A stretch of 64,000 nucleotides of DNA, from contig NZ_JAAIUV010000003.1 in assembly GCF_010975035.1 (NCBI RefSeq), forward strand, positions 1 to 64,000, given 5' to 3'. This DNA is from Neobacillus thermocopriae. Its GTDB lineage: Bacteria > Bacillota > Bacilli > Bacillales > Cytobacillaceae. Within the stretch, counting starts at the first letter, position 1; each line of letters opens with the position of its first letter. Position numbers and translations under genes: made by a program. The notes beneath the pieces are model-generated. The model ran no database searches, was not told the origin of the DNA, and was given only the letters and a program-made list of their open reading frames with translations. Of this stretch, positions 1 through 64,000 are shown in pieces.

Positions 1-9
1 CAAAAATGG

Positions 10-36
10 TATAATAATTGACCCCGTAGGGGTCAA
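10..36 (+). promoter_or_regulatory. -10 box followed by a GC-rich palindrome
   Basis: An extended -10 (TGGTATAAT, ending at 15) is followed at 18-36 by the perfect inverted repeat TTGACCCC-GTA-GGGGTCAA. The arrangement looks like a promoter with an operator at the start site. The -35 lies outside the window. The palindrome recalls CsoR-type operators (ACCCCNNNGGGGT), but that is only a resemblance. Confidence 0.35.
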
Positions 37-74
37 ATTAAAGTTAATATAGACCAAAAATTGCTTAAAATTTG

Positions 75-113
75 AAAAGGCATTTCGAATTAAGTTTATT
101 CGGAATGCCTTTT
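75..113 (+). terminator. Rho-independent terminator
   Basis: Stem AAAAGGCATT / AATGCCTTTT with a partly paired interior, ending in a T-rich tail. It closes whatever transcript enters from the left, or a short RNA started at the -10 near 10-15. Confidence 0.7.
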
Positions 114-125
114 GTCTACAATCTG

Positions 126-158
126 AAATAATCCGACTTTTTGTCGGATTATTTTTTT
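126..158 (+). terminator. Second tandem Rho-independent terminator
   Basis: A perfect 12-bp stem (AAATAATCCGAC / GTCGGATTATTT) with a TTTTT loop and T-tract. It follows the previous terminator by 12 bases, isolating rocA from upstream transcription. Confidence 0.8.
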
Positions 159-270
159 AGTATGTTGGCTAAGAAGACACCTTTTGAGGAATTATAATAT
201 TGTTTATTTTCCGAAGCTTAAGTTCCCTTATTATTGAAGCGGCGAATAGATTCATGTAGAATGGACTTGT

Positions 271-284
271 TGTAAACGTTTAAT
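271..284 (+). promoter_or_regulatory. Candidate cre (CcpA) site before rocA
   Basis: TGTAAACGTTTAAT fits the cre consensus TGWNANCGNTNWCA except for the final two bases. It lies between the probable promoter and the ribosome binding site of rocA, where CcpA would act as a roadblock. The match is suggestive only. No -12/-24 (SigL) promoter was recognised here. Confidence 0.35.
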
Positions 285-304
285 TTACATAGGAGGGGTT
301 AGAG

Positions 305-1852
305 ATGGTACAACCTTACAAGCATGAGCCGTTTACAGATTTTACAGTTGAAGAGAACCGTCAAGCTTATCTTCAAGGGTTAAAAACAGTAGAAGGATAT
401 TTAGGTCAAGAATATCCGCTTATTATTGGCGGTGAGAAAATTACCACCGAGGAAAAAATTATTTCCTATAATCCAGCAAATAAAGAAGAAGTAATCGGCC
501 GCGTATCGAAAGCAAATAAGGAATTAGCAGAAAAAGCAATGCAAGCGGCTGTTGAGGCATTTAAAACTTGGAAAAAAACAAAGGCAGAGTTTCGTGCGGA
601 TGTGCTTTTTAAAGCAGCAACGATTATTCGCCGTCGTAAGCATGAGTTTTCTGCTCTTTTAACAAAGGAAGCAGGTAAACCATGGAAAGAGGCAGATGCT
701 GACACTGCGGAAGCAATTGATTTCCTTGAATATTATGGCCGTCAAATGCTTGCTCTAAAAGATGGAGTACCTGTAAATAGTCGTCCAAATGAATTTAACC
801 GCTATCATTATATTCCATTAGGAGTAGGTATCATCATTTCTCCATGGAACTTCCCACTAGCGATTATGGCAGGTACGACTGTTGCTGCAATTGTAACTGG
901 TAACACAGTATTATTAAAACCTGCTTCCACTACTCCGGTTATAGCAGCGAAGTTTGTTGAGGTAATGGAAGAAGCCGGTCTTCCTAAAGGGGTATTAAAC
1001 TTCGTTCCAGGAAGCGGTGCAGAAGTGGGCGATTATTTAGTTGACCATAAGGATACTCGTTTCATTAGCTTTACCGGTTCACGTGATGTAGGACTTCGCA
1101 TTTTTGAACGTTCTTCAAAAATTAATCCAGGACAAATCTGGATGAAGCGATTAATTGCTGAAATGGGCGGTAAGGACACCATTGTCGTAGACTCCGAAGC
1201 TGATCTTGAACTAGCAGCACAATCAATCGTTGCATCTGCATTTGGATTCTCTGGACAAAAATGCTCTGCTTGCTCACGTGCTGTTATTGTTGAAGATGTG
1301 TATGATCAAGTATTGAACCGTGTGGTTGAATTAACCAACCAGTTAACTGTTGGTGATCCAACAGAACAAGGTACTTTCATGGGACCTGTTATTGATCAAA
1401 ACGCCTTCAATAAAATTATGGAATATATTGAAATTGGTAAGAGTGAAGGTAAGTTAATGACTGGTGGTGAAGGAGACGATTCCAAAGGGTACTTCATTAA
1501 ACCAACTGTGTTTGCTGACCTAGATCCGAAAGCACGAATTATGCAGGAAGAAATCTTCGGACCAGTAGTAGGCTTCACTAAGGCGAAGGACTTTGATGAG
1601 GCTATTGAAATTGCAAATAACACTGAATATGGCTTAACTGGTGCTGTTATTACTAAAAACCGTGCTCATATCGAAAAGGCTCGTGAAGACTTCCATGTTG
1701 GAAACCTTTACTTCAATCGTGGCTGTACAGGTGCTATTGTGGGCTATCAGCCTTTCGGCGGCTTTAACATGTCTGGAACCGACTCAAAAGCTGGAGGCCC
1801 AGACTATCTATTACTACACATGCAAGCTAAAACAACATCTGAAATGTTCTAA
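305..1852 (+). CDS. rocA: 1-pyrroline-5-carboxylate dehydrogenase
   Basis: Oxidises L-glutamate gamma-semialdehyde (from proline or arginine/ornithine breakdown) to glutamate with NAD+ in the cytoplasm. The 515-residue product has the usual RocA/PruA length. The aldehyde dehydrogenase core is clear: the NAD-binding stretch ISPWNFPLA, catalytic Glu286 in IAEMGGKD and nucleophile Cys320 in [10 protein letters not shown]. The ATG follows an AGGAGGGG site at 6 bases. It stands alone between terminators, with no rocB/rocC or putB neighbour, so it is probably a monocistronic catabolic gene. A cre-like site precedes it. Confident assignment. Confidence 0.96.
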
Positions 1853-1861
1853 TGATAAGCG

Positions 1862-1896
1862 AACCTCTTCCCTCATTGTGGGAAGGGGTTTTTTTA
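1862..1896 (+). terminator. rocA terminator
   Basis: Stem CCTCTTCCC / GGGAAGGGG followed by seven Ts, starting 10 bases after the rocA stop codon. Confidence 0.85.
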
Positions 1897-2091
1897 TTGA
1901 TTTTATTTTGTCGTGCTCTGTGAGTGCTGATGAACTTCATTGGAGCCGTGATGGACAAAACATAAAAAGATAAAAGCAAGGAATCTATTAACGTAGTTAT
2001 GAAGTCCAAAATGGCTATAGAATGAATACAAACTATCAATCATGGCAATTTCTCATGATGTATATACAGCTGAATGAAGTTTTGACAATAA

Positions 2092-2136
2092 TGTGAAAAT
2101 GTTCACAAATAATCTTAACTTGTGATGAACTTCACA
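2092..2136 (+). promoter_or_regulatory. Two FNR/Rex-like operator boxes upstream of nirB
   Basis: Two 16-bp palindromes, TGTGAAAATGTTCACA (2092-2107) and TGTGATGAACTTCACA (2121-2136), both fit TGTGA-N6-TCACA. Their centres are 29 bp apart. With a -10 at TACAAT (2159-2164) and a start near 2170, the centres fall at about -41.5 and -71.5, the classical positions for FNR activation. Both also fit Rex (TTGTGAA-N4-TTCACAA) with one mismatch each. Neither matches the 17-bp TnrA box spacing. The rest of the 340-base gap shows no gene. Confidence 0.7.
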
Positions 2137-2195
2137 ATATATTCATTGGTTCTCACCTTACAATAAAACTAAAAAAATATAGGGAGCGACCTAAG

Positions 2196-4622
2196 ATGAA
2201 AAAATTGGTGATGATAGGCAACGGAATGGCAGGGGTTAGGACCATTGAAGAAATTTTAAAGCTGGAGCCCGAACAATTTGAGATTACCATTTTTGGAGAA
2301 GAACCGTATCCAAACTATAATCGAATCAAATTATCCAATATTCTTCAAGGAGATGTCCATTTTGATGATATAATCATCAATCCATTAGAATGGTATAAAG
2401 ACAATAATATTCAATTATATACGGGTGAAGCAGTTGTCAAAATTGATACAAAGGCAAGGAAGGTACTTAGTGATCAAGGCCGTGAAGTCCAATATGATGA
2501 ATTAATTATCGCAACAGGATCAAAGGCTATTATTCTACCAATTCCAGGGGCAAATAAACAAGGTGTTACTGGTTTTCGTGATATAAAAGATTGTGAATTG
2601 ATGATCAAATTAGCCAAACAATATAAAAAAGCAGCCGTCATAGGGGGAGGACTTCTCGGCCTTGAAGCCGCAAGAGGACTCTTAAATCTTGGCATGAAAG
2701 TAGATGTGGTCCATCTAATGCCTCATTTAATGGAAAGACAGTTAGATCGTGTTTCAGCATCCATGCTGAAAGAAGAACTGGAAGCCCAGGGCATGAATTT
2801 TTTAATGGAAAAAGAAACGGTGGAAATTTTGGGAGATGAGCGCGTAATTGGTCTCCGTTTTAAAGATGGTTCCCAAATAGAGGCTGACCTTGTAGTGATG
2901 GCTCTAGGAATTAGGCCTAATACAGAAGTGGCAAAAAATAGCGGAGTTTATGTCAACCGAGGAATCGTTGTGAACGACTATATGGAAACGAATGTCCCTC
3001 ATGTTTATGCAGTTGGTGAGTGTGCAGAACATCGTGAAATTGTTTATGGGTTGGTAGCGCCCTTATATGAACAAGCAAAGGTACTTGCAAACCATATCTG
3101 TGGCAGAGAAACGGAGCCGTACAAAGGATCAGTTACAGGTACTCAGTTAAAAGTAGCTGGGGTAGACCTTTTTTCTGCAGGAGAAATACATGAAGACACC
3201 ACGACAAAATCAATTATGGTACACAACGAGTATGAGGGAATTTATAAAAAAGTGTTAATAAGGAATAACCGAATTGTCGGGATTGTTCTTTACGGCGATA
3301 CAAAGGACAGTACTAGACTGTTCCGAATGCTGACCAAACAAGAAGATATTAGCGGTATGACAAGTGTTTCTATTTTGCAATCGGAGTGTAGTGGAGCGAT
3401 CAATGATGGTGATGATGTTGCCTCCATGCCAGATGATGAATTAATTTGCGGATGTAATGGTGTTACGAAAGGAGTCATTGTTGAATCAATAAAAACCAAA
3501 GGTCTTACAACATTGGATCAAGTTAGCCAGTGCACAAATGCCGGCCGCTCTTGTGGACGTTGTAAACCATTAGTTGCAAGCATTCTCTCTCATACTTTAG
3601 GTAATCAATTTAACGAAAAAGCTGCCTCTAAAACTAGTATTTGCGGTTGTACCACTTTAAGCCGTGAAGAGGTAATAGAAGAAATCAAAACAAAGGGCTT
3701 AACAAGTGTGAAAGAAGTGATGAATGTCCTAGAGTGGAATAATGAGGAAGGCTGCACCAAATGTCGTCCTGCCATTAATTACTATCTGGGCATGATTTAC
3801 ATGGATCATGGTATGGATGATCGTGATTCCCGTTTAGTTAACGAAAAAATGCATGCCAACGTCCAAAAGGATGGAACTTACTCTGTTGTTCCAAGAATGT
3901 ACGGCGGTGTCACGACAGCCAAAGATTTGAAAAAAATTGCCGAAGTGGCTGAAAAATATCATGTTCCATTGGTAAAGCTAACCGGCGGTCAGCGCATCGG
4001 TTTGTTCGGTGTGAAAAAAGAAGACTTGCCAAGCATTTGGAAAGACCTTGATATGCCGTCAGGATATGCCTATGGAAAAACACTACGCACTGTAAAAACC
4101 TGTGTTGGCTCCCAGTTTTGCCGTTACGGTACACAGGATTCCATGGCACTTGGCATCGAGCTTGAAAAGAAATTTGAACGGCTTGATACACCTCATAAGG
4201 TGAAAATGGGTGTATCTGCTTGTCCACGAAATTGTTCCGAAGCAGGAATTAAAGATATTGGATTTGTTGGAATTGACGGTGGCTGGGAGATCTATGTCGG
4301 GGGAAATGGTGGGGTTGACCTTCGCCCTGCAGATCTGTTATGCACCGTGAAGACTAAGGAAGAAGTAATGGAAATCACAGGTGCCTATCTTCAATATTAC
4401 CGTGAAACAGCGAATTATCTAGAGAGGACTTCTAAATGGCTGGAGCGTATAGGCTTAAAGCATGTGCAAGAAGTATTGGCCGATAAGGAAATGCGCCAAG
4501 CCTTAAACGAACGACTTGATAAAACGTTGAAAAAATATGTGGATCCATGGAACGAAGCCATTCAAAGTAAAGAAATTCAAGATAAGTACTATATGACACA
4601 CATAATCAAGGTCGGGGAGTGA
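2196..4622 (+). CDS. nirB: Nitrite reductase [NAD(P)H] large subunit
   Basis: Reduces nitrite to ammonium in the cytoplasm using siroheme, [4Fe-4S] and FAD (NirB/NasD family, 808 residues, normal length). Domains in order: an FAD/NAD(P)H disulfide-reductase-like region (GNGMAGV near residue 8, second nucleotide motif GGGLLGLEAA near 155); two BFD-type [2Fe-2S] domains (CGCNG...CGRCK near 420-470 and CGCTT...CTKCRP near 490-530); and a C-terminal sulfite/nitrite reductase half with KTCVGSQFCR and SACPRNCSEAG supplying the siroheme/[4Fe-4S] cysteines. It leads an operon with nirD and siroheme genes, spacing 7 bases to nirD. The upstream FNR/Rex-like boxes suggest induction when oxygen is low. 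Confidence 0.96.
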   Translation: MKKLVMIGNGMAGVRTIEEILKLEPEQFEITIFGEEPYPNYNRIKLSNILQGDVHFDDIIINPLEWYKDNNIQLYTGEAVVKIDTKARKVLSDQGREVQYDELIIATGSKAIILPIPGANKQGVTGFRDIKDCELMIKLAKQYKKAAVIGGGLLGLEAARGLLNLGMKVDVVHLMPHLMERQLDRVSASMLKEELEAQGMNFLMEKETVEILGDERVIGLRFKDGSQIEADLVVMALGIRPNTEVAKNSGVYVNRGIVVNDYMETNVPHVYAVGECAEHREIVYGLVAPLYEQAKVLANHICGRETEPYKGSVTGTQLKVAGVDLFSAGEIHEDTTTKSIMVHNEYEGIYKKVLIRNNRIVGIVLYGDTKDSTRLFRMLTKQEDISGMTSVSILQSECSGAINDGDDVASMPDDELICGCNGVTKGVIVESIKTKGLTTLDQVSQCTNAGRSCGRCKPLVASILSHTLGNQFNEKAASKTSICGCTTLSREEVIEEIKTKGLTSVKEVMNVLEWNNEEGCTKCRPAINYYLGMIYMDHGMDDRDSRLVNEKMHANVQKDGTYSVVPRMYGGVTTAKDLKKIAEVAEKYHVPLVKLTGGQRIGLFGVKKEDLPSIWKDLDMPSGYAYGKTLRTVKTCVGSQFCRYGTQDSMALGIELEKKFERLDTPHKVKMGVSACPRNCSEAGIKDIGFVGIDGGWEIYVGGNGGVDLRPADLLCTVKTKEEVMEITGAYLQYYRETANYLERTSKWLERIGLKHVQEVLADKEMRQALNERLDKTLKKYVDPWNEAIQSKEIQDKYYMTHIIKVGE

Positions 4623-4629
4623 TTCCAAA

Positions 4630-4950
4630 ATGATAAAAACCATAAGACGAATTCCAGTTGCCCATTATTCCAATCTAAAAGCAAGAACAGGTTATTCCAT
4701 TAGATTAGATGACAAAGAAATTGCTTTATTTAAAGTATCTAATGGACGGGTCTATGCGCTGGAAAACCGCAGTCCTCATCCGAAGGGTGGTGTTCTGTCA
4801 GAGGGACTTGTCAGCGGGGAGTACGTATACTGCCCTGTCTATGATTGGAAAATTTCACTAGTAGACGGTAAGGTGCAGGAGCCAGATAATGGACAGGTAA
4901 GAACTTATAAAATAGAAATAGAAAAGGATGTTGTTTTTATCGTATTATAG
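4630..4950 (+). CDS. nirD: Nitrite reductase small subunit (Rieske-like fold)
   Basis: Small partner of NirB, 106 residues, with a Rieske-like beta fold (about residues 5-100). The ligand positions are altered. Where cluster-binding homologues have C-P-H and C-P-x-H, this protein reads S-P-H (ENRSPHPKGG) and C-P-V-Y (YCPVYDWKI), so a [2Fe-2S] cluster is unlikely. Loss of these ligands is known in other NirD proteins, so the gene is probably functional as a structural subunit. It lies 7 bases after nirB and 26 before cobA/hemD in the same operon. Confidence 0.93.
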   Translation: MIKTIRRIPVAHYSNLKARTGYSIRLDDKEIALFKVSNGRVYALENRSPHPKGGVLSEGLVSGEYVYCPVYDWKISLVDGKVQEPDNGQVRTYKIEIEKDVVFIVL

Positions 4951-4976
4951 AAGGAAAAAAGGAAGGATGCTGCAGG

Positions 4977-6419
4977 ATGGGAACAGGAAAAGTCTATTTA
5001 GTAGGAGCTGGGCCAGGGGATATTGGATTAATCACAGTAAAAGGGCTGGAAGCAATCAAACAAGCTGAAGTAATCTTGTATGATCGGCTAGCCAATCCAA
5101 AACTATTGGAATTTGTTCCGGCGGATTGCGAGTTAATCTACTGCGGTAAACTGCCGGAACGCCATATTTTACGCCAGGAAAATATCAATGACCTATTGGT
5201 GAAAAAAGCCCAGGAAGGAAAAATGGTTGTCCGCCTCAAAGGTGGTGACCCTGGAGTGTTTGGACGGGTTGGAGAAGAAGCAGAAGCACTTGCCAAGCAT
5301 CAGATTCCATTTGAAATCGTTCCTGGCATTACATCGGGAATCGCTGCCCCACTTTATGCAGGGATCCCGGTAACCCATCGGGAGCATGCTGAATCCTTTG
5401 CGGTGATCACCGCTCATGATAAATCTGAGGATGGCAAGCCTGTCTTAAATTGGGATAGTCTTGCCCGAGGTATTGATACCATTGCTTTTTATATGGGGGT
5501 AAGGAATTTACCGTTCATTTGTGAAAATCTCATTGCTTATGGAAAACCATCAAACACACCAGTCATTTTAATTCAATGGGGAACGTTCGGCCGGCAGAAA
5601 ACGTTGCAAGGAACTTTAGCTGATATTTCAGATAAGGTGAAGGAAGCCAAGTTTAGTAATCCGGCGATTATCTTGGTTGGCCCAGTTATTTCGCTTCGGG
5701 AAAAAATGAAGTGGTTTGAAAATAAGCCACTCTATGGCAGACAAATCATACTTGCCCGTACAAGTGAGAGCCCAAGCGATTTGGCGAAGGAGTTGGCTGC
5801 ACAAGGAGCAGATGTCATTGAATTTCCAAAATGGAAAAGAATCACTCTTCCAGTAAATCCAGAAATCTTAGCTAAGATAGACAGTTATGATCAAATATTG
5901 TTTACTTCGCCTGAAAGTGTTGATGAGTTTTTTAACATTCTATACGAAAACCAATTCGATATACGCCGAATACGTGCGGAACTATTCGGTGTTTCCAACA
6001 AATCTCTCAAAGCCTTAAGGGAAAGAGGGTTTATTCCACTTCCAGCCGATGAAATGTCTGTGATGGGGAAACGGCTAGTTGTTTGTGACACCCAATGGGA
6101 GAAGGATGAAAATGCGGATGTATGGCTGACAAGTGAAAAAGTATTGGATTCACAATTCTTTCCAATTTTTCGAAGAATATTTGATGATGCCGTGATCAAT
6201 ACCGTTGTTTTTCCTAATAGTGCCTCAGTCGAGCCTTTTATGAGAGGGTTAAGAGAATGTGGCATTCATTTGATGGAAAATGTACAAATTGTCTCTATGG
6301 GCAAAAAGACGATGAATGCTGTAATGAAGCAAGGGCTTCCTGTAAGTGAAATGCCGAAACAAGCGACAAAGGAAGCATTGGTAGAATTATTAGCCTCAAA
6401 GCCGATTGGAATCATGTAA
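4977..6419 (+). CDS. cobA: Uroporphyrinogen-III C-methyltransferase fused to uroporphyrinogen-III synthase domain
   Basis: Makes precorrin-2, the siroheme precursor, by two SAM-dependent methylations of uroporphyrinogen III. Residues 1-240 are the SUMT/CobA domain (VGAGPGDIGLIT near 9, VVRLKGGDPGVFGR near 85, GITSGIAAP near 120). Residues 250-480 look like a HemD domain, weakly conserved. The 480-residue fused form corresponds to B. subtilis NasF. Its place in the nitrite reductase operon fits supply of siroheme to NirB. An ATG preceded by GGAAGGATG-type sequence was chosen. Confidence 0.93.
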   Translation: MGTGKVYLVGAGPGDIGLITVKGLEAIKQAEVILYDRLANPKLLEFVPADCELIYCGKLPERHILRQENINDLLVKKAQEGKMVVRLKGGDPGVFGRVGEEAEALAKHQIPFEIVPGITSGIAAPLYAGIPVTHREHAESFAVITAHDKSEDGKPVLNWDSLARGIDTIAFYMGVRNLPFICENLIAYGKPSNTPVILIQWGTFGRQKTLQGTLADISDKVKEAKFSNPAIILVGPVISLREKMKWFENKPLYGRQIILARTSESPSDLAKELAAQGADVIEFPKWKRITLPVNPEILAKIDSYDQILFTSPESVDEFFNILYENQFDIRRIRAELFGVSNKSLKALRERGFIPLPADEMSVMGKRLVVCDTQWEKDENADVWLTSEKVLDSQFFPIFRRIFDDAVINTVVFPNSASVEPFMRGLRECGIHLMENVQIVSMGKKTMNAVMKQGLPVSEMPKQATKEALVELLASKPIGIM

Positions 6420-6432
6420 TTGAGGGTGGCGT

Positions 6433-7062
6433 ATGAATTCCTATTATCCAATAATGATAAAACTTGAAGGAAAAAAAGTAGTGGTGATAGGCGGAGGAAA
6501 AGTAGCGGAACGAAAGGTAATTGGTCTTTTGGAAACCGGGGCACAAATCATTCTTGTTACTCCTGAGGCGACACCTGAATTACAAAGAATTACTCAAGAG
6601 GAACAAATCACTTGGTATAAGAGGGATTTTTTGGAAACGGACCTTAAGGGAGCTTTTATGATTTATGCGGCAACCAACGATTCTCAATTAAATCAACATA
6701 TAAAGAATGTAGCACAGCCTCATCAACTTGTTACCATTGTGGATGATCCGAAGAATAGTGACTTTCATGTTCCCGCCCGCCTGCAGCGTGGTAAGTTAAC
6801 GATTGCTGTTTCAACGAGCGGTGCCAACCCGACACTAGCAAAGAAAATTTGTAAACAGCTAGAACAGCAGTTTGATGAAAAATATGAGGATTATTTGGAA
6901 TTTCTTTTTTTAAAACGGCAATGGATTTTAAAAGAAATTAAAGAACCTATATTAAGAAGAAAGCTTCTGACAGCCATGGCAGCAGAGGAATTTATGAATA
7001 ATGATGACTTAGAGGAAGCATTTTGGCGGCTATATAAACAGATTTGTAAAGCAGATACCTAA
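6433..7062 (+). CDS. Precorrin-2 dehydrogenase (siroheme synthase N-terminal type)
   Basis: NAD(P)-dependent oxidation of precorrin-2 to sirohydrochlorin, the step after CobA. The 209-residue protein begins with a Rossmann motif, VVIGGGKVAERK, near residue 16, followed by TPEATPEL and the typical AATNDSQLN and STSGANPTLAKKI segments of the CysG-N/Met8/YlnF family. It lacks the methyltransferase half of CysG, consistent with the separate upstream CobA. No ferrochelatase gene is in the operon, so iron insertion is presumably encoded elsewhere. Last gene of the nirB operon; the stop lies inside the terminator stem. Confidence 0.9.
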   Translation: MNSYYPIMIKLEGKKVVVIGGGKVAERKVIGLLETGAQIILVTPEATPELQRITQEEQITWYKRDFLETDLKGAFMIYAATNDSQLNQHIKNVAQPHQLVTIVDDPKNSDFHVPARLQRGKLTIAVSTSGANPTLAKKICKQLEQQFDEKYEDYLEFLFLKRQWILKEIKEPILRRKLLTAMAAEEFMNNDDLEEAFWRLYKQICKADT

Positions 7063-7082
7063 AAATGGGTATCTGCTTTTTT
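7048..7082 (+). terminator. nirB operon terminator
   Basis: A 12-bp stem AAAGCAGATACC / GGTATCTGCTTT with an 8-base loop and T-tract. It overlaps the last codons of the precorrin-2 dehydrogenase gene. Confidence 0.9.
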
Positions 7083-7166
7083 ATATACAAAAACTCTACT
7101 ACAACTTTGACAAAAACAAAAATAGGGACATTTTTCTTATTTTTCTAAAAATATTCAGAAAAGTAG

Positions 7167-7195
7167 TTCCAATTTTGGGAAGTGTGTTATATAAT
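7167..7195 (+). promoter_or_regulatory. Probable SigA promoter of aceA
   Basis: TTCCAA (7167-7172), 17-base spacer, TATAAT (7190-7195). A perfect -10 with a poor -35 suggests help from an activator. The transcript would carry a leader of about 150 bases in which no clear structure was seen. Confidence 0.5.
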
Positions 7196-7353
7196 ACAAA
7201 ACAAGAATAATAACTGTATTATAACAAATAAGGCAAGAACTTTTAGAGTGTAAAGTAGCAGGGGCATAGTTTAGGATGATTTGGCTGTATATTTGCAGAG
7301 TTTATTAACTCTACAACATAAAAAATGAATTTTATTATAGGGAGGATTTTACA

Positions 7354-8637
7354 ATGAAAGATGTAAGAGTAGCTGAATTAAAAGAAAGTTGGGAAATGGA
7401 TGCTCGCTGGAAGGGGATTACACGGCCTTATTCTGCAGAAGATGTGATTAAGCTTCGCGGTTCAATTGACATTGAATATACATTGGCTAAAAGAGGAGCA
7501 GAAAAGCTTTGGAAGCTAATCAACGAGGAAGATTATGTAAATGCGCTTGGGGCATTAACTGGTAATCAAGCAGTTCAGCAGGTTAAAGCGGGTCTTAAAG
7601 CTATTTACTTAAGTGGTTGGCAAGTAGCTGCAGATGCAAACTTATCTGGACATATGTATCCAGATCAAAGTTTGTATCCAGCGAATAGTGTGCCTGCTGT
7701 TGTGAAACGAATTAACCAAGCACTACAGCGTGCCGACCAAATCCATCATGCGGAAGGAGATCATTCCATTGATTGGTTTGCTCCGATTGTGGCCGATGCA
7801 GAAGCCGGCTTTGGCGGACAATTGAATTGTTTTGAATTAATGAAAGGGATGATTGAAGCAGGAGCTGCCGGTGTCCACTTTGAAGACCAGCTGTCTTCTG
7901 AAAAAAAATGCGGTCACTTAGGAGGAAAAGTATTGCTTCCGACACAAACCGCGGTACGGAACTTAATTGCTGCACGTTTGGCTGCCGACGTCATGGGTGT
8001 TCCTACGGTACTGATTGCCCGTACCGATGCGAACGCAGCAGATTTAATTACTAGTGATATCGATGAAAACGATGCGCCATTTATTACCGGTGAACGCACT
8101 CCTGAAGGTTTCTTCCGTACAAGGGCAGGTCTTGACCAAGCCATCAGCCGCGGGTTGGCTTACGCGCCATATGCAGATCTTATCTGGTGTGAGACTTCTG
8201 AACCTAATCTGGAAGAAGCTCGCCGCTTTGCAGAAGCAATCCATGAGAAGTTCCCTGGTAAACTATTAGCATATAACTGCTCTCCTTCCTTCAATTGGAA
8301 GAAGAAATTAGATGATGAAACAATTGCCAATTTCCAACAAGAGCTTGGTAAAATGGGTTACAAGTTCCAATTCGTTACACTGGCTGGCTTCCATGCGCTT
8401 AACCATAGTATGTTTGAATTGGCTCGAGGCTATAGGGATCGTGGTATGGCTGCATACTCCGAATTGCAGCAAGCTGAATTTGCAAGTGAAATGTATGGTT
8501 ACACAGCCACTCGTCATCAGCGCGAGGTAGGAACGGGTTACTTCGACCAGGTGTCTATGGTCATCTCTGGAGGAACATCTTCAACCACTGCGTTGAAAGG
8601 TTCTACAGAAGTTGAGCAGTTTACGAGTGCAAAATAA
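7354..8637 (+). CDS. aceA: Isocitrate lyase
   Basis: Cleaves isocitrate to glyoxylate and succinate, the first step of the glyoxylate shunt needed for growth on acetate or fatty acids. The 427-residue product has the family hallmark [11 protein letters not shown] with catalytic Cys186, and the metal-binding stretch ADAEAGFGG near residue 150. The start follows GGGAGGATTTTACA. Malate synthase (aceB), often adjacent, is absent from this window. Terminators on both sides make it monocistronic. Confidence 0.97.
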
Positions 8638-8707
8638 TAAGTTTTTTACATTAAGAACCATTCTTTGAATTGGTCCAATTCTAAAATTTGAATATGGGGA
8701 AAACGAA

Positions 8708-8746
8708 GGGAGTAACTACCTTCTAAAAAGGTAATTGCTCCCTTTT
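8708..8746 (+). terminator. aceA terminator
   Basis: Stem GGGAGTAACTACCTT / AAGGTAATTGCTCCC with small mismatches, then a T-run. Confidence 0.8.
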
Positions 8747-8842
8747 TCTATAGAGTATTCAATCGTTACGTTTATAGCTTGACTTGGAGCTTCTTTGATT
8801 TTCATTTATCCACTAAGGGAAGATCTAATTACTCCACTTCAT

Positions 8843-9295
8843 TTATCTTTCTGAAATTTCCACTATTGCCTGCAATTCAATCTCCACATTTCCTTTTACA
8901 GCCCGGCTGATCATACAGGAAGTTTCAGCTTTTCTGGCCAGCTTGTGAACCATCGCTCGATCTTCTTCAGAAGCATTCGCTGGTAAAACGACACGTGGCC
9001 GATGGATGATTTTTTTATATGTTATGACTCCTCGGGTAACATCAACAATACCTTCCGACTCCATGGTTAAGCTTTCCTTCATGAGACCGCTACGTTCCAT
9101 CATCGCAGCCAGCGTGATGATGTAGCAGGTGGCAGCCGCCCCAAGCAACATTTCATCGGGATTAGTCCCAATTCCTGGGCCATCCATTTCAGGCGGAATG
9201 GAGACTTTTGTTTTTAAATTTCCAGTTTCAATATCCCCCACATCATTCCGAAGACCTGGCCAATTGGCTTTTAAAAAAAATCGATGTTCAGCCAT
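8843..9295 (-). CDS. OsmC/Ohr family protein (SACOL1771-like)
   Basis: A 150-residue OsmC-fold protein, the group of small thiol peroxidases that detoxify organic hydroperoxides. Two family cysteines are visible: one in AATCYIITLAAMMER near residue 56 and one in AETSCMISRAVKG near residue 130. The ATG is preceded by GGAGGTAAAAGG. It is transcribed opposite to its neighbours and appears monocistronic. The exact substrate cannot be read from sequence; it could be a peroxiredoxin-like or a non-catalytic OsmC homologue. Confidence 0.85.
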   Translation of the reverse strand: MAEHRFFLKANWPGLRNDVGDIETGNLKTKVSIPPEMDGPGIGTNPDEMLLGAAATCYIITLAAMMERSGLMKESLTMESEGIVDVTRGVITYKKIIHRPRVVLPANASEEDRAMVHKLARKAETSCMISRAVKGNVEIELQAIVEISER

Positions 9296-9390
9296 CCTTT
9301 TACCTCCAAAAAGTGATATATTGTTAGGAGCAGACAGTATTTGGTTAACACGATACGATCAAGTTAATTAAGAATAATGGAGTAACAAAG

Positions 9391-9891
9391 ATGAAAATAC
9401 TTAGAAAACTATTTTGGTTCATCATCCTTTGTGTGTATCTAGCTGTCCTTACAAAGCTAGTACTATTTAAATATATTCCGATATCCCAAATTATTTATCA
9501 TCTTGATTTTACCTACAACGAATACCATTGGCGCTCAAATAATTTTGTCCCTTTCAAGACCATTTATTTTTATTTGTTTTTAGCTGATATCAACTTGAAT
9601 ATACGAATCGAGAACCTGGCAGGGAATGTGATTGGATTTGCTCCTTTTGGATTTATCTTACCAATGATGGCGCAGAGATTTCAAAAACTAGGCAAAGTGG
9701 TCATGGCAACTTTTTGTTTAAGCTTATCTTTTGAGGTACTTCAGCTCCTGTTTGAATTAGGTAGCTTTGATGTCGATGATTTAATTTTAAACACTTTTGG
9801 GGGGATGCTAGGATATATTCTTTTTAAAATGAAGCAACCTAAAACTAAACGGCATAAGAAGCGTTATAAGAAAACAAAGTTGGTAAGTTAA
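9391..9891 (+). CDS. VanZ-like membrane protein
   Basis: A 166-residue integral membrane protein with the VanZ/DUF2809-like arrangement: an N-terminal helix (about 5-25), the NFVPFKTI motif near residue 52, ENLAGNVIGFAPFGFILP near 70-90, and a closing SFEVLQLLFELGSFDVDDLILNTFGG motif. The C-terminus is a lysine-rich tail. Function of chromosomal VanZ homologues is poorly defined; they are not evidence of glycopeptide resistance. Ribosome binding site GGAGTAACAAAG. Confidence 0.85.
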   Translation: MKILRKLFWFIILCVYLAVLTKLVLFKYIPISQIIYHLDFTYNEYHWRSNNFVPFKTIYFYLFLADINLNIRIENLAGNVIGFAPFGFILPMMAQRFQKLGKVVMATFCLSLSFEVLQLLFELGSFDVDDLILNTFGGMLGYILFKMKQPKTKRHKKRYKKTKLVS

Positions 9892-9957
9892 TAGAGTGAC
9901 ATATGTGGTGTTTCTTTTAAAAATCTACAAACTCTATCCATACTGAAAGGGTAATCA

Positions 9958-9987
9958 TTGCGGTGAAGCAAAAAAGTTTGGTATCAT
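9958..9987 (+). promoter_or_regulatory. Possible promoter of gatCAB
   Basis: TTGCGG (9958-9963), 18-base spacer, TATCAT (9982-9987), 35 bases before the gatC start. Four or five of six matches in each box. Confidence 0.4.
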
Positions 9988-10022
9988 CAATATTAAAATG
10001 AAAAGATTCGGAGGGAAAGAAC

Positions 10023-10316
10023 ATGTCGCGAATTTCACTTGACCAAGTGAAGCATGTTGCCAATTTGGCTCGTCTTGCGATCACCGAAGAAGAGGCAGAA
10101 AAGTTTACTAAACAGCTAGATGAGATCATTACTTTTGCAGAACAGTTAAATGAACTGGATACTGAAAATGTAAAACCTACATACCATGTAATCGATATGA
10201 AAAATGTATTACGCGAAGACATTCCAAAGCCTGGACTTCCACGTGAAGAAGTCTTAAAAAATGCACCAGACCATCAAGATGGGCAATTTAAAGTGCCATC
10301 TATATTAGGGGAGTAG
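10023..10316 (+). CDS. gatC: Asp-tRNA(Asn)/Glu-tRNA(Gln) amidotransferase subunit C
   Basis: Small subunit (97 residues) of the GatCAB complex that converts Glu-tRNA(Gln) to Gln-tRNA(Gln), essential where no glutaminyl-tRNA synthetase exists. Typical features: N-terminal [21 protein letters not shown] and the central [11 protein letters not shown]. Heads the gatC-gatA-gatB operon with 12-base spacing to gatA; start preceded by CGGAGGGAAAGAAC. Confidence 0.96.
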
Positions 10317-10328
10317 GAGGATTACAAG

Positions 10329-11780
10329 GTGAGTTTATTTGACCATAAAGTTTCAGATCTTCATGAACTTTTACATAAAAAAGAATTAAAAGTTTCTGAC
10401 CTTGTCGATGAAGCCTATAAGCGAATCAATCAAGTGGAGGACAAGGTTCAAGCATTTTTAACCATTGATGAAGAACGTGCACGCCAAACAGCAAAGGTTC
10501 TTGATGAAAAACTAGACTCTACTAAAGGTATACTTTATGGGATGCCAATTGGTGTAAAAGACAATATTGTAACAAAAGGGCTTCGGACTACTTGTGCCAG
10601 CAAAATGCTTGAAAATTTTGATCCAATTTATGATGCTACGGTTGTTCAGAAACTGCAGCAGGCAGAAACCGTGACAATTGGTAAATTAAATATGGACGAG
10701 TTTGCGATGGGTTCATCAAATGAAAACTCAAGATTCCAAAAAACCCGTAATCCTTGGAATCTGGACAGAGTACCAGGTGGTTCTTCCGGCGGTTCCGCAG
10801 CAGCTGTTGCGGCTGGAGAAGTACTTTTTTCACTTGGTTCTGATACAGGCGGTTCCATTCGTCAGCCTGCTGCTTTTTGCGGTGTTGTTGGAATGAAACC
10901 AACCTATGGCCGGGTATCTCGGTTCGGGCTTGTGGCGTTTGCGTCTTCCCTTGACCAAATTGGACCGATTACAAGAACAGTTGAGGATAATGCGTACTTG
11001 CTCCAGGCTATTTCTGGTCTTGACCCGATGGACTCTACTTCAGCCGATGTTCAAGTCCCTAACTTTGCTGCAGCGTTAACCGGAGATGTGAAAGGATTAA
11101 AAATTGCCGTACCAAAAGAATACCTTGGCGAAGGCGTAAATGAAACGGTTCGTCAGTCCGTTCTAGATGCATTAAAGGTTCTAGAAAGTCTTGGCGCTGT
11201 TTGGGAAGAGGTATCTCTGCCTCACTCCAAGTATGCTCTTGCTACCTATTATTTACTGTCCTCATCTGAAGCTTCAGCAAACCTTGCCCGCTTTGATGGC
11301 GTCCGCTACGGCTATCGGACTCCAAATGCAGACAATTTATTGGATTTATATAAAAATACAAGGGCAGAAGGCTTTGGAGAAGAAGTGAAGCGTCGAATCA
11401 TGCTTGGAACATTTGCCTTAAGCTCAGGCTATTATGATGCTTATTATAAAAAGGCACAAAAGGTTCGAACCCTGATTAAACAGGATTTTGAGAATATTTT
11501 TGAAAAATATGATGTCATCATTGGTCCAACAACACCAACACCTGCATTTAAAATTGGTGAAAAAATTGATGACCCGATGACTATGTACGTAAATGATATT
11601 TTAACCATACCTGTGAACCTAGCCGGAGTACCTGGAATCTCCGTGCCATGCGGCTTTGACCAAGGCTTGCCATTAGGTCTCCAAATTATTGGTAAGCATT
11701 TTGATGAGGCGACTATCTATCGCGTGGCTCACGCGTTTGAGCAAGCAACAGATTATCATAATCAGAAGCCGCAATTATAG
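10329..11780 (+). CDS. gatA: Asp-tRNA(Asn)/Glu-tRNA(Gln) amidotransferase subunit A
   Basis: Glutaminase subunit of GatCAB, amidase-signature family, 483 residues. The Ser-cis-Ser-Lys triad is present: Lys in PIGVKDNI near residue 78, serines in [15 protein letters not shown] near 152 and [12 protein letters not shown] near 177. Starts with GTG behind TAGGAGGATTACAAG. Ammonia released here is channelled to GatB. Confidence 0.97.
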
Positions 11781-11791
11781 GGGGGAAGAAT

Positions 11792-13219
11792 ATGGAATTT
11801 GAAACAGTGATTGGACTAGAGGTCCATGTCGAGTTAAAAACGGAATCAAAAATCTTTTCAGATAGCCCAAATCACTTTGGTGCCGAACCAAATACAAATA
11901 CAAGTGTTATTGATCTAGGCTATCCGGGAGTACTTCCGGTTCTGAATAAAAAGGCAGTGGAATTCGGGATGAAGGCAGCGATGGCATTGAATTGTGAGAT
12001 TGCCACTTATACCAAATTTGATCGGAAGAATTATTTTTACCCGGATAATCCAAAAGCATATCAAATTTCACAATTTGACCAACCGATTGGCCAGAATGGT
12101 TGGATTGAAATTGAAGTGGATGGATACAAGAAAAGAATTGGGATTACAAGAATTCATTTAGAAGAAGATGCTGGTAAGCTGAATCATGAAAAAGGGTATT
12201 CATTAGTAGATATTAACCGTCAGGGAACACCGTTGATTGAAATTGTTTCAGAGCCGGACATTCGAACTCCAAATGAAGCTTATGCCTATTTAGAAAAATT
12301 AAAATCCATTATTCAGTATACAGGGGTTTCTGATTGTAAAATGGAAGAGGGCTCACTTCGCTGTGATGCCAATATTTCGATTCGCCCGGTTGGACAAAAA
12401 GAATTTGGTACGAAAACTGAATTGAAAAACTTGAACTCCTTCAACTTTGTTCGCAAAGGGCTAGAGTATGAAGAAAAACGTCAGAGGGAAATTGTATCTG
12501 CAGGCGGTAAAATTGAACAAGAGACACGCCGTTTTGATGAAGCAACAGGAACAACGATATTAATGCGTGTAAAGGAAGGCTCTGATGATTACCGATACTT
12601 CCCAGAACCAGATCTGCTCGAATTATACATTGATGAAGAGTGGAAAGAGAGGGTTCGTGCGGAAATTCCAGAGCTTCCAGATGAACGGCAAAAACGCTAT
12701 ATTGAAGAGCTAGGGTTGCCAGTGTATGATGCAAAGGTTCTGACGGTTGTAAAAGAAACGGCAGATTTCTTTGAAGCAACAGTGAAAGCTGGGGCCGATC
12801 CGAAGCAGGCATCTAACTGGATCATGGGGGAAGTTTCTGGTTACTTGAATGCAGAAGGAAAAGAGTTGCATGAAGTGGCTTTAACACCTGAAGGACTAGC
12901 TGGCATGATTAAACTCATTGAAAATGGCACTATTTCTTCTAAAATAGCCAAGACCGTTTTTAAAGAGTTAATTGAAAACGGTGGAAATGCTGAGCAAATA
13001 GTGAAAGAAAAGGGACTTGTGCAGATATCTGATGAAGGTACTTTATTAAAGATTATCAATGAAGTCCTCGATAACAACCCAAAATCTATTGAAGATTTCA
13101 AAGGTGGAAAAGCGAAAGCAACAGGCTTCCTTGTTGGACAGGTTATGAAGGCGACTAAGGGCCAAGCCAATCCACAAATGGTTAATAAACTTTTAAACCA
13201 AGAATTGCAAAAACGTTAA
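11792..13219 (+). CDS. gatB: Asp-tRNA(Asn)/Glu-tRNA(Gln) amidotransferase subunit B
   Basis: Kinase/transamidase subunit of GatCAB, 475 residues, normal length. Signature segments: [13 protein letters not shown] at the N-terminus, [11 protein letters not shown] near 50, and [17 protein letters not shown] near 80. The C-terminal YqeY-like tRNA-binding region runs from about 330 to the end. Last gene of the operon, 11 bases after gatA, followed by a terminator. Confidence 0.97.
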
Positions 13220-13227
13220 TTCAGATA

Positions 13228-13256
13228 GCCGGCAGATTTGACTGCCGGCCATTTTT
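13228..13256 (+). terminator. gatB terminator
   Basis: Perfect 8-bp stem GCCGGCAG / CTGCCGGC, 6-base loop, then CATTTTT. Confidence 0.9.
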
Positions 13257-13296
13257 GATGAACAAAGTCGAAATAATCTTCGACATCCTTCATGTG

Positions 13297-13310
13297 ATTT
13301 CCCGGGAAAA
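13297..13310. promoter_or_regulatory. Candidate Noc nucleoid-occlusion binding site
   Basis: ATTTCCCGGGAAAA matches the B. subtilis Noc site ATTTCCCGGGAAAT at 13 of 14 positions. It lies in the convergent gap between gatB and the proline symporter gene, where a chromosome-organising site would not disturb promoters. Confidence 0.45.
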
Positions 13311-13340
13311 AAACAAATTAGATTAAGGGTTTTGGCCGAT

Positions 13341-13600
13341 TTATTCAAACGTTTGGTTAATCAGGAAATATCAAACATTATGTCGAGATATGGGGAATTT
13401 GTTAATTTTTTACATCTTTCCATATAGGCAAATAGTGATTTAATAAAGGAGAAGAAAGTCCTTTTGCTGAGGTAAAAATCTGATTTATTAAGGATTCAGT
13501 TCATCAAACGATTGATTAGTTAAGGAAAAGGCAATTCAAGATTTAATTAATCGTTTGATTAATTATGATTTTTCTAGATTTAATCAAACGTTTGATGAAA
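13341..13600. repeat. Cluster A of AATCAAACGWTTGATT-type palindromes
   Basis: Four related palindromes: 13341-13360 (CAAACGTTTG core), 13502-13518 (ATCAAACGATTGAT), 13545-13564 (AATTAATC-GTTT-GATTAATT, perfect 8-bp arms) and 13581-13596 (AATCAAACGTTTGATG). They lie between two convergent genes, so they are unlikely to be ordinary promoter operators. The same motif recurs as cluster B at 56147-56312. The remainder of this 550-base gap has no gene. Confidence 0.75.
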
Positions 13601-13634
13601 AAAATGCCTGGTTTGAATCCAGGCATTTTAATAT
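13594..13634 (-). terminator. Terminator of the proline symporter gene
   Basis: Stem AAATGCCTGG / CCAGGCATTT with a 7-base loop. On the minus strand it is followed by TTTTTTT, so it most likely ends the symporter transcript; it could work weakly in the other direction. Confidence 0.7.
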
Positions 13635-13654
13635 TTGAGAATGATAGAGATGTT

Positions 13655-13777
13655 AGGACAAGCGCCTAAGAGGTATGACCTCTTTTCACTACGATAAGTC
13701 TATACTATTTCGCCTCTAGCTTCTATTTGGAATGCTATTGGCATTAGGCGTTGCCAGGTCGCTTGTACTTTTTTATT
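13655..13777. repeat. Degenerate intergenic repeat-like element with nested inverted ends
   Basis: Outer arms ACAAGCG (near 13658) and CGCTTGT (near 13763) and inner GCCTAA / TTAGGC bracket about 110 bases, ending in TTTTTTA. The layout, with ...GCGCCTA... at one end and ...GGCGCTTG-like sequence plus a T-run at the other, resembles the dispersed bcr-like intergenic repeats of Bacillus. It is degenerate, and I am recalling that family, not matching it by computation. Confidence 0.4.
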
Positions 13778-15251
13778 CTTGCTTTAACAAGCGGACACTT
13801 TCATCAAAATCTTTTTCAATTTCTTCGTTTTTCTTATAAGTAGCTAAGCTGACAATGTATGAAACGATAAGGTTAAGGGCAAATCCTGGAACGATTTCAT
13901 AAAGGGTTTCTCCAAGGCCAACATTTTTCCAAACAATAACTGTAACAGCTCCGACAATCATCCCAAAAAGTGCGCCCCAGTTTGTCATCTTCTTCCAGAA
14001 TAAGCTTAAAATAATAACCGGTCCGAATGCTGCACCGAAACCTGCCCATGCATAGGCTACAAGATCTAAAATTGTACTATTTTGATCTAATGCAAGCAGG
14101 GAGGCTACAACAGCAACAGTTAGGACTGCCATTCTTCCTAAGAAAACAAGATGTTTGTCGGAAGCATTTTTGTTCATGACGACTTTGTATAAATCTTCAA
14201 CCAGCGCACTAGAGGTTACAATTAGCTGTGAAGAAATGGTACTCATGATTGCTGCAAGAATCGCAGCTAAAGCAAATCCAGCGAAAAGTGGATGGAATAG
14301 AATTTGACTTAATTCAATAAAGACTGCCTCAGGATTCTCCAATACAACTTGTGGATTTTGCTTAAAATAAGCGATACCGATAAATCCAGTAAAAATAGTA
14401 CCAATTAAAGAGAAAATCATCCAGCCCATACCGATACGGCGAGCGCTTTTTGTTTCTTTAACTGTTGTAATCGCCATAAAACGAACGATAATATGTGGCT
14501 GACCAAAATAGCCAAGGCCCCAAGCCATTGCCGAAATAATTCCTAAAACCGTTGTTCCTTTAAAGAAGTCAAGCAGTGTTGGGTCAACCGCACGAATTGT
14601 ATCAAATGTTTCTGCTGGTCCACCTGTAGCAAAAACTCCAAGTGTTGGAACGAGAAGAAGGGCAATTAGCATCATTAATCCTTGGATAAAGTCGGTATAA
14701 CTTACCGCCAAGAATCCGCCAAATAAGGTGTAGCCAATTGTAACGCCCGCAACGATTAATAGCCCTGTAAGGTAGCTTGTACCAAAGGAGCTCTCAAAAA
14801 AGACGGCACCAGAAACAATTCCTGATGAAACATAGAAAGTAAAGAAAATAAGGATAACAATTCCTGATACAATACGAAGTAGTTTTGTTTGGTCTTTAAA
14901 TCGATTTTCAAGATAGCTTGGTATGGTAATTGAATCATTGGCAACCTGGGTATAGGTGCGTAGACGTGGAGCAACTAGTAACCAGTTTAAATAGGCACCA
15001 ATCGTTAATCCAATGGCAATCCAGGCATCAGCTAAACCGGTTACATAAATTCCACCAGGCAAACCCATTAGCAACCAGCCACTCATATCAGCAGCTCCCG
15101 CACTTAAAGCGGTTACAGCAGGTCCCAAAGAACGACCACCAAGCATATAGTCAGTCAAGTTGCTTGTTTTTCTATATGCATACCAACCAATTAAAAGCAT
15201 ACCTACTAAATAGATTCCAATTGAAATTAGCTGTAATGTTTCGTTAGACAT
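13773..15251 (-). CDS. putP: Sodium/proline symporter (PutP/OpuE)
   Basis: Imports proline with Na+ (SSS family), 492 residues, about 12-13 membrane helices. Family stretches include TDYMLGGRSLGPAVTALSAG near residue 40 and AILAAIMSTISSQLIVTSSALVEDLY near 325. The reading frame is open 204 bases further upstream, but the ATG at 15251 is chosen because AAAGGGGGAACATT precedes it and the family begins here. From memory, B. subtilis OpuE (osmoprotective proline uptake) is also 492 residues and sits beside gatCAB, so by synteny this may be OpuE, not the catabolic PutP. Confidence 0.93.
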   Translation of the reverse strand: MSNETLQLISIGIYLVGMLLIGWYAYRKTSNLTDYMLGGRSLGPAVTALSAGAADMSGWLLMGLPGGIYVTGLADAWIAIGLTIGAYLNWLLVAPRLRTYTQVANDSITIPSYLENRFKDQTKLLRIVSGIVILIFFTFYVSSGIVSGAVFFESSFGTSYLTGLLIVAGVTIGYTLFGGFLAVSYTDFIQGLMMLIALLLVPTLGVFATGGPAETFDTIRAVDPTLLDFFKGTTVLGIISAMAWGLGYFGQPHIIVRFMAITTVKETKSARRIGMGWMIFSLIGTIFTGFIGIAYFKQNPQVVLENPEAVFIELSQILFHPLFAGFALAAILAAIMSTISSQLIVTSSALVEDLYKVVMNKNASDKHLVFLGRMAVLTVAVVASLLALDQNSTILDLVAYAWAGFGAAFGPVIILSLFWKKMTNWGALFGMIVGAVTVIVWKNVGLGETLYEIVPGFALNLIVSYIVSLATYKKNEEIEKDFDESVRLLKQE

Positions 15252-15319
15252 AATGTTCCCCCTTTGTTCTTTTTTGAAAATATTTAGAATAATAATTTTG
15301 GTGCATAAATATTCTAACA

Positions 15320-15347
15320 AATATAATAATCTTTTTTCTACTGGCAA
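15320..15347 (-). promoter_or_regulatory. Probable promoter of the proline symporter gene
   Basis: On the minus strand: TTGCCA (15347-15342), 16-base spacer, TATATT (15325-15320), about 70 bases before the ATG. Confidence 0.5.
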
Positions 15348-15440
15348 TTTATTGTTTTTTTTAAATAGAATAAAATCTTCGCGATATAATAAATAATGTG
15401 AAATTAAGGGGTTTTTTATGCACTGCCAATATAATAGCCA

Positions 15441-15474
15441 AAAAAAATAGCCCAAGGCAATATATGCCCAGGGT
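15441..15474 (-). terminator. plsY terminator
   Basis: Minus-strand hairpin pairing CCCTGGGCA with TGCCTTGGG around ATATA, followed by CTATTTTTTTT. Confidence 0.65.
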
Positions 15475-15480
15475 CATTTA

Positions 15481-16107
15481 TTACATCTTCATTCCACCAT
15501 TTTTAGGTGGTATACGGTCATTAATTAAATTTTTATCATTGATTTTTGGCTCTACACCAAGGATGAAATTCCGGATATTGGAGCGATGGAGAAAAATTAA
15601 TAAGAAAAAGAATAAAAGAAAGACTATCTCAAATTCTAGTTTTTCTGAAAAGAAATCATAAATGACCATACTAAGCCCAACGGAAATAGAACCGAAAAAG
15701 ACGTACTTCGTTAAGTAAATTACGAGGAAAAATGAGACGTAAGCAATGATGAATAAGTGAATGTTTGCCACTAAAAGTGCACCTGCAGTGGTGGCAATTG
15801 CTTTCCCCCCTCTAAAACGAGCAAAAATAGGAAAGCAGTGGCCGATAACAGCAGCTAGTCCAAAATACAATGGTTCGGCATTTAATTGGAAATAAAGAGG
15901 AAGAAAAGCTGCTAATGCTCCTTTACCTAGGTCAACCAAAAGGACGAAGATTGCCGATTTCTTCCCAAAAACTCTTAATGTATTGGTCGCCCCTGGATTT
16001 TTGCTGCCATGATCCCGGATATCGACTCCAAAAATGAGCTTGCCAACTAATAATGCAGTTGGAAAGCTTCCCATCAAATAAGAAGCAATAAGCAGCAACC
16101 AGAACAT
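15481..16107 (-). CDS. plsY: Acyl-phosphate glycerol-3-phosphate acyltransferase
   Basis: Membrane enzyme that acylates glycerol-3-phosphate from acyl-phosphate, first step of phospholipid synthesis. About 208 residues with 5-6 membrane helices. PlsY motifs: ASYLMGSFPTALLVGK at the N-terminus, DIRDHGSKNPGATNTLR (motif 1), GHCFPIFARFRGGKAIATTAG (motif 2/3). The frame is open far upstream, but the family starts here; ATG at 16107 lies 9 bases after AAAGGA, with ATG 16113 as an alternative. Note SKNPGATN where many homologues have SGNLGATN. Confidence 0.93.
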   Translation of the reverse strand: MFWLLLIASYLMGSFPTALLVGKLIFGVDIRDHGSKNPGATNTLRVFGKKSAIFVLLVDLGKGALAAFLPLYFQLNAEPLYFGLAAVIGHCFPIFARFRGGKAIATTAGALLVANIHLFIIAYVSFFLVIYLTKYVFFGSISVGLSMVIYDFFSEKLEFEIVFLLFFFLLIFLHRSNIRNFILGVEPKINDKNLINDRIPPKNGGMKM

Positions 16108-16453
16108 TAGCATCCGTCCTTTAATAATGATTTCTTCTATTCTATCATAAAGTAAGTAGCTGCAAGTTGGAAATCTTTGTATGTCCCATGTGAGATTAGA
16201 ATAGGGAGAGCAAAACACATCGTGGATGAAAAACTCGGAGTTGAACAAAATATTTAATATAGTGAAAAAAGCAAACAGGTATTGGCAGCGGGTGGTAGGC
16301 ACCGCGCTAATTTTTTGCAAAAAACGTAAACAGTTGTATTATAATATAGGGATGTTCTCCGAAAAATATGTCACTCTATTTGTAACGTATTATTTGAGTT
16401 GGTAGAATATAGAAGAAATATGGATATTAGATATTGATAATAGGATGATGATG

Positions 16454-17395
16454 ATGAAAAGAGCAAGATTGATTTACAATCCTACCTCTGGGCGTGAATT
16501 AATTCGTCGCCACCTTCCAGATATTTTGGAAAAATTAGAGAAGGCTGGATATGAGGCATCTTGTCATGCAACAACGGGCGCTGGTGATGCGACGTTAGCT
16601 GCACGGATTGCGGTGGAACGGAAGTATGATGTCGTCATTGCTGCCGGTGGGGATGGAACGATTAATGAAGTTGTAAATGGCCTGGCAGAGCAGGAATATC
16701 GCCCAAAGCTTGGAATAATTCCGGCAGGAACAACTAATGACTTTGCTCGTGCTCTACACATACCAAGGGATATAAATGCTGCTGTGGATATCATTACAAG
16801 AGGAGAATTAATTCCTGTAGATATTGGGCGCATCAATGATAAATATTTTATTAATATTGCCGGCGGTGGAAGAATTACGGAGCTTACATATGAAGTGCCT
16901 AGCAAGTTAAAAACAATGCTTGGTCAGTTGGCTTATTATTTAAAAGGAATGGAAATGCTTCCTTCCATTAAAGCATCCGATCTTCGTATTGAATATGATG
17001 GAAAGTTGTTCGAAGGGGAAGCTATGATGTTCCTTGTTGGTCTGACCAATTCCATCGGTGGGTTTGAAAAATTAGCGCCAGACGCATCCATCAATGATGG
17101 ATTATTCTCCTTGTTGATTTTAAAGAAAGTTAATCTAGCTGAGTTTATTAGGATTGCCACATTAGCCGTACGAGGGGAACATGTCAATGATCCTAATGTA
17201 ATTTATACGAAAGCCAACAGGATAAAAGTCCATTCCGAGGAAAAAGTGCAGTTAAATTTAGATGGTGAATTTGGCGGTCTGCTTCCGGCCGAGTTTGAGA
17301 ACCTGTATCGTCACTTAGAAGTATTTGTGCCGCTGGATGATATCCGTCCAAATGATCGTCCAACGGATTGGGAACCTGGAAAAAGATACAGTTAA
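16454..17395 (+). CDS. dagK: Diacylglycerol kinase (lipid kinase)
   Basis: Soluble kinase (DgkB/YerQ type) that phosphorylates diacylglycerol to phosphatidate, recycling lipid from lipoteichoic acid synthesis. About 313 residues. Visible: RLIYNPTSGRE at the start, ATP-binding AAGGDGTINEVVNGL near 65, GIIPAGTTNDFARAL near 90, and FINIAGGGRITELTYEVP near 135. Four methionine codons overlap at the 5' end (16445, 16448, 16451, 16454); the last gives the family N-terminus MKRARLIYNP and the best distance from ATAGG. Confidence 0.95.
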   Translation: MKRARLIYNPTSGRELIRRHLPDILEKLEKAGYEASCHATTGAGDATLAARIAVERKYDVVIAAGGDGTINEVVNGLAEQEYRPKLGIIPAGTTNDFARALHIPRDINAAVDIITRGELIPVDIGRINDKYFINIAGGGRITELTYEVPSKLKTMLGQLAYYLKGMEMLPSIKASDLRIEYDGKLFEGEAMMFLVGLTNSIGGFEKLAPDASINDGLFSLLILKKVNLAEFIRIATLAVRGEHVNDPNVIYTKANRIKVHSEEKVQLNLDGEFGGLLPAEFENLYRHLEVFVPLDDIRPNDRPTDWEPGKRYS

Positions 17396-17403
17396 GTTTA
17401 AAA

Positions 17404-17435
17404 GTTCGCTCCTTTAAAAGGAGCGAATTTTTTTG
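17404..17435 (+). terminator. dagK terminator
   Basis: Stem TTCGCTCC / GGAGCGAA with a 7-base loop and seven Ts. Confidence 0.9.
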
Positions 17436-17644
17436 TGAAAAAAAGTTATTCGGTTTCACATCTCTTTGTTTTTCTTTTATCTGAGTTGGAGAAAACTATG
17501 ATATCCGTCTCTAATCAGGGTGTTTCGCTTTCTGCTCTAAAAGGAATAAAATAGGGCATTTCGTTAAAAAGTGGTTAAAGGGTAGGTTTTAATGATTATT
17601 TGGGGTATAATGGGGGAAAGCTGTATTAGTGCCGATGGAGGATA

Positions 17645-19111
17645 ATGATGAAACACATATATCAAGATGATAGTTTTACTCTGCATACAGATCTTTACCA
17701 GATTAATATGACAGAGACATATTGGAGAGATGGCATCCATAATAAACGGGCGGTGTTTGAATTATTTTTCCGGAAGCTACCGTTTGGTAATGGTTATGCT
17801 GTATTTGCTGGTTTAGAAAAAGTTATCCAATTCATTCAAAACTTTCGGTTCACTGAGGAAGATATAAAATATTTGAAAAATGAAGTCGGATATGAGGACG
17901 ATTTTTTAAATTATCTTAAAGATTTGCGCTTTACAGGAAACATCCGTGCGATGAAAGAAGGCGAGATTGTTTTCGCCAATGAACCTATACTGCGTGTTGA
18001 TGCTCCTTTGGCTGAAGCACAACTGATTGAGACTGCTTTACTTAATATTGTGAATTATCAAACATTAATAGCCACGAAAGCAGCACGCATTAAGCATGTG
18101 GTTGGCGATGAAGTGGCTATGGAATTTGGGACAAGACGGGCCCAAGAAATGGATGCTGCTATTTGGGGAACACGTGCGGCGTATCTTGCAGGTTTTGAAG
18201 CGACTAGTAATGTTAGAGCAGGAAAAATTTTTGGGATTCCTGTCGCTGGTACTCATGCCCATGCGATGGTTCAAGCCTATAAAGATGAATACGAAGCTTT
18301 TCGCAAATATGCAGAAACCCATAAAGACTGTGTATTCCTCGTAGATACATATGATACACTCCGTCTGGGGGTTCCTAACGCCATTAAAGTAGCAAAAGAA
18401 ATGGGAGACAAAATTAATTTTGTTGGTATCCGGCTAGATAGTGGTGACTTAGCTTACTTATCCAAAGAGGCTCGAAAAATGTTGGATGAGGCTGGTTTTA
18501 AGGATGCAAAAATTTTTGCTTCCAGTGATTTGGATGAATATACCATAATAAACTTGAAGGCCCAAGGTGCCAAAATTGATAGCTGGGGTATCGGAACGAA
18601 ACTGATTACGGCTTATGACCAAGCTGCCTTAGGGGCTGTTTACAAAATTGTTGCCATTGAAAACGAAAAAGGGGAGTTAGAGGATACGATTAAAATTTCC
18701 TCTAATCCAGAAAAAGTAACGACTCCTGGGTTAAAGAAAGTCTATCGGATCATAAATAATAAAAACCATCATGCTGAGGGAGATTATATTGCGTTAGAGG
18801 ATGAAATTCTTCCAGAAAAACGCTTAAGAATGTTCCACCCTACACATACTTATTTAAATAAAATAGTGACAAACTTTACTGCCAAAGAGCTTCATGTTGA
18901 TATTTTTAATGACGGTAAGTTGGTATATGAGATTCCTACTTTGGAAGAGTCTCGGAATTATTTGAAGGAAAATTTGGATGCCCTTTGGGACGAATATAAA
19001 CGGACGATGAATCCGGAATTTTATCCTGTTGATCTCAGTCAAAAATGTTGGGATAACAAGATGAAGAATATTGAAGAAGTGAAAGAAAAAGTTTCAGCAA
19101 TGAAAGAATAA
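17645..19111 (+). CDS. pncB: Nicotinate phosphoribosyltransferase
   Basis: Converts nicotinate and PRPP to nicotinate mononucleotide in NAD salvage. 488 residues, the long Gram-positive form. Conserved stretches: LHTDLYQINMTETYWRDG near residue 12, MEFGTRRAQEMDAA near 160, GTHAHAMVQA near 203, VGIRLDSGDLAYLSK near 260 and SSDLDEYTI near 295. Start ATG at 17645 (or 17648) after GGAGGATA. Flanked by terminators, so a single-gene unit. Confidence 0.96.
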   Translation: MMKHIYQDDSFTLHTDLYQINMTETYWRDGIHNKRAVFELFFRKLPFGNGYAVFAGLEKVIQFIQNFRFTEEDIKYLKNEVGYEDDFLNYLKDLRFTGNIRAMKEGEIVFANEPILRVDAPLAEAQLIETALLNIVNYQTLIATKAARIKHVVGDEVAMEFGTRRAQEMDAAIWGTRAAYLAGFEATSNVRAGKIFGIPVAGTHAHAMVQAYKDEYEAFRKYAETHKDCVFLVDTYDTLRLGVPNAIKVAKEMGDKINFVGIRLDSGDLAYLSKEARKMLDEAGFKDAKIFASSDLDEYTIINLKAQGAKIDSWGIGTKLITAYDQAALGAVYKIVAIENEKGELEDTIKISSNPEKVTTPGLKKVYRIINNKNHHAEGDYIALEDEILPEKRLRMFHPTHTYLNKIVTNFTAKELHVDIFNDGKLVYEIPTLEESRNYLKENLDALWDEYKRTMNPEFYPVDLSQKCWDNKMKNIEEVKEKVSAMKE

Positions 19112-19118
19112 GCTTATA

Positions 19119-19153
19119 AAAGAGCGCAAAGCATTTAGCTTTGCGCTCTTGTT
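19119..19153 (+). terminator. pncB terminator
   Basis: Perfect 13-bp stem AAGAGCGCAAAGC / GCTTTGCGCTCTT, loop ATTTA. The following T-tract is weak. Confidence 0.7.
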
Positions 19154-19164
19154 CGTAGATTAAG

Positions 19165-19278
19165 TTATTCTTGTTTAAAATAATCGATGAAGGCTTGGAA
19201 AATCTCAATCCCTTGATAAGTAAGAATACTCGCCGCTGAAAGTGAAAAAAAGGTAATCATTAAATAGCGAATCCACAT
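19165..19278 (-). CDS. Small hydrophobic protein, 37 residues
   Basis: Unrecognised short gene: MWIRYLMITFFSLSAASIL, then about 18 residues ending IDYFKQE. One predicted membrane helix (about 3-20) and a mostly polar tail. The ATG is preceded at 6 bases by GGGAGGAG, an excellent ribosome binding site. It lies 30 bases downstream of the 106-residue membrane protein on the same strand, so the two are probably co-transcribed. The RBS and this linkage, not homology, support it. Confidence 0.6.
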   Translation of the reverse strand: MWIRYLMITFFSLSAASILTYQGIEIFQAFIDYFKQE

Positions 19279-19307
19279 TATTGATCTCCTCCCTTACTAT
19301 TTTTGTT

Positions 19308-19628
19308 TTAATTTTGGGGAGGAAAGATCACATAATTGGATTGATGAAAAACCGGGATAAGAAAAGAATCCTTTCGGATGAAATAAACAGCAATATAAGA
19401 AAGTAAAATTCCTGCCTCTAAAATGTTTAGAGATAGAACATGAAGGTATGTGAAAGTGAAGGGCTGTTTCTTTTCATCGTCAGGATGCTCTTTCTCCACC
19501 CAGTCGCCGATAAGGATGACGGCTTTGCTTTCAAAATGCGGTTGTTTGAGCACCTTTGTATTGTGTAAGAAAGTAAAGGCTAAGAAGGCAAGGAGTAAGG
19601 CGATGGAGAAGTTTTTAGTCATCTTCAT
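19308..19628 (-). CDS. Small membrane protein of unknown function, 106 residues
   Basis: Not recognised. An N-terminal helix (about 5-22) could be a signal anchor; residues 65-88 form a second hydrophobic segment. Between them is an outward loop containing VEKEHPDDEKKQ. The C-terminal tail is IPVFHQSNYVIFPPQN. ATG preceded by AAAGGAGTGAATATAG. Probably co-transcribed with the 37-residue gene downstream. No enzymatic motif seen. Confidence 0.65.
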   Translation of the reverse strand: MKMTKNFSIALLLAFLAFTFLHNTKVLKQPHFESKAVILIGDWVEKEHPDDEKKQPFTFTYLHVLSLNILEAGILLSYIAVYFIRKDSFLIPVFHQSNYVIFPPQN

Positions 19629-19790
19629 CTATATTCACTCCTTTCCATCCGATTGTTTTTATCATATACATTATATTTATATTTGAAAAGGAAAATGATC
19701 TGACAAATTTTTTAGAAGTAAGCTGTTTTCGCATTCGGTAGTGCTTTATGATACAATCTTGCTAGCAAAATGGAGTAAAGGAAGAAGTGT

Positions 19791-21161
19791 ATGAGCAGAA
19801 CATTGCCTGTAAATAAAAATGATTATATAGATGTCGAATTTACGGATTTAACCCATGATGGGATGGGGGTAGCAAAGTATGAGGGATATCCTATCTTCGT
19901 GTCCAATGGGTTACCTGGCGAAAAAGCGAAGGTAAAGGTAATTAAGACTGGTAAGAGTTATGGGGTTGGCCGATTAATTGAGCTATATGAAAGAAGTCCA
20001 TATCGTGTTGATATCTCCCGCGATGAAAAGCATAAATACGGAGGTTGTCAGCTTGAGCACCTCAATTATAAAGGTCAGCTTAAATACAAAGAAAACCAAG
20101 TACGTCAAGTGCTTAGTCGAATTGGGAAGCTGGAGGATGTCGTCATACATCCAATTTTAGGAATGGAGGAGCCATTATATTACCGAAACAAAGCACAGGT
20201 TCCTGTGGGTGAAAAAGATGGTAAATTGATTGCCGGATTTTTTAAACCTAGAAGCCATGAAATTGTGGATACGGATGAAAGTGTTATTCAGCTACCAGAA
20301 GTGAATGAAGCCATTCAGGTGGTGAAGGAGATTTGTAGAGAGCTTCGTATTCCTGCCTACAATGAAGAGGCGCATAAAGGTGTTCTTCGTCATATTATGG
20401 CTAGGTATGGGAAACAAACGGGTGAGCTGATGGTAGTCCTAATCACAAGAACGGAGGAGATTCCAAATAAAAACAGGCTAGTAAAGGAAATCGTTGCTCG
20501 TTTGCCAAAGGTGAAATCGATTGTACATAATGTGAATGCCAAGCGGACTAATGTGATTTTAGGGGAAAAGACGAAGGTGTTGTGGGGCAACGATGTCATT
20601 TATGACTATATTGGTGATGTGAAATTTGCGATCTCTACTTTGTCTTTTTATCAAGTAAATCCCGTGCAGACAAAGGTGCTTTATGAAAAGGCCCTCGAGT
20701 ATGCGGACTTAAGCGGGGAGGAGAACGTGATTGATGCCTACTGCGGCATTGGAACTATTTCCTTATTTTTAGCACAAAAGGCGCGAAAAGTCTTTGGGGT
20801 GGAAGTCGTAAAGGAAGCCATTGAAGATGCAAGGAAAAATGCCGCATTAAATGGTATGACGAATGTGGAGTTTGCTGTTGGTGAAGCTGAAGTTGTCATT
20901 CCAAAATGGTATAAAGAAGGAAATACAGCTGATGTTTTAGTTGTAGATCCTCCACGCAAAGGCTGTGATGCTGCATTATTGCAGACCATTATTGATATGA
21001 AACCGAAAAAGGTAGTGTATGTTAGCTGCAACCCAGCAACCTTGGCTCGGGATTTAAGAATTTTGGAAGATGGTGGTTACAAAACCATGGAAGTTCAGCC
21101 AGTGGACATGTTTCCGATGACGACACATGTTGAGTGTGTTGCGCAGCTGATTATAAAGTAA
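19791..21161 (+). CDS. rlmD: 23S rRNA (uracil-C5)-methyltransferase RlmD/RlmCD
   Basis: SAM-dependent m5U methyltransferase of 23S rRNA, 456 residues. Residues 5-65 are a TRAM RNA-binding domain. The C-terminal class I methyltransferase has [17 protein letters not shown] near 317, [10 protein letters not shown] near 383, nucleophile Cys in [13 protein letters not shown] near 412 and the catalytic Glu in HVECVA near the end. The N-terminal Fe-S ligands are mostly gone: the usual C-x5-C-G-G-C reads [15 protein letters not shown], with only the last Cys kept, and the fourth-ligand region reads DTDESVIQ. This points to a cluster-free member. Confidence 0.93.
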
Positions 21162-21167
21162 AATAAT

Positions 21168-21205
21168 GAGGCAAGATAAGGTTTTTATCTTGTCTCTATT
21201 TAATT
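21168..21205 (+). terminator. rlmD terminator
   Basis: Stem GAGGCAAGATAA / TTATCTTGTCTC (one bulge) with a T-rich tail. The remaining 370 bases up to the MFS gene hold no gene that I can see. Confidence 0.65.
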
Positions 21206-21581
21206 TTAGGAGTGGAAAATCGATAAAAATCATTGGTGAACTACTGCTCATTCCTCATAATTTCACTTTCTAGAAAAGATATCGTACAAGATTCAAGCAG
21301 GGAATAGGCAACCAGAAGTCCAATTTAATATATGATTGTCACCAAGTTAAAAGTAAAAAAGGTAGATATGGTAAATAAGAGAGTTGGGTAGGTGATTACA
21401 AATGCTATATTTACGGTAGGTATTTTAAGTTTCTGATGGAATTAGGTTAAATATACTTCGATTTTGAGATGATTCATTAATAAAACAATATAGCCAATTT
21501 AATTGCGGAACGAATACAAAGAGCTTAACAAATTTATCCCACTCTTAACGTGCAGTAAAACCCCATTGATAGAGGTTTCAC

Positions 21582-22874
21582 TTGATTGAAGAAGTAAAAT
21601 TTAAAAATATAGAAATGAGTTGTTTAGACATGAATACAGTAGAATATAAGCTCAAAGAGAATTGGTTTAAGAATATTATTCTCTTTTTAAGTAGTCAAAC
21701 GATATCACTTTTTGGATCGGCAGTCATTCAATATGCCTTGATGTGGCATATAACTTTAATGACGGAATCCGGTAAGATGATGACGTTGTATATTATTTGT
21801 GGTTTTATTCCAACCTTTCTTTTATCTCCAGTTGCAGGAGTTTGGGCGGATCGTTATAACCGTAAAATGCTGATTATTTTAGCAGATGGAATGATCGCAA
21901 TTGCCACTTTAATTCTTGCGATTCTCTTCTTAATGGGATATGACGCAATCTGGCTGCTTTTTGTTATGGCAGCGGTTCGTGCTTTTGGAACGGGAATTCA
22001 AACGCCTGCTGTTGGTGCAATATTACCGCAGATTGTTCCCAAGGATAAACTGACGAAGGTAAACGGAGCCAATGGAAGTATTCAAGCTGTTATCATGTTT
22101 GTATCCCCAATGGTTAGTGCAGCACTACTAGGATTAACCTCAATTGAAGTGATATTTTTTATGGATGTAATTACAGCAGCCATTGCAATTTTCACTTTAC
22201 TAGTTTTCTTAAAAGTTCCTTTACATGAGAAGGCAACAGAAAAACAAACAACAAGCTACTTTAGTGATTTTAAACAAGGATTACAATATGTGAATAACCA
22301 TAGTTTTCTAAAGGAATTTTTCTTATTCTTTGCTGTATTTTTTGTATTAATGGCACCCGCTGCATTTTTGACTCCGCTTCAGGTTACACGCAGTTTTGGT
22401 GGTGGTGAGTGGAAATTAGCAGCAATTGAATGTGCCTTCTCCATTGGAATGATGGTAGGAGGAGTAATTATCGGTACATGGGGTGGCTTCGAAAATAAAA
22501 TTAAAACATTAGGATTCGCAAGTCTAATAATGGGTATATGCACAGTTGCACTTGGAATTGTTCCAGTCTTTTGGATTTATCTTTCCTTCATGGCTTTATT
22601 CGGAGTCGCTATGCCCATTTTTAATACACCAGCAAACGTATTGTTGCAGGAAAAAGTGGAAGATGATTATTTAGGTAGGGTTTTTGGAGTTATGGGAATG
22701 ATTTCAACCTCCATGATGCCAATTGGAATGTTAATATTCGGCCCCATTGCAGATTTTATCAAAATTGAATGGCTGCTTTTGGGAACGGGAATATTCACGA
22801 TCATACTAGCCATTTTTCTATGGCAAAATAAGACTTTAATTGAAGCGGGAAAACCATTATTGAAAGAAGTTTAG
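21582..22874 (+). CDS. MFS efflux transporter, MefA-like
   Basis: A major facilitator permease of about 430 residues with 12 hydrophobic segments and the loop motif GVWADRYNRKMLI near residue 85. The overall pattern (SQTISLFGSAVIQYALMWHIT, AFGTGIQTPAVGAILPQIVP) resembles macrolide/multidrug exporters of the Mef group; the substrate is not readable. The start is uncertain. TTG at 21582 has AGAGGT 5 bases upstream; internal ATGs at 21615 and 21630 lack clear ribosome binding sites. The AGAGGTTT can pair with AAACCCC just upstream. Confidence 0.8.
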   Translation: MIEEVKFKNIEMSCLDMNTVEYKLKENWFKNIILFLSSQTISLFGSAVIQYALMWHITLMTESGKMMTLYIICGFIPTFLLSPVAGVWADRYNRKMLIILADGMIAIATLILAILFLMGYDAIWLLFVMAAVRAFGTGIQTPAVGAILPQIVPKDKLTKVNGANGSIQAVIMFVSPMVSAALLGLTSIEVIFFMDVITAAIAIFTLLVFLKVPLHEKATEKQTTSYFSDFKQGLQYVNNHSFLKEFFLFFAVFFVLMAPAAFLTPLQVTRSFGGGEWKLAAIECAFSIGMMVGGVIIGTWGGFENKIKTLGFASLIMGICTVALGIVPVFWIYLSFMALFGVAMPIFNTPANVLLQEKVEDDYLGRVFGVMGMISTSMMPIGMLIFGPIADFIKIEWLLLGTGIFTIILAIFLWQNKTLIEAGKPLLKEV

Positions 22875-22995
22875 TATAAGATTTTTTATTCAATCAAGCT
22901 AATAAGAGATGCTTTTATCTATAATGCTAAACTTCTAATGTCCGGAAATTGACCTTATGTTTTATCTAATTTGGAGTGAACGAAAAGTAATCAAA

Positions 22996-23034
22996 TAAAA
23001 AGGAAGTCCGTGAATCCCACGGCTTCCCTTTTTC
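22996..23034. terminator. Bidirectional terminator
   Basis: GGAAGTCCGTG / CCACGGCTTCC stem, flanked by AAAA on the left and TTTTT on the right, between convergent genes. Confidence 0.75.
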
Positions 23035-23131
23035 ATATGGAATTTGATTTTTTACAATGAAGGCTAAAAAAGCTACAAATGTAATTGAAAACGAATGGAG
23101 CATTTTTTGTATGAAACGAGTATATGAACAA

Positions 23132-23689
23132 TTATTCATTTAGCTTTTTAATCCAATAAGGTCGTGTAGGGCCCATCATTTCTGGATATAAATACATATA
23201 GTAAAGATTCGTATTTGTATTACTTACTTGAATAAGACCTTCGTAATTACTAGGAATAATAAAATATTCATATCCTTTTTCTTGATTATAGAAGTCGCTT
23301 TTTTCAAAAAAAGATAAGTATAAATTGTGATAATCGTTTTTAGCCGCCTCTGAAAATAACTCTTTTTGTCTTATTTTTTCCAAATCAACATTTTTTAGTT
23401 TGATGGTATTGTTTTTACCTTCCGATATTAGAATATTATATTTTCCTTGTTTTACTAAGAAATCATTTTTCCAGTTAATATAAACACCGTTATTTTTTTC
23501 TTCTACATGTAATGCATCTGAATGGAGTGGGAGAGAATAATAGATTATTCCTACTCCTACGCATAAAATGAAGGTTAATATACTTAATGTATAGAACAAT
23601 GCCTTTTTTGTTTTAAAACTGAAAAATAGGAACACGATGAATAAAATAATGGAAACCATTCCTATGATAAATATATAATCTCTATTCAT
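23132..23689 (-). CDS. Membrane-anchored protein of unknown function, 185 residues
   Basis: Not recognised. Two membrane helices at the N-terminus (about 5-22 and 30-52) followed by a polar extracytoplasmic domain of about 130 residues rich in Tyr, Asn and Lys. It is the last gene of a three-gene minus-strand set with the lipoprotein 23 bases upstream and the secreted protein before it. The linkage suggests a shared job at the cell surface. ATG follows GGAGGTATT. Confidence 0.7.
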   Translation of the reverse strand: MNRDYIFIIGMVSIILFIVFLFFSFKTKKALFYTLSILTFILCVGVGIIYYSLPLHSDALHVEEKNNGVYINWKNDFLVKQGKYNILISEGKNNTIKLKNVDLEKIRQKELFSEAAKNDYHNLYLSFFEKSDFYNQEKGYEYFIIPSNYEGLIQVSNTNTNLYYMYLYPEMMGPTRPYWIKKLNE

Positions 23690-23712
23690 AATACCTCCAA
23701 AGAGAGTGCACT

Positions 23713-24453
23713 TTAATGATGGTGGTTGTGTTTGGCTGATTCTTTTTCTAATTCTTTTACAGCTTCTGTTCCCACTGGTAAAACGACCGTCTCCTGTATA
23801 TGCTCTTTTTCATTTACTAAACAATGAATAGTCACATTCCAAATTCCTTCTTCCAATTTTCCTTTAAATTGATGTGTTCCATTTGTATTTTCTATATTTT
23901 TGGTGAAGTGGATATCTTTTTCTAACAAATCAAATTGTAAACTTACCTTTGAGTGTTGAATGACCTTGTTTTGATTATCAAGAATTTGAATGTTTAAAGT
24001 GCCTTCTTGATTAGGTTGGATCACTTCAGGTTTGGTTGTAATATCAATGGTAAAATCCTTAATTTGGTTTTTATCTACTTGCCCAAAAACTTCAGTATAG
24101 GAATCTATTTTTGTATTTTCATTTAGAGTATAAATATAGTCTATGTCCCAAATTCCTTCCATAGGTAAATCAATCTTTGCTGTATAATAGTTTTTTTCTT
24201 TATTTAAATCAATTCCTTCAATATTATGATCCATATTTTTCATTTTCAAATTCATTTTTATTTGTAGGTTTTCTTCATTAACTAAGTTTTCAGGAATTTC
24301 AATTTTAGTTGTTAAAGTTCCATCTTTATATAAATGAACTGCATTTAAACTATTTAACTGTTGAGCAGTTTTTTCTTGATGATTCATTTGGTTACAAGCA
24401 TTCAAAATAAAAAAACAAGTAATGAATAGTAACAAAGAAATAGATTTTTTCAT
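23713..24453 (-). CDS. Lipoprotein with YtkA/FixH-like domains and His-rich C-terminus
   Basis: A 246-residue lipoprotein. The signal peptide ends in lipobox LNAC, lipidated Cys20. The mature part appears to contain two beta-rich units, each with a GIWDIDYIY or GIWNVTIHC strand (near 117 and 211), like the YtkA-like/FixH-like fold common in Bacillus lipoproteins. The last residues are KHNHHH, a possible metal-binding tail. Middle gene of the exported-protein set. A perfect hairpin (24481-24508) separates it from the upstream gene. Family call is from pattern, moderate confidence. Confidence 0.7.
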   Translation of the reverse strand: MKKSISLLLFITCFFILNACNQMNHQEKTAQQLNSLNAVHLYKDGTLTTKIEIPENLVNEENLQIKMNLKMKNMDHNIEGIDLNKEKNYYTAKIDLPMEGIWDIDYIYTLNENTKIDSYTEVFGQVDKNQIKDFTIDITTKPEVIQPNQEGTLNIQILDNQNKVIQHSKVSLQFDLLEKDIHFTKNIENTNGTHQFKGKLEEGIWNVTIHCLVNEKEHIQETVVLPVGTEAVKELEKESAKHNHHH

Positions 24454-24480
24454 ATGGTAGTCTATCTCCTTATAAATAAT

Positions 24481-24508
24481 TTCAGGACAATGAAGACATT
24501 GTCCTGAA
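24481..24508 (-). terminator. Perfect 12-bp hairpin between two genes of a set
   Basis: TTCAGGACAATG / CATTGTCCTGAA with a 4-base loop. On the minus strand it is followed by ATTATTTATAAGGAG and no true T-run, so it is more likely an attenuator or RNA-stability hairpin than a full terminator. Confidence 0.6.
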
Positions 24509-24518
24509 GTTCATAAGA

Positions 24519-25313
24519 TTAATTGTCCCAATAGTGATATTTATTAGAATGGCCTAATGCCCAAGAGCAGTTTCTATAGTTATAAGCTGATTGAAGACCA
24601 CGACATTTTGTATCACTCGTGTAGTCATTTTCACAATCATAAGAGAAGAATGCCCAATCGCAATCACTACTTATAAAGTTTTTCCATGCTCTAGGATCCC
24701 AATGATTATAATATACATGATCTGTATATCGACCATTAAATCGATTACAGTGAACACGGTCGCCAGGATAGTGTCTTTGACCCACTTCAGATTGAATGCT
24801 TATATCACCACTTTCTGAATTAACCATTTCACCGTCCATTGCCTGTATAAAGTCTTTGAAGTCAATCGTTTTCACTAAATCTATATTTTGAGGTTTATCT
24901 TTCGTATTTTCTATTTTTGTATGAATTTCTTGACCGTTTGCTTTAAATTGAATATCTAATAATTTAGCTTTTTCAGTAATAGCAAATGTCCCGTTAGTAG
25001 CTAAATCTACTTCCTTACCATTAACCGTTAGTGATCCGTCCCTTGCAGGGTAGAATTTTTCATAACCAGTTTTCGTACGTTTCCAACCATCTTCTTTTTC
25101 CACTTTTTTAAGGAAATCTTTCCCTAAAAGCTTTTTGTCCTCTGAATTAAGATCAATCTTTAGAATAATTCCTGCAGTTCCAGTAACATTTTCATTTTGA
25201 GCCTTTACTGAATCTGCATAGGCGCTACCCGGATTTGTCAAACCGGAAAGCATAAAAGAAGTTGATAGTGATGTAGCGAGAATAACACTAGAAACGATTT
25301 TTTTAAATCTCAT
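24519..25313 (-). CDS. Secreted protein with aromatic, Cys-containing C-terminal domain, unknown function
   Basis: Not recognised. 264 residues. Signal peptide with probable cleavage at AYA-D after residue 33. The mature N-terminal region (about 40-150) contains GTAGIILKIDLNSEDKK and a DGSLTVNGKEVDL segment. The last 85 residues are unusual: very rich in Tyr, Trp, His and Asn, with five Cys (HCNRF, DCDWAF, YDCEND, KCRG, NCSWA). An odd cysteine count leaves one unpaired or joined to another chain. Start ATG behind AGGGGGAG. First gene of the exported set. A structural spore/cell-surface protein, an inhibitor or a bacteriocin-like factor are all possible. Confidence 0.7.
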   Translation of the reverse strand: MRFKKIVSSVILATSLSTSFMLSGLTNPGSAYADSVKAQNENVTGTAGIILKIDLNSEDKKLLGKDFLKKVEKEDGWKRTKTGYEKFYPARDGSLTVNGKEVDLATNGTFAITEKAKLLDIQFKANGQEIHTKIENTKDKPQNIDLVKTIDFKDFIQAMDGEMVNSESGDISIQSEVGQRHYPGDRVHCNRFNGRYTDHVYYNHWDPRAWKNFISSDCDWAFFSYDCENDYTSDTKCRGLQSAYNYRNCSWALGHSNKYHYWDN

Positions 25314-25624
25314 TTCATTCTCCCCCTAAATCAAATTTACAACAATTAACATTTTAAGGAAAATAATGGGATTTTTCAATATTTTTATATTATTAAACTT
25401 TATTTCTATTAATTTTTTTAATGGTACCCATCCACTTTACCTGAGCATGTTGGGGAAGCCTCCTAGTCTTTTTCACTTTTTCAGTAAATCAGCAAATTCA
25501 GGGATAGGACTTAATGATATGGAATGAGACGATTGGATCTGTAAAAAACAGTCCATAAAATTCAAAGAAAAAAACTGAGCCCAAAAATCATTTTAAAGAC
25601 TTTTTGGGTCAGTCATTTTTTTGG
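25314..25624. other. Gap without gene; contains a hairpin at 25575-25612
   Basis: AT-rich. CTGAGCCCAAAAA / TTTTTGGGTCAG is flanked by T-runs in both directions and probably terminates the 81-residue gene on the minus strand. Otherwise no coding potential was seen; promoter elements for the secreted protein presumably lie near 25330-25420. Confidence 0.55.
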
Positions 25625-25870
25625 TTACATATTACTCATTGCTAATAAAATTAATGCAAAGGTACCTACACTAAGAAATACACCGGCAAAAGACATGATT
25701 CTTGCTATGCGCTTAAACGATTCTCTTTTAAGAATAACTAACATGGTCATTGAAACGAGGAATATGATTAATCCTAATAGTACTCCACTTGATACAGGAA
25801 CTGTTAATAATGAAAAGTAAAGGTATCCAATTATTATTGCTACTAATAATCCAAAGAATAAATTTTTCAT
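25625..25870 (-). CDS. Small membrane protein, 81 residues
   Basis: Unrecognised. Three hydrophobic segments (about 3-18, 25-45 and 56-78) separated by a short basic loop, KRESFKRIAR. Clear GGAGGTGG ribosome binding site 5 bases before the ATG. Monocistronic, with a terminator-like hairpin downstream. Confidence 0.7.
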   Translation of the reverse strand: MKNLFFGLLVAIIIGYLYFSLLTVPVSSGVLLGLIIFLVSMTMLVILKRESFKRIARIMSFAGVFLSVGTFALILLAMSNM

Positions 25871-26208
25871 GTAACCACCTCCACATGAACAAAATTTATA
25901 CTAAATTTCCAGTAATTTCTTGTGTTGTTAATTGTAACATTTCAAACTTCATAATGAAATATCTTTTTCAAAATTGAGACGTACGCCTTATTTCAATTGT
26001 TTACAGGTTTGCTTCTTTAGTTCTAATGAAGGAACTTTAAATCGGAAGGGATTAAGTTTTTTATGGGTTCAACCAATCTTTCTATCCTTTGTCTAACAAG
26101 GGGAGTCGATTTCATGGAGTGGAGCAAGTGAAATGTTCAAAGGTATTGACAGATGAATGGTGATTGCTAAAATAAAAATGTCCAATACTTTTGACATTGG
26201 TGATGCGA
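25871..26208. other. Gap without recognised gene
   Basis: Divergent promoter region between the 81-residue membrane protein (minus) and the Xre regulator (plus). I see no ORF with a ribosome binding site and no strong palindrome. Confidence 0.4.
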
Positions 26209-26406
26209 TTGAAAAATAAGATTAAAGAAATTCGAAAGAAAATGGGAATTACTCAAGAGCAACTTGCCAAAGAGTGTGGGGTAGTCAGACAAACGATTAG
26301 TTGTATTGAGAATAATAAGTATGACCCAACTTTGGAGTTGGCGTTCAAAATATCAGTAATATTAAAGGTAAAGGTAGATGAATTGTTCATTTATGGGGAA
26401 ATTTAA
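26209..26406 (+). CDS. Xre-family helix-turn-helix regulator
   Basis: A compact 65-residue DNA-binding protein (YgzD-type). HTH: ITQEQLAKECGVVRQTISCIENNKYDPTLELAFKIS, residues about 14-48, then VDELFIYGEI. The family normally begins MKNKIKEIR, which points to the TTG at 26209 with GGTGAT 4 bases upstream; ATG 26203 and TTG 26191 are alternatives. Its stop is 10 bases before the proposed deformylase start, so the two are probably one transcript. Confidence 0.85.
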   Translation: MKNKIKEIRKKMGITQEQLAKECGVVRQTISCIENNKYDPTLELAFKISVILKVKVDELFIYGEI

Positions 26407-26416
26407 ATCAAATTAT

Positions 26417-26968
26417 ATGATCACAATGAAGGATATCGTAAGGGAAGGAAATCCCATTCTACATCAACCAACGAAAGAAGTTATACTACCACTTTCAGAG
26501 GAAGATAAAGAAACATTGATTTGCATGATGAATTTCTTAAAAAATAGTCAAGATCCTTCTGTGGCAAAAAAATACAAATTGCGTGCAGGAGTAGGTTTAT
26601 CAGCGAATCAAATTGGTTTGAATAAGCGTATGTTTGTAGCCTATTTAACAGATGAGAAGGGAATAAAACATGAATATACCCTCATTAATCCGAAAATCAT
26701 TAGTCATTCAGTATCGATCATATACTTACCACAAGGCGAAGGTTGCCTCTCTGTTGATCGTGAAATAAAAGGGTATGTCCCACGATATGAACGGATAAAA
26801 GTGAAAGGCTTTAATTTAGAGGGAGAAGAAATAGTTTTAAAACTCAAAGGATATGCCTCTATTGTTATACAGCATGAGATAGATCATCTAGATGGTATTA
26901 TGTTTTATGATCGAATGAATAAGGAAAATCCATTCAAATTACCAGAGAACAGTAAAAGTTTATACTAA
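26417..26968 (+). CDS. def: Peptide deformylase, DefB type
   Basis: Removes the formyl group from nascent N-terminal methionine, metal-dependent. About 183 residues, resembling B. subtilis DefB (YkrB), which also begins MITM. Metal ligands: Cys110 in EGCLS, His153 and His157 in QHEIDH with Glu154. Motif I reads GVGLSANQ where most enzymes have G-x-G-L-A-A-P-Q, a double change in the pocket wall. A start further upstream would overlap the regulator gene, so ATG 26417 is preferred although no strong ribosome binding site is seen. A housekeeping def gene is expected elsewhere. Confidence 0.9.
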   Translation: MITMKDIVREGNPILHQPTKEVILPLSEEDKETLICMMNFLKNSQDPSVAKKYKLRAGVGLSANQIGLNKRMFVAYLTDEKGIKHEYTLINPKIISHSVSIIYLPQGEGCLSVDREIKGYVPRYERIKVKGFNLEGEEIVLKLKGYASIVIQHEIDHLDGIMFYDRMNKENPFKLPENSKSLY

Positions 26969-26969
26969 T

Positions 26970-26995
26970 AATGCCCTTTATCAGAAGGGGCATTC
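26970..26995 (+). terminator. Possible def terminator
   Basis: AATGCCCTT / AAGGGGCATT hairpin with a weak T-tract. The following 400 bases to the next gene are AT-rich without a gene; a distant inverted repeat GGAAGCCT (27022) / AGGCTTCC (27102) is the only structure seen. Confidence 0.5.
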
Positions 26996-27408
26996 TCTAT
27001 ATTGATTCTTAAAACAATATAGGAAGCCTACTTATATACATTTTTAATGAGTAAGGTCTGTTACATTTACTTTAAATCAAAATTAGAGTAGTTTTCGGAA
27101 GGCTTCCTTTCCCCTTTAAAATACTGGGCCAAATCTTTCTACAATCACAAAGTTAATGGATCAAAATCTCAAATTATCATCCTTCAATATAAAGCAATAT
27201 CGACTGCGGTTAACATATTTAGAATTAGGATCCCTATTTTTAAGAACATTAGAATAATCCCTCCATTGAAAACCCCATATAAAAATTTCTATACCCTATT
27301 TCTACTTGAAATGATAAACTCATAAAACCATTTCCGATTGAGTGTAAGTTTGTTCTTCTAGTTTAATTGAGAGAGTAGTTAAGTAACAAAATAGAAGGTA
27401 GATAAAAC

Positions 27409-27921
27409 ATGGGGAACTATAATCAAGTTATTTATCGTGAAATTCAAAGACCAACTCAAATTTGGATATGGGCATTGGTCCTCTTTTTGGCTTTATTTTC
27501 TTGGTACAGTGTGTTTCAGCAAGTTGTAATGGGAATTCCATTTGGAAGTAAGCCAGCTCCCAACACCGTGCTCCTTATATTTTGGATTATTTTTGGCATC
27601 ATTTTTCCTGTAGTGTTGATAGGGTTTCTAAAACTAATAGTCGAAGTTCGTGTAGATGGGATTTATATTCGTTTTATCCCTTTTCAGTTCCATTATCAAA
27701 GATTTTTATATAAGAATATAGTTCATATTGAACAAATAGATTATCATTTTTTTAAATTTGGGGGATGGGGAATTCGTATGAATCTTAAAGGAGAAAAATC
27801 TTATACTATGTATGGTAAACAAGGTATAAAGCTGAAATTAAAAAATGAAACAGTAGTGATTGGGACACAAAAACCGGTAGAATTGATCAATGCAATTCAT
27901 TTTGCAAAAGAGAAACATTAA
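27409..27921 (+). CDS. DUF6141-like membrane protein
   Basis: 170 residues. Two membrane helices (about 19-40 and 53-83), then a cytoplasmic or surface beta domain with the features YREIQR (start), FGGWGIRMN near 122, and a closing IGTQKPVELINAI. These fit what I remember of DUF6141, whose function is unknown. No operon partner; the tRNA-Thr gene follows 155 bases later. ATG after a weak AGAAGGTAG site. Confidence 0.7.
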   Translation: MGNYNQVIYREIQRPTQIWIWALVLFLALFSWYSVFQQVVMGIPFGSKPAPNTVLLIFWIIFGIIFPVVLIGFLKLIVEVRVDGIYIRFIPFQFHYQRFLYKNIVHIEQIDYHFFKFGGWGIRMNLKGEKSYTMYGKQGIKLKLKNETVVIGTQKPVELINAIHFAKEKH

Positions 27922-28075
27922 ATCAATCTTTATTATTGTTTCATCGAACGATTACTACTAAGTAGGTGGCATATATCTTTTAAGGAATAAACTTGAATAA
28001 TTACTGAAATAGACATGAATCGGAAATGGAATTTTATGAAAAATTGTGCTATAATACCTATGTTCGTTCATACTT

Positions 28076-28148
28076 GCTGGTGTAGCACAGCTGGTAGTGC
28101 ACTTCACTCGTAATGAAGGGGTCGCAGGTTCGAATCCTGTCACCAGCA
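28076..28148 (+). tRNA. tRNA-Thr (anticodon CGT)
   Basis: 73 bases, full cloverleaf. Acceptor stem GCTGGTG / CACCAGC, discriminator A, anticodon stem CTTCA / TGAAG around loop CTCGTAA (anticodon CGT, reads ACG), T-arm CAGGTTCGAATCCTG. CCA is not encoded. Isolated tRNA with its own terminator. Confidence 0.95.
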
Positions 28149-28155
28149 TTAAAAC

Positions 28156-28200
28156 AGAGGCAACATTCCCTTAAGCCTGAAGGAATTGTTGCCTATTTTA
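28156..28200 (+). terminator. tRNA-Thr terminator
   Basis: AGGCAACATTCC / GGAATTGTTGCCT hairpin (one mismatch) followed by ATTTTA. Confidence 0.7.
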
Positions 28201-28470
28201 ATGATTGCAGTCTACCTACTGATAAGATGAAAAGGCTGCTGTTTTATTTGATGATCTGAATGTAAGTAAGGAAAGTAAAAATTTTGTTCTATCAAATGTC
28301 GGGGAATGCCTCGGCATTATTTCTTGTGTTGGCTTACAGTGAACATTCCACCATATTCTTTTTTATTGGGAATTTTTCTATAGGGGTTTTCTTTGGAAAG
28401 TATGTTAATATTAAGTTGAGTAAGTTTGTTCTTTGAGTTTGATTTTAACTATCTTTAAGGGGGGTTCTGT

Positions 28471-29412
28471 ATGAATCAAAGTGGGGTGCCTTCCGTGCAG
28501 AACAGTGGAAAAGTAGCGATATCTCATACTAGTAGTCGAGCTAGTATGATATTTGATATAAAAGCACTACTGAAGGGAAAAGTGTTAGTGGCAAATGTCC
28601 TACCGGTTTTTGCTGGTTTTTGGCTAGCCCTCTATTTTACGGGTTCATCCTTTGCTGACAACTGGGGCATTTTCTGGCTGACGATGATCGGGAGCACCAT
28701 GATTATAGCTGGGGCTCTTGTGATCAATAACTGGTATGATGTAGATATTGATACGGTTATGGATCGAACGAAGCATCGGCCGACAGTAACGGGGAATTTT
28801 TCCTTAAAAACGGTGCTGTGGACAGGGATTATCCTTACAGTCCTAGGGTTTATATTAATGTTCTTTACAAGATTTGAAGCTGTCATTTATTCATTTATCG
28901 GATGGTTTACCTATGTTGTTCTTTATACAATGTGGTCTAAACGACGATATACACTTAACACGGTCATTGGCAGTATTTCCGGTGCCGTTACGCCAATGAT
29001 TGGTTGGACAGCGATCGATTCCGGTTTTCATATCGTTCCGATTATCATGTTTCTCATTTTATTTATTTTTCAAATGCCACATACGTTTGCCGTTGCCATG
29101 AAGAAATGTGAAGAATATCGAGCAGCTAAAGTTGCCATGCTTCCGGTCGTACATGGTTTTGAAATGACTAAACGTCAAATGGTTGTCTATATCGCTTGCT
29201 TGCTACCATTGCCATTTTATCTTGGTTCTCTCGGAACTACTTTTGTTGCTATTGCAACCATCATGAACATAGGCTGGCTGGTAGTGAGTATCTACGGACT
29301 CTTTACGAAAAATGATTTAAAATGGGCACATGTCATGTTCCTTTATTCTGTGAACTATGTCACTCTATTGTTTTTACTTATGATTGTTGTAACATTACCT
29401 GTATTTCAGTAA
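28471..29412 (+). CDS. ctaB: Protoheme IX farnesyltransferase (heme O synthase)
   Basis: Adds the farnesyl group to heme B to give heme O, the precursor of heme A for terminal oxidases. UbiA family, 313 residues, about 8-9 membrane helices. The first prenyl-diphosphate motif is NNWYDVDIDTVMDRTKHRPT near residue 87; the second aspartate-rich region is replaced by KKCEEYRAAKVAMLPVVHG near 211, as in CtaB. Start ATG after AAGGGGGG. No ctaA partner here; the ba3 oxidase 3 kb downstream is a possible consumer. Confidence 0.93.
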   Translation: MNQSGVPSVQNSGKVAISHTSSRASMIFDIKALLKGKVLVANVLPVFAGFWLALYFTGSSFADNWGIFWLTMIGSTMIIAGALVINNWYDVDIDTVMDRTKHRPTVTGNFSLKTVLWTGIILTVLGFILMFFTRFEAVIYSFIGWFTYVVLYTMWSKRRYTLNTVIGSISGAVTPMIGWTAIDSGFHIVPIIMFLILFIFQMPHTFAVAMKKCEEYRAAKVAMLPVVHGFEMTKRQMVVYIACLLPLPFYLGSLGTTFVAIATIMNIGWLVVSIYGLFTKNDLKWAHVMFLYSVNYVTLLFLLMIVVTLPVFQ

Positions 29413-29451
29413 TAAATCGTTGCAGTTTAAATAAGTTGGTTCAACAACGAT

Positions 29452-29495
29452 AAAAGCAGTGGATTTTTCAACAGAAATCACACTGCTTTTGTTTA
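29452..29495 (+). terminator. ctaB terminator
   Basis: AAAAGCAGTG / CACTGCTTTT with an inner ATTT / AAAT pair; T-rich end. Confidence 0.8.
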
Positions 29496-29548
29496 TGATT
29501 GAACAAATGACCAAATTAGGGGCCATATTTATTACCGCCCCTCATCTA

Positions 29549-30160
29549 TTAACGTTTTAAACCTGCTGCATAGAAAGGACCATTAGCAGTCATGGTGTAT
29601 AAAATATGAGCCATCTCTTGAGGAGATTCATTTTTATCACTATTCAACCATTGTTGTATAACGCCTAAATGTGCAGATGAAATATAGGAAATGAGGTATT
29701 CGATAGGAACTAAGAGATTTTCTTGTTGAATGAATTTATTGTTTTCAAATAATGTTTTCCACATGAATTCTTTCATCTTTGTATGGAATGATAAATCTCC
29801 TTTTGGTCCTAATATTGCTTTCATAAACTTTCTATTTCGGTCGATATGTTCAAAAATGGATACTACAAGGGTAACGGGAATCGTTACCGAAGGGTTCGTT
29901 TTCTTTTCATTCATGGTTTTGGAAAAGTTCTCTATGATCATATCAGCCAATTCTTGAAAAAACTCATCCTCACATTTGTTAACTAAATCATACTTGTCCT
30001 GGTAATAAACATAAAAAGTTCCTCGGTTAATTTTTGCCTTCGTAGTAATCTCTTTTACAGTTAGGGCATCTAAACCTTTTTCTTCAATTAATTCCACCAA
30101 TGCATTTCTGATAGCTTCTTTCGTCCGAATGACACGTAAATCCGTATTTTTATTACGCAT
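29549..30160 (-). CDS. TetR/AcrR-family transcriptional regulator
   Basis: 203 residues. N-terminal HTH (about 8-55): TKEAIRNALVELIEEKGLDALTVKEITTKAKINRGTFYVYY, broken by normal family variation. The C-terminal region is a ligand-binding all-helical domain. Start chosen at ATG 30160 because GGGGGA lies 7 bases upstream; an earlier ATG (30178) would place this site inside the gene. It is transcribed away from the ABC exporter genes, so it is probably their local repressor. Confidence 0.9.
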   Translation of the reverse strand: MRNKNTDLRVIRTKEAIRNALVELIEEKGLDALTVKEITTKAKINRGTFYVYYQDKYDLVNKCEDEFFQELADMIIENFSKTMNEKKTNPSVTIPVTLVVSIFEHIDRNRKFMKAILGPKGDLSFHTKMKEFMWKTLFENNKFIQQENLLVPIEYLISYISSAHLGVIQQWLNSDKNESPQEMAHILYTMTANGPFYAAGLKR

Positions 30161-30271
30161 TTTTGCTCCCCCAATCATTATTTAACACATTTGAAGATGT
30201 TGTTGGTTATCCGACACAATCAGAATTTTTGATTATTGTAATGATAAATTACGGTTTATTATAATGAATAA

Positions 30272-30310
30272 AAAGCATTAAAACAACACGTTGTCCGTTT
30301 TGTGGAGGAG
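30272..30310. promoter_or_regulatory. Possible TetR operator between regulator and ABC exporter
   Basis: ACAACACGTTGT (30283-30294), with 5-bp arms ACAAC / GTTGT, lies in the divergent intergenic region. Also in this gap is an AATCA...TGATT pair near 30217. The assignment is by position only. Confidence 0.35.
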
Positions 30311-30374
30311 AATAGATTCATATATAAATTATTATGAGTTGTAATTCGTTTAAATTAGAGGGGGTAGGACTTTG

Positions 30375-31100
30375 GTGGATATTAAAATTTCAAATGTTAG
30401 CAAAAGCTTTGAAAAAAAGGAAGTTATTAAAGATATCACATTTACCATTCCTTCCGGAGAAATATGCTGTTTGCTTGGGCCTTCTGGTTCGGGTAAAACA
30501 ACATTAATTCGTCTTATGATAGGAGCTATTGCAGCAGATACAGGACACATCCAACTAGCCAATATAAAAATGCCTAATTTGAAAATGTTAAAAAAGATTG
30601 GATATATGCCACAGAATGATGCTTTGTATGATGATTTATCGGCAGAATCCAATTTGCGATTTTTTGGAGGACTTTATCAATTAAGTAAAAGTAAATTAGA
30701 ACAGCGCGTTAAAGAAGTTCTTGAATTAGTAGATTTAACCGAGCATAGAAAGAAATTGATAAGGAATTTTTCTGGTGGGATGAAAAAGCGACTTTCTTTA
30801 GCCGCTTCTATTTTACATCAACCAGATGTTTTATTCTTGGATGAACCGACAGTGGGCATTGATCCAGTGTTGCGTCGTACTATTTGGGATCAGTTTCAGG
30901 AAATTAAAAAATCAGGAACGACAATTATTGTTTCCACACATGTTATGGATGAAGTAACAGAGTGTGATAAAGCGGCTCTCATTTATAATGGTTCTTTAAT
31001 TGAATACGATAGTGTAGAAAAATTGCTGAAGAAGACCAATACAGGTCGAGTGGAAGAACTATTCTTAATGGCTTCGAGTAGAGGCGGTGTTGTAAAATGA
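30375..31100 (+). CDS. ABC transporter ATP-binding protein (drug/export type)
   Basis: ATPase of an ABC-2 exporter, about 241 residues. Walker A GPSGSGKTT near 35, Q-loop MPQND near 83, signature NFSGGMKKRLSLAAS near 133, Walker B VLFLDEPTVGIDP near 153, H-loop VSTHVMDE near 190. Start GTG 30375 (TTG 30372 possible) after GAGGGGGTAGGA. It overlaps the permease by 4 bases (ATGA), so the two are translationally coupled. The adjacent TetR gene suggests induction by the exported compound. Confidence 0.92.
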   Translation: MDIKISNVSKSFEKKEVIKDITFTIPSGEICCLLGPSGSGKTTLIRLMIGAIAADTGHIQLANIKMPNLKMLKKIGYMPQNDALYDDLSAESNLRFFGGLYQLSKSKLEQRVKEVLELVDLTEHRKKLIRNFSGGMKKRLSLAASILHQPDVLFLDEPTVGIDPVLRRTIWDQFQEIKKSGTTIIVSTHVMDEVTECDKAALIYNGSLIEYDSVEKLLKKTNTGRVEELFLMASSRGGVVK

Positions 31101-32125
31101 TCCATTTAGCCAAGCGTGTGATCCTTCAAACTTTAAATGATAAACGAAGTGTCATGATGATATTCATTGCACCACTTTTTGCTTTAACTTTAATTTACTT
31201 TTTGCTTGGTGATTCAGACTATACAGCGACAGTAGGAATCAATAAAAATGCCATGCCAGCCCCTCTTGTTACAGAGTTGAAAGCACAAGATTTGAAGGTA
31301 ATATATGTATCGAATGATGATTTCCAACATCCAAAGCAATATTTAAAGGATCATCTTGACGTGGATGCAATCTTTACTATTTCAGAGAATGCCAGTGTAA
31401 ATATCATCATGTATGAACCATCTAAAAAAAGTGCAAAAGCATTATCTGAAATACAAAAAGCTTTATCTTCCCTAAATCCGTCAGCAAAGATAAATATGTC
31501 GTATGTATATGGCGCACAAGACAATTCAACGTTTGAATCCCTTGGATATGTGTTTCTAGGTTTATTCGCATTTTTACTGGTATTTATTATTTCAGGTATG
31601 GCACTTGTTAGAGAACGAAGTGGTGGTACATTAGAAAGGTTAATGATGACTCCTATTAAACGAGGAGAGGTTATTCTTGGATATACGTTAGGATATGGAG
31701 TATTTGCTATTATTCAAGCCATACTGATTGTTTTCTATTCGTTTTATGTGCTGAATTTACATTCTATTGGAAACATTGGTTGGATTGTTGTTGCCATGGT
31801 TTTATTAGCGATTACTGCCGTTTCGTTTGGTGCAATGATTTCTGTGTTCTCTACTTCAGAGTTACAAGTAGTACAACTAATACCATTTACGATTATTCCA
31901 CAAGTATTCTTTTCAGGATTGATTCCATTAGATTTAATTCCATACCATCTAGGGAATTTGTGTTACCTCATGCCAGTTTTTTATGGTGTAGAAGCTATTA
32001 AAAGAGTAATGGTTTACGGTGGAGGATTCCTTCAAATTTGGGGTTATCTTTTTGGGTTGATTGGATACACATTCATCCTTTATATATTGAACACACTAGC
32101 ATTGAAAAAATTTAGGAAACTTTAA
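31097..32125 (+). CDS. ABC-2 type permease
   Basis: Membrane partner of the preceding ATPase, 342 residues. One N-terminal helix (about 20-38), a long extracytoplasmic domain (about 40-150), then five C-terminal helices with GMALVRERSGGTLERLMMTPIKRGEVILGY near 172, characteristic of ABC2_membrane_3 (YhhJ/NatB-like) exporters. Substrate unknown; multidrug or peptide export are both possible. Confidence 0.92.
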   Translation: MIHLAKRVILQTLNDKRSVMMIFIAPLFALTLIYFLLGDSDYTATVGINKNAMPAPLVTELKAQDLKVIYVSNDDFQHPKQYLKDHLDVDAIFTISENASVNIIMYEPSKKSAKALSEIQKALSSLNPSAKINMSYVYGAQDNSTFESLGYVFLGLFAFLLVFIISGMALVRERSGGTLERLMMTPIKRGEVILGYTLGYGVFAIIQAILIVFYSFYVLNLHSIGNIGWIVVAMVLLAITAVSFGAMISVFSTSELQVVQLIPFTIIPQVFFSGLIPLDLIPYHLGNLCYLMPVFYGVEAIKRVMVYGGGFLQIWGYLFGLIGYTFILYILNTLALKKFRKL

Positions 32126-32138
32126 TCGTATTCTAATG

Positions 32139-32179
32139 AAAAGAGCGACAAGTATTATCAATCTTGTCGCTCTTTTTTT
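32139..32179 (+). terminator. ABC exporter terminator
   Basis: Perfect 13-bp stem AAAGAGCGACAAG / CTTGTCGCTCTTT and T-run. The rest of the gap to 32460 is AT-rich with no gene seen. Confidence 0.9.
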
Positions 32180-32460
32180 GTTTATGTATTTACTACTCCA
32201 CTTCTATTCGAATAAGGAGAGTTTTTACTAAACTCACTTCAAAAATCTCCTCTTTATTCATTCCTTTCGTTCAAAAGGTAAATCCAGTGATAATGTCGTT
32301 ATTTTTACATAACCTTTCTCCAAATTTTTATTTTCTACATGTTATAATTTTCAATTTTTTATTCTGGTTTATTTATGTGATTCACTTCACTTCATTGAGA
32401 ATCATTCCTAATTATTATGTAAGTAAGAAGAACAAACAAAACCAAAAGGGGGATTCTTAT

Positions 32461-32601
32461 ATGGAATCAACAAAAGTCAGCCACAAAAAAGCAGAAAACC
32501 ATGAACCGCTAAAAGGCACATGGATTTCTTGTGGAGTGGTTGGAGGAGTTATTTTAGTTACTTATTTAATCGTTTATGGCTTATATATGGTTCGAGTATA
32601 A
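32461..32601 (+). CDS. Cytochrome c oxidase subunit 2A (ba3 type)
   Basis: A 46-residue single-helix protein: MESTKVSHKKAENHEPLKG, then GTWISCGVVGGVILVTYLIVYGLYMVRV as the membrane helix (about 19-44). It matches the subunit 2A type that completes the ba3 oxidase by supplying the helix missing from subunit II. The frame is open much further upstream but the ATG with GGGGG 8 bases before it and the length fit this short start. First gene of the oxidase operon. Confidence 0.88.
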   Translation: MESTKVSHKKAENHEPLKGTWISCGVVGGVILVTYLIVYGLYMVRV

Positions 32602-32617
32602 GGGAGGGGAGTAGAAA

Positions 32618-33079
32618 ATGCATCGTGATGAAAAAATTTGGCTGACGTTAAGCTTCGGAATGATTATGATTTTCATGCTTATCACAGGTTATCAAGCATT
32701 TGCATTAGAAATGGGGCCACCAAGTAATATGGAAACGATTGATCCAACGAAGGTTGATCAAACTGCACCATTTGATAAACCAGGTGTAAAACAGGTTGGC
32801 GAAAATGAATACGAAGTAGTGATGACATTACAAGCATTTAGCTTTAATCCAAACAAAATTGAAGTGCCAGCAGGATCTACCGTTACTTTTGTATTAACTT
32901 CTAAGGATGTAACACATGGATTTCAGATTGCCAACACAAACGTGAATGCAATGGTCCCACCAGGTCACATTCAAAAAATCAAACAGAAATTTGATAAAGC
33001 TGGTGAGTATTTAATTCTATGTAATGAGTATTGTGGTGCCGGCCATCAAGTGATGGGCACAACCATTACTGTGAAATAA
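32618..33079 (+). CDS. cbaB: Cytochrome c oxidase subunit II, ba3 type (CuA)
   Basis: 153 residues, one N-terminal membrane helix (about 8-28) and an extracytoplasmic cupredoxin domain. CuA ligands are visible: His100 in DVTHGFQI, and Cys135, Glu137, Cys139, His143 and Met146 in CNEYCGAGHQVM. Accepts electrons from cytochrome c and passes them to subunit I. The short single-helix form is typical of ba3 (type B) oxidases. 16 bases after subunit 2A and 14 before subunit I. Confidence 0.94.
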   Translation: MHRDEKIWLTLSFGMIMIFMLITGYQAFALEMGPPSNMETIDPTKVDQTAPFDKPGVKQVGENEYEVVMTLQAFSFNPNKIEVPAGSTVTFVLTSKDVTHGFQIANTNVNAMVPPGHIQKIKQKFDKAGEYLILCNEYCGAGHQVMGTTITVK

Positions 33080-33093
33080 AGGGGGGAAAGTAA

Positions 33094-34773
33094 ATGGCAA
33101 CCATAACAGCAAAAACGATAAGAGAAACAGCGAATAAAGCGCTTGGCATTAGTCCAGAAGATGCCAAAATTTCAAAAACATATTTAACGGTAGCCTTTAG
33201 CGCCTTACTTCTCGGCGGATTTTTAGGATTGTTGCAAGGGTTGAACCGAGCAGGTCTCTTGGAAATGCCATCATGGCTAAACTATTATCAAGTACTTACT
33301 GCGCACGGTGTTTTATTAATACTAGTATTAACAGCATTCTTTATTATCGGTTATTTTTATGCAGGGATGTCACATACTTTAGGAGGTCTTCTTCCTAAAG
33401 TGAGAAAGATTGTCTGGACTGGTTTTGTGTCTAAAATGATTGGAATTGTCTTAGTTGTGATTCCGATCCTTATGAATGAAGCATCTGTCATGTATACATT
33501 TTACCCGCCAATGGCGGCACATCCTATGTTCTATTTTGGATTAGTATTTGTCGCATTAGGCATTTGGCTGGCTTGTGTAGGATGTTTTATCAATGTAGCA
33601 AACTGGAGGAAAAATCATAAAGGTCAGCATGTTCCAATCTTTGCTTATTTTGCTACTGGTGTGTTTGTCCTATTATTCTTCGCACTGATTCCTGTAGCCA
33701 TTGAAGTATTCATGATCATTCCTTGGGTGCTTGGATGGGTGGATGGAATTAATGTCATGGTTTCCCGTACACTATTCTGGGCATTCGGCCATACATTGGT
33801 TAACATCTGGTATTTATCAGCTACTTCTGCTTGGTATGTAGTTGTTCCGAAAATTATTGGCGGAAGACGCTGGAGTGACACATTAACTCGCGTCGTGATT
33901 ATTGCTTTAGTCGTCATGAACATTACCGGTGGATTCCACCATCAAATTATTGACCCAGGTATTGATGAAGGCATCAAATATATGCACGTATTTATGAGTT
34001 TGGCTATTGGTTTCCCTTCATTAATGACAGCTTATGCGATGTTTGCCGTATTTGAAAGAACCGCTAGAAAGAAAGGCGGTAAAGGATTGCTTGGCTGGTA
34101 TAAAAAACTTCCTTGGGGGGATGTTCGTTTCTTAGCACCATTCATTGCAATGGCAGCCTTCATTCCAGCTGGAGCGGGTGGTATTGTACAAAGTACAAAC
34201 CAATTAGACCAGGTTGTTCATAATACAATGTGGATTGTTGGACACTTCCACTTAACATTAGGGATGTCTGTTGTTATGACATTCTTTGGAATTACTTATT
34301 GGTTAGTTCCATTTATCTCTGGACGTGTGTTAACCCCAAAAATGAACAAATTAGGGATTATTCAAACGATTATCTGGACCATTGGGATGACATTAATGGC
34401 AGGAGCCATGCACTGGGTAGGACTATTAGGTTCACCACGTAGAACCTCTTATTCCACTTACTTTGACAATGCCACTGCATTAAGCTGGGATCCATATTTA
34501 TTTTTCCTAGCGATCGGCGGTACGTTGTTAATTATTGGTGTCATTCTTCAAGTATATGCCGTATTCAATATGATGTTCTTTGCACCTAAAGGTGAAACAG
34601 AATTCCCACTAGCAGAAGAAGAAGAAGGGGCAGCAAAAACTCCTTACTGGACAGAGCGTTGGGGTTTATGGATTGTCGTCATGCTGATTGTCGTTTCTAT
34701 GGCATACGTTATACCATTAACTGAGTTTATCGTAAATGCACCTCCAGGCTCACCTCCATTGAAAACTTGGTAA
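33094..34773 (+). CDS. cbaA: Cytochrome c oxidase subunit I, ba3 type
   Basis: Catalytic subunit (559 residues, 13 or so helices) of a proton-pumping high-affinity oxidase. Heme/copper ligands: His in YQVLTAHGVLLIL (low-spin heme), HTLVNIWYLSATSAWY (CuB histidine and the cross-linked Tyr region), GFHHQIIDP (two CuB His), and MWIVGHFHLTLGMSV (heme ligands). This pattern is the type B heme-copper family. The operon is separated from sco by a hairpin. Upstream ctaB may supply modified heme. Confidence 0.95.
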   Translation: MATITAKTIRETANKALGISPEDAKISKTYLTVAFSALLLGGFLGLLQGLNRAGLLEMPSWLNYYQVLTAHGVLLILVLTAFFIIGYFYAGMSHTLGGLLPKVRKIVWTGFVSKMIGIVLVVIPILMNEASVMYTFYPPMAAHPMFYFGLVFVALGIWLACVGCFINVANWRKNHKGQHVPIFAYFATGVFVLLFFALIPVAIEVFMIIPWVLGWVDGINVMVSRTLFWAFGHTLVNIWYLSATSAWYVVVPKIIGGRRWSDTLTRVVIIALVVMNITGGFHHQIIDPGIDEGIKYMHVFMSLAIGFPSLMTAYAMFAVFERTARKKGGKGLLGWYKKLPWGDVRFLAPFIAMAAFIPAGAGGIVQSTNQLDQVVHNTMWIVGHFHLTLGMSVVMTFFGITYWLVPFISGRVLTPKMNKLGIIQTIIWTIGMTLMAGAMHWVGLLGSPRRTSYSTYFDNATALSWDPYLFFLAIGGTLLIIGVILQVYAVFNMMFFAPKGETEFPLAEEEEGAAKTPYWTERWGLWIVVMLIVVSMAYVIPLTEFIVNAPPGSPPLKTW

Positions 34774-34872
34774 TGAGAAAACAATACTTGCTTAAGGTGT
34801 TAGGAATTATTATGCGAATTGGCTAAAAAGCCGTGTTTCGAAATAAATGTTGTTAAACACTTGTTCTAAGAA

Positions 34873-34910
34873 AAAGAGATAGCTCGTGGGATTGGGCTAT
34901 CTCTTTCTGC
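34873..34910 (+). terminator. ba3 oxidase operon terminator
   Basis: Perfect 11-bp stem AAAGAGATAGC / GCTATCTCTTT, 12-base loop, moderate T content after it. Confidence 0.65.
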
Positions 34911-34943
34911 TTCATATTTTTGAAAAATTAGTTGGAAGTGATC

Positions 34944-35579
34944 ATGGTGGTCCAAAAAAAATATACGATTATCTCCCTATCCCTGGTAATGTTATTTGGA
35001 TTGATTTTGTTCTATATTGGAACTGACGGTTTTACCGCCTATACAGCGGAAACGGCTCGTGTTAATAAATTGGTGAAAGAAAAGCCGAAATTTCCTAATG
35101 TGACATTAGAGGATAGTAAAGAGCGGATTTATTCATTTTCTGAATTTGAAAATAAATATGTATTTCTTACATTTTTATATACATCTTGTACAACTGTTTG
35201 CCCTCAATTGGAAATGAACATGTCAAAAGTATATGAACTGATTCCAAAAAAGTATTTGGGTAAAGAGATTGTTTTTTTAAGCATTAGCTTTGATCCGGAT
35301 CGTGATGATCCGGGCACATTGGAAAAATATCGAGGGTATTTTAATAGTGACGGGGAAACCTGGAGGATGGCCAGAATTAAAGACAAATCGGAATTAGAGT
35401 CACTGTTGAATGCATTCGGTGTCATTGTTATTCCTGATGATAATGGAACATTTGCTCATAATTCGGCGTTTTATTTAGTTGATAAACAAGGATATCTTAT
35501 CGATGTGATGGATTACAAGAAGACGGATGAGGCAGCTAAAAAGGTTGTCCGTATTCTTAAAAAGGAAGCGGGGGAGTAG
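34944..35579 (+). CDS. SCO1/SenC copper chaperone
   Basis: Membrane-anchored thioredoxin-fold protein that delivers copper to the CuA site of oxidase subunit II. 211 residues: N-terminal helix (about 8-28), then the domain with Cys82 and Cys86 in TSCTTVCPQLE and His172 in FAHNSAF, the complete copper ligand set. ATG 34944 follows GGAAGTGATC; the TTG 12 bases upstream is less likely. It lies just after the ba3 genes, so that oxidase is the likely client. The next gene starts 1 base after its stop. Confidence 0.92.
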   Translation: MVVQKKYTIISLSLVMLFGLILFYIGTDGFTAYTAETARVNKLVKEKPKFPNVTLEDSKERIYSFSEFENKYVFLTFLYTSCTTVCPQLEMNMSKVYELIPKKYLGKEIVFLSISFDPDRDDPGTLEKYRGYFNSDGETWRMARIKDKSELESLLNAFGVIVIPDDNGTFAHNSAFYLVDKQGYLIDVMDYKKTDEAAKKVVRILKKEAGE

Positions 35580-35580
35580 C

Positions 35581-36138
35581 ATGAATCAATCATTTTATGG
35601 GCTGCTTTTATTTCTATTTCTGCTGATTCCGCCTGTGGCATCCTTTATGGAATCGATAATGATCATTCATATGCATATGCAAATGCCGATGCTAGTTATT
35701 TCCGGATTTTTAATGGCCCAGTTTATTCTAAAACAATTCCCAGCCTTTTTTGAAAAATGGAATCGTAATGGGGTCCCAGGAATCTTATTATTTGTCATTA
35801 TCATGGTATATTGGATGCTTCCACGGACGATGGATGAATCATTAACTGTTCCAGCAGTGGAGGTTTTTAAATTTATTAGCTTGCCATTTTTGGCTGGAGT
35901 TCCTTTAAGGGATAGCTGGAAAAAACTTAGTTCAATAGGAAAAAACATAATTATTATTCTGTTTACGTTATTGTTTATCGGGGTGGGAGCTCTATATATT
36001 TGGTCACCTGTACAATTATGTAACAACTATCTGGTCATGGAACAGCTGACTCTCGGTTGGGGGTTTATGACAACAGCCATTTGCATGATTATTTATTTGG
36101 TTTATACCTATTTTGTCGACCCTTCTGAATATGTTTAA
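35581..36138 (+). CDS. Polytopic membrane protein linked to sco, unknown function
   Basis: 185 residues, about five membrane helices. Not confidently assigned to a family. Its second hydrophobic region contains IIHMHMQMPML, a cluster of alternating His and Met near residue 28, which could bind copper or heme. It starts immediately after the sco stop with GGGGGAG as ribosome binding site, so the two genes are co-expressed. A role in oxidase assembly or copper supply is inference from context. Confidence 0.75.
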   Translation: MNQSFYGLLLFLFLLIPPVASFMESIMIIHMHMQMPMLVISGFLMAQFILKQFPAFFEKWNRNGVPGILLFVIIMVYWMLPRTMDESLTVPAVEVFKFISLPFLAGVPLRDSWKKLSSIGKNIIIILFTLLFIGVGALYIWSPVQLCNNYLVMEQLTLGWGFMTTAICMIIYLVYTYFVDPSEYV

Positions 36139-36146
36139 TAAATGTA

Positions 36147-36179
36147 AGCCTGCTCTTGAAGAAGCAGGCTCTGTTTTTA
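36147..36179 (+). terminator. sco operon terminator
   Basis: Perfect 8-bp stem AGCCTGCT / AGCAGGCT with 8-base loop, then CTGTTTTT. Confidence 0.85.
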
Positions 36180-36304
36180 GAAGAAGAGCATATAGTTTCG
36201 ACTTTGAGAATTGTCTAGTTATCGCTTTCGGTTGTGCGATGATTATACTGCTCAAGCCTTCCTTGTAGAAACTTTTCAAACTGTGATAAAGGAAACATGA
36301 TGAG

Positions 36305-36352
36305 TGAAAGCGAGTCGTTGTTGATTTCCAGGGCGCTTATGCTTTTCTCAAT
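36305..36352. repeat. Fragment resembling a dispersed Bacillaceae intergenic repeat
   Basis: The text GCGAGTCGTTGTTGATTTCC followed by AGGGCGCTTATGCTTTTCT closely recalls one end of a repeat I know from many Bacillus intergenic regions (TCGTTGTTGATTTCCGC... and ...GGGCGCTTCGCTTT). Here the central part is missing, so it looks like a decayed remnant. Recalled, not computed. Confidence 0.4.
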
Positions 36353-36501
36353 TATCGAGATCTCCCTAGGCGTGATAGAGCAATCCTTCGTAGGGAAGAG
36401 CTAGAAAAATCAGCAGGATTTCTACTTTTGATTCGGTCTCTAACAGGATTGTTGCTTGTGGAAGCATTCATATCCATTGGTTCATTTGGATTGGATGACA
36501 T
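36352..36501 (-). CDS. Possible small basic protein, 49 residues
   Basis: Begins MSSNPNEPMDMNASTSNN and ends SSSSLRRIALSRLGRSR. No hydrophobic segment, no recognised family; Ser/Asn/Arg-rich. Support is an AAAGGAGG ribosome binding site 7 bases before the ATG. Its 3' end lies beside a repeat fragment, so the C-terminus might be a readthrough into foreign sequence and the gene a truncated relic. Low to moderate confidence. Confidence 0.4.
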   Translation of the reverse strand: MSSNPNEPMDMNASTSNNPVRDRIKSRNPADFSSSSLRRIALSRLGRSR

Positions 36502-36721
36502 AGAAACTCCTCCTTTACCTATTAGGGTGTCCATTATTTGTACCTTTATTTTAATGGATTGCTGTCAAGAGAAGAGTGGAACGATTAGGAGCACAGGGAA
36601 AGAACCTTCACTTGTTATTTTCAATACTTTTCCAAAAATTACTTTGAAAGGATAGAACCAAATATACTGATACTAATCAAAAACCATTGCACGTTCGTTT
36701 TTGATTTGGGAGGTGACTATT

Positions 36722-38056
36722 GTGGGCACCGGATTATTTGTACTCGTGTTCCTGATATTATTGAATGGATTTTTTGCAGCATCAGAAATGGCACTTGTTT
36801 CCTTGAATGATAATAAAATTAAAATGATGGCCGATGGTGGAAATAAAAAAGCAAAACTTGTTCACCAGCTTTTATCCGAACCAAGCCGGTTTTTAGCCAC
36901 CATTCAAATTGGAATTACATTGGCTGGGTTTCTTGCAAGTGCTTTTGCAGCTGGAAATTTTGCAAGCGCCCTAGCAGAGATGCTTTCCAATCTGGGGATA
37001 CCGCTCCCGGCCAATATACTTGAAACGTTATCAACGGTCATTATTACATTAATTTTATCCTATTTTACTTTAGTACTTGGAGAACTCGTTCCCAAAAGGT
37101 TGGCCTTACAAAAAGCGGAAACCATCTCCTTTTTTGCAGTTAAACCTTTAATCTTACTTTCTAAGCTTACTTATCCATTTGTGAAGCTGTTGACTTTATC
37201 AACGAATTTGATTGCTCGGCTCTTTGGATTAGATCCAAATGCAGACGAGGAAGATGTGACAGAGGAAGAAATTCGTATGATGGTGGATGTAGGTCAGGAA
37301 AAAGGAACGATCCAAGAAGCGGAAAAGGAAATGATTAATAATATTTTTGAATTTGATAATAAGCATGTTTCAGACATTATGACTCATCGGACCAATATTA
37401 TTGCTCTCCCCATTGAAACAAGTCTGGAGGAAACGGTTCGAATTGTGAATAATGAAAAATACACTAGAATGCCTGTGTATGAAGAGGATATCGACCATAT
37501 TATCGGAATTCTTAATGTTAAGGATTTATTTCAATTTCTTGAGAGCGGGGATCGTCATGCATTTAATCTGAGAGAAATGGTTCGTGAACCTTATTTTGTT
37601 CTTGAATCCATTCGAATTGACCGTTTATTTAGGGATATGCAAAAAAACAATATCCATATGGCTATTGTTCTGGATGAATACGGTGGAACGGATGGGATTG
37701 TTACCATTGAAGACTTAATTGAAGAAATCGTTGGAAATATTTTTGATGAATATGATGAACCGGAGCTAGACGTCATTGAAATTGAAGTGCTAGATCCAAA
37801 CCATTATATGATGGCAGGGACAACGAGTCTACACGAGGTTGAAGATGTACTTAAAGTTGGTCTGCCAATTCAGGATTATGATACACTTAGCGGATTTATC
37901 ATCGGTCAACTTGGCTATATTCCCGAGTTCAATGAACGGCCATCTATGGAATATAATGATGTCCTATTTGAAGTTAAAGAAATGGATGACAGACGGATTG
38001 AGAGGGTAAAGGTAACTGTTAAAGAAAATGTGGTTGTTGAAGAAGAAAGCACCTAA
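36722..38056 (+). CDS. CorC/HlyC-family transporter (DUF21-CBS)
   Basis: 444 residues. DUF21 membrane domain (about 1-190, four helices, NGFFAASEMALVSLN at the start), a CBS-domain pair (about 205-330, with MTHRTNIIALPIETS and GILNVKDLFQF), and a C-terminal CorC_HlyC domain (about 350-435). Proteins of this family are implicated in magnesium/cobalt efflux or resistance. GTG start at 36722 chosen because GGGAGGTGA ends 5 bases upstream. Monocistronic. Confidence 0.9.
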   Translation: MGTGLFVLVFLILLNGFFAASEMALVSLNDNKIKMMADGGNKKAKLVHQLLSEPSRFLATIQIGITLAGFLASAFAAGNFASALAEMLSNLGIPLPANILETLSTVIITLILSYFTLVLGELVPKRLALQKAETISFFAVKPLILLSKLTYPFVKLLTLSTNLIARLFGLDPNADEEDVTEEEIRMMVDVGQEKGTIQEAEKEMINNIFEFDNKHVSDIMTHRTNIIALPIETSLEETVRIVNNEKYTRMPVYEEDIDHIIGILNVKDLFQFLESGDRHAFNLREMVREPYFVLESIRIDRLFRDMQKNNIHMAIVLDEYGGTDGIVTIEDLIEEIVGNIFDEYDEPELDVIEIEVLDPNHYMMAGTTSLHEVEDVLKVGLPIQDYDTLSGFIIGQLGYIPEFNERPSMEYNDVLFEVKEMDDRRIERVKVTVKENVVVEEEST

Positions 38057-38082
38057 CCAATGAAGGGATTAGGTGCTTTTTT
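38046..38082 (+). terminator. CorC-family gene terminator
   Basis: AAAGCACCTAA / TTAGGTGCTTT stem with T-run; the left arm includes the stop codon. Confidence 0.9.
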
Positions 38083-38224
38083 GCAAAACGCTTCTCTGTG
38101 GGGAGCTATGTAGAATGAAATGAAAGACAATTATTGTGTTATCATTTTTCTATCGTGATTTTCCATGTATAATATGACCCGCGGCACATTAGATGAAAGT
38201 TAGATCGGTTTTGAGGTGATGGAA

Positions 38225-39598
38225 ATGGAGTTGCCAAAGGATTTTCGTAACAAAATGAGAGATCTTTTAAAGGATGAATATGAGGATTTTATGAAAAGTT
38301 ATGAGGACCACAAAGCTCAGGGTCTGCGGGTAAACACGCTTAAGATAGATATGGAAGAGTTTCAGAAAATGAGTCCGTTTCATCTGGATAAAATTCCTTG
38401 GGTAAAAGAGGGGTTTTATTATGGGGACATAGACCGCCCTGGTAAGCATCCTTATCATGAGGCTGGATTGTATTACATTCAGGAGCCGAGTGCAATGGCG
38501 GCCGGAGAGTTGGTAGATCCTCAGCCAGGCGAGCGAGTACTGGATTTATGTGCTGCCCCGGGCGGGAAAACGACACATATGGCAGCAAGAATGCAGCAGC
38601 AAGGCTTTTTGCTGACGAATGAAATTCATCCAGCACGGGCAAAAATTCTTTCGCAAAACGTGGAGCGGATGGGGATAACCAATGCGGTTGTGACGAATGA
38701 AACTCCGGCAAGGCTGGCTGAAAGATTTCCGGGATATTTCGATCGAATTTTAGTCGATGCTCCTTGCTCTGGTGAAGGAATGTTTCGTAAAGATCCGGAT
38801 GCCTGTGCAGAGTGGAGCCTTGAAAATGTGGCTGTGTGTGCAGGACGACAAATGGATATTCTTGAACATGCTGGAACTATGCTTCGGCCAGGAGGAAGAT
38901 TGGTTTATTCGACTTGTACTTTTTCACCGGAAGAAAATGAAGGGATTATTAGTCAATTTTTAAAAAAGAACTCGAACTTTGAAGTGGAGGATATTCAGGT
39001 TTTTGAAGGATTTGACAGAGGTCGGAGAGACTGGGTGCCGGAAGGTGTGGCAGATTTAGAAAAAACGATAAGAATTTGGCCGCATCATGTTCAAGGTGAG
39101 GGTCATTATATTGCTGTTTTACGAAAAACAGACGGAGCGGAGCACGGAAAATGGAAAGGTCCGAAAGTTTTTACAGACAAAAAAACATTGAAAAGCTACT
39201 TTCAGTTTGCTGAGGAGAATTTACGAGAAGCTCCAACAGGAGAATTTCTGTTATTCGGAGAACAATTATATTTGCTGCCGGAGGGAATGTTGTCACTAGA
39301 GAATCTAAAGGTTGTGCGCCCGGGTTGGCATTTGGGTACGATTAAAAAGAATCGTTTCGAACCTTCTCATGCAATGGCTTTGGCCTTAAAAGGGGAACAG
39401 GTGAAGCATAAATGGAACTTGCCGGTAGACTCCCGAGATATTTTGGCCTTTTTAAAGGGAGAATCTTTGGAAGCGGAAGGTCCAAAAGGTTGGTACCTAG
39501 TAGAAGTAGATGGATATTCCATTGGTTGGGGAAAACTATCTGACCGTACGTTAAAAAACCATTATCCAAAAGGGCTAAGATGGACAGGGAATTATTAG
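38225..39598 (+). CDS. RsmF/NSUN-type rRNA (cytosine-C5)-methyltransferase
   Basis: RNA m5C methyltransferase of about 457 residues. N-terminal domain (1-90), catalytic RsmB/F core with LDLCAAPGGKTTHMAARM near 105, VDAPCSGEGMFRKDP near 178 (one of two active cysteines), and YSTCTFSPEENEG near 225 (second cysteine). A C-terminal NusB-unrelated PUA-like region (about 290-455, HYPKGLRW at the end) fits the RsmF/YebU group. ATG 38225 preferred after GAGGTGATGGAA; GTG 38216 is possible. Confidence 0.9.
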   Translation: MELPKDFRNKMRDLLKDEYEDFMKSYEDHKAQGLRVNTLKIDMEEFQKMSPFHLDKIPWVKEGFYYGDIDRPGKHPYHEAGLYYIQEPSAMAAGELVDPQPGERVLDLCAAPGGKTTHMAARMQQQGFLLTNEIHPARAKILSQNVERMGITNAVVTNETPARLAERFPGYFDRILVDAPCSGEGMFRKDPDACAEWSLENVAVCAGRQMDILEHAGTMLRPGGRLVYSTCTFSPEENEGIISQFLKKNSNFEVEDIQVFEGFDRGRRDWVPEGVADLEKTIRIWPHHVQGEGHYIAVLRKTDGAEHGKWKGPKVFTDKKTLKSYFQFAEENLREAPTGEFLLFGEQLYLLPEGMLSLENLKVVRPGWHLGTIKKNRFEPSHAMALALKGEQVKHKWNLPVDSRDILAFLKGESLEAEGPKGWYLVEVDGYSIGWGKLSDRTLKNHYPKGLRWTGNY

Positions 39599-39641
39599 GA
39601 TAAAATTCATAGTTTATGTTTTACAAGTAGTGATGTGTATG

Positions 39642-39662
39642 TTACGATAATCGTAATAGAAT
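39642..39662 (+). promoter_or_regulatory. Palindrome overlapping a likely promoter of the PTS operon
   Basis: TTACGAT-A-ATCGTAA (39642-39656), perfect 7-bp arms, directly abuts a possible -10 TAGAAT (39657-39662). The -35 is unclear. A repressor bound here would cover the promoter. It does not look like a NagR (dre) or cre site. Confidence 0.4.
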
Positions 39663-39670
39663 ATCGATCA

Positions 39671-39695
39671 CATGTTACTGATTCGATCAGGCATG
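39671..39695 (+). promoter_or_regulatory. RAT (ribonucleic antiterminator), GlcT type
   Basis: The segment with TTACTGATTCGATCAGGCAT forms an imperfect hairpin (CTGAT-TCG-ATCAG inside CATG...CATG). It is nearly the sequence I remember for the GlcT target in the B. subtilis ptsG leader. Its last bases overlap the left arm of the following terminator, which is how antitermination by BglG/GlcT proteins works. Confidence 0.8.
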
Positions 39696-39747
39696 GTGGT
39701 AAAATAGAAGGTTTTAGTGCCTTTTATGATACCGCCATGCCTTTTTT
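39690..39747 (+). terminator. RAT-controlled leader terminator before the PTS genes
   Basis: 12-bp stem GGCATGGTGGTA / TACCGCCATGCC (one G-T pair), 28-base loop, then TTTTTT. Mutually exclusive with the RAT hairpin (shared bases 39690-39695). Confidence 0.88.
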
Positions 39748-39770
39748 ATTAGCATTGACTGGAGAATGAT

Positions 39771-39860
39771 CTAGTGTAAACGCATTAGTGGCCTATTGTG
39801 TTTCTTTTTCTCGGATGGAACGCACGATCAAGAAAGGCCTCGATACACTAGTTTCTTGAT
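39771..39860 (+). other. Structured part of the PTS leader
   Basis: Two inverted repeats interlock: CTAGTGTA (39771-39778) with TACACTAG (39844-39851), and ATCAAGAAA (39827-39835) with TTTCTTGAT (39852-39860). The right arm of the first lies in the loop of the second, so the two stems can form only as a pseudoknot or as alternatives. Role unknown. Confidence 0.45.
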
Positions 39861-39943
39861 AAATTTCAGAAAAAGATAATTAGGTAAATAGTATTAATAT
39901 TTTTCTAATAACTATCATTAATATTGGTAAAGGGGTAATTTTT

Positions 39944-40435
39944 ATGTTTAATTTCTTTAAAAAGACAAAAGCAGTAGAAATCCATGCACCGGTAGATGGA
40001 AAGATTATTAAGCTAGAGGAGGTGCCAGATCCGGTTTTCGGTCAGAAATTAATTGGTGAAGGCGCTGCCGTCTTGCCATCAGAGAAAGGTCATATATATG
40101 CACCAGTCGATGGAAAGATCATACAAGTAGCGCCAACGAAGCATGCAATTGGTATTTTGGCTGAGGATGGAACAGAAATATTAATCCATGTCGGGTTAGA
40201 AACCGTATCGTTAAATGGAGAAGGATTTAAACCGGCAGTCACGGTAGGGGAAAAAGTTTCGGTTGGACAATTGCTGCTCGAAGTGGATTGGACTTATATT
40301 AAGGCCCATGCTTCTAGCACGGTTACTCCTATTGTAATCACCAATGCCCAGGATGGAAAGAAACAAATTCATGTAACAGAGGAGAAGGAAGGTATTGCCG
40401 GTAAGACGGTGATGATCACCGTAAATAAAAAGTAA
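39944..40435 (+). CDS. crr: PTS glucose-type EIIA component
   Basis: Free-standing EIIA of the glucose/GlcNAc PTS family, 163 residues. Transfers phosphate from HPr (via His) to an EIIB domain. Active His82 in ILIHVGLETV and partner His67 in KHAIGIL. N-terminal APVDGKIIKLEEVPDPVF is standard. It precedes the EIICB gene, which lacks its own IIA, so it probably serves that permease. Start ATG after AAAGGGGTAATTTTT. The gene is downstream of the RAT/terminator leader. Confidence 0.93.
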   Translation: MFNFFKKTKAVEIHAPVDGKIIKLEEVPDPVFGQKLIGEGAAVLPSEKGHIYAPVDGKIIQVAPTKHAIGILAEDGTEILIHVGLETVSLNGEGFKPAVTVGEKVSVGQLLLEVDWTYIKAHASSTVTPIVITNAQDGKKQIHVTEEKEGIAGKTVMITVNKK

Positions 40436-40455
40436 GCTTCATACCGTACGATGAA

Positions 40456-40484
40456 GGGGGAGAAGTCCCCCTGTTTTAAGGGGG
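40456..40484 (+). other. Two mutually exclusive hairpins between EIIA and EIICB genes
   Basis: GGGGGA (40456-40461) pairs with TCCCCC (40466-40471) over a GAAG loop; the same C-run, CCCCCT (40467-40472), can instead pair with AGGGGG (40479-40484). A switch or a simple expression buffer; no T-run makes a terminator unlikely. Confidence 0.45.
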
Positions 40485-40583
40485 TGATGAAGGGTCAAAA
40501 CGATAAAAAGCTTATGCATTGGAAAAATGATTTTATCTGTTTCACTTTTTTGTATACGTCTATATGAATAGGGGGTAATGAAA

Positions 40584-42026
40584 ATGATGAAGTATCTCCA
40601 AAGGCTTGGCCGATCCTTAATGCTGCCAGTCGCTGTTTTGCCAGCTGCCGCTATTTTGATGGGGATTGGTTACTGGATTGACCCTTCAGGTTGGGGGGCA
40701 GAGAGTCCACTTGCTGCATTCCTTATTAAAGCCGGTGATTCAATTATTGGAAATATTCCTATCCTGTTTGCAGTCGGTGTTGCATTAGGGATGTCCAAGG
40801 AAAAAGATGGTTCTTCGGCATTGAGCGGTCTTGTTGCCTATCTCGTGGTAACGACATTACTGTCAACCGGTACAGTGGCATTGTTGGAAGGTATAAAACC
40901 AGAAGAGGTGGATCCTGCTTTTGGGAAAATTGGAAACGCTTTCGTTGGTATTCTTTCGGGGATTGTTGCTTCGATAATGTACAATCGCTTTAGCCATGTG
41001 AAATTGCCGGATGCGCTGGCCTTTTTTAGTGGCAAACGTTTAGTGCCAATTATGACAGCCGTTTCAATGTTGGTGGTATCTGCCATATTGTTCTTTATTT
41101 GGCCTGTGATTTATACTGCATTAGTATCTTTTGGTAAGGGAATCAGTGAATTAGGAGCTGCAGGTGCAGGATTATATGGCTTCTTTAACCGTCTTCTAAT
41201 CCCAACTGGATTGCATCATGCCTTGAACTCTGTGTTTTGGTTTGATGTGGCAGGAATTAATGATATTGGTAACTTCTGGTCCGGTAATGGAGAAAAGGGT
41301 GTTACCGGTATGTATCAAGCAGGCTTCTTCCCTGTCATGATGTTCGGTTTGCCTGCAGCCGGTTTGGCGATGTATCATACGGCTAAAACGAAGAAGAAAA
41401 AGCAAGTAGCATCTTTAATGATGGCTGCTGGTTTTGCTGCCTTCTTTACAGGTGTTACAGAGCCAATTGAATTTGCGTTTATGTTCGTTGCACCGGTTCT
41501 TTATATTGTGCACGCTATTTTAACTGGTATTTCTTTATTTGTTGCAGCCACTTTCCATTGGACCGCAGGTTTTGGTTTTAGTGCGGGTTTCATTGACTTT
41601 TTCTTAAGTTCAAGGCTACCATTGGCCAATTCTCCATATATGCTTTTAGTTCAGGGGCTTATTTTTGCAGTAATTTACTATTTCTTATTCCGATTTATTA
41701 TTACAAAGTTTAACTTGATGACACCTGGACGTGAAGAAGATGAAGAAGAATTGGCAGAAGCTGGTCCTTCAGGCGAGAGTAAATTTGCAGTTATGGCTAA
41801 ACAAATCTATGAAGGATTGGGCGGGGACGATAATGTAGTTTCTGTCGACAACTGTGTGACTCGTTTGCGTTTGGAAGTGAAGGATATGAATAAGGTTGAC
41901 AAGAATAAAATTAAAGCAGCAGGGGTACATGGGATTAATGTTGTCGGCGAACATAGCATTCAGGTCATTGTTGGCACCAATGTTCAGTTTGTTGCTGATG
42001 AAGTAATGAAAATCCGGAATAAATAA
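40584..42026 (+). CDS. nagP: PTS N-acetylglucosamine-specific EIICB
   Basis: Sugar-transporting membrane protein of about 480 residues. EIIC (about 1-375, some ten helices) contains GLHHALNSVFWFDVAGINDIGNFW near 210-235 and FFTGVTEPIEFAFMF near 293, both typical of GlcNAc permeases (NagE/NagP) more than PtsG. EIIB is at 395-480 with phospho-Cys424 in DNCVTRLRL. No IIA domain, so the preceding EIIA gene fits. Start ATG 40584 lies 8 bases after GGGGG; ATGs at 40578 and 40587 are alternatives. Confidence 0.92.
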   Translation: MMKYLQRLGRSLMLPVAVLPAAAILMGIGYWIDPSGWGAESPLAAFLIKAGDSIIGNIPILFAVGVALGMSKEKDGSSALSGLVAYLVVTTLLSTGTVALLEGIKPEEVDPAFGKIGNAFVGILSGIVASIMYNRFSHVKLPDALAFFSGKRLVPIMTAVSMLVVSAILFFIWPVIYTALVSFGKGISELGAAGAGLYGFFNRLLIPTGLHHALNSVFWFDVAGINDIGNFWSGNGEKGVTGMYQAGFFPVMMFGLPAAGLAMYHTAKTKKKKQVASLMMAAGFAAFFTGVTEPIEFAFMFVAPVLYIVHAILTGISLFVAATFHWTAGFGFSAGFIDFFLSSRLPLANSPYMLLVQGLIFAVIYYFLFRFIITKFNLMTPGREEDEEELAEAGPSGESKFAVMAKQIYEGLGGDDNVVSVDNCVTRLRLEVKDMNKVDKNKIKAAGVHGINVVGEHSIQVIVGTNVQFVADEVMKIRNK

Positions 42027-42040
42027 TAATTGTTTGTAAT

Positions 42041-42087
42041 AAAAACGCTTGGGATCCCGTTTTATGTAAGGCCCAAGCGTTTTTTAT
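42041..42087. terminator. Terminator between nagP and the antiterminator gene
   Basis: 13-bp stem AAAAACGCTTGGG / CCCAAGCGTTTTT. The flanking A- and T-runs let it act in both directions between these convergent genes. Confidence 0.9.
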
Positions 42088-42127
42088 TGAAGATGTTGTA
42101 GTTGGTTTGCGTTTTTTGGATTTACCG

Positions 42128-42946
42128 TTACTTTATTCGTAGTCGTTCAATATGAAGGGTTATATATCCTAGTTCATGTTCGGGTAAGAGCATCTGATAA
42201 TGGTGTAAGAGTTCTGTTGCTATTTGTTGGGCACATTCATAGGAAGCAGGAAATTTTAATTTTATCATTTTTAACATTTCTTCATCCATGGTGTGCTGCT
42301 GTTTGTCATTAATCCGTAATAGGGCAAAGCGTAAGTGGGTAATCAGCCGTTGATAGGAAAGATCCTCTTCATTCATTTCCATTTTTAGATGGTCCCGGAT
42401 TGTTTGTATCATATGGCTAAGGATTGCTGTTTGTCTGAGTGTCTGTTTCATATCACCGCTCTTTAGTTTGGCAGTATGAATATGTAATGCGATATAACCA
42501 GCTTCGTCAATAGGGAACGTAATGTTCATCTTTTTTTCCATATGTTTGATGGCCCACAGGCCGATGTTAAATTCGTTCTTGTACAGTATTTTAATTTCTT
42601 GCAGAAGTTTGTTTTTTACATATATTCCATCCCGAATTCTTTCAATGGCAAAAGATAAGTGATCGGTTAGTGCAATATGAATATGTTCACTTAGTTTGGT
42701 TCCGAGAGATTGCTCGGCATAGGTGATAATTTCTTCTGAAAGGGCAAAATGTTCTTCGGGTATTTGAAGAAGTAGTTGATGGAATCTTTCATTTTCTTTA
42801 AGTACAAACAGCTTTTCGATTTTATTTGGATTGACAATGTCATTTTTCTTTTTTTGAAAAGCGATTCCGCTCCCGATAGCGATCTTTTCTTCCTTTTGAT
42901 CAATAATGACTACGGCATTATTATTTAGGATTTGTTTGATTTTCAG
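42128..42946 (-). CDS. glcT: GlcT/LicT-family transcription antiterminator with apparent CTG start
   Basis: RNA-binding antiterminator of the BglG/GlcT family, 272 residues if it starts at CTG 42946. Residues 1-58 are the co-antiterminator domain (KIKQILNNNAVVIID, GSGIAFQKKK). PRD1 is at about 65-170 (LSEHIHIALTDHLSFAIERI) and PRD2 at about 172-272 (GYIALHIHTAKLKSGD, LGYITLHIERL), with the regulatory histidines in place. The frame has no stop, yet contains no ATG, GTG or TTG between the upstream TAA and 42541. CTG lies 10 bases after AAGGAG and aligns with the family Met; ATT 42952 is the only other candidate. Probably controls the adjacent PTS genes. Confidence 0.82.
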   Translation of the reverse strand: MKIKQILNNNAVVIIDQKEEKIAIGSGIAFQKKKNDIVNPNKIEKLFVLKENERFHQLLLQIPEEHFALSEEIITYAEQSLGTKLSEHIHIALTDHLSFAIERIRDGIYVKNKLLQEIKILYKNEFNIGLWAIKHMEKKMNITFPIDEAGYIALHIHTAKLKSGDMKQTLRQTAILSHMIQTIRDHLKMEMNEEDLSYQRLITHLRFALLRINDKQQHTMDEEMLKMIKLKFPASYECAQQIATELLHHYQMLLPEHELGYITLHIERLRIK

Positions 42947-43140
42947 AGGAATCCAACTCCTTGTTTGTCCCTGTAGAGTATATGTTGTGAATATGCCTTA
43001 TGCATGTTTTTTAGGTAAAAAAATTGGTTAAAAAGAAAATTCGACATGTTTTTTGTTTTTCCTCCTTTTTCATTGCCGGTTTTTGATACACTGATAGGGA
43101 AGCTTATATTTCTGAAAAAATAGGTGTAATAGGAGCAACG

Positions 43141-43749
43141 ATGAAAGAACATTATTATGACAAATTGTTAAATATTAAAACAAAAGAAAAGCAGCAGGGT
43201 TTTCATAAGTCTTTGCAATACCATCGCTATGAACCAACGCCCTATAGTGCTCTTGAGGAGCTTTTTCGTCATTATGAGCTAAAAAGCAGTGATCGGGTGG
43301 TGGATTTTGGGTGTGGGAAAGGAAGATTAAATTTTTATATCCACTACTTTTTCCATTCAGAGGTTATCGGGGTTGAGATGGATGAAGCGCTTTACGAAAA
43401 AGCCATGGCAAACCTTGAACGATATATCCGAAAAACGAAAAATCGGAAAGAAAAGATCCAGTTTCAATGCTGTTTAGCAGAAGAATACTTGATAAACCCA
43501 TTGGATAATCGTTTTTATTTCTTTAATCCTTTTTCTATCCAAGTGTTTAGAAAAGTGATCAACAATATCCTACGATCTGTGGAACAATATCAACGACAAA
43601 TTGACGTTGTCCTGTACTATCCTTCTGAAGACTATATTTATTACTTAGAAAATGACACCGCCTTCGAACTGAAAATGGAAGTAAAAATACCCGTCATCTA
43701 CAAAAATAATCCCAATGAACGTTTTTTAATATATCGACTAGGGGAATAG
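43141..43749 (+). CDS. Class I SAM-dependent methyltransferase
   Basis: 202 residues. SAM-binding motif I VVDFGCGKGRLNFYIHY near residue 51, motif post-I VIGVEMDEALYEKA near 76, and later FYFFNPFS where the catalytic loop is expected. Substrate not identifiable. Start ATG after AGGAGCAACG. The DUF418 gene follows 63 bases later on the same strand. Confidence 0.82.
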   Translation: MKEHYYDKLLNIKTKEKQQGFHKSLQYHRYEPTPYSALEELFRHYELKSSDRVVDFGCGKGRLNFYIHYFFHSEVIGVEMDEALYEKAMANLERYIRKTKNRKEKIQFQCCLAEEYLINPLDNRFYFFNPFSIQVFRKVINNILRSVEQYQRQIDVVLYYPSEDYIYYLENDTAFELKMEVKIPVIYKNNPNERFLIYRLGE

Positions 43750-43812
43750 TGGTAGGACTGTCAGCGCTATTCAGGAATAGGTGGGATTGGTTGATGGAAA
43801 GGGGAATATTAA

Positions 43813-44829
43813 ATGGATTATAGTCATCGTATTGAAGAGCTGGATTATCTGCGGGGATTTGCCCTGCTTGGAATTGTTTTGGTGAATATTCTACCTTTAC
43901 TAGAGTTGGGGATGCCAAAAGCTGGTTCACTGGATGCGGCTTATTGGCGTTTCTTATACCTTTTTGTGGAGGGGCGCTTTTATACGATTTTTACCTTTTT
44001 GTTTGGGGTAGGGTTTTCTATTTTTATGACAAGGGCCAATCAAAAAGGGATGAATGGGGGTGTCCTCTTTTTAAGGAGGATCGTAGCCCTATTTCTTTTT
44101 GGGTTAGTACATGTAAAGTTTCATCCGGGGGAAGCGTTAACGGTTTATGCAGTATGTGGCTTACTTTTGCTGCCTTTCTATAAGGTTAACAAAGTGATGA
44201 ACCTCTTTCTTGGCCTGTTGATGTTCATCATTTTTAGTGTGTTTTCTTTTAAGTTATTTATGGTCATTCCTATTATGTTATTGGGAATCTCTGCGGGACA
44301 GTTTCGCTTGTTTGAAAAATTATTTGAAAAGAAAAAAGGAATCGCTGTATTTACAGGAATTATGTTTGTACTAAGCATTGCGGGACTGTTGTATCAATAC
44401 CAGTATGCTCCTTTTATTATTGAAGATAGGTTGTATATGGAATTTGTTAGGATCGGAATCATCATTGGTCCTATTGTTTCAGCATTTTATGTAGGAGTAT
44501 TGGTTCTTCTCTTGCAGTATCGATTTATTCAGAAGTGGTTATCTCCATTAAAAAGTTATGGTCGAATGGCATTGACAAATTATATGATGCAAACGGTTAT
44601 TATTCTAGTAGTTGGTAATCAACTCCATTTAATTGGTAACATTTCATGCATTCATTCATTTTTGATCTGTTTAATCATTTATGTGATTCAATTGTCTTTC
44701 AGTGTCCTTTGGCTGCGATATTATCATTACGGACCATTAGAATGGATCTGGAGGGTGATCACCTATCTTCAGATTCCTCCTTTACGTAAGCAAATGAATG
44801 CCCATGGTGATAGACTTTCAAGGGAGTAG
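43813..44829 (+). CDS. DUF418 family membrane protein
   Basis: 338 residues, about 9-10 helices. Opens with RIEELDYLRGFALLGIVLVNI, the hallmark of the YeiB/DUF418 group, with EGRFYTIFTFLFGVGFSIFM near 60 and C-terminal SYGRMALTNYMMQTVI near 250. Shorter than the usual 370-400 residues. Function unknown (suggested transport). Start after AAAGGGGAATATTAA. Confidence 0.88.
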   Translation: MDYSHRIEELDYLRGFALLGIVLVNILPLLELGMPKAGSLDAAYWRFLYLFVEGRFYTIFTFLFGVGFSIFMTRANQKGMNGGVLFLRRIVALFLFGLVHVKFHPGEALTVYAVCGLLLLPFYKVNKVMNLFLGLLMFIIFSVFSFKLFMVIPIMLLGISAGQFRLFEKLFEKKKGIAVFTGIMFVLSIAGLLYQYQYAPFIIEDRLYMEFVRIGIIIGPIVSAFYVGVLVLLLQYRFIQKWLSPLKSYGRMALTNYMMQTVIILVVGNQLHLIGNISCIHSFLICLIIYVIQLSFSVLWLRYYHYGPLEWIWRVITYLQIPPLRKQMNAHGDRLSRE

Positions 44830-44834
44830 ACTCT

Positions 44835-44863
44835 AAAGCGGCGTGGAATCGCCGCTTTTTTAT
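44835..44863 (+). terminator. DUF418 gene terminator
   Basis: AAAGCGGCG / CGCCGCTTT stem with T-run. Confidence 0.9.
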
Positions 44864-44912
44864 TTCTTTTAAAACGGTATAAGAATATAGACCTAGGTTT
44901 ATTGAATCATAT

Positions 44913-45057
44913 TGAAAATAATTCTCATTCTTAGTTGACGAGGTAAATATTGGTGTTATAATAAATATCGGAAGGAGTTGATAATGATTATCAGTGTCAA
45001 AGAATTAATAGAACAGTAGAAATTTTATTTTTTATAATTTGATGATAATGATTATCA
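44913..45057 (+). promoter_or_regulatory. Fur-controlled promoter region with three Fur boxes
   Basis: TGAAAATAATTCTCA (44913-44927, 13 of 15 to TGATAATNATTATCA) lies upstream of the -35. Two perfect boxes TGATAATGATTATCA follow at 44979-44993 and 45043-45057. The promoter is TTGACG (44935-44940), 16-base spacer, TATAAT (44957-44962). So one box is above and two below the promoter, consistent with tight iron repression of yclNOPQ. Confidence 0.92.
44984..45019 (+). CDS. Possible 11-codon leader peptide inside a Fur box
   Basis: ATG ATT ATC ... TAG encodes MIISVKELIEQ. The start codon lies inside the second Fur box, and GGAAGGAG stands 6 bases upstream. Either a translated leader or the remnant of a longer gene. 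Short and unconfirmed. Confidence 0.3.
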   Translation: MIISVKELIEQ

Positions 45058-45144
45058 TTTTCTGTATCTAGCTTTTTAGTAGGGTGGATAAAGAATATTT
45101 CCTCAAAAAGAAAGCTAGATAAATAGAAATGTTTGGAGACAGAC

Positions 45145-46095
45145 ATGAAAAAACGATTTTTAATACCTGTATTAATAGTATTATCTGGAATTTCATTATT
45201 TGTTGGTGTTAGTAGCATTACACCATTAGATTTACTGGATTTTCAATCAGAGGAAACTCAAATTTTTTTAATTAGCAGGCTGCCACGGCTTATCTCCATT
45301 TTGCTTGCCGGTGCGGGAATGAGTATTGCCGGTTTGATCATGCAGCAGCTGAGCCGAAATAAATTTGTCTCACCGACAACGGCTGGAACGCTGGATGCTA
45401 CAAAGCTTGGAATTCTAGTAGCAATGCTGATGTTTGCTGATACAACAATGATGGAAAAAATGGCAGTAGCTTTTGTCTTTTCTTTGGCAGGGACGCTCTT
45501 ATTTATGCAAATACTTGATCGTATTAAGTTTAAAGACGCTATTTTTATTCCACTCATTGGGCTGATGTTTGGGAATATTTTATCCTCGGTCACTACCTTT
45601 TTTGCCTATCGGGCCGACTTGATTCAAAATATGTCCGCCTGGTTACAAGGTGATTTTTCTGCAGTGATGAAGGGTAGATATGAGTTGTTATACATAAGTG
45701 TTCCGATTGTCATTATTGCCTATCTTTATGCGAATCGTTTTACGGTTGCGGGGATGGGAGAAGATTTTTCTAAAAATCTTGGGCTTCGGTATCGTAGGAT
45801 TGTGAACATCGGATTAATTCTTGTTGCCCTTATTACGGTAACAGTCGTTTTAACAGTAGGGGTTATCCCATTTCTTGGCTTAATCATTCCGAACGTTATC
45901 TCCATTTTTAAAGGCGATCATTTACAAAAAACGTTGCCGCATACGGCGCTTCTCGGGGCAATATTCCTTCTGGTTTGCGATGTCTTGGGACGGGTGATCA
46001 TCTATCCGTATGAGATTTCGATCAGTCTAATGGTCGGCATAATTGGAAGCGGAATCTTCCTATATTTACTATTCCGGAGGAGAGCCCATGCGTAA
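45145..46095 (+). CDS. yclN: Petrobactin-type siderophore ABC transporter permease YclN
   Basis: FecCD-family inner-membrane permease, about 316 residues and 9-10 helices. SRLPRLISILLAGAGMSIAGLIMQQLSRNKFVSP near 40-70 and VIPFLGLIIPNVIS near 245 match YclN, which with YclO, YclP and YclQ imports petrobactin-like catecholate siderophores in B. subtilis. ATG 45145 lies after TTTGGAGACAGAC. Overlaps yclO by 8 bases. Confidence 0.93.
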   Translation: MKKRFLIPVLIVLSGISLFVGVSSITPLDLLDFQSEETQIFLISRLPRLISILLAGAGMSIAGLIMQQLSRNKFVSPTTAGTLDATKLGILVAMLMFADTTMMEKMAVAFVFSLAGTLLFMQILDRIKFKDAIFIPLIGLMFGNILSSVTTFFAYRADLIQNMSAWLQGDFSAVMKGRYELLYISVPIVIIAYLYANRFTVAGMGEDFSKNLGLRYRRIVNIGLILVALITVTVVLTVGVIPFLGLIIPNVISIFKGDHLQKTLPHTALLGAIFLLVCDVLGRVIIYPYEISISLMVGIIGSGIFLYLLFRRRAHA

Positions 46096-47038
46096 TTTGT
46101 TAAAAATAATCATCCTCGTTTTGATCGCTGCGGGATGCTGTGCTTTATATTTATTTCATGATTTAAAGGGAAGCTTTGACTATGCCTTGCCAAGGCGGGT
46201 TGTAAAAGTAGTGGCTATGGTTATTACTGGCTTTACGATTGCTTATGCAACCGTTGTTTTTCAAACGATCACACATAACCGGATTTTGACACCTAGTATC
46301 ATGGGGTTGGATGCACTTTATTTGCTACTGCAAACGATTATTATTTTCTTCTTGGGGTCCGATCATATCATTGTGACGAATAAGCAATTAAACTTTTTGA
46401 TTTCTTTGGTTGCAATGATTGTATTTGCTCTCTTACTCTATCGGTTCCTATTTAAAAAAGGCAGACAGCAAATTTATTTCTTGTTGCTCGTTGGAATTAT
46501 CGTCGGGACGTTTTTTTCGAGCATTTCGACATTTTTCCAAGTGCTGATTGATCCGAATGAGTTTCAAATTGTTCAAGACCGTATGTTTGCAAGCTTTAAT
46601 AATATCAATCCTGATTTAGTCTGGCTGTCACTTGTGATTGTCGGAGGTGCCATCATTTATGCTTGGCGGTACATCACGTATTTGGATGTTTTATCGCTTG
46701 GACGTGAGGTCGCGATCAATTTGGGCGTACCCTATGATTCTATTGTTAGACAAATGCTGATTATTGTTGCCATCTTTATTTCCATTTCAACGGCTCTTGT
46801 CGGGCCAATTACCTTCTTTGGTTTGATTGTAGCCAACTTGTCGTATCAATTTTTCAAAACGTATAAACATAAAACATTGATTACTGGTGCGATTGTGTTA
46901 AGTATAATCGCCTTAGTTGGAGGGCAATGGGTGGTTGAGAGGATCTTTACTTTCTCAACAACTCTAAGCGTCATTATTAATTTTGTTGGCGGTGTATACT
47001 TCATCTATTTATTGTTAAAGGAGAGAAAAGCGGCATGA
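46088..47038 (+). CDS. yclO: Siderophore ABC transporter permease YclO
   Basis: Second FecCD permease, 316 residues, forms a heterodimer with YclN. Hallmarks: ITGFTIAYATVVFQTITHNRILTPSIMGLDALY near 45-75 and GPITFFGLIVANLSYQFFKTYKHK near 240. ATG 46088 chosen after CCGGAGGAGAGCC; the longer frame lacks such a site. Overlaps yclP by 4 bases. Confidence 0.93.
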   Translation: MRNLLKIIILVLIAAGCCALYLFHDLKGSFDYALPRRVVKVVAMVITGFTIAYATVVFQTITHNRILTPSIMGLDALYLLLQTIIIFFLGSDHIIVTNKQLNFLISLVAMIVFALLLYRFLFKKGRQQIYFLLLVGIIVGTFFSSISTFFQVLIDPNEFQIVQDRMFASFNNINPDLVWLSLVIVGGAIIYAWRYITYLDVLSLGREVAINLGVPYDSIVRQMLIIVAIFISISTALVGPITFFGLIVANLSYQFFKTYKHKTLITGAIVLSIIALVGGQWVVERIFTFSTTLSVIINFVGGVYFIYLLLKERKAA

Positions 47039-47796
47039 TTCAAGTGAAGTCACTGTCCAAATTTTATGGAAAAAAAGCGGTTGTCGAGGATGTGTCTGTC
47101 ACGATTCAGCCACGAAAAATTACTTCCTTCATCGGTCCGAATGGGGCCGGGAAATCAACCTTGTTGTCCATGGTCAGCCGGCTCTTAGATGCGGATACGG
47201 GAGAAGTACTGATTGATAACACCAATGTTAAAAAAATGAAATCTAATGACTTTGCCAAGAGAGTTTCGATTCTGAAGCAGTCCAATTATATGAATGTCCG
47301 TCTCACGATTCGAGAGCTTGTGTCGTTCGGCCGTTTTCCTTACTCAAAAGGCCGATTGACGGAAGAGGATGAACGGATAGTGGATCAATCACTTGAATAT
47401 ATGCACTTGTCCGATCTACAGCATAGATATTTAGATGAATTGTCAGGAGGCCAGCGCCAACGTGCATTTATTGCGATGGTTATCGCACAGGACACTGAGT
47501 ATATTTTACTCGATGAACCTTTGAATAATCTGGATATGAAGCATTCGGTTCAGATTATGAAGATTTTACGCCGATTGGTGGATGATCTTGGTAAAACAGT
47601 GGTCATCGTTCTCCATGATATCAACTTTGCTTCAGTCTATTCTGACTGGATTATCGCGTTAAAAGACGGCAGGGTAGTGAAGGATGGTCCGACCGAAGAA
47701 ATCATTCAATCGTCAGCATTAAAGGAAATATATGATATGGATATTCCAATTCAGGATATGGGTAACTGCCGTATATGTGTGTATTTTAATTCTTAA
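47035..47796 (+). CDS. yclP: Siderophore ABC transporter ATP-binding protein YclP
   Basis: 253-residue FecE-type ATPase. Walker A GPNGAGKSTL near 34, signature LSGGQRQRAF near 140, Walker B YILLDEPLNNLD near 160, H-loop VLHDINFAS near 194. Powers import through YclNO. Starts inside the last codons of yclO (ATGA overlap). Confidence 0.95.
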   Translation: MIQVKSLSKFYGKKAVVEDVSVTIQPRKITSFIGPNGAGKSTLLSMVSRLLDADTGEVLIDNTNVKKMKSNDFAKRVSILKQSNYMNVRLTIRELVSFGRFPYSKGRLTEEDERIVDQSLEYMHLSDLQHRYLDELSGGQRQRAFIAMVIAQDTEYILLDEPLNNLDMKHSVQIMKILRRLVDDLGKTVVIVLHDINFASVYSDWIIALKDGRVVKDGPTEEIIQSSALKEIYDMDIPIQDMGNCRICVYFNS

Positions 47797-47855
47797 ATAT
47801 TTTGAAATGGTTAAGTAAGTAAACTAACATACAAATTTTTAAGGAGAGAATTGTA

Positions 47856-48818
47856 ATGAAGAAGTGGAGTTTACTAGGAATTATTTTTTCTATCATTCTC
47901 GTATTAGCCGCATGTGGTGGGGCTAAGGAGACATCTCAGCAAGAAAAGTCTTCCGGTAGTAAAGGGAGTGAAACAACGGAAGCAAAAGAAGTGACGATCC
48001 AACATAAATTTGGGGAAGTAGTTGTTAAGAAAAATCCTGAAAAAGTAGTAGTTTTTGACTTTGGTGTCTTAGATACCCTAGATGAATTAGGGGTAGAGGT
48101 TGCAGGTGTTCCACAAGCGATGATTCCAAGCTATCTGGAAAAATATGCAGATAAAAAATATACGAATGTCGGAAGCTTGAAAGAGCCTGACTTTGAAGCT
48201 ATTCATGCGTTACAGCCAGATGTCATTTTTATCTCTGCACGTCAAGCTGAATTATATGATCAATTCGCAGAGATTGCTCCAACTGTCTTTATTGAATTAG
48301 ACTTTACAAAATATATGGAATCTTTCGAGAAAAATATGAACTTAATTGGTCAAATCTTTGGAAAAGAAGAGAAAGTAGCTAGTGAACTAAAAGAAATTAA
48401 AGCTAACATTGAAAAGTTAAATAAAAAAGCTACATCTGCCAATCAAAAAGGTTTAATTGTATTAACAAATGAAGGAAAAGTTAGTGCGTTTGGTCCAAAT
48501 TCTCGTTATGGTTTTGTTCATGATGTATTTGGATTCGGTGCAGTGGATAAAGATATTGAAGTTTCAACACATGGCCAAGTGGTAACATTCGAGTATATTA
48601 TGGAGAAAAATCCAGATGTATTGTTTGTTATCGACCGTAATGTAGCCGTTGGTGGCGAAGCAGGTGCGAAAAAGACAATTGAAAACGAGCTAGTACAAAA
48701 AACCAATGCATATAAAAACAACAAAATTGTTTACTTAGATGCAAATACTTGGTATTTAAGTGGCGGTGGATTAAAATCTATTAAATTAATGGCAGAAGAA
48801 ATTGAAGCAGCCCTATAA
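47856..48818 (+). CDS. yclQ: Siderophore-binding lipoprotein YclQ
   Basis: Ferric-siderophore-binding lipoprotein, 320 residues. Lipobox LAAC with lipidated Cys20. Two-lobed helical-backbone fold: VVVFDFGVLDTLDELGVEVAG near 65, VGSLKEPDFEAIHALQPDVIFIS near 108, FGPNSRYGFVHDVFG near 212, TWYLSGGGLKSI near the end. All closely match YclQ. A 59-base gap separates it from yclP, with GGAGAG before the ATG; higher expression of the binding protein would be normal. Confidence 0.95.
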   Translation: MKKWSLLGIIFSIILVLAACGGAKETSQQEKSSGSKGSETTEAKEVTIQHKFGEVVVKKNPEKVVVFDFGVLDTLDELGVEVAGVPQAMIPSYLEKYADKKYTNVGSLKEPDFEAIHALQPDVIFISARQAELYDQFAEIAPTVFIELDFTKYMESFEKNMNLIGQIFGKEEKVASELKEIKANIEKLNKKATSANQKGLIVLTNEGKVSAFGPNSRYGFVHDVFGFGAVDKDIEVSTHGQVVTFEYIMEKNPDVLFVIDRNVAVGGEAGAKKTIENELVQKTNAYKNNKIVYLDANTWYLSGGGLKSIKLMAEEIEAAL

Positions 48819-48824
48819 GAGTAC

Positions 48825-48853
48825 AGGCCAGGCATGTAGCCTGGCTCTTCTTG
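48825..48853 (+). terminator. yclQ terminator
   Basis: Perfect stem GCCAGGC-ATGTA-GCCTGGC, then TCTTCTTGT. Confidence 0.75.
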
Positions 48854-48913
48854 TATGTTGATTGGCTACAGTGTAGTGACATTTTAAAGTGAAAAAAACA
48901 CGGAGGGATTTTC

Positions 48914-49228
48914 ATGTTTTATCAAATTAAGAGGATTGTTGTAAAAGAAGGATTTGCCAACCAAGTGGTAGAGCGATTTTCAAAGCGAGGTGGACTATTG
49001 GAACAGCAAGCTGGTTTTATTGATAAACAAGTTTTGGTGAAAAAGGTGCGTCGCGGTGATGAGGAAGTGATGGTCGTAGTTCGCTGGGAGTCTGAAGAAG
49101 ACTGGAAAAACTGGGAGATGAGTCCTGAACATATTGCTGGTCATAAGGCAAGACGTGGAGTCCCTAAACCAGAATATATTCTCGAATCGAGCCAAGATCT
49201 TTACTATACAGCAAATAGTGAAGGATAG
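48914..49228 (+). CDS. hmoA: Heme-degrading monooxygenase, HmoA/ABM type
   Basis: 104-residue ferredoxin-like (ABM) fold protein. Family features: VKEGFANQVVERFSKRGGLLEQQAGF near 11-36, VVRWESEEDWKNWEMSPEH near 55-73 and HKARR (with His76, a candidate heme ligand). HmoA/IsdG proteins open heme to release iron, which fits the neighbouring siderophore uptake genes. No Fur box seen directly upstream. ATG after GGAGGGATTTTC. Confidence 0.85.
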   Translation: MFYQIKRIVVKEGFANQVVERFSKRGGLLEQQAGFIDKQVLVKKVRRGDEEVMVVVRWESEEDWKNWEMSPEHIAGHKARRGVPKPEYILESSQDLYYTANSEG

Positions 49229-49319
49229 AACCTATAAAAGATTTCTAAGGAATTAGTAGGTTTTTTTAGACGATGAGGGCAAAGTTGAAAAATAGGAATT
49301 ATTCATTGAAATAGTGGTC

Positions 49320-49356
49320 AAAAGCTTGGAAGTTCATAATTCCAAGCTTTTAATTT
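49320..49356. terminator. Bidirectional terminator
   Basis: AAAGCTTGGAA / TTCCAAGCTTT stem between convergent hmoA and ykuK. Confidence 0.85.
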
Positions 49357-49396
49357 ATAAGATGCTTGGTCCCATTGATTGTGTTGGAGATTATTT

Positions 49397-49933
49397 TTAT
49401 TTTGTGTAGCGGTTGGCATAGCTAGAGGCGACAAAGGCGTCTGGTTTGATTTTCGGCTCGACCCCCATGGATTCCATTCTTGTAACCATTTCTTTCACAA
49501 ATTCACTTGTTTTATTTCTTTTTCCTGCTCCGATGTCGATATGACCTTCGATCGTAAAGGAGGCCCCATCATAAATATGTGGAAGAACGAGGTTAATTAA
49601 TGTATTTTTTCTTTCCTCGGTAAATAAGGAAACGATTTCTTCTGTCAATGACAGTTCTAGAGAAATTCGCTCATGTAATTGTGTCATTTTCCTTGGAACA
49701 ATCACCTTTCTTATACAGGCCCATACGCCCTTTCCCACATTCTGAATGACAATTCCGGTAATAAATGTGGTTTGGGATTTATGAACTTGTGAATCTGTTC
49801 CAATCATCAGGCGATAATTCCCACATGGATCACTACTAATAAATTCTACAATTCTCTCGAAAACCTGTTCAAAGGACATCTGTGTTTCTTGAAGATTGTT
49901 AAATAAAAGGCCGGTCGACCTGGGATGATTCAT
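49397..49933 (-). CDS. ykuK: YkuK family RNase H-like protein (DUF458)
   Basis: 178 residues of the DUF458 family, an RNase H-like fold. Visible acidic positions: MIGTDSQVHK near 42 and IEGHIDIG near 129, which line up with the metal-binding carboxylates expected of the fold. B. subtilis YkuK is of unknown function. Start is uncertain: the first ATG has only GGTG upstream, and ATG at residue 19 (MSFEQVF) lacks a site. Confidence 0.85.
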   Translation of the reverse strand: MNHPRSTGLLFNNLQETQMSFEQVFERIVEFISSDPCGNYRLMIGTDSQVHKSQTTFITGIVIQNVGKGVWACIRKVIVPRKMTQLHERISLELSLTEEIVSLFTEERKNTLINLVLPHIYDGASFTIEGHIDIGAGKRNKTSEFVKEMVTRMESMGVEPKIKPDAFVASSYANRYTK

Positions 49934-50094
49934 AAGTGATACACCACATCTTTCCCTTTGATGTTTATTACTTTATTTTATGGGGAAAGAGTGTTTAGCG
50001 TGCAGATGTGATTATCAGAGTGCTTGTCCTTGGTGATTAGCAAAGAGAATAATTGACTAAGCTTATGGAGCAGTAATTGTTTGTCTACCCAAAT

Positions 50095-50125
50095 TTGTTA
50101 ACCTATATTAAAATTAAGTTGACAA
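50095..50125 (+). promoter_or_regulatory. BirA (biotin repressor) operator
   Basis: TTGTTAACC (50095-50103), 13 bases, AGTTGACAA (50117-50125). This fits the Bacillus BirA operator TTGTTAACC...GGTTAACAA with two changes in the right half. Confidence 0.8.
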
Positions 50126-50147
50126 AATATCTTTCTATTATTATGTT
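50119..50147 (+). promoter_or_regulatory. bioY promoter, overlapping the BirA operator
   Basis: TTGACA (50119-50124), 17-base spacer, TATGTT (50142-50147). The -35 lies in the right half of the BirA operator, so the repressor would exclude RNA polymerase when biotin is plentiful. Confidence 0.65.
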
Positions 50148-50184
50148 TAAAATATCGAAATTGAGTTTGAAGTGGGGGATGAAT

Positions 50185-50775
50185 ATGAAGTTTAGGGCAC
50201 TTGATCTAACACTAGTAAGTTTATTTGTTGCGCTTATGGCCGTTGGTGCAAATATCACTACAATTGCACCATTTTTACAGGTTGGTGGTGTTCCCATCAC
50301 CTTGCAAACGTTTTTTGCTATTTTATCAGGGTTAATTTTAGGTAGCCGCTTAGGTGCTATTGCTATGATTGTTTACGCGATGCTTGGAATGGTAGGAGCT
50401 CCTGTTTTTGCTGGGTTTTTTGGTGGAATCGGGATTATACTGAGACCTACCTTTGGCTTTATTCTTTCATATATATTTGCGGCATATATTACAGGAAAAA
50501 TTGTCGAAAAGAAAAAAAGTCTACCAGCATTTATTTTGGCAGCATTGATTGGGACAGCCATCAATTATGTGTTCGGTACAAACTGGATGTACTATGCCTA
50601 CAAGCTTTGGGCAGCTGCTCCAGAAGGTTTTAGCTATAAATTGGCATGGCTATGGATGGTTCCCCCACTGCCAAAGGATATTATTCTATCCATCCTTGCG
50701 GGAACTGTAGCGTTCAAACTCGAAAAAAACCTCCTTTCAAAAGGACATTTCAAAACATTAAAAAATGCTTCATAA
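50185..50775 (+). CDS. bioY: Biotin transporter substrate-specificity component BioY
   Basis: S-component of an ECF-type biotin transporter, 196 residues, six helices. PITLQTFFAILSGLILGSRLGAIAMIVYAMLGMVGAPVFAGFFGGI near 30-80 is diagnostic. Works alone or with a shared EcfAT module encoded elsewhere. The frame is open further upstream, but ATG 50185 is preferred, 6 bases after AAGTGGGGG; ATG 50179 is possible. The BirA operator upstream supports the assignment. Confidence 0.95.
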   Translation: MKFRALDLTLVSLFVALMAVGANITTIAPFLQVGGVPITLQTFFAILSGLILGSRLGAIAMIVYAMLGMVGAPVFAGFFGGIGIILRPTFGFILSYIFAAYITGKIVEKKKSLPAFILAALIGTAINYVFGTNWMYYAYKLWAAAPEGFSYKLAWLWMVPPLPKDIILSILAGTVAFKLEKNLLSKGHFKTLKNAS

Positions 50776-50776
50776 T

Positions 50777-50826
50777 AAAAGGGGCTGTCCAGAAAGTCGT
50801 TTTTTCGTCTTCTGGAAGCCCCTTTT
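50777..50826 (+). terminator. bioY terminator
   Basis: AAAAGGGGCT / AGCCCCTTTT outer and CCAGAA / TTCTGG inner stems. The remaining 320 bases to alsT have no gene; a direct repeat TTGGACATTT occurs twice near 51023 and 51040. Confidence 0.85.
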
Positions 50827-51146
50827 CATCGGAAAGAATGTTTTTCGATTTCTAGATAGGTTTAAGCACCAATTTCCTAGTGGTGTAATCCCCCAATAAT
50901 CATCATCTCAGTCTCTTTGTATTTCCATTGGACAGAATACAAGCCAAACGTTGCTGTTTAGGATGTGATTTTTGATAATTCTAAAATTTGGTATATTAAC
51001 ATACTTTTTTTACTATATTGGACATTTATACTTTTTGGACATTTTTTAGTAGATAACGCCTAATTGGAAAGTCTATACATTGCAATAATTTAAATAATTT
51101 GATAAATTATAACGGTATTTACTAAATAGAGCAAGGGGGAGATGGA

Positions 51147-52574
51147 ATGAAAGTAATAGAAACCTTTATTGGTGAAGCAAATACATTACTATGGTCCTAT
51201 ATCTTGATCGCATTACTAATTGGTACAGGTCTTTATTTTACTATAAGAACAAAATTTGTCCAATTTGGAATGATCGGTGAAATGTTCCGCCTAATGGGCG
51301 AAGGTTCTAAAGGAAATAAGAAAGGGATTTCATCTTTTCAGGCATTCTGTATTAGTACGGCTTCTCGTGTAGGAACCGGTAACTTAGCCGGTGTAGCTAT
51401 TGCTATTACAACTGGGGGACCTGGAGCAGTTTTCTGGATGTGGCTCATTGCTATCATCGGATCCGCTTCAGCCTTTATCGAAGCAACACTTGCGCAAATT
51501 TATAAAGTAAAAGATGGAGACACGTTCCGCGGTGGGCCAGCCTATTATATGGAAAAGGCTTTGAATGCTCGTTGGATGGGAATTACGTTTGCCGTTCTAA
51601 TTTCGTTAACATTTGGATTGGCGTTTAACTCTGTACAGGCAAATACAATTACGAGCTCTTTAAACAATTCTTTTGGGATTGATAAAGGTTTAATTGCGGT
51701 TGTATTAGCTATCATTACTGCTATCATCATTTTCGGTGGACTTAAAAGAGTAGCGAAAGTGGCCGAATGGATGGTACCAGTCATGGCTGGAGCCTATATC
51801 CTTTGTGCGATTTTTATTATGATTACGAATATAACTGAACTTCCAGGCGTTTTTAAATTAATTTTCGAAGGTGCTTTTGGAATTAATCAAGTTGCAGGTG
51901 GGGCTTTAGGGGCTGCAATGATGAACGGAATTAAACGCGGGCTGTTTTCGAATGAAGCTGGTATGGGTAGTGCACCGAATGCCGCAGCTACAGCAGAAGT
52001 TAGCCATCCGGTTAAACAAGGATTGATTCAAGCATTAGGAGTTTTCTTTGATACACTTGTGGTTTGTAGTTCAACAGCATTTATCATTCTATTATCAGGT
52101 TTATATACATCTAAAGAAAGTAATGGTATCGTCTTAACTCAAAATGCTCTTGAAGGTTCGCTTGGTTCATGGGCAGGAATCTTCCTTGCTTTGATTGTTT
52201 TCTTATTTGCGTTTAGTTCTGTAGTAGGTAACTACTATTATGGAGAATCGAATATTGAATTTATTAAAAATAATAAATTCGTTCTAAATCTTTACCGCAC
52301 AGCTGTTGTTGGGATGGTAGCATTTGGTTCCGTGGCAGAGTTAAGCTTTGTATGGAATCTAGCTGATTTATTTATGGCACTTATGGCTATTATCAATTTA
52401 ATTGCCATCTTATTGCTTGGAAAAATTGCCTTTGCTGCCTTATCTGATTATAAAAAACAAAAGGCTGCAGGGAAGAATCCAGTATTCTATACAACGAATA
52501 TAAAAGGTCTTAAAAACGTGGAAGCGTGGGAAAACGCTCCAGCTCAACAGGGCAATAAAGAGAATCTAGGTTAA
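51147..52574 (+). CDS. alsT: Sodium:alanine/glycine symporter family protein (AGCS)
   Basis: Na+-coupled amino acid importer, 475 residues, about 11 helices. AGCS hallmarks: GISSFQAFCISTASRVGTGNLAGVAIAITTGGPGAVFWMW near 63-100 and GIKRGLFSNEAGMGSAPNAAATAEVSHPVKQG near 262-290. B. subtilis AlsT imports glutamine and alanine; the substrate here cannot be proven. ATG after AAGGGGGAGATGGA. Monocistronic. Confidence 0.92.
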   Translation: MKVIETFIGEANTLLWSYILIALLIGTGLYFTIRTKFVQFGMIGEMFRLMGEGSKGNKKGISSFQAFCISTASRVGTGNLAGVAIAITTGGPGAVFWMWLIAIIGSASAFIEATLAQIYKVKDGDTFRGGPAYYMEKALNARWMGITFAVLISLTFGLAFNSVQANTITSSLNNSFGIDKGLIAVVLAIITAIIIFGGLKRVAKVAEWMVPVMAGAYILCAIFIMITNITELPGVFKLIFEGAFGINQVAGGALGAAMMNGIKRGLFSNEAGMGSAPNAAATAEVSHPVKQGLIQALGVFFDTLVVCSSTAFIILLSGLYTSKESNGIVLTQNALEGSLGSWAGIFLALIVFLFAFSSVVGNYYYGESNIEFIKNNKFVLNLYRTAVVGMVAFGSVAELSFVWNLADLFMALMAIINLIAILLLGKIAFAALSDYKKQKAAGKNPVFYTTNIKGLKNVEAWENAPAQQGNKENLG

Positions 52575-52603
52575 GGATAAAGATACTTAGCTTCTTAATA
52601 AAA

Positions 52604-52646
52604 CAAAAAAGGCATTTTCACCTTTGTTAGGTGGAAATGCCTTTTT
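52604..52646. terminator. Bidirectional terminator overlapping MFS gene end
   Basis: AAAAAGGCATTTTCACCT / AGGTGGAAATGCCTTTTT, a long stem between convergent alsT and the MFS gene, whose stop codon is inside it. Confidence 0.9.
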
Positions 52647-53907
52647 CCTTTTTGACGGGTAGGATGTGGTTATTTTGCTTGATTTCCTGCTTATTTTTCA
52701 GATAGAAGATGGAAGTCATGATTATGGTCAAGCCTCCGTATAGGGCACACATGAGCTGTAAGCCAATGAGATCTAACAAGAACCCGGTGATGAGAAGGAC
52801 GATTTGAAAGATGATTCGGTCCAGCATATTACGGAAGGAGAAAAATCTACCGTGAAAATCTTTAGGAACTTTCGTTTGAAAAATGGTGGCAGCTGTCGGG
52901 AAAAAGCAGCCGACCGAAAACCCAAATAGGACAAATGCTATGATTGTTATGATTGGGATGTCGGCCATGTATAAAAGAAATTGAGATAACCCAATCAGAA
53001 ACGCACTACTAAACAAAATGGTATACGGGGAACTTTTGCTACTAATGTGCTTGATTAAAAATGCCCCTAGCATAAAGGATATCCCTTCTGCGGTATAGAT
53101 CCAGCCCTTGATTGCAGAACTGTCCTGAAGTTCACTGATATTGATGACCAACAGGTTAAAGCCCCCTAAAAATAATAGAGGAATTAGTGACAAGAGAAGA
53201 GTCATAAAGACAATCGGAAGTCCTTGAATAACGGGAAACACGTCTTTAAAGCTCATTTTCTCTTGAGGACTTGTTTTTTCAAGACGGCGCTCATTCTTCA
53301 TCCTTGCAGCTTTTTTCGTTTCTGTCGATAGTGCCTGTTTGGTAGTCGGTTCATCAATGTTTAAAAAACAAGTGAGAATGAATAGAAGGATATAAGCCAC
53401 CAAAGAGCCCGTATATATCATGGATAAGGGAAGAGCTACAAGTAATACCCCTGCAAGTGCAGTTCCGATAATCCGTGATAATGTTGCGACATTCATATGA
53501 ACTCCATTTAACTGAAGTAATTCTCTGTCTGCCACAATGAGTGGAATGGCTGCTTGCAATGCAGGAAAATAGAATGCGGCAGAAGTTTGAATTAAGACAG
53601 AAAAGACGAGCATCCACCAAATGGAGCCAGTTGATATCGCAATAAACATAAAGATGACACTAATGATACGGACAAATCCCGAAATTAGCATAACCATTTT
53701 TTTGCTGATTTGATCGGTCAATCTGCCTGCATATGGTCCAACAGCAATACCAGCAACCAATCCTCCTGCAAGAAGAAGTGATTTTACAAAATCTGAAGGC
53801 ACTTTCTCCTGCATAAACTCCAAATTCCCAATGACCCCAAGCCATAACCCAAGACCAGCCACGAATTCCCCCGTCAATATAATCCACACATTCCGATTTC
53901 TCCACAT
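52627..53907 (-). CDS. MFS transporter
   Basis: 426 residues, 12 hydrophobic segments with a central loop (about 190-225) rich in charged residues (EPTTKQALSTETKKAARMKNE region). First-loop motif GPYAGRLTDQISKKMVML near residue 57. Reminiscent of putative drug-efflux proteins such as YfmI or YkuC but without a firm match. Ends with KKEKGIST. Transcribed opposite to alsT and divergent from the amidohydrolase gene. Confidence 0.82.
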   Translation of the reverse strand: MWRNRNVWIILTGEFVAGLGLWLGVIGNLEFMQEKVPSDFVKSLLLAGGLVAGIAVGPYAGRLTDQISKKMVMLISGFVRIISVIFMFIAISTGSIWWMLVFSVLIQTSAAFYFPALQAAIPLIVADRELLQLNGVHMNVATLSRIIGTALAGVLLVALPLSMIYTGSLVAYILLFILTCFLNIDEPTTKQALSTETKKAARMKNERRLEKTSPQEKMSFKDVFPVIQGLPIVFMTLLLSLIPLLFLGGFNLLVINISELQDSSAIKGWIYTAEGISFMLGAFLIKHISSKSSPYTILFSSAFLIGLSQFLLYMADIPIITIIAFVLFGFSVGCFFPTAATIFQTKVPKDFHGRFFSFRNMLDRIIFQIVLLITGFLLDLIGLQLMCALYGGLTIIMTSIFYLKNKQEIKQNNHILPVKKEKGIST

Positions 53908-54315
53908 ATCTAGCGCCTCACGTTCATCTATTCTATAACCCCATGCCTTTCAAAGATACAACAATATTCGAAATAATACAATAATAGTATTTGGCACCGC
54001 TCATGTACGTTTACTTTATTTTATACGTATAAGTTGGACATGTACTGCCAGTCCAAATCATACATACTATAAAATATTTTGTGTTTAGGTTGTTATGTTT
54101 TGTCTAATGACATTTGTTAGAGAAGAGATATAATTGGAAGTATCTGAATATTTTTACATCTAAGTGATGGGGTTTTAGTAGTTACTTCAATGCTGGTAAG
54201 TCGTCCCCCTACTGCTTTCGTTCTTTCAGGTGCATGTCCATATGAACTCCTAGAGATTACATGGTAAGAGATAAACGCAGTTTTTATTACCTTATTAAAA
54301 AGGAGTGTTTAAATC
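53908..54315. promoter_or_regulatory. Divergent promoter region, MFS gene / amidohydrolase gene
   Basis: No gene seen. Contains a TATAAT near 54130 without a good -35, an inverted repeat TTGGAC...GTCCAA (54033-54056) and TCTAA...TTAGA (about 54104-54122). Either could be an operator for the M20 hydrolase gene. Confidence 0.35.
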
Positions 54316-55548
54316 ATGCAAAAGCAAAAATTGTTAATTAATGGGGAAAGATTAAAAAAGGAACTGGAACGATTTGCTGAATTTGGTAAGACAGAAAATA
54401 ATGGTGTAACCAGACTGGCATTATCAGAAGAAGATCGTAGGGCAAGAGATTATTTCCGCTCTTGCTGTGAGGAATTGGGAATGTCAGTCAAGGTCGATGA
54501 TATGGGATGTATGTACGCCACGCTTGAAGGGACTGAAAATAAACCACCAATTCTGATTGGCTCCCATCTCGATTCTGTAAAAAAAGGCGGACGGTTTGAT
54601 GGGGTTCTGGGAGTAGTGGCTGGTTTGGAAGTGGTTAGAACCCTTGTTGAAAACAACATTAAACCTAAAATTCCGATTACCGTTGTGAACTTTACTAATG
54701 AAGAAGGGGCGAGGTTTGAGCCGTCAATGATGGCTTCAGGTGTGCTCGCTGGTAAATTTGATAAATCAGTCATGTTGAAAAAGAAAGATGCTTCAGGGAC
54801 TACTTTTGAGGAAGCTTTAAAAGCCATTGGCTACGCCGGAGAAGAGGAAAATCGTCTAAAAGAGGCCACAGCCTTAATTGAAATGCATATTGAACAAGGT
54901 CCAATTTTAGAGGCGGAAGGACTTTCCATTGGTGTAGTTGAGTGTGTGGTAGGTATGGCTTGCTATGAAATTGAAGTGACCGGAGAATCGGATCATGCTG
55001 GTACCACTCCTATGCATATGCGTAAGGATGCGCTTTTTGCAGCAAACAATCTTATTAATGAAATTCGCAAACGCTTAGGGTCTCTGGATAAAGAGTTGGT
55101 GTATACCATTGGCCGGGTTAATGTCTATCCAAGTATCCATACGGTAATTCCAAATAAGGTAGTGTTTACACTTGAAGCCCGTCATAAAGATATGGAAATT
55201 GTCAACACCGTTAAGGATTTCATTCAAGGGCTTCCAAACTTGGGGGTTAACGAGGGGTGTGAGGTAAAAACAACGAAACTATGGGAACGCGATACCGTGT
55301 GGTTCAAGCCAGAACTATGTGACCTAGTAGAACAGTCAGCCCAGTCGCTTGGGTACTCTCATAGAAGAATGGTCAGTGGGGCAGGACATGATGCACAGTT
55401 CATTGCTAGTTTGGTCCCATCTGTCATGCTATTCGTCCCAAGCATAAACGGTAAAAGTCATTGTGAAGAAGAACTGACCACATGGGAGGACTGTGAAAAA
55501 GGAGTAAACGTCGTATTGGATACTGTTCTAAGTCTTTTATCTAAATAA
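54316..55548 (+). CDS. M20-family amidohydrolase (N-carbamoyl-L-amino acid hydrolase / allantoate amidohydrolase type)
   Basis: Zinc-dependent hydrolase of 410 residues that releases ammonia and CO2 or an amino acid from a carbamoyl or ureido substrate. Metal-binding residues: His and Asp in IGSHLDSVKKGGRFDG near 76-91, Glu in NEEGARF near 127, His in MHIEQGP near 191, and SGAGHDAQF near 355. The dimerisation insert lies at about 210-330. HyuC/AllC/AmaB members cannot be separated by sequence. No purine genes nearby. ATG after AAAGGAGTGTTTAAATC. Confidence 0.88.
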   Translation: MQKQKLLINGERLKKELERFAEFGKTENNGVTRLALSEEDRRARDYFRSCCEELGMSVKVDDMGCMYATLEGTENKPPILIGSHLDSVKKGGRFDGVLGVVAGLEVVRTLVENNIKPKIPITVVNFTNEEGARFEPSMMASGVLAGKFDKSVMLKKKDASGTTFEEALKAIGYAGEEENRLKEATALIEMHIEQGPILEAEGLSIGVVECVVGMACYEIEVTGESDHAGTTPMHMRKDALFAANNLINEIRKRLGSLDKELVYTIGRVNVYPSIHTVIPNKVVFTLEARHKDMEIVNTVKDFIQGLPNLGVNEGCEVKTTKLWERDTVWFKPELCDLVEQSAQSLGYSHRRMVSGAGHDAQFIASLVPSVMLFVPSINGKSHCEEELTTWEDCEKGVNVVLDTVLSLLSK

Positions 55549-55723
55549 AATTTAATTAAAATTACCAGAACATGTAATGTACCTAAAAATCGTTTGGGTA
55601 TTATTCTCAAATAAATAGGTGAATGCGTTTACAGAGATTTTGGGAGTAGATTGTGTTTTTTACAAAATGTTTAAGATGAATTTTGTCATTAGTTTTGCCA
55701 ATCGTATTTTCAGGAGGATCAAC

Positions 55724-56086
55724 ATGATTACAAATATTGCAACAGTAGCTGTTTATGTGGACGACCAACAAAAGGCAAAGAATTTTTGGACAGAAAAGGT
55801 TGGATTTGAAGTTAAGGCAGAGTTTCCAATGGGCCCTAATGCCTTCTGGCTTGAGGTCGCGCCTCCTAACGCAGAGTCTCATTTAGTCCTTTATCCTAAA
55901 TCCATGATGCCGGGTCATGAAAATATGAAAGCATCGATTGTTTTTAAATGCAAAAACATTATGGAACTGTATGAAAACATGAAAGCAAAAGGTGTTCAGT
56001 TTAAGGGTGAACCGCAAACGATGCAATGGGGTTCATTCGTCCAGTTTATTGACGAAGACGGAAATGAGTTTTTATTGAAAGAATAA
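55724..56086 (+). CDS. VOC/glyoxalase-fold protein
   Basis: 120 residues, one vicinal-oxygen-chelate domain. ATVAVYVDDQQKAKNFWTEKVGFEV at the start, FWLEVAPP and FIDEDGNEFLL at the end are typical of glyoxalase/bleomycin-resistance/dioxygenase homologues. The usual metal-binding first His is not evident. Start ATG 55724 is fixed by AGGAGGATCAAC. Confidence 0.88.
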   Translation: MITNIATVAVYVDDQQKAKNFWTEKVGFEVKAEFPMGPNAFWLEVAPPNAESHLVLYPKSMMPGHENMKASIVFKCKNIMELYENMKAKGVQFKGEPQTMQWGSFVQFIDEDGNEFLLKE

Positions 56087-56097
56087 TCACTAGAACA

Positions 56098-56136
56098 GAG
56101 GATCAAAGAAATCGTAATTCTTTGGTCCTTTTTTTA
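56098..56136 (+). terminator. VOC gene terminator
   Basis: GGATCAAAGAA / TTCTTTGGTCC stem (one G-T pair) followed by seven Ts. Confidence 0.88.
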
Positions 56137-56146
56137 TTATAAAGAA

Positions 56147-56312
56147 ACCTAATCAAACGTTTGATTAGGTACAACAAACTTGGAAATCAAGAATTTTTAA
56201 TGGCTAATCAAATGTTTAATTAAATTTTTTAATTAACCAAACGTTCGATTAAATTTTTCCTTGCTAATCAAACGATTGATTAGGACAACAGACTAATCAA
56301 ACGATTGATTAA
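56147..56312. repeat. Cluster B of AATCAAACGWTTGATT-type palindromes
   Basis: Five related palindromes: a perfect 24-bp palindrome centred on AATCAAACGTTTGATT (56147-56170), then 56205-56222 (degenerate), 56233-56252, 56264-56283 and 56293-56312 (both with AATCAAACGATTGATT). The last four have centres about 29-31 bp apart. The cluster starts beside the VOC terminator and ends 320 bases before galK. Same motif as cluster A. No gene in this 540-base gap. Confidence 0.85.
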
Positions 56313-56523
56313 ACTATAGTTACTGATTATTAAGAGTGAGCACGATGATAAACGGATTTTGATGGTACATAAGTAAAAAGGAAATACCATATACGAGTAC
56401 GTACATAAGACTAGTAAAAAAGAACAAATAATTTTCTATTAGATTATCTTTTTTTGAAGGGTGTAATTTTAGGGGGGCTTCTCAATGAACCAGTCATTTC
56501 CTATGTAGTTCTTTATTTAAAAT

Positions 56524-56546
56524 TTTTAGTAAAATTTTTACTAAAA
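56524..56546 (+). promoter_or_regulatory. LacI-family operator candidate for the gal operon
   Basis: TTTTAGTAAAA-T-TTTTACTAAAA, a perfect palindrome with 11-bp arms, 83 bases before galK. Position and size suit the GalR protein encoded at the end of the operon. Confidence 0.7.
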
Positions 56547-56629
56547 TAATTGAAGGCTTTTATTTATAGATTTAGAATATAAAGGAAGATAAAAACTTTC
56601 GGAATATTAAAATATAGTTGGAGGAATTT

Positions 56630-57814
56630 ATGAACATTAGCCCTCTTAACAAAACGTTTTTAGACTTATATGGAGTTTTACCGAAACAGGCATTTTTTGC
56701 TCCAGGCAGGATTAATTTGATTGGTGAACACACTGACTATAATGGTGGTCATGTATTTCCGTGTGCTATTACTTATGGAACTTATGCGGTTGCACGGAAA
56801 AGGGAGGATCAGCTAGTTCGTTTATACTCAGAAAATTTTCCGAACAAAGGAATTATTGAGTTTCATCTAAACGAGTTGGATTATAACAAAGATCATGATT
56901 GGGCCAACTATCCTAAAGGGATGATCCGATATATCAGCGAGGCGGGTTTTCAGATCCCAAATGGATTTGAATGTGTGATTAAAGGAAACATTCCAAACGG
57001 TGCCGGCTTATCATCCTCTGCCTCCATTGAATTATTAACAGGTGTTCTTCTGGATGGTTTGTTCCAATTAGAAATCCCACGCCTTGATTTAATTAAAATT
57101 GGCAAGCGGGTTGAAAATGAATTTATCGGTGTTAACAGTGGAATCATGGATCAATTCGCTATTGGAATGGGAAAAGAGAAGGCGGGTATTTTACTAGATT
57201 GTCAGACACTAAAATATGTATATGCACCAATTCAGCTTGATCACCACAAAATCATTATTATGAATACAAACAAGCGCAGAGAGTTGGCGGATTCGAAATA
57301 CAATGAACGCCGTAGCGAATGTGAAGAGGCGCTGAGACAGCTTCAGAAAAAGCTTTCCATTGAAGCACTTGGACAGCTATCTGAACAAGAATTTGAAGAC
57401 AATAAACATCTTATTACGAATGAAGTGGTTCGAAAGCGTGCTAGGCATGCAGTCTATGAAAATAGAAGAACGATAAAGGCGCTTAAGGAATTAAAAGCAG
57501 GGAACTTGGTCGGGTTCGGTCAGCTGATGAACCAGTCGCATCTTTCGTTACGCGATGATTACGAGGTGACAGGTGTCGAATTGGACAGTTTAGTTGAAGC
57601 TGCGTGGCAACAACCGGGCGTCCTTGGTGCACGAATGACCGGTGCTGGTTTTGGTGGCTGTGCCATCGCGATTGTAGCTAATGAAAAAGTAGAAAATTTT
57701 ATCGCTAGTGTAGGGGCGGCATATCGTGTAAAGATTGGCTATGAAGCTGAGTTTTATGTGGCTAATATTGGTGACGGGGCCAAAGAAATTGAAATGGAGG
57801 CTGTTGACGAATGA
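56630..57814 (+). CDS. galK: Galactokinase
   Basis: Phosphorylates alpha-D-galactose to galactose-1-phosphate. GHMP kinase, 394 residues. Substrate motif FAPGRINLIGEHTDYNGGHVF near 22, ATP motif IPNGAGLSSSASIE near 122, C-terminal GARMTGAGFGGCAIAI near 335. Start ATG 56630 after TTGGAGGAATTT (a TTG 12 bases earlier is less likely). Overlaps galE by 4 bases. Confidence 0.97.
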   Translation: MNISPLNKTFLDLYGVLPKQAFFAPGRINLIGEHTDYNGGHVFPCAITYGTYAVARKREDQLVRLYSENFPNKGIIEFHLNELDYNKDHDWANYPKGMIRYISEAGFQIPNGFECVIKGNIPNGAGLSSSASIELLTGVLLDGLFQLEIPRLDLIKIGKRVENEFIGVNSGIMDQFAIGMGKEKAGILLDCQTLKYVYAPIQLDHHKIIIMNTNKRRELADSKYNERRSECEEALRQLQKKLSIEALGQLSEQEFEDNKHLITNEVVRKRARHAVYENRRTIKALKELKAGNLVGFGQLMNQSHLSLRDDYEVTGVELDSLVEAAWQQPGVLGARMTGAGFGGCAIAIVANEKVENFIASVGAAYRVKIGYEAEFYVANIGDGAKEIEMEAVDE

Positions 57815-58800
57815 GTATTCTTGTTTTAGGTGGAGCAGGCTATATCGGCTCACATGCTGTATATCAATTAATCGATCAAGGACATGAAGTGGTAGTGATT
57901 GATAACTTGCAAACTGGCCACAGGAAAGCTATTCACCCAATGGCTCATTTTTATCTAGGAGATATCCGTAACCGTGAGTTTATGAGGTCTGTTTTTGAAA
58001 AAGAAAAGATAGAGGCCATTATGCATTTTGCTGCTAATTCCCTTGTCGGAGAATCGATGATAGAGCCGCTGAAATACTTTGACAACAATGTGTATGGAAC
58101 ACAAATTGTTCTCGAAATGATGAAGGAATATGGCGTGAAGTTTATTGTATTCTCGTCAACAGCTGCTGTTTATGGAGAACAGGAAGTGATGCCAATTTCA
58201 GAAAACGCTGTCACACTGCCAACCAATACCTATGGAGAAACAAAACTTGCGATGGAAAAAATGATGGCCTGGTGTGAAAAAGCATTTGACCTTAAGTATG
58301 TTTCGCTAAGGTACTTCAATGTAGCCGGGGCAAGAGAGGACGGACAAATCGGCGAAGATCACAACCCTGAAACCCATTTAATTCCAGTTGTGTTGGAAGC
58401 GGCTTTAGGAAAGAGACCAGCGATAACGGTGTTTGGGGAGGATTATGACACTCCAGACGGTACATGCATCCGTGATTATATTCATGTGGAAGACTTGATT
58501 GCTGCCCATATTTTAGCGCTCCAGTACTTACAAAATGGCGGAGAAAGCAATATTTTTAACCTCGGATCAAGTCAAGGGTTTTCCGTAAAAGAGATCATTG
58601 AAACGGCAAAAGAGGTTACGGGTATAAATATTCCAGTTCAAGTGGGGGAACGTCGTGCCGGTGATCCAAGTACTTTAATTGCTTCATCTGAAAAGGCGAG
58701 ACAAATTCTTGGTTGGAATCCGAAAAAGACTTCTATCAATCAAATCATTCGTGATGCCTGGAACTGGCACCAGCATCATCCGAATGGTTATGAGGGGTGA
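57811..58800 (+). CDS. galE: UDP-glucose 4-epimerase
   Basis: Interconverts UDP-galactose and UDP-glucose with NAD+. 329 residues. Rossmann motif LGGAGYIGSHAVYQL near 5, catalytic Ser-Tyr-Lys with STAAVYG near 120 and YGETKLAME near 147, RYFNVAGA near 173. Starts within the galK stop (ATGA), so tightly coupled; overlaps the GTG-AGG region of galT. Confidence 0.97.
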   Translation: MSILVLGGAGYIGSHAVYQLIDQGHEVVVIDNLQTGHRKAIHPMAHFYLGDIRNREFMRSVFEKEKIEAIMHFAANSLVGESMIEPLKYFDNNVYGTQIVLEMMKEYGVKFIVFSSTAAVYGEQEVMPISENAVTLPTNTYGETKLAMEKMMAWCEKAFDLKYVSLRYFNVAGAREDGQIGEDHNPETHLIPVVLEAALGKRPAITVFGEDYDTPDGTCIRDYIHVEDLIAAHILALQYLQNGGESNIFNLGSSQGFSVKEIIETAKEVTGINIPVQVGERRAGDPSTLIASSEKARQILGWNPKKTSINQIIRDAWNWHQHHPNGYEG

Positions 58801-58805
58801 GGAGT

Positions 58806-60287
58806 ATGATTCACGGTCTCATTCAACAGCTCATAAACCAGGCACTTGCCACCCAATTAATCGAGCGGGAAGATGAGATTTATGTTAGAAACCAAGTTTT
58901 GGCACTATTACAGATGACGGAGTTTATCGAAAGTGATGGAGAAACCAATTTAGAGATTCCCGAATTGTTGGAGAAGATCACGGATTATGCCTGTGAACAA
59001 GGAATAATCAAAGATATCTTTGATGAAAAGGAAATTTTCTCAAGCAAAATTATGAACTGTTTCCTCCCCCGACCTTCTGAGGTGAATAAGCTTTTTTATA
59101 AAAAATACAAGCAGAATCCAGAAGCAGCAACAAAGTTTTTCTATGAACTAAGCAAAAATAGCAACTACATTCAAATGAAGCGAATTCAGAAAAATATGGA
59201 GTATCAAGTGGTAACGGAATACGGTGATTTGGATATTACGATTAATCTTTCTAAGCCGGAAAAAGACCCGAAAAGCATTGCCTACGAACGGGAGGTACAG
59301 CAAACAGCTTATCCAAAATGTCTTCTTTGTATTGAAAATGAAGGCTATGCCGGGAGAATGGGACATCCTGCCCGCTCCAATCATCGAATGATACGTGTGA
59401 ATCTGTTGGACCAGACTTGGTATTTGCAATATTCACCCTATGTGTATTACAACGAGCATTGTATCGTCCTATCTGAAAACCATTCTGAAATGAAAATTAA
59501 TGAAGAAACCTTTTTGCGACTGCTAACCTTTGTTGAACAGTTCCCTCATTATTTCTTAGGTTCTAATGCGGATTTGCCGATTGTGGGTGGGTCGATTCTT
59601 TCTCATGATCATTATCAGGGCGGGAATTATGAATTTGCGATGGCGAAAGCTCCGGATGATTGGCATTTTGAAATGACGAGGTTTCCATCTGTTCAATGTG
59701 CTGTTGTAAAATGGCCGATGTCTGTTATTCGCCTTCGTTCAGACCAAATAAACCCGCTAGTTCAGGCGGCCGGACATATCCTTTCAAAGTGGAAAAATTA
59801 TAGTGATGAAGCATTGGAAATTATCGCATGGACGGGTGAGATACCTCATAATACGATTACCCCGATTGCACGTAAAAAGGGAGAACGATATGAGCTGGAC
59901 TTGGTTCTTCGAAATAATCGAACAAATATCGAGCATCCATTAGGTATTTTTCATCCTCATGCGGATGTCCATCATATTAAGAAGGAAAACATTGGTCTAA
60001 TTGAGGTAATGGGGCTAGCTGTTTTGCCAGCGCGCTTAAAGGAGGAGCTAGCAGAAGTCGAAAATTACCTTCTTGGAAAACCAAGTTTGGTTGCCGATTA
60101 TCATATGGAATGGGCGGAACAGTTAAAAGCTCGTTTTGGTGCATCTGTGAATGAATTCAATGTACAAACCATTATTAGAAAAGCAGTCGGAGATAAATTT
60201 TTAAGAGTGTTAGAGGATGCGGGAGTATTTAAAAGAGATGAAGCAGGAATCGCAGGATTTAAACGATTTATTCAAGCATTATTTTGA
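58806..60287 (+). CDS. galT: UDP-glucose--hexose-1-phosphate uridylyltransferase (Firmicute type)
   Basis: Transfers UMP from UDP-glucose to galactose-1-phosphate. 493 residues, the longer Firmicute GalT form. The active-site segment reads VGGSILSHDHYQGGN near 260, differing from the H-P-H of the classical GalT, as usual in this group. Other conserved parts: PARSNHRMIRVNL near 186 and IFHPHADVHH near 380. ATG 58806 follows GTGAGGAGT. Overlaps galM's open frame. Confidence 0.94.
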   Translation: MIHGLIQQLINQALATQLIEREDEIYVRNQVLALLQMTEFIESDGETNLEIPELLEKITDYACEQGIIKDIFDEKEIFSSKIMNCFLPRPSEVNKLFYKKYKQNPEAATKFFYELSKNSNYIQMKRIQKNMEYQVVTEYGDLDITINLSKPEKDPKSIAYEREVQQTAYPKCLLCIENEGYAGRMGHPARSNHRMIRVNLLDQTWYLQYSPYVYYNEHCIVLSENHSEMKINEETFLRLLTFVEQFPHYFLGSNADLPIVGGSILSHDHYQGGNYEFAMAKAPDDWHFEMTRFPSVQCAVVKWPMSVIRLRSDQINPLVQAAGHILSKWKNYSDEALEIIAWTGEIPHNTITPIARKKGERYELDLVLRNNRTNIEHPLGIFHPHADVHHIKKENIGLIEVMGLAVLPARLKEELAEVENYLLGKPSLVADYHMEWAEQLKARFGASVNEFNVQTIIRKAVGDKFLRVLEDAGVFKRDEAGIAGFKRFIQALF

Positions 60288-60310
60288 TAAAAAAATGGGG
60301 TGATAAATTA

Positions 60311-62364
<2,054 letters not shown>

Positions 62365-62422
62365 GTTAGTTTACTATAGTAGTATGATAGTACCACCAAC
62401 TAATTTAAAACCTGAACGATGA

Positions 62423-62477
62423 AGGCTGACCTAAAAGGTCCTAACAAACGACTTTATTAGGGTTCAGCCTATATTTT
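62423..62477 (+). terminator. gal operon terminator
   Basis: AGGCTGA / TCAGCCT and CCTAA / TTAGG paired around 22 bases, then ATATTTTT. The following gap to 62700 shows a GGGGTC...GACCCC inverted repeat (about 62511-62546) but no gene. Confidence 0.75.
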
Positions 62478-62700
62478 TAGAAGATGGATTGGATATACAT
62501 TGATAAATCTGGGGGGTCTCTGCAGGGGATAATTTGTCAAGGGACCCCTTAAAGTTATCCTTTTGTTCGGGTTTTTCCAACATGGACAATACGTATGTCA
62601 AAGCCTCTTTTTTCGGTTCTTATCCTCTTCCTTCCATTGTTGACGTCAATGATGTTCTGTATAATATTGGTATCCATCAGAGAGATAATGGGGGATGCCT

Positions 62701-63699
62701 ATGAGCAGATTGTCGATTGTAGCCTATGTTGTAGGAATTGTGTGTTTTATAGTAAGCTGCTCGTTTTCGGTTTTTTACGGATATAAAGTCGTTACCCATC
62801 AGCTTCCAACGGAAGAAAAAGAGCCAAATGACGATCGATACCATTTTGTGCTAATTCCAGAAGAGTTAGATAATGATTATTGGAGATTAGTAGAAGAAGG
62901 AGCCCGGGCTGCAGCAAAAAAGTATGATGTTTTACTTGAATACACGGGACCACGTCAGGCAAATTTCGATGATCACCTTAAAACGATTGAAATGTCAGCA
63001 GCTGCAAAAGTAGATGGGATCATGACCCAAGGATTAAGCGATGAACAATTTAGCCCATTAATTAATCGAATAGTGGAAAAGGGGATTCCCGTTATTACGG
63101 TAGATACCGATGCTGCTAATAGCAAGCGTTTGGCGTATATTGGAACGGATAATTATTATTCAGGATTTTTGGCAGGGAAAGCGCTGATTGCTGATACAAA
63201 TGGACAAGCTAATGTAGCGATCATTACGGGAAGCTTTAATAAGAATCATCAAAGGCAGCGAGTCCAAGGCTTTAAAGATGCCATCCAATCGGAAAAGGGA
63301 ATTCGAATTGTGGCCATAGAGGAATCTCAAATTAGCAGGGTACGTGCTTTTGAAAAAGCCTATCAAATTCTTCAGGAGCATCCAGAGGTCACCGCCTTTT
63401 TCGGGACGAGTGCTTTAGATGGGATTGGTGTAGCAGAAGTAGTCGAAAAATTCAATAAACAAAAACAAATTTATATTATAGGATTTGATTTGCTGAAAGA
63501 AACACAGAAATATATTCGGAAGGGGACCATCCAGGCCACTGTTGTCCAGGAACCATTTGAAATGGGATATCGTGCTGTAAAGATGATGATCGATCTGCGT
63601 GAAGGGAAAAAAGTGCCTTCAACCATTCATACAGCTACACGCATTTTGAGAAAATATGATTTACCTCCTTATTTGAACAATATTAAGGGGGTCAGATAA
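62701..63699 (+). CDS. Membrane-anchored sugar-binding protein (RbsB-like)
   Basis: 332 residues. N-terminal hydrophobic segment (about 5-30) then a type I periplasmic binding domain (about 45-325): FVLIPEELDNDYWRLVEEGA, GIPVITVDTDAANSKRLAYIGTDN, TAFFGTSALDGIGVAEV. The N-terminal IVSC resembles a lipobox, but the hydrophobic stretch continues past it, so a membrane anchor is as likely. ATG 62701 is 7 bases after GGGGG. The following kinase start suggests a sugar-sensing pair: the protein binds sugar and signals to the kinase. Confidence 0.85.
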   Translation: MSRLSIVAYVVGIVCFIVSCSFSVFYGYKVVTHQLPTEEKEPNDDRYHFVLIPEELDNDYWRLVEEGARAAAKKYDVLLEYTGPRQANFDDHLKTIEMSAAAKVDGIMTQGLSDEQFSPLINRIVEKGIPVITVDTDAANSKRLAYIGTDNYYSGFLAGKALIADTNGQANVAIITGSFNKNHQRQRVQGFKDAIQSEKGIRIVAIEESQISRVRAFEKAYQILQEHPEVTAFFGTSALDGIGVAEVVEKFNKQKQIYIIGFDLLKETQKYIRKGTIQATVVQEPFEMGYRAVKMMIDLREGKKVPSTIHTATRILRKYDLPPYLNNIKGVR

Positions 63700-64000
63700 A
63701 TGTTATTCCAAATTCGAACGAAATTGCTCTTTTATTTTATCATTTTAGTTGTTTTATTGACCTCTGTTGGACTATTTTTTTACAAAAGCAGTGAAAAATT
63801 AGTGACAGAGTATGAAGATAGCTTTGAGCGTTTTCTATTGCTTAATGATATTTCTCAAAGAACCAATTTCATAACCGAAAAATTGCATGCATATATTCTA
63901 GATCAGGATATGACCTATCTAGAAGGCTATCGAAAAGAAAAACTAAAATTAATTAAGGATCAGAAACGCCTTGAGAAAATTATGGATTCGAATGATTTGA
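63700..64000 (+). CDS. Sensor histidine kinase, N-terminal part (cut by window end)
   Basis: Open frame of 100 codons to the window end. Starts MLFQIRTKLLFYFIILVVLL, with one membrane helix (about 10-28) and then a helical extracytoplasmic segment rich in Lys and Glu, the usual start of YesM/LytS-like two-component kinases. Ribosome binding site AAGGGGG. The kinase domain lies outside the window, so the family is inferred from the N-terminus and its neighbour. Confidence 0.65.
   Translation, partial: MLFQIRTKLLFYFIILVVLLTSVGLFFYKSSEKLVTEYEDSFERFLLLNDISQRTNFITEKLHAYILDQDMTYLEGYRKEKLKLIKDQKRLEKIMDSNDL

Follow-up and report, generated by a model that had tools for sequence, protein, structure and literature searches.

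A predicted CTG start codon in a NagY-type antiterminator gene, and recurrent rare start codons among its orthologues

The DNA analysed here (the window, 64,000 nt) carries a gene for an antiterminator on its minus strand. The gene is convergent with PTS genes that lie behind a predicted antiterminator binding site (RAT) and an intrinsic terminator; positions are listed in Table 1. The window belongs to a 224-kb contig, contig 23 of a 3.2-Mb genome that is 99.97% complete. The closest named orthologues of the antiterminator are from Neobacillus. The 61 genomes of the genus include no other from this species, and the nearest orthologues are ~74% identical. A scan of the window with Rfam returned a tRNA only.

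Table 1. Features of the antiterminator gene and of the convergent PTS genes, in window coordinates.
Feature	Position	Strand	Basis or remark
NagY-type PRD antiterminator coding sequence, 272 aa, probable CTG start	42128..42946	-	Translation, PF03123, 2x PF00874, 38 close orthologues
Stop codon TAA of the antiterminator gene	42128-42130	-	
CTG, well-supported candidate start codon	42944..42946	-	GTG, TTG or ATG occupies the same position in orthologues
Shine-Dalgarno (SD) AAGGAG	42957..42962	-	10-nt spacer to CTG; most Neobacillus orthologues share the motif, similarly spaced
Upstream in-frame stop TAA	42998..43000	-	Rules out a more distant start
Earliest in-frame canonical ATG	42539..42541	-	Residue 136, within PRD1; not the start
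RAT CATGTTACTGATTCGATCAGGCATG, predicted antiterminator binding site	39671..39695	+	In relatives, near-invariant ahead of IIA
Intrinsic terminator, 13-bp stem and T-run	39689..39747	+	5' arm overlaps the RAT; fold z = -6.55
PTS EIIA gene, first after the RAT and terminator	39944..40435	+	PF00358
GlcNAc-type PTS EIIBC gene (nagP-like), convergent with the antiterminator gene	40578..42026	+	TIGR01998

The antiterminator frame runs to its TAA with no interruption, and its product is a complete antiterminator, as the first-pass annotation had claimed. Thus, CAT_RBD (PF03123) covers residues 2-53 (66.3 bits against a Pfam cut-off of 25) and PF00874 matches two PRD stretches. The first of these spans residues 71-158, which puts the earliest canonical ATG in PRD1 and not deep inside PRD2 as had been stated. 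Four conserved PRD histidines (in TDH, ALHI, THLRF and TLHIER) align with those of LicT, the nearest solved structure. The domain set, the four histidines, and the RAT and terminator ahead of PTS genes place the gene with the BglG/SacY (PRD) antiterminators. Hence, the earlier label 'GlcT/LicT family' stands at the level of the superfamily. It does not stand at the level of the LicT and GlcT equivalogs, since the protein falls below both cut-offs. The best-scoring NCBIfam model was the LicT equivalog NF046042 (274.7 bits, cut-off 300); the GlcT equivalog NF047357 gave 243.9 bits (cut-off 320). The genome also encodes GlcT itself, as a distinct paralogue with 32% identity.

The adjoining EIIBC is of the GlcNAc type (TIGR01998, 672 bits against a cut-off of 553.2) and is encoded behind the RAT; GlcNAc is a candidate inducer. 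The core of this nag RAT has the NagY-type pattern CATGTKACT...AGGCATGG (PMC12502629). In relatives the RAT is nearly invariant, and the terminator changes in sequence while its base pairing persists. Given the GlcNAc-type PTS and the NagY-like RAT, NagY-type appears to be the best functional label, rather than GlcT/LicT. The nag RAT differs from a ptsG RAT (G000:C24:2870-2894, minus strand) at one base in 25. The RAT core is therefore not exclusive to NagY, and cross-talk between NagY and GlcT may be possible in this genome. We also considered a switch of the window's nag RAT (loop ATTCGAT) to control by GlcT. This idea was weakened by the same T in the nag RATs of four other loci (L045, L175, L179 and L183). 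A second hairpin at 39750-39870 was unremarkable (z = -0.29).

Elsewhere in the genome, a second GlcNAc-type IIBC gene (C7:12236-13597) adjoins nagA. The module has been lost from a Neobacillus relative with a small genome (L091 2250-2700, G063:C18), in which EIIA, nagY and the methyltransferase gene are missing and nagP is reduced to its 3' end, located between rsmF and the following gene. In two further genomes (L093 in G014, L094 in G026) the nagY genes are nearly identical and the nagP genes are not sisters (distances to the window of 0.208 and 0.128), which suggests exchange of nagP in one of the two.

Gene finders generally ignore starts outside ATG, GTG and TTG, so genes with such starts are annotated as fragments. 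For the antiterminator, restricting the open reading frame to canonical starts leaves a fragment of 137 aa only. We confirmed that there is no in-frame ATG, GTG or TTG between the upstream TAA and 42541. We then scanned codon usage in the window and a further ~340 kb of this genome (~400 kb in total). The coding signal 5' of the first canonical start reached 18.3 log units over 134 codons, making the gene the top outlier among ~212 genes. The runner-up, at 10.8 log units, is probably spurious, its total coding score being negative. Hence, the antiterminator frame is not a chance open frame. The CTG aligns exactly with the start codons of 38 close orthologues (>=64% identity), which are GTG in 23 cases, TTG in 10 and ATG in five; the window alone has CTG. 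AAGGAG lies at similar spacing in most of the 38. The predicted SD pairing of the window gene is not unusually strong (-9.2 kcal/mol) and mRNA structure near the CTG is unremarkable (z = -0.23). Initiation of translation at this CTG is well supported by these comparisons. The first-pass annotation had raised a change from ATG to CTG; in the tree, the window gene groups closest to GTG-started genes. A step from GTG or TTG to CTG seems the likelier one. One survey put GUG to CUG switches at ~2 x 10^-4 and AUG to CUG switches at ~3 x 10^-5 per ancestral codon (PMC5622118).

We next searched 193 genomes of the family and 397 of the order, reading the upstream regions, and recovered 121 distinct orthologues. 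Their starts are ATG (49, eight of them shifted 1-2 codons upstream), GTG (36), TTG (29), ATC (4), ATT (1), ATA (1) and CTG (1); in these counts, TTG calls in Anoxybacillus were reassigned to an ATG 6 nt upstream. Seven of the 121, in separate assemblies, have no plausible ATG, GTG or TTG start. Besides the window, these are L169 (ATT) and L175 (ATC) in G131, L170 (ATC) in G114, L171 (ATC) in G113, L172 (ATA) in G126, and L191 (ATC) in G343, a genome of another family. An in-frame GTG in L171 lies inside the SD itself, and a TTG in L175 is 75 nt upstream; neither is plausible as a start. For comparison, rare or flexible starts account for <0.3% of genes in the Listeria core genome (PMC13068326). 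Heuristic start choice in the sample of the window genome gave 166 ATG, 30 TTG and 15 GTG starts, and all 18 loci compared have ATG at the start of the adjacent methyltransferase gene. As a positive control, we located infC, the textbook ATT-start gene. It starts with ATT in the window genome, G131, G114 and G343.

In a quick tree, five orthologues with ATC, ATT or ATA starts fall in one clade of a single genus, together with one ATG-started member (SH-aLRT 99). L191 and the window are placed outside this ATH clade. Starts beyond ATG, GTG and TTG thus appear to have arisen at least three times among nagY orthologues, and the weak start is, as judged from these alignments, not an accident of the window strain. 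Gene order in the ATH clade places nagY between EIIA and EIIBC, both of which start at or near ATG. Predicted SD pairing at the ATH starts ranges from -14.6 to -22.4 kcal/mol, against a median of -11.0 kcal/mol in other orthologues (Mann-Whitney p = 0.0003, indicative only as the sequences are related). G131 holds two complete IIA-nagY-IIBC operons, those of L169 and L175. In L171, the gap between EIIA and nagY (5420-5740) contains ~300 nt of palindromic repeat-like DNA that is missing from its close relative L170. Translational coupling of nagY to EIIA is therefore unlikely in L171.

The GlcT paralogues of Neobacillus (L102-L121) are also often TTG-started, and in one of them (L104) the homologous start codon is ATT, followed by GTG. 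L121 was considered as another ATA start; the case is ambiguous, as the same frame contains an ATG 15 nt upstream. We found no report of starts outside ATG, GTG and TTG in antiterminators in the open-access literature.

Taken together, the homologous start position with no other plausible start near it, the recurrence of rare codons, the coding constraint and intact target described below, and the ATG-started PTS neighbours make it very probable that the window gene is a functional NagY-type antiterminator initiated at CTG, and that weak, IF3-discriminated starts recur in this group, where they would keep the dose of a sugar regulator low. According to this proposal, initiator tRNA would start translation at the CTG, guided by AAGGAG. 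The predicted action of NagY is on the nascent IIA-nagP leader, where binding to the RAT would open the overlapping terminator and so allow synthesis of the GlcNAc-type PTS. The PRDs would report PTS phosphorylation, and hence sugar availability. Most likely, the cell requires or withstands only small amounts of regulator compared with the PTS, and a start codon that cuts initiation would be favoured, or at least well tolerated. The orthologue group has a lasting tendency towards non-ATG starts, and at least three times this has extended to the IF3-discriminated codons CTG, ATC, ATT and ATA.

The main rival concerns the reason for the weak starts and leaves CTG initiation in place. If few NagY copies are needed, start codons could wander unselected among ATG, GTG, TTG and near-cognate codons, and the wide variation of start codons among orthologues (seven types) fits such drift. 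We fitted a two-state model to the Neobacillus subtree. A free ATG frequency of ~0.15 beat the genome-wide value of 0.815 by 2.4 log units (~p = 0.03). This suggests selection against ATG in Neobacillus nagY under the model; the statistical case for an equilibrium low in ATG is modest, which leaves room for drift. Conversely, the ATH clade switches between ATC, ATT and ATA over a large divergence, mostly avoiding ATG, while its SD has been strengthened and the adjoining IIA and IIBC genes keep ATG. In other bacteria, moreover, reversions of GUG or UUG to AUG outnumber changes in the opposite direction (PMC5622118). Low-dose control of the regulator is thus the explanation that we favour, and drift under low demand seems less likely.

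The CTG might instead be a recent mutation that marks early decay in a gene becoming dispensable, an idea close to the earlier suggestion that the gene had been weakened. The second GlcNAc-type PTS and the deletion in G063 fit such a course. So does the nagY branch leading to the window, which is ~1.35x the usual distance, whereas neighbouring genes give 1.02-1.07x. The long branch and the deletion point to a possible loosening of constraint on the nagP/nagY system. Against decay, omega in a codon model is 0.045-0.053 for triples containing the window and 0.039-0.060 for triples without it. The ATH clade gives 0.098, and values of 0.05-0.10 indicate that nagY genes are constrained. The four PRD histidines, the RAT and the terminator are all retained, there is no stop or frameshift, and the number of broken invariant sites (8 of 140) is similar to that of the ATG-started gene of G018 (10 of 142). 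A very recent hit would be invisible to each of these tests. We regard early decay as improbable.

A single wrong base at 42946, hiding a real GTG, TTG or ATG, would produce the same picture. Such an error is made much less likely by the independent rare starts at the same codon in related assemblies (six loci in five other genomes). The base also lies on a 224-kb contig of a 99.97% complete genome, and no comparable case occurs in the ~400 kb scanned. We consider a sequencing or assembly error very improbable. Initiation elsewhere in the frame is the least credible option, because the ATT at 42950-42952, offered as an alternative by the first-pass annotation, is in frame but just 4 nt after AAGGAG and not conserved, the in-frame ATG at 42541 would yield a PRD-only protein lacking the RNA-binding domain and the greater part of PRD1, and orthologue starts fall at the CTG position.

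Low-dose control through a weak start therefore remains our preferred reading, and the CTG looks less like a broken gene or a read error than like an evolved means of making very little regulator. To our knowledge, very few bacterial genes have starts outside ATG, GTG and TTG. Here, separate lineages of one orthologue group have CTG, ATC, ATT and ATA starts beside same-operon partners that start with ATG. The variety of nagY starts is a natural experiment on the strength of a regulator's start codon, and the case supports homology-aware searching for other missed starts. As speculation, and with little confidence, we suggest that NagY of the Bacillaceae could be a second sizeable gene group, after infC, in which selection has made IF3-discriminated starts a point of control. 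Regulator synthesis, driven by a strong SD and a near-cognate start, would then vary with initiation fidelity, and the condition of the translation machinery would feed into amino-sugar uptake.

The closest described system is NagY of Enterococcus faecalis (BglG/SacY; PMC9981650, PMC12502629), which is likewise a CAT_RBD-PRD-PRD antiterminator associated with a GlcNAc PTS. In both organisms the RAT overlaps the terminator; it reads CATGTGACT...AGGCATGG in E. faecalis (PMC12502629) and CATGTTACT...AGGCATGG in the window. The E. faecalis gene heads a nagY-nagE operon; its own leader contains the RAT, and its start codon is ATG. Conversely, the window gene is separate from IIA-nagP, convergent with it, and has the CTG start. 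LicT and GlcT of Bacillus share the domain architecture of the window protein, which differs from them in scoring under both equivalog cut-offs and in lying beside a GlcNAc-type PTS.

With respect to the start codon, the nearest parallels are infC (ATT) and Streptomyces sigR (GTC), which combine a start outside ATG, GTG and TTG with a real SD and belong to the IF3-repressed class (PMC5472188). The GTC start of sigR is held down by IF3 (PMC5472188). By codon, CTG in the window and ATC, ATT and ATA at the conserved start site in orthologues would fall in the same IF3-discriminated class. The product of infC is IF3, which regulates its own synthesis, and that of sigR is a sigma factor; the window gene encodes a sugar antiterminator for which several rare codons are used across species. 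Several E. coli carbohydrate regulators also favour non-ATG starts (PMC11445065). Among regulators of carbohydrate uptake, lacI of E. coli offers a functional parallel. Its GTG start keeps LacI low and speeds lactose adaptation (PMC11445065), and a low level of the window protein would be expected on the same grounds. Unlike the rare nagY codons, which lie outside ATG, GTG and TTG and belong to an antiterminator gene, the GTG of lacI is a standard start codon, and LacI acts as a repressor.
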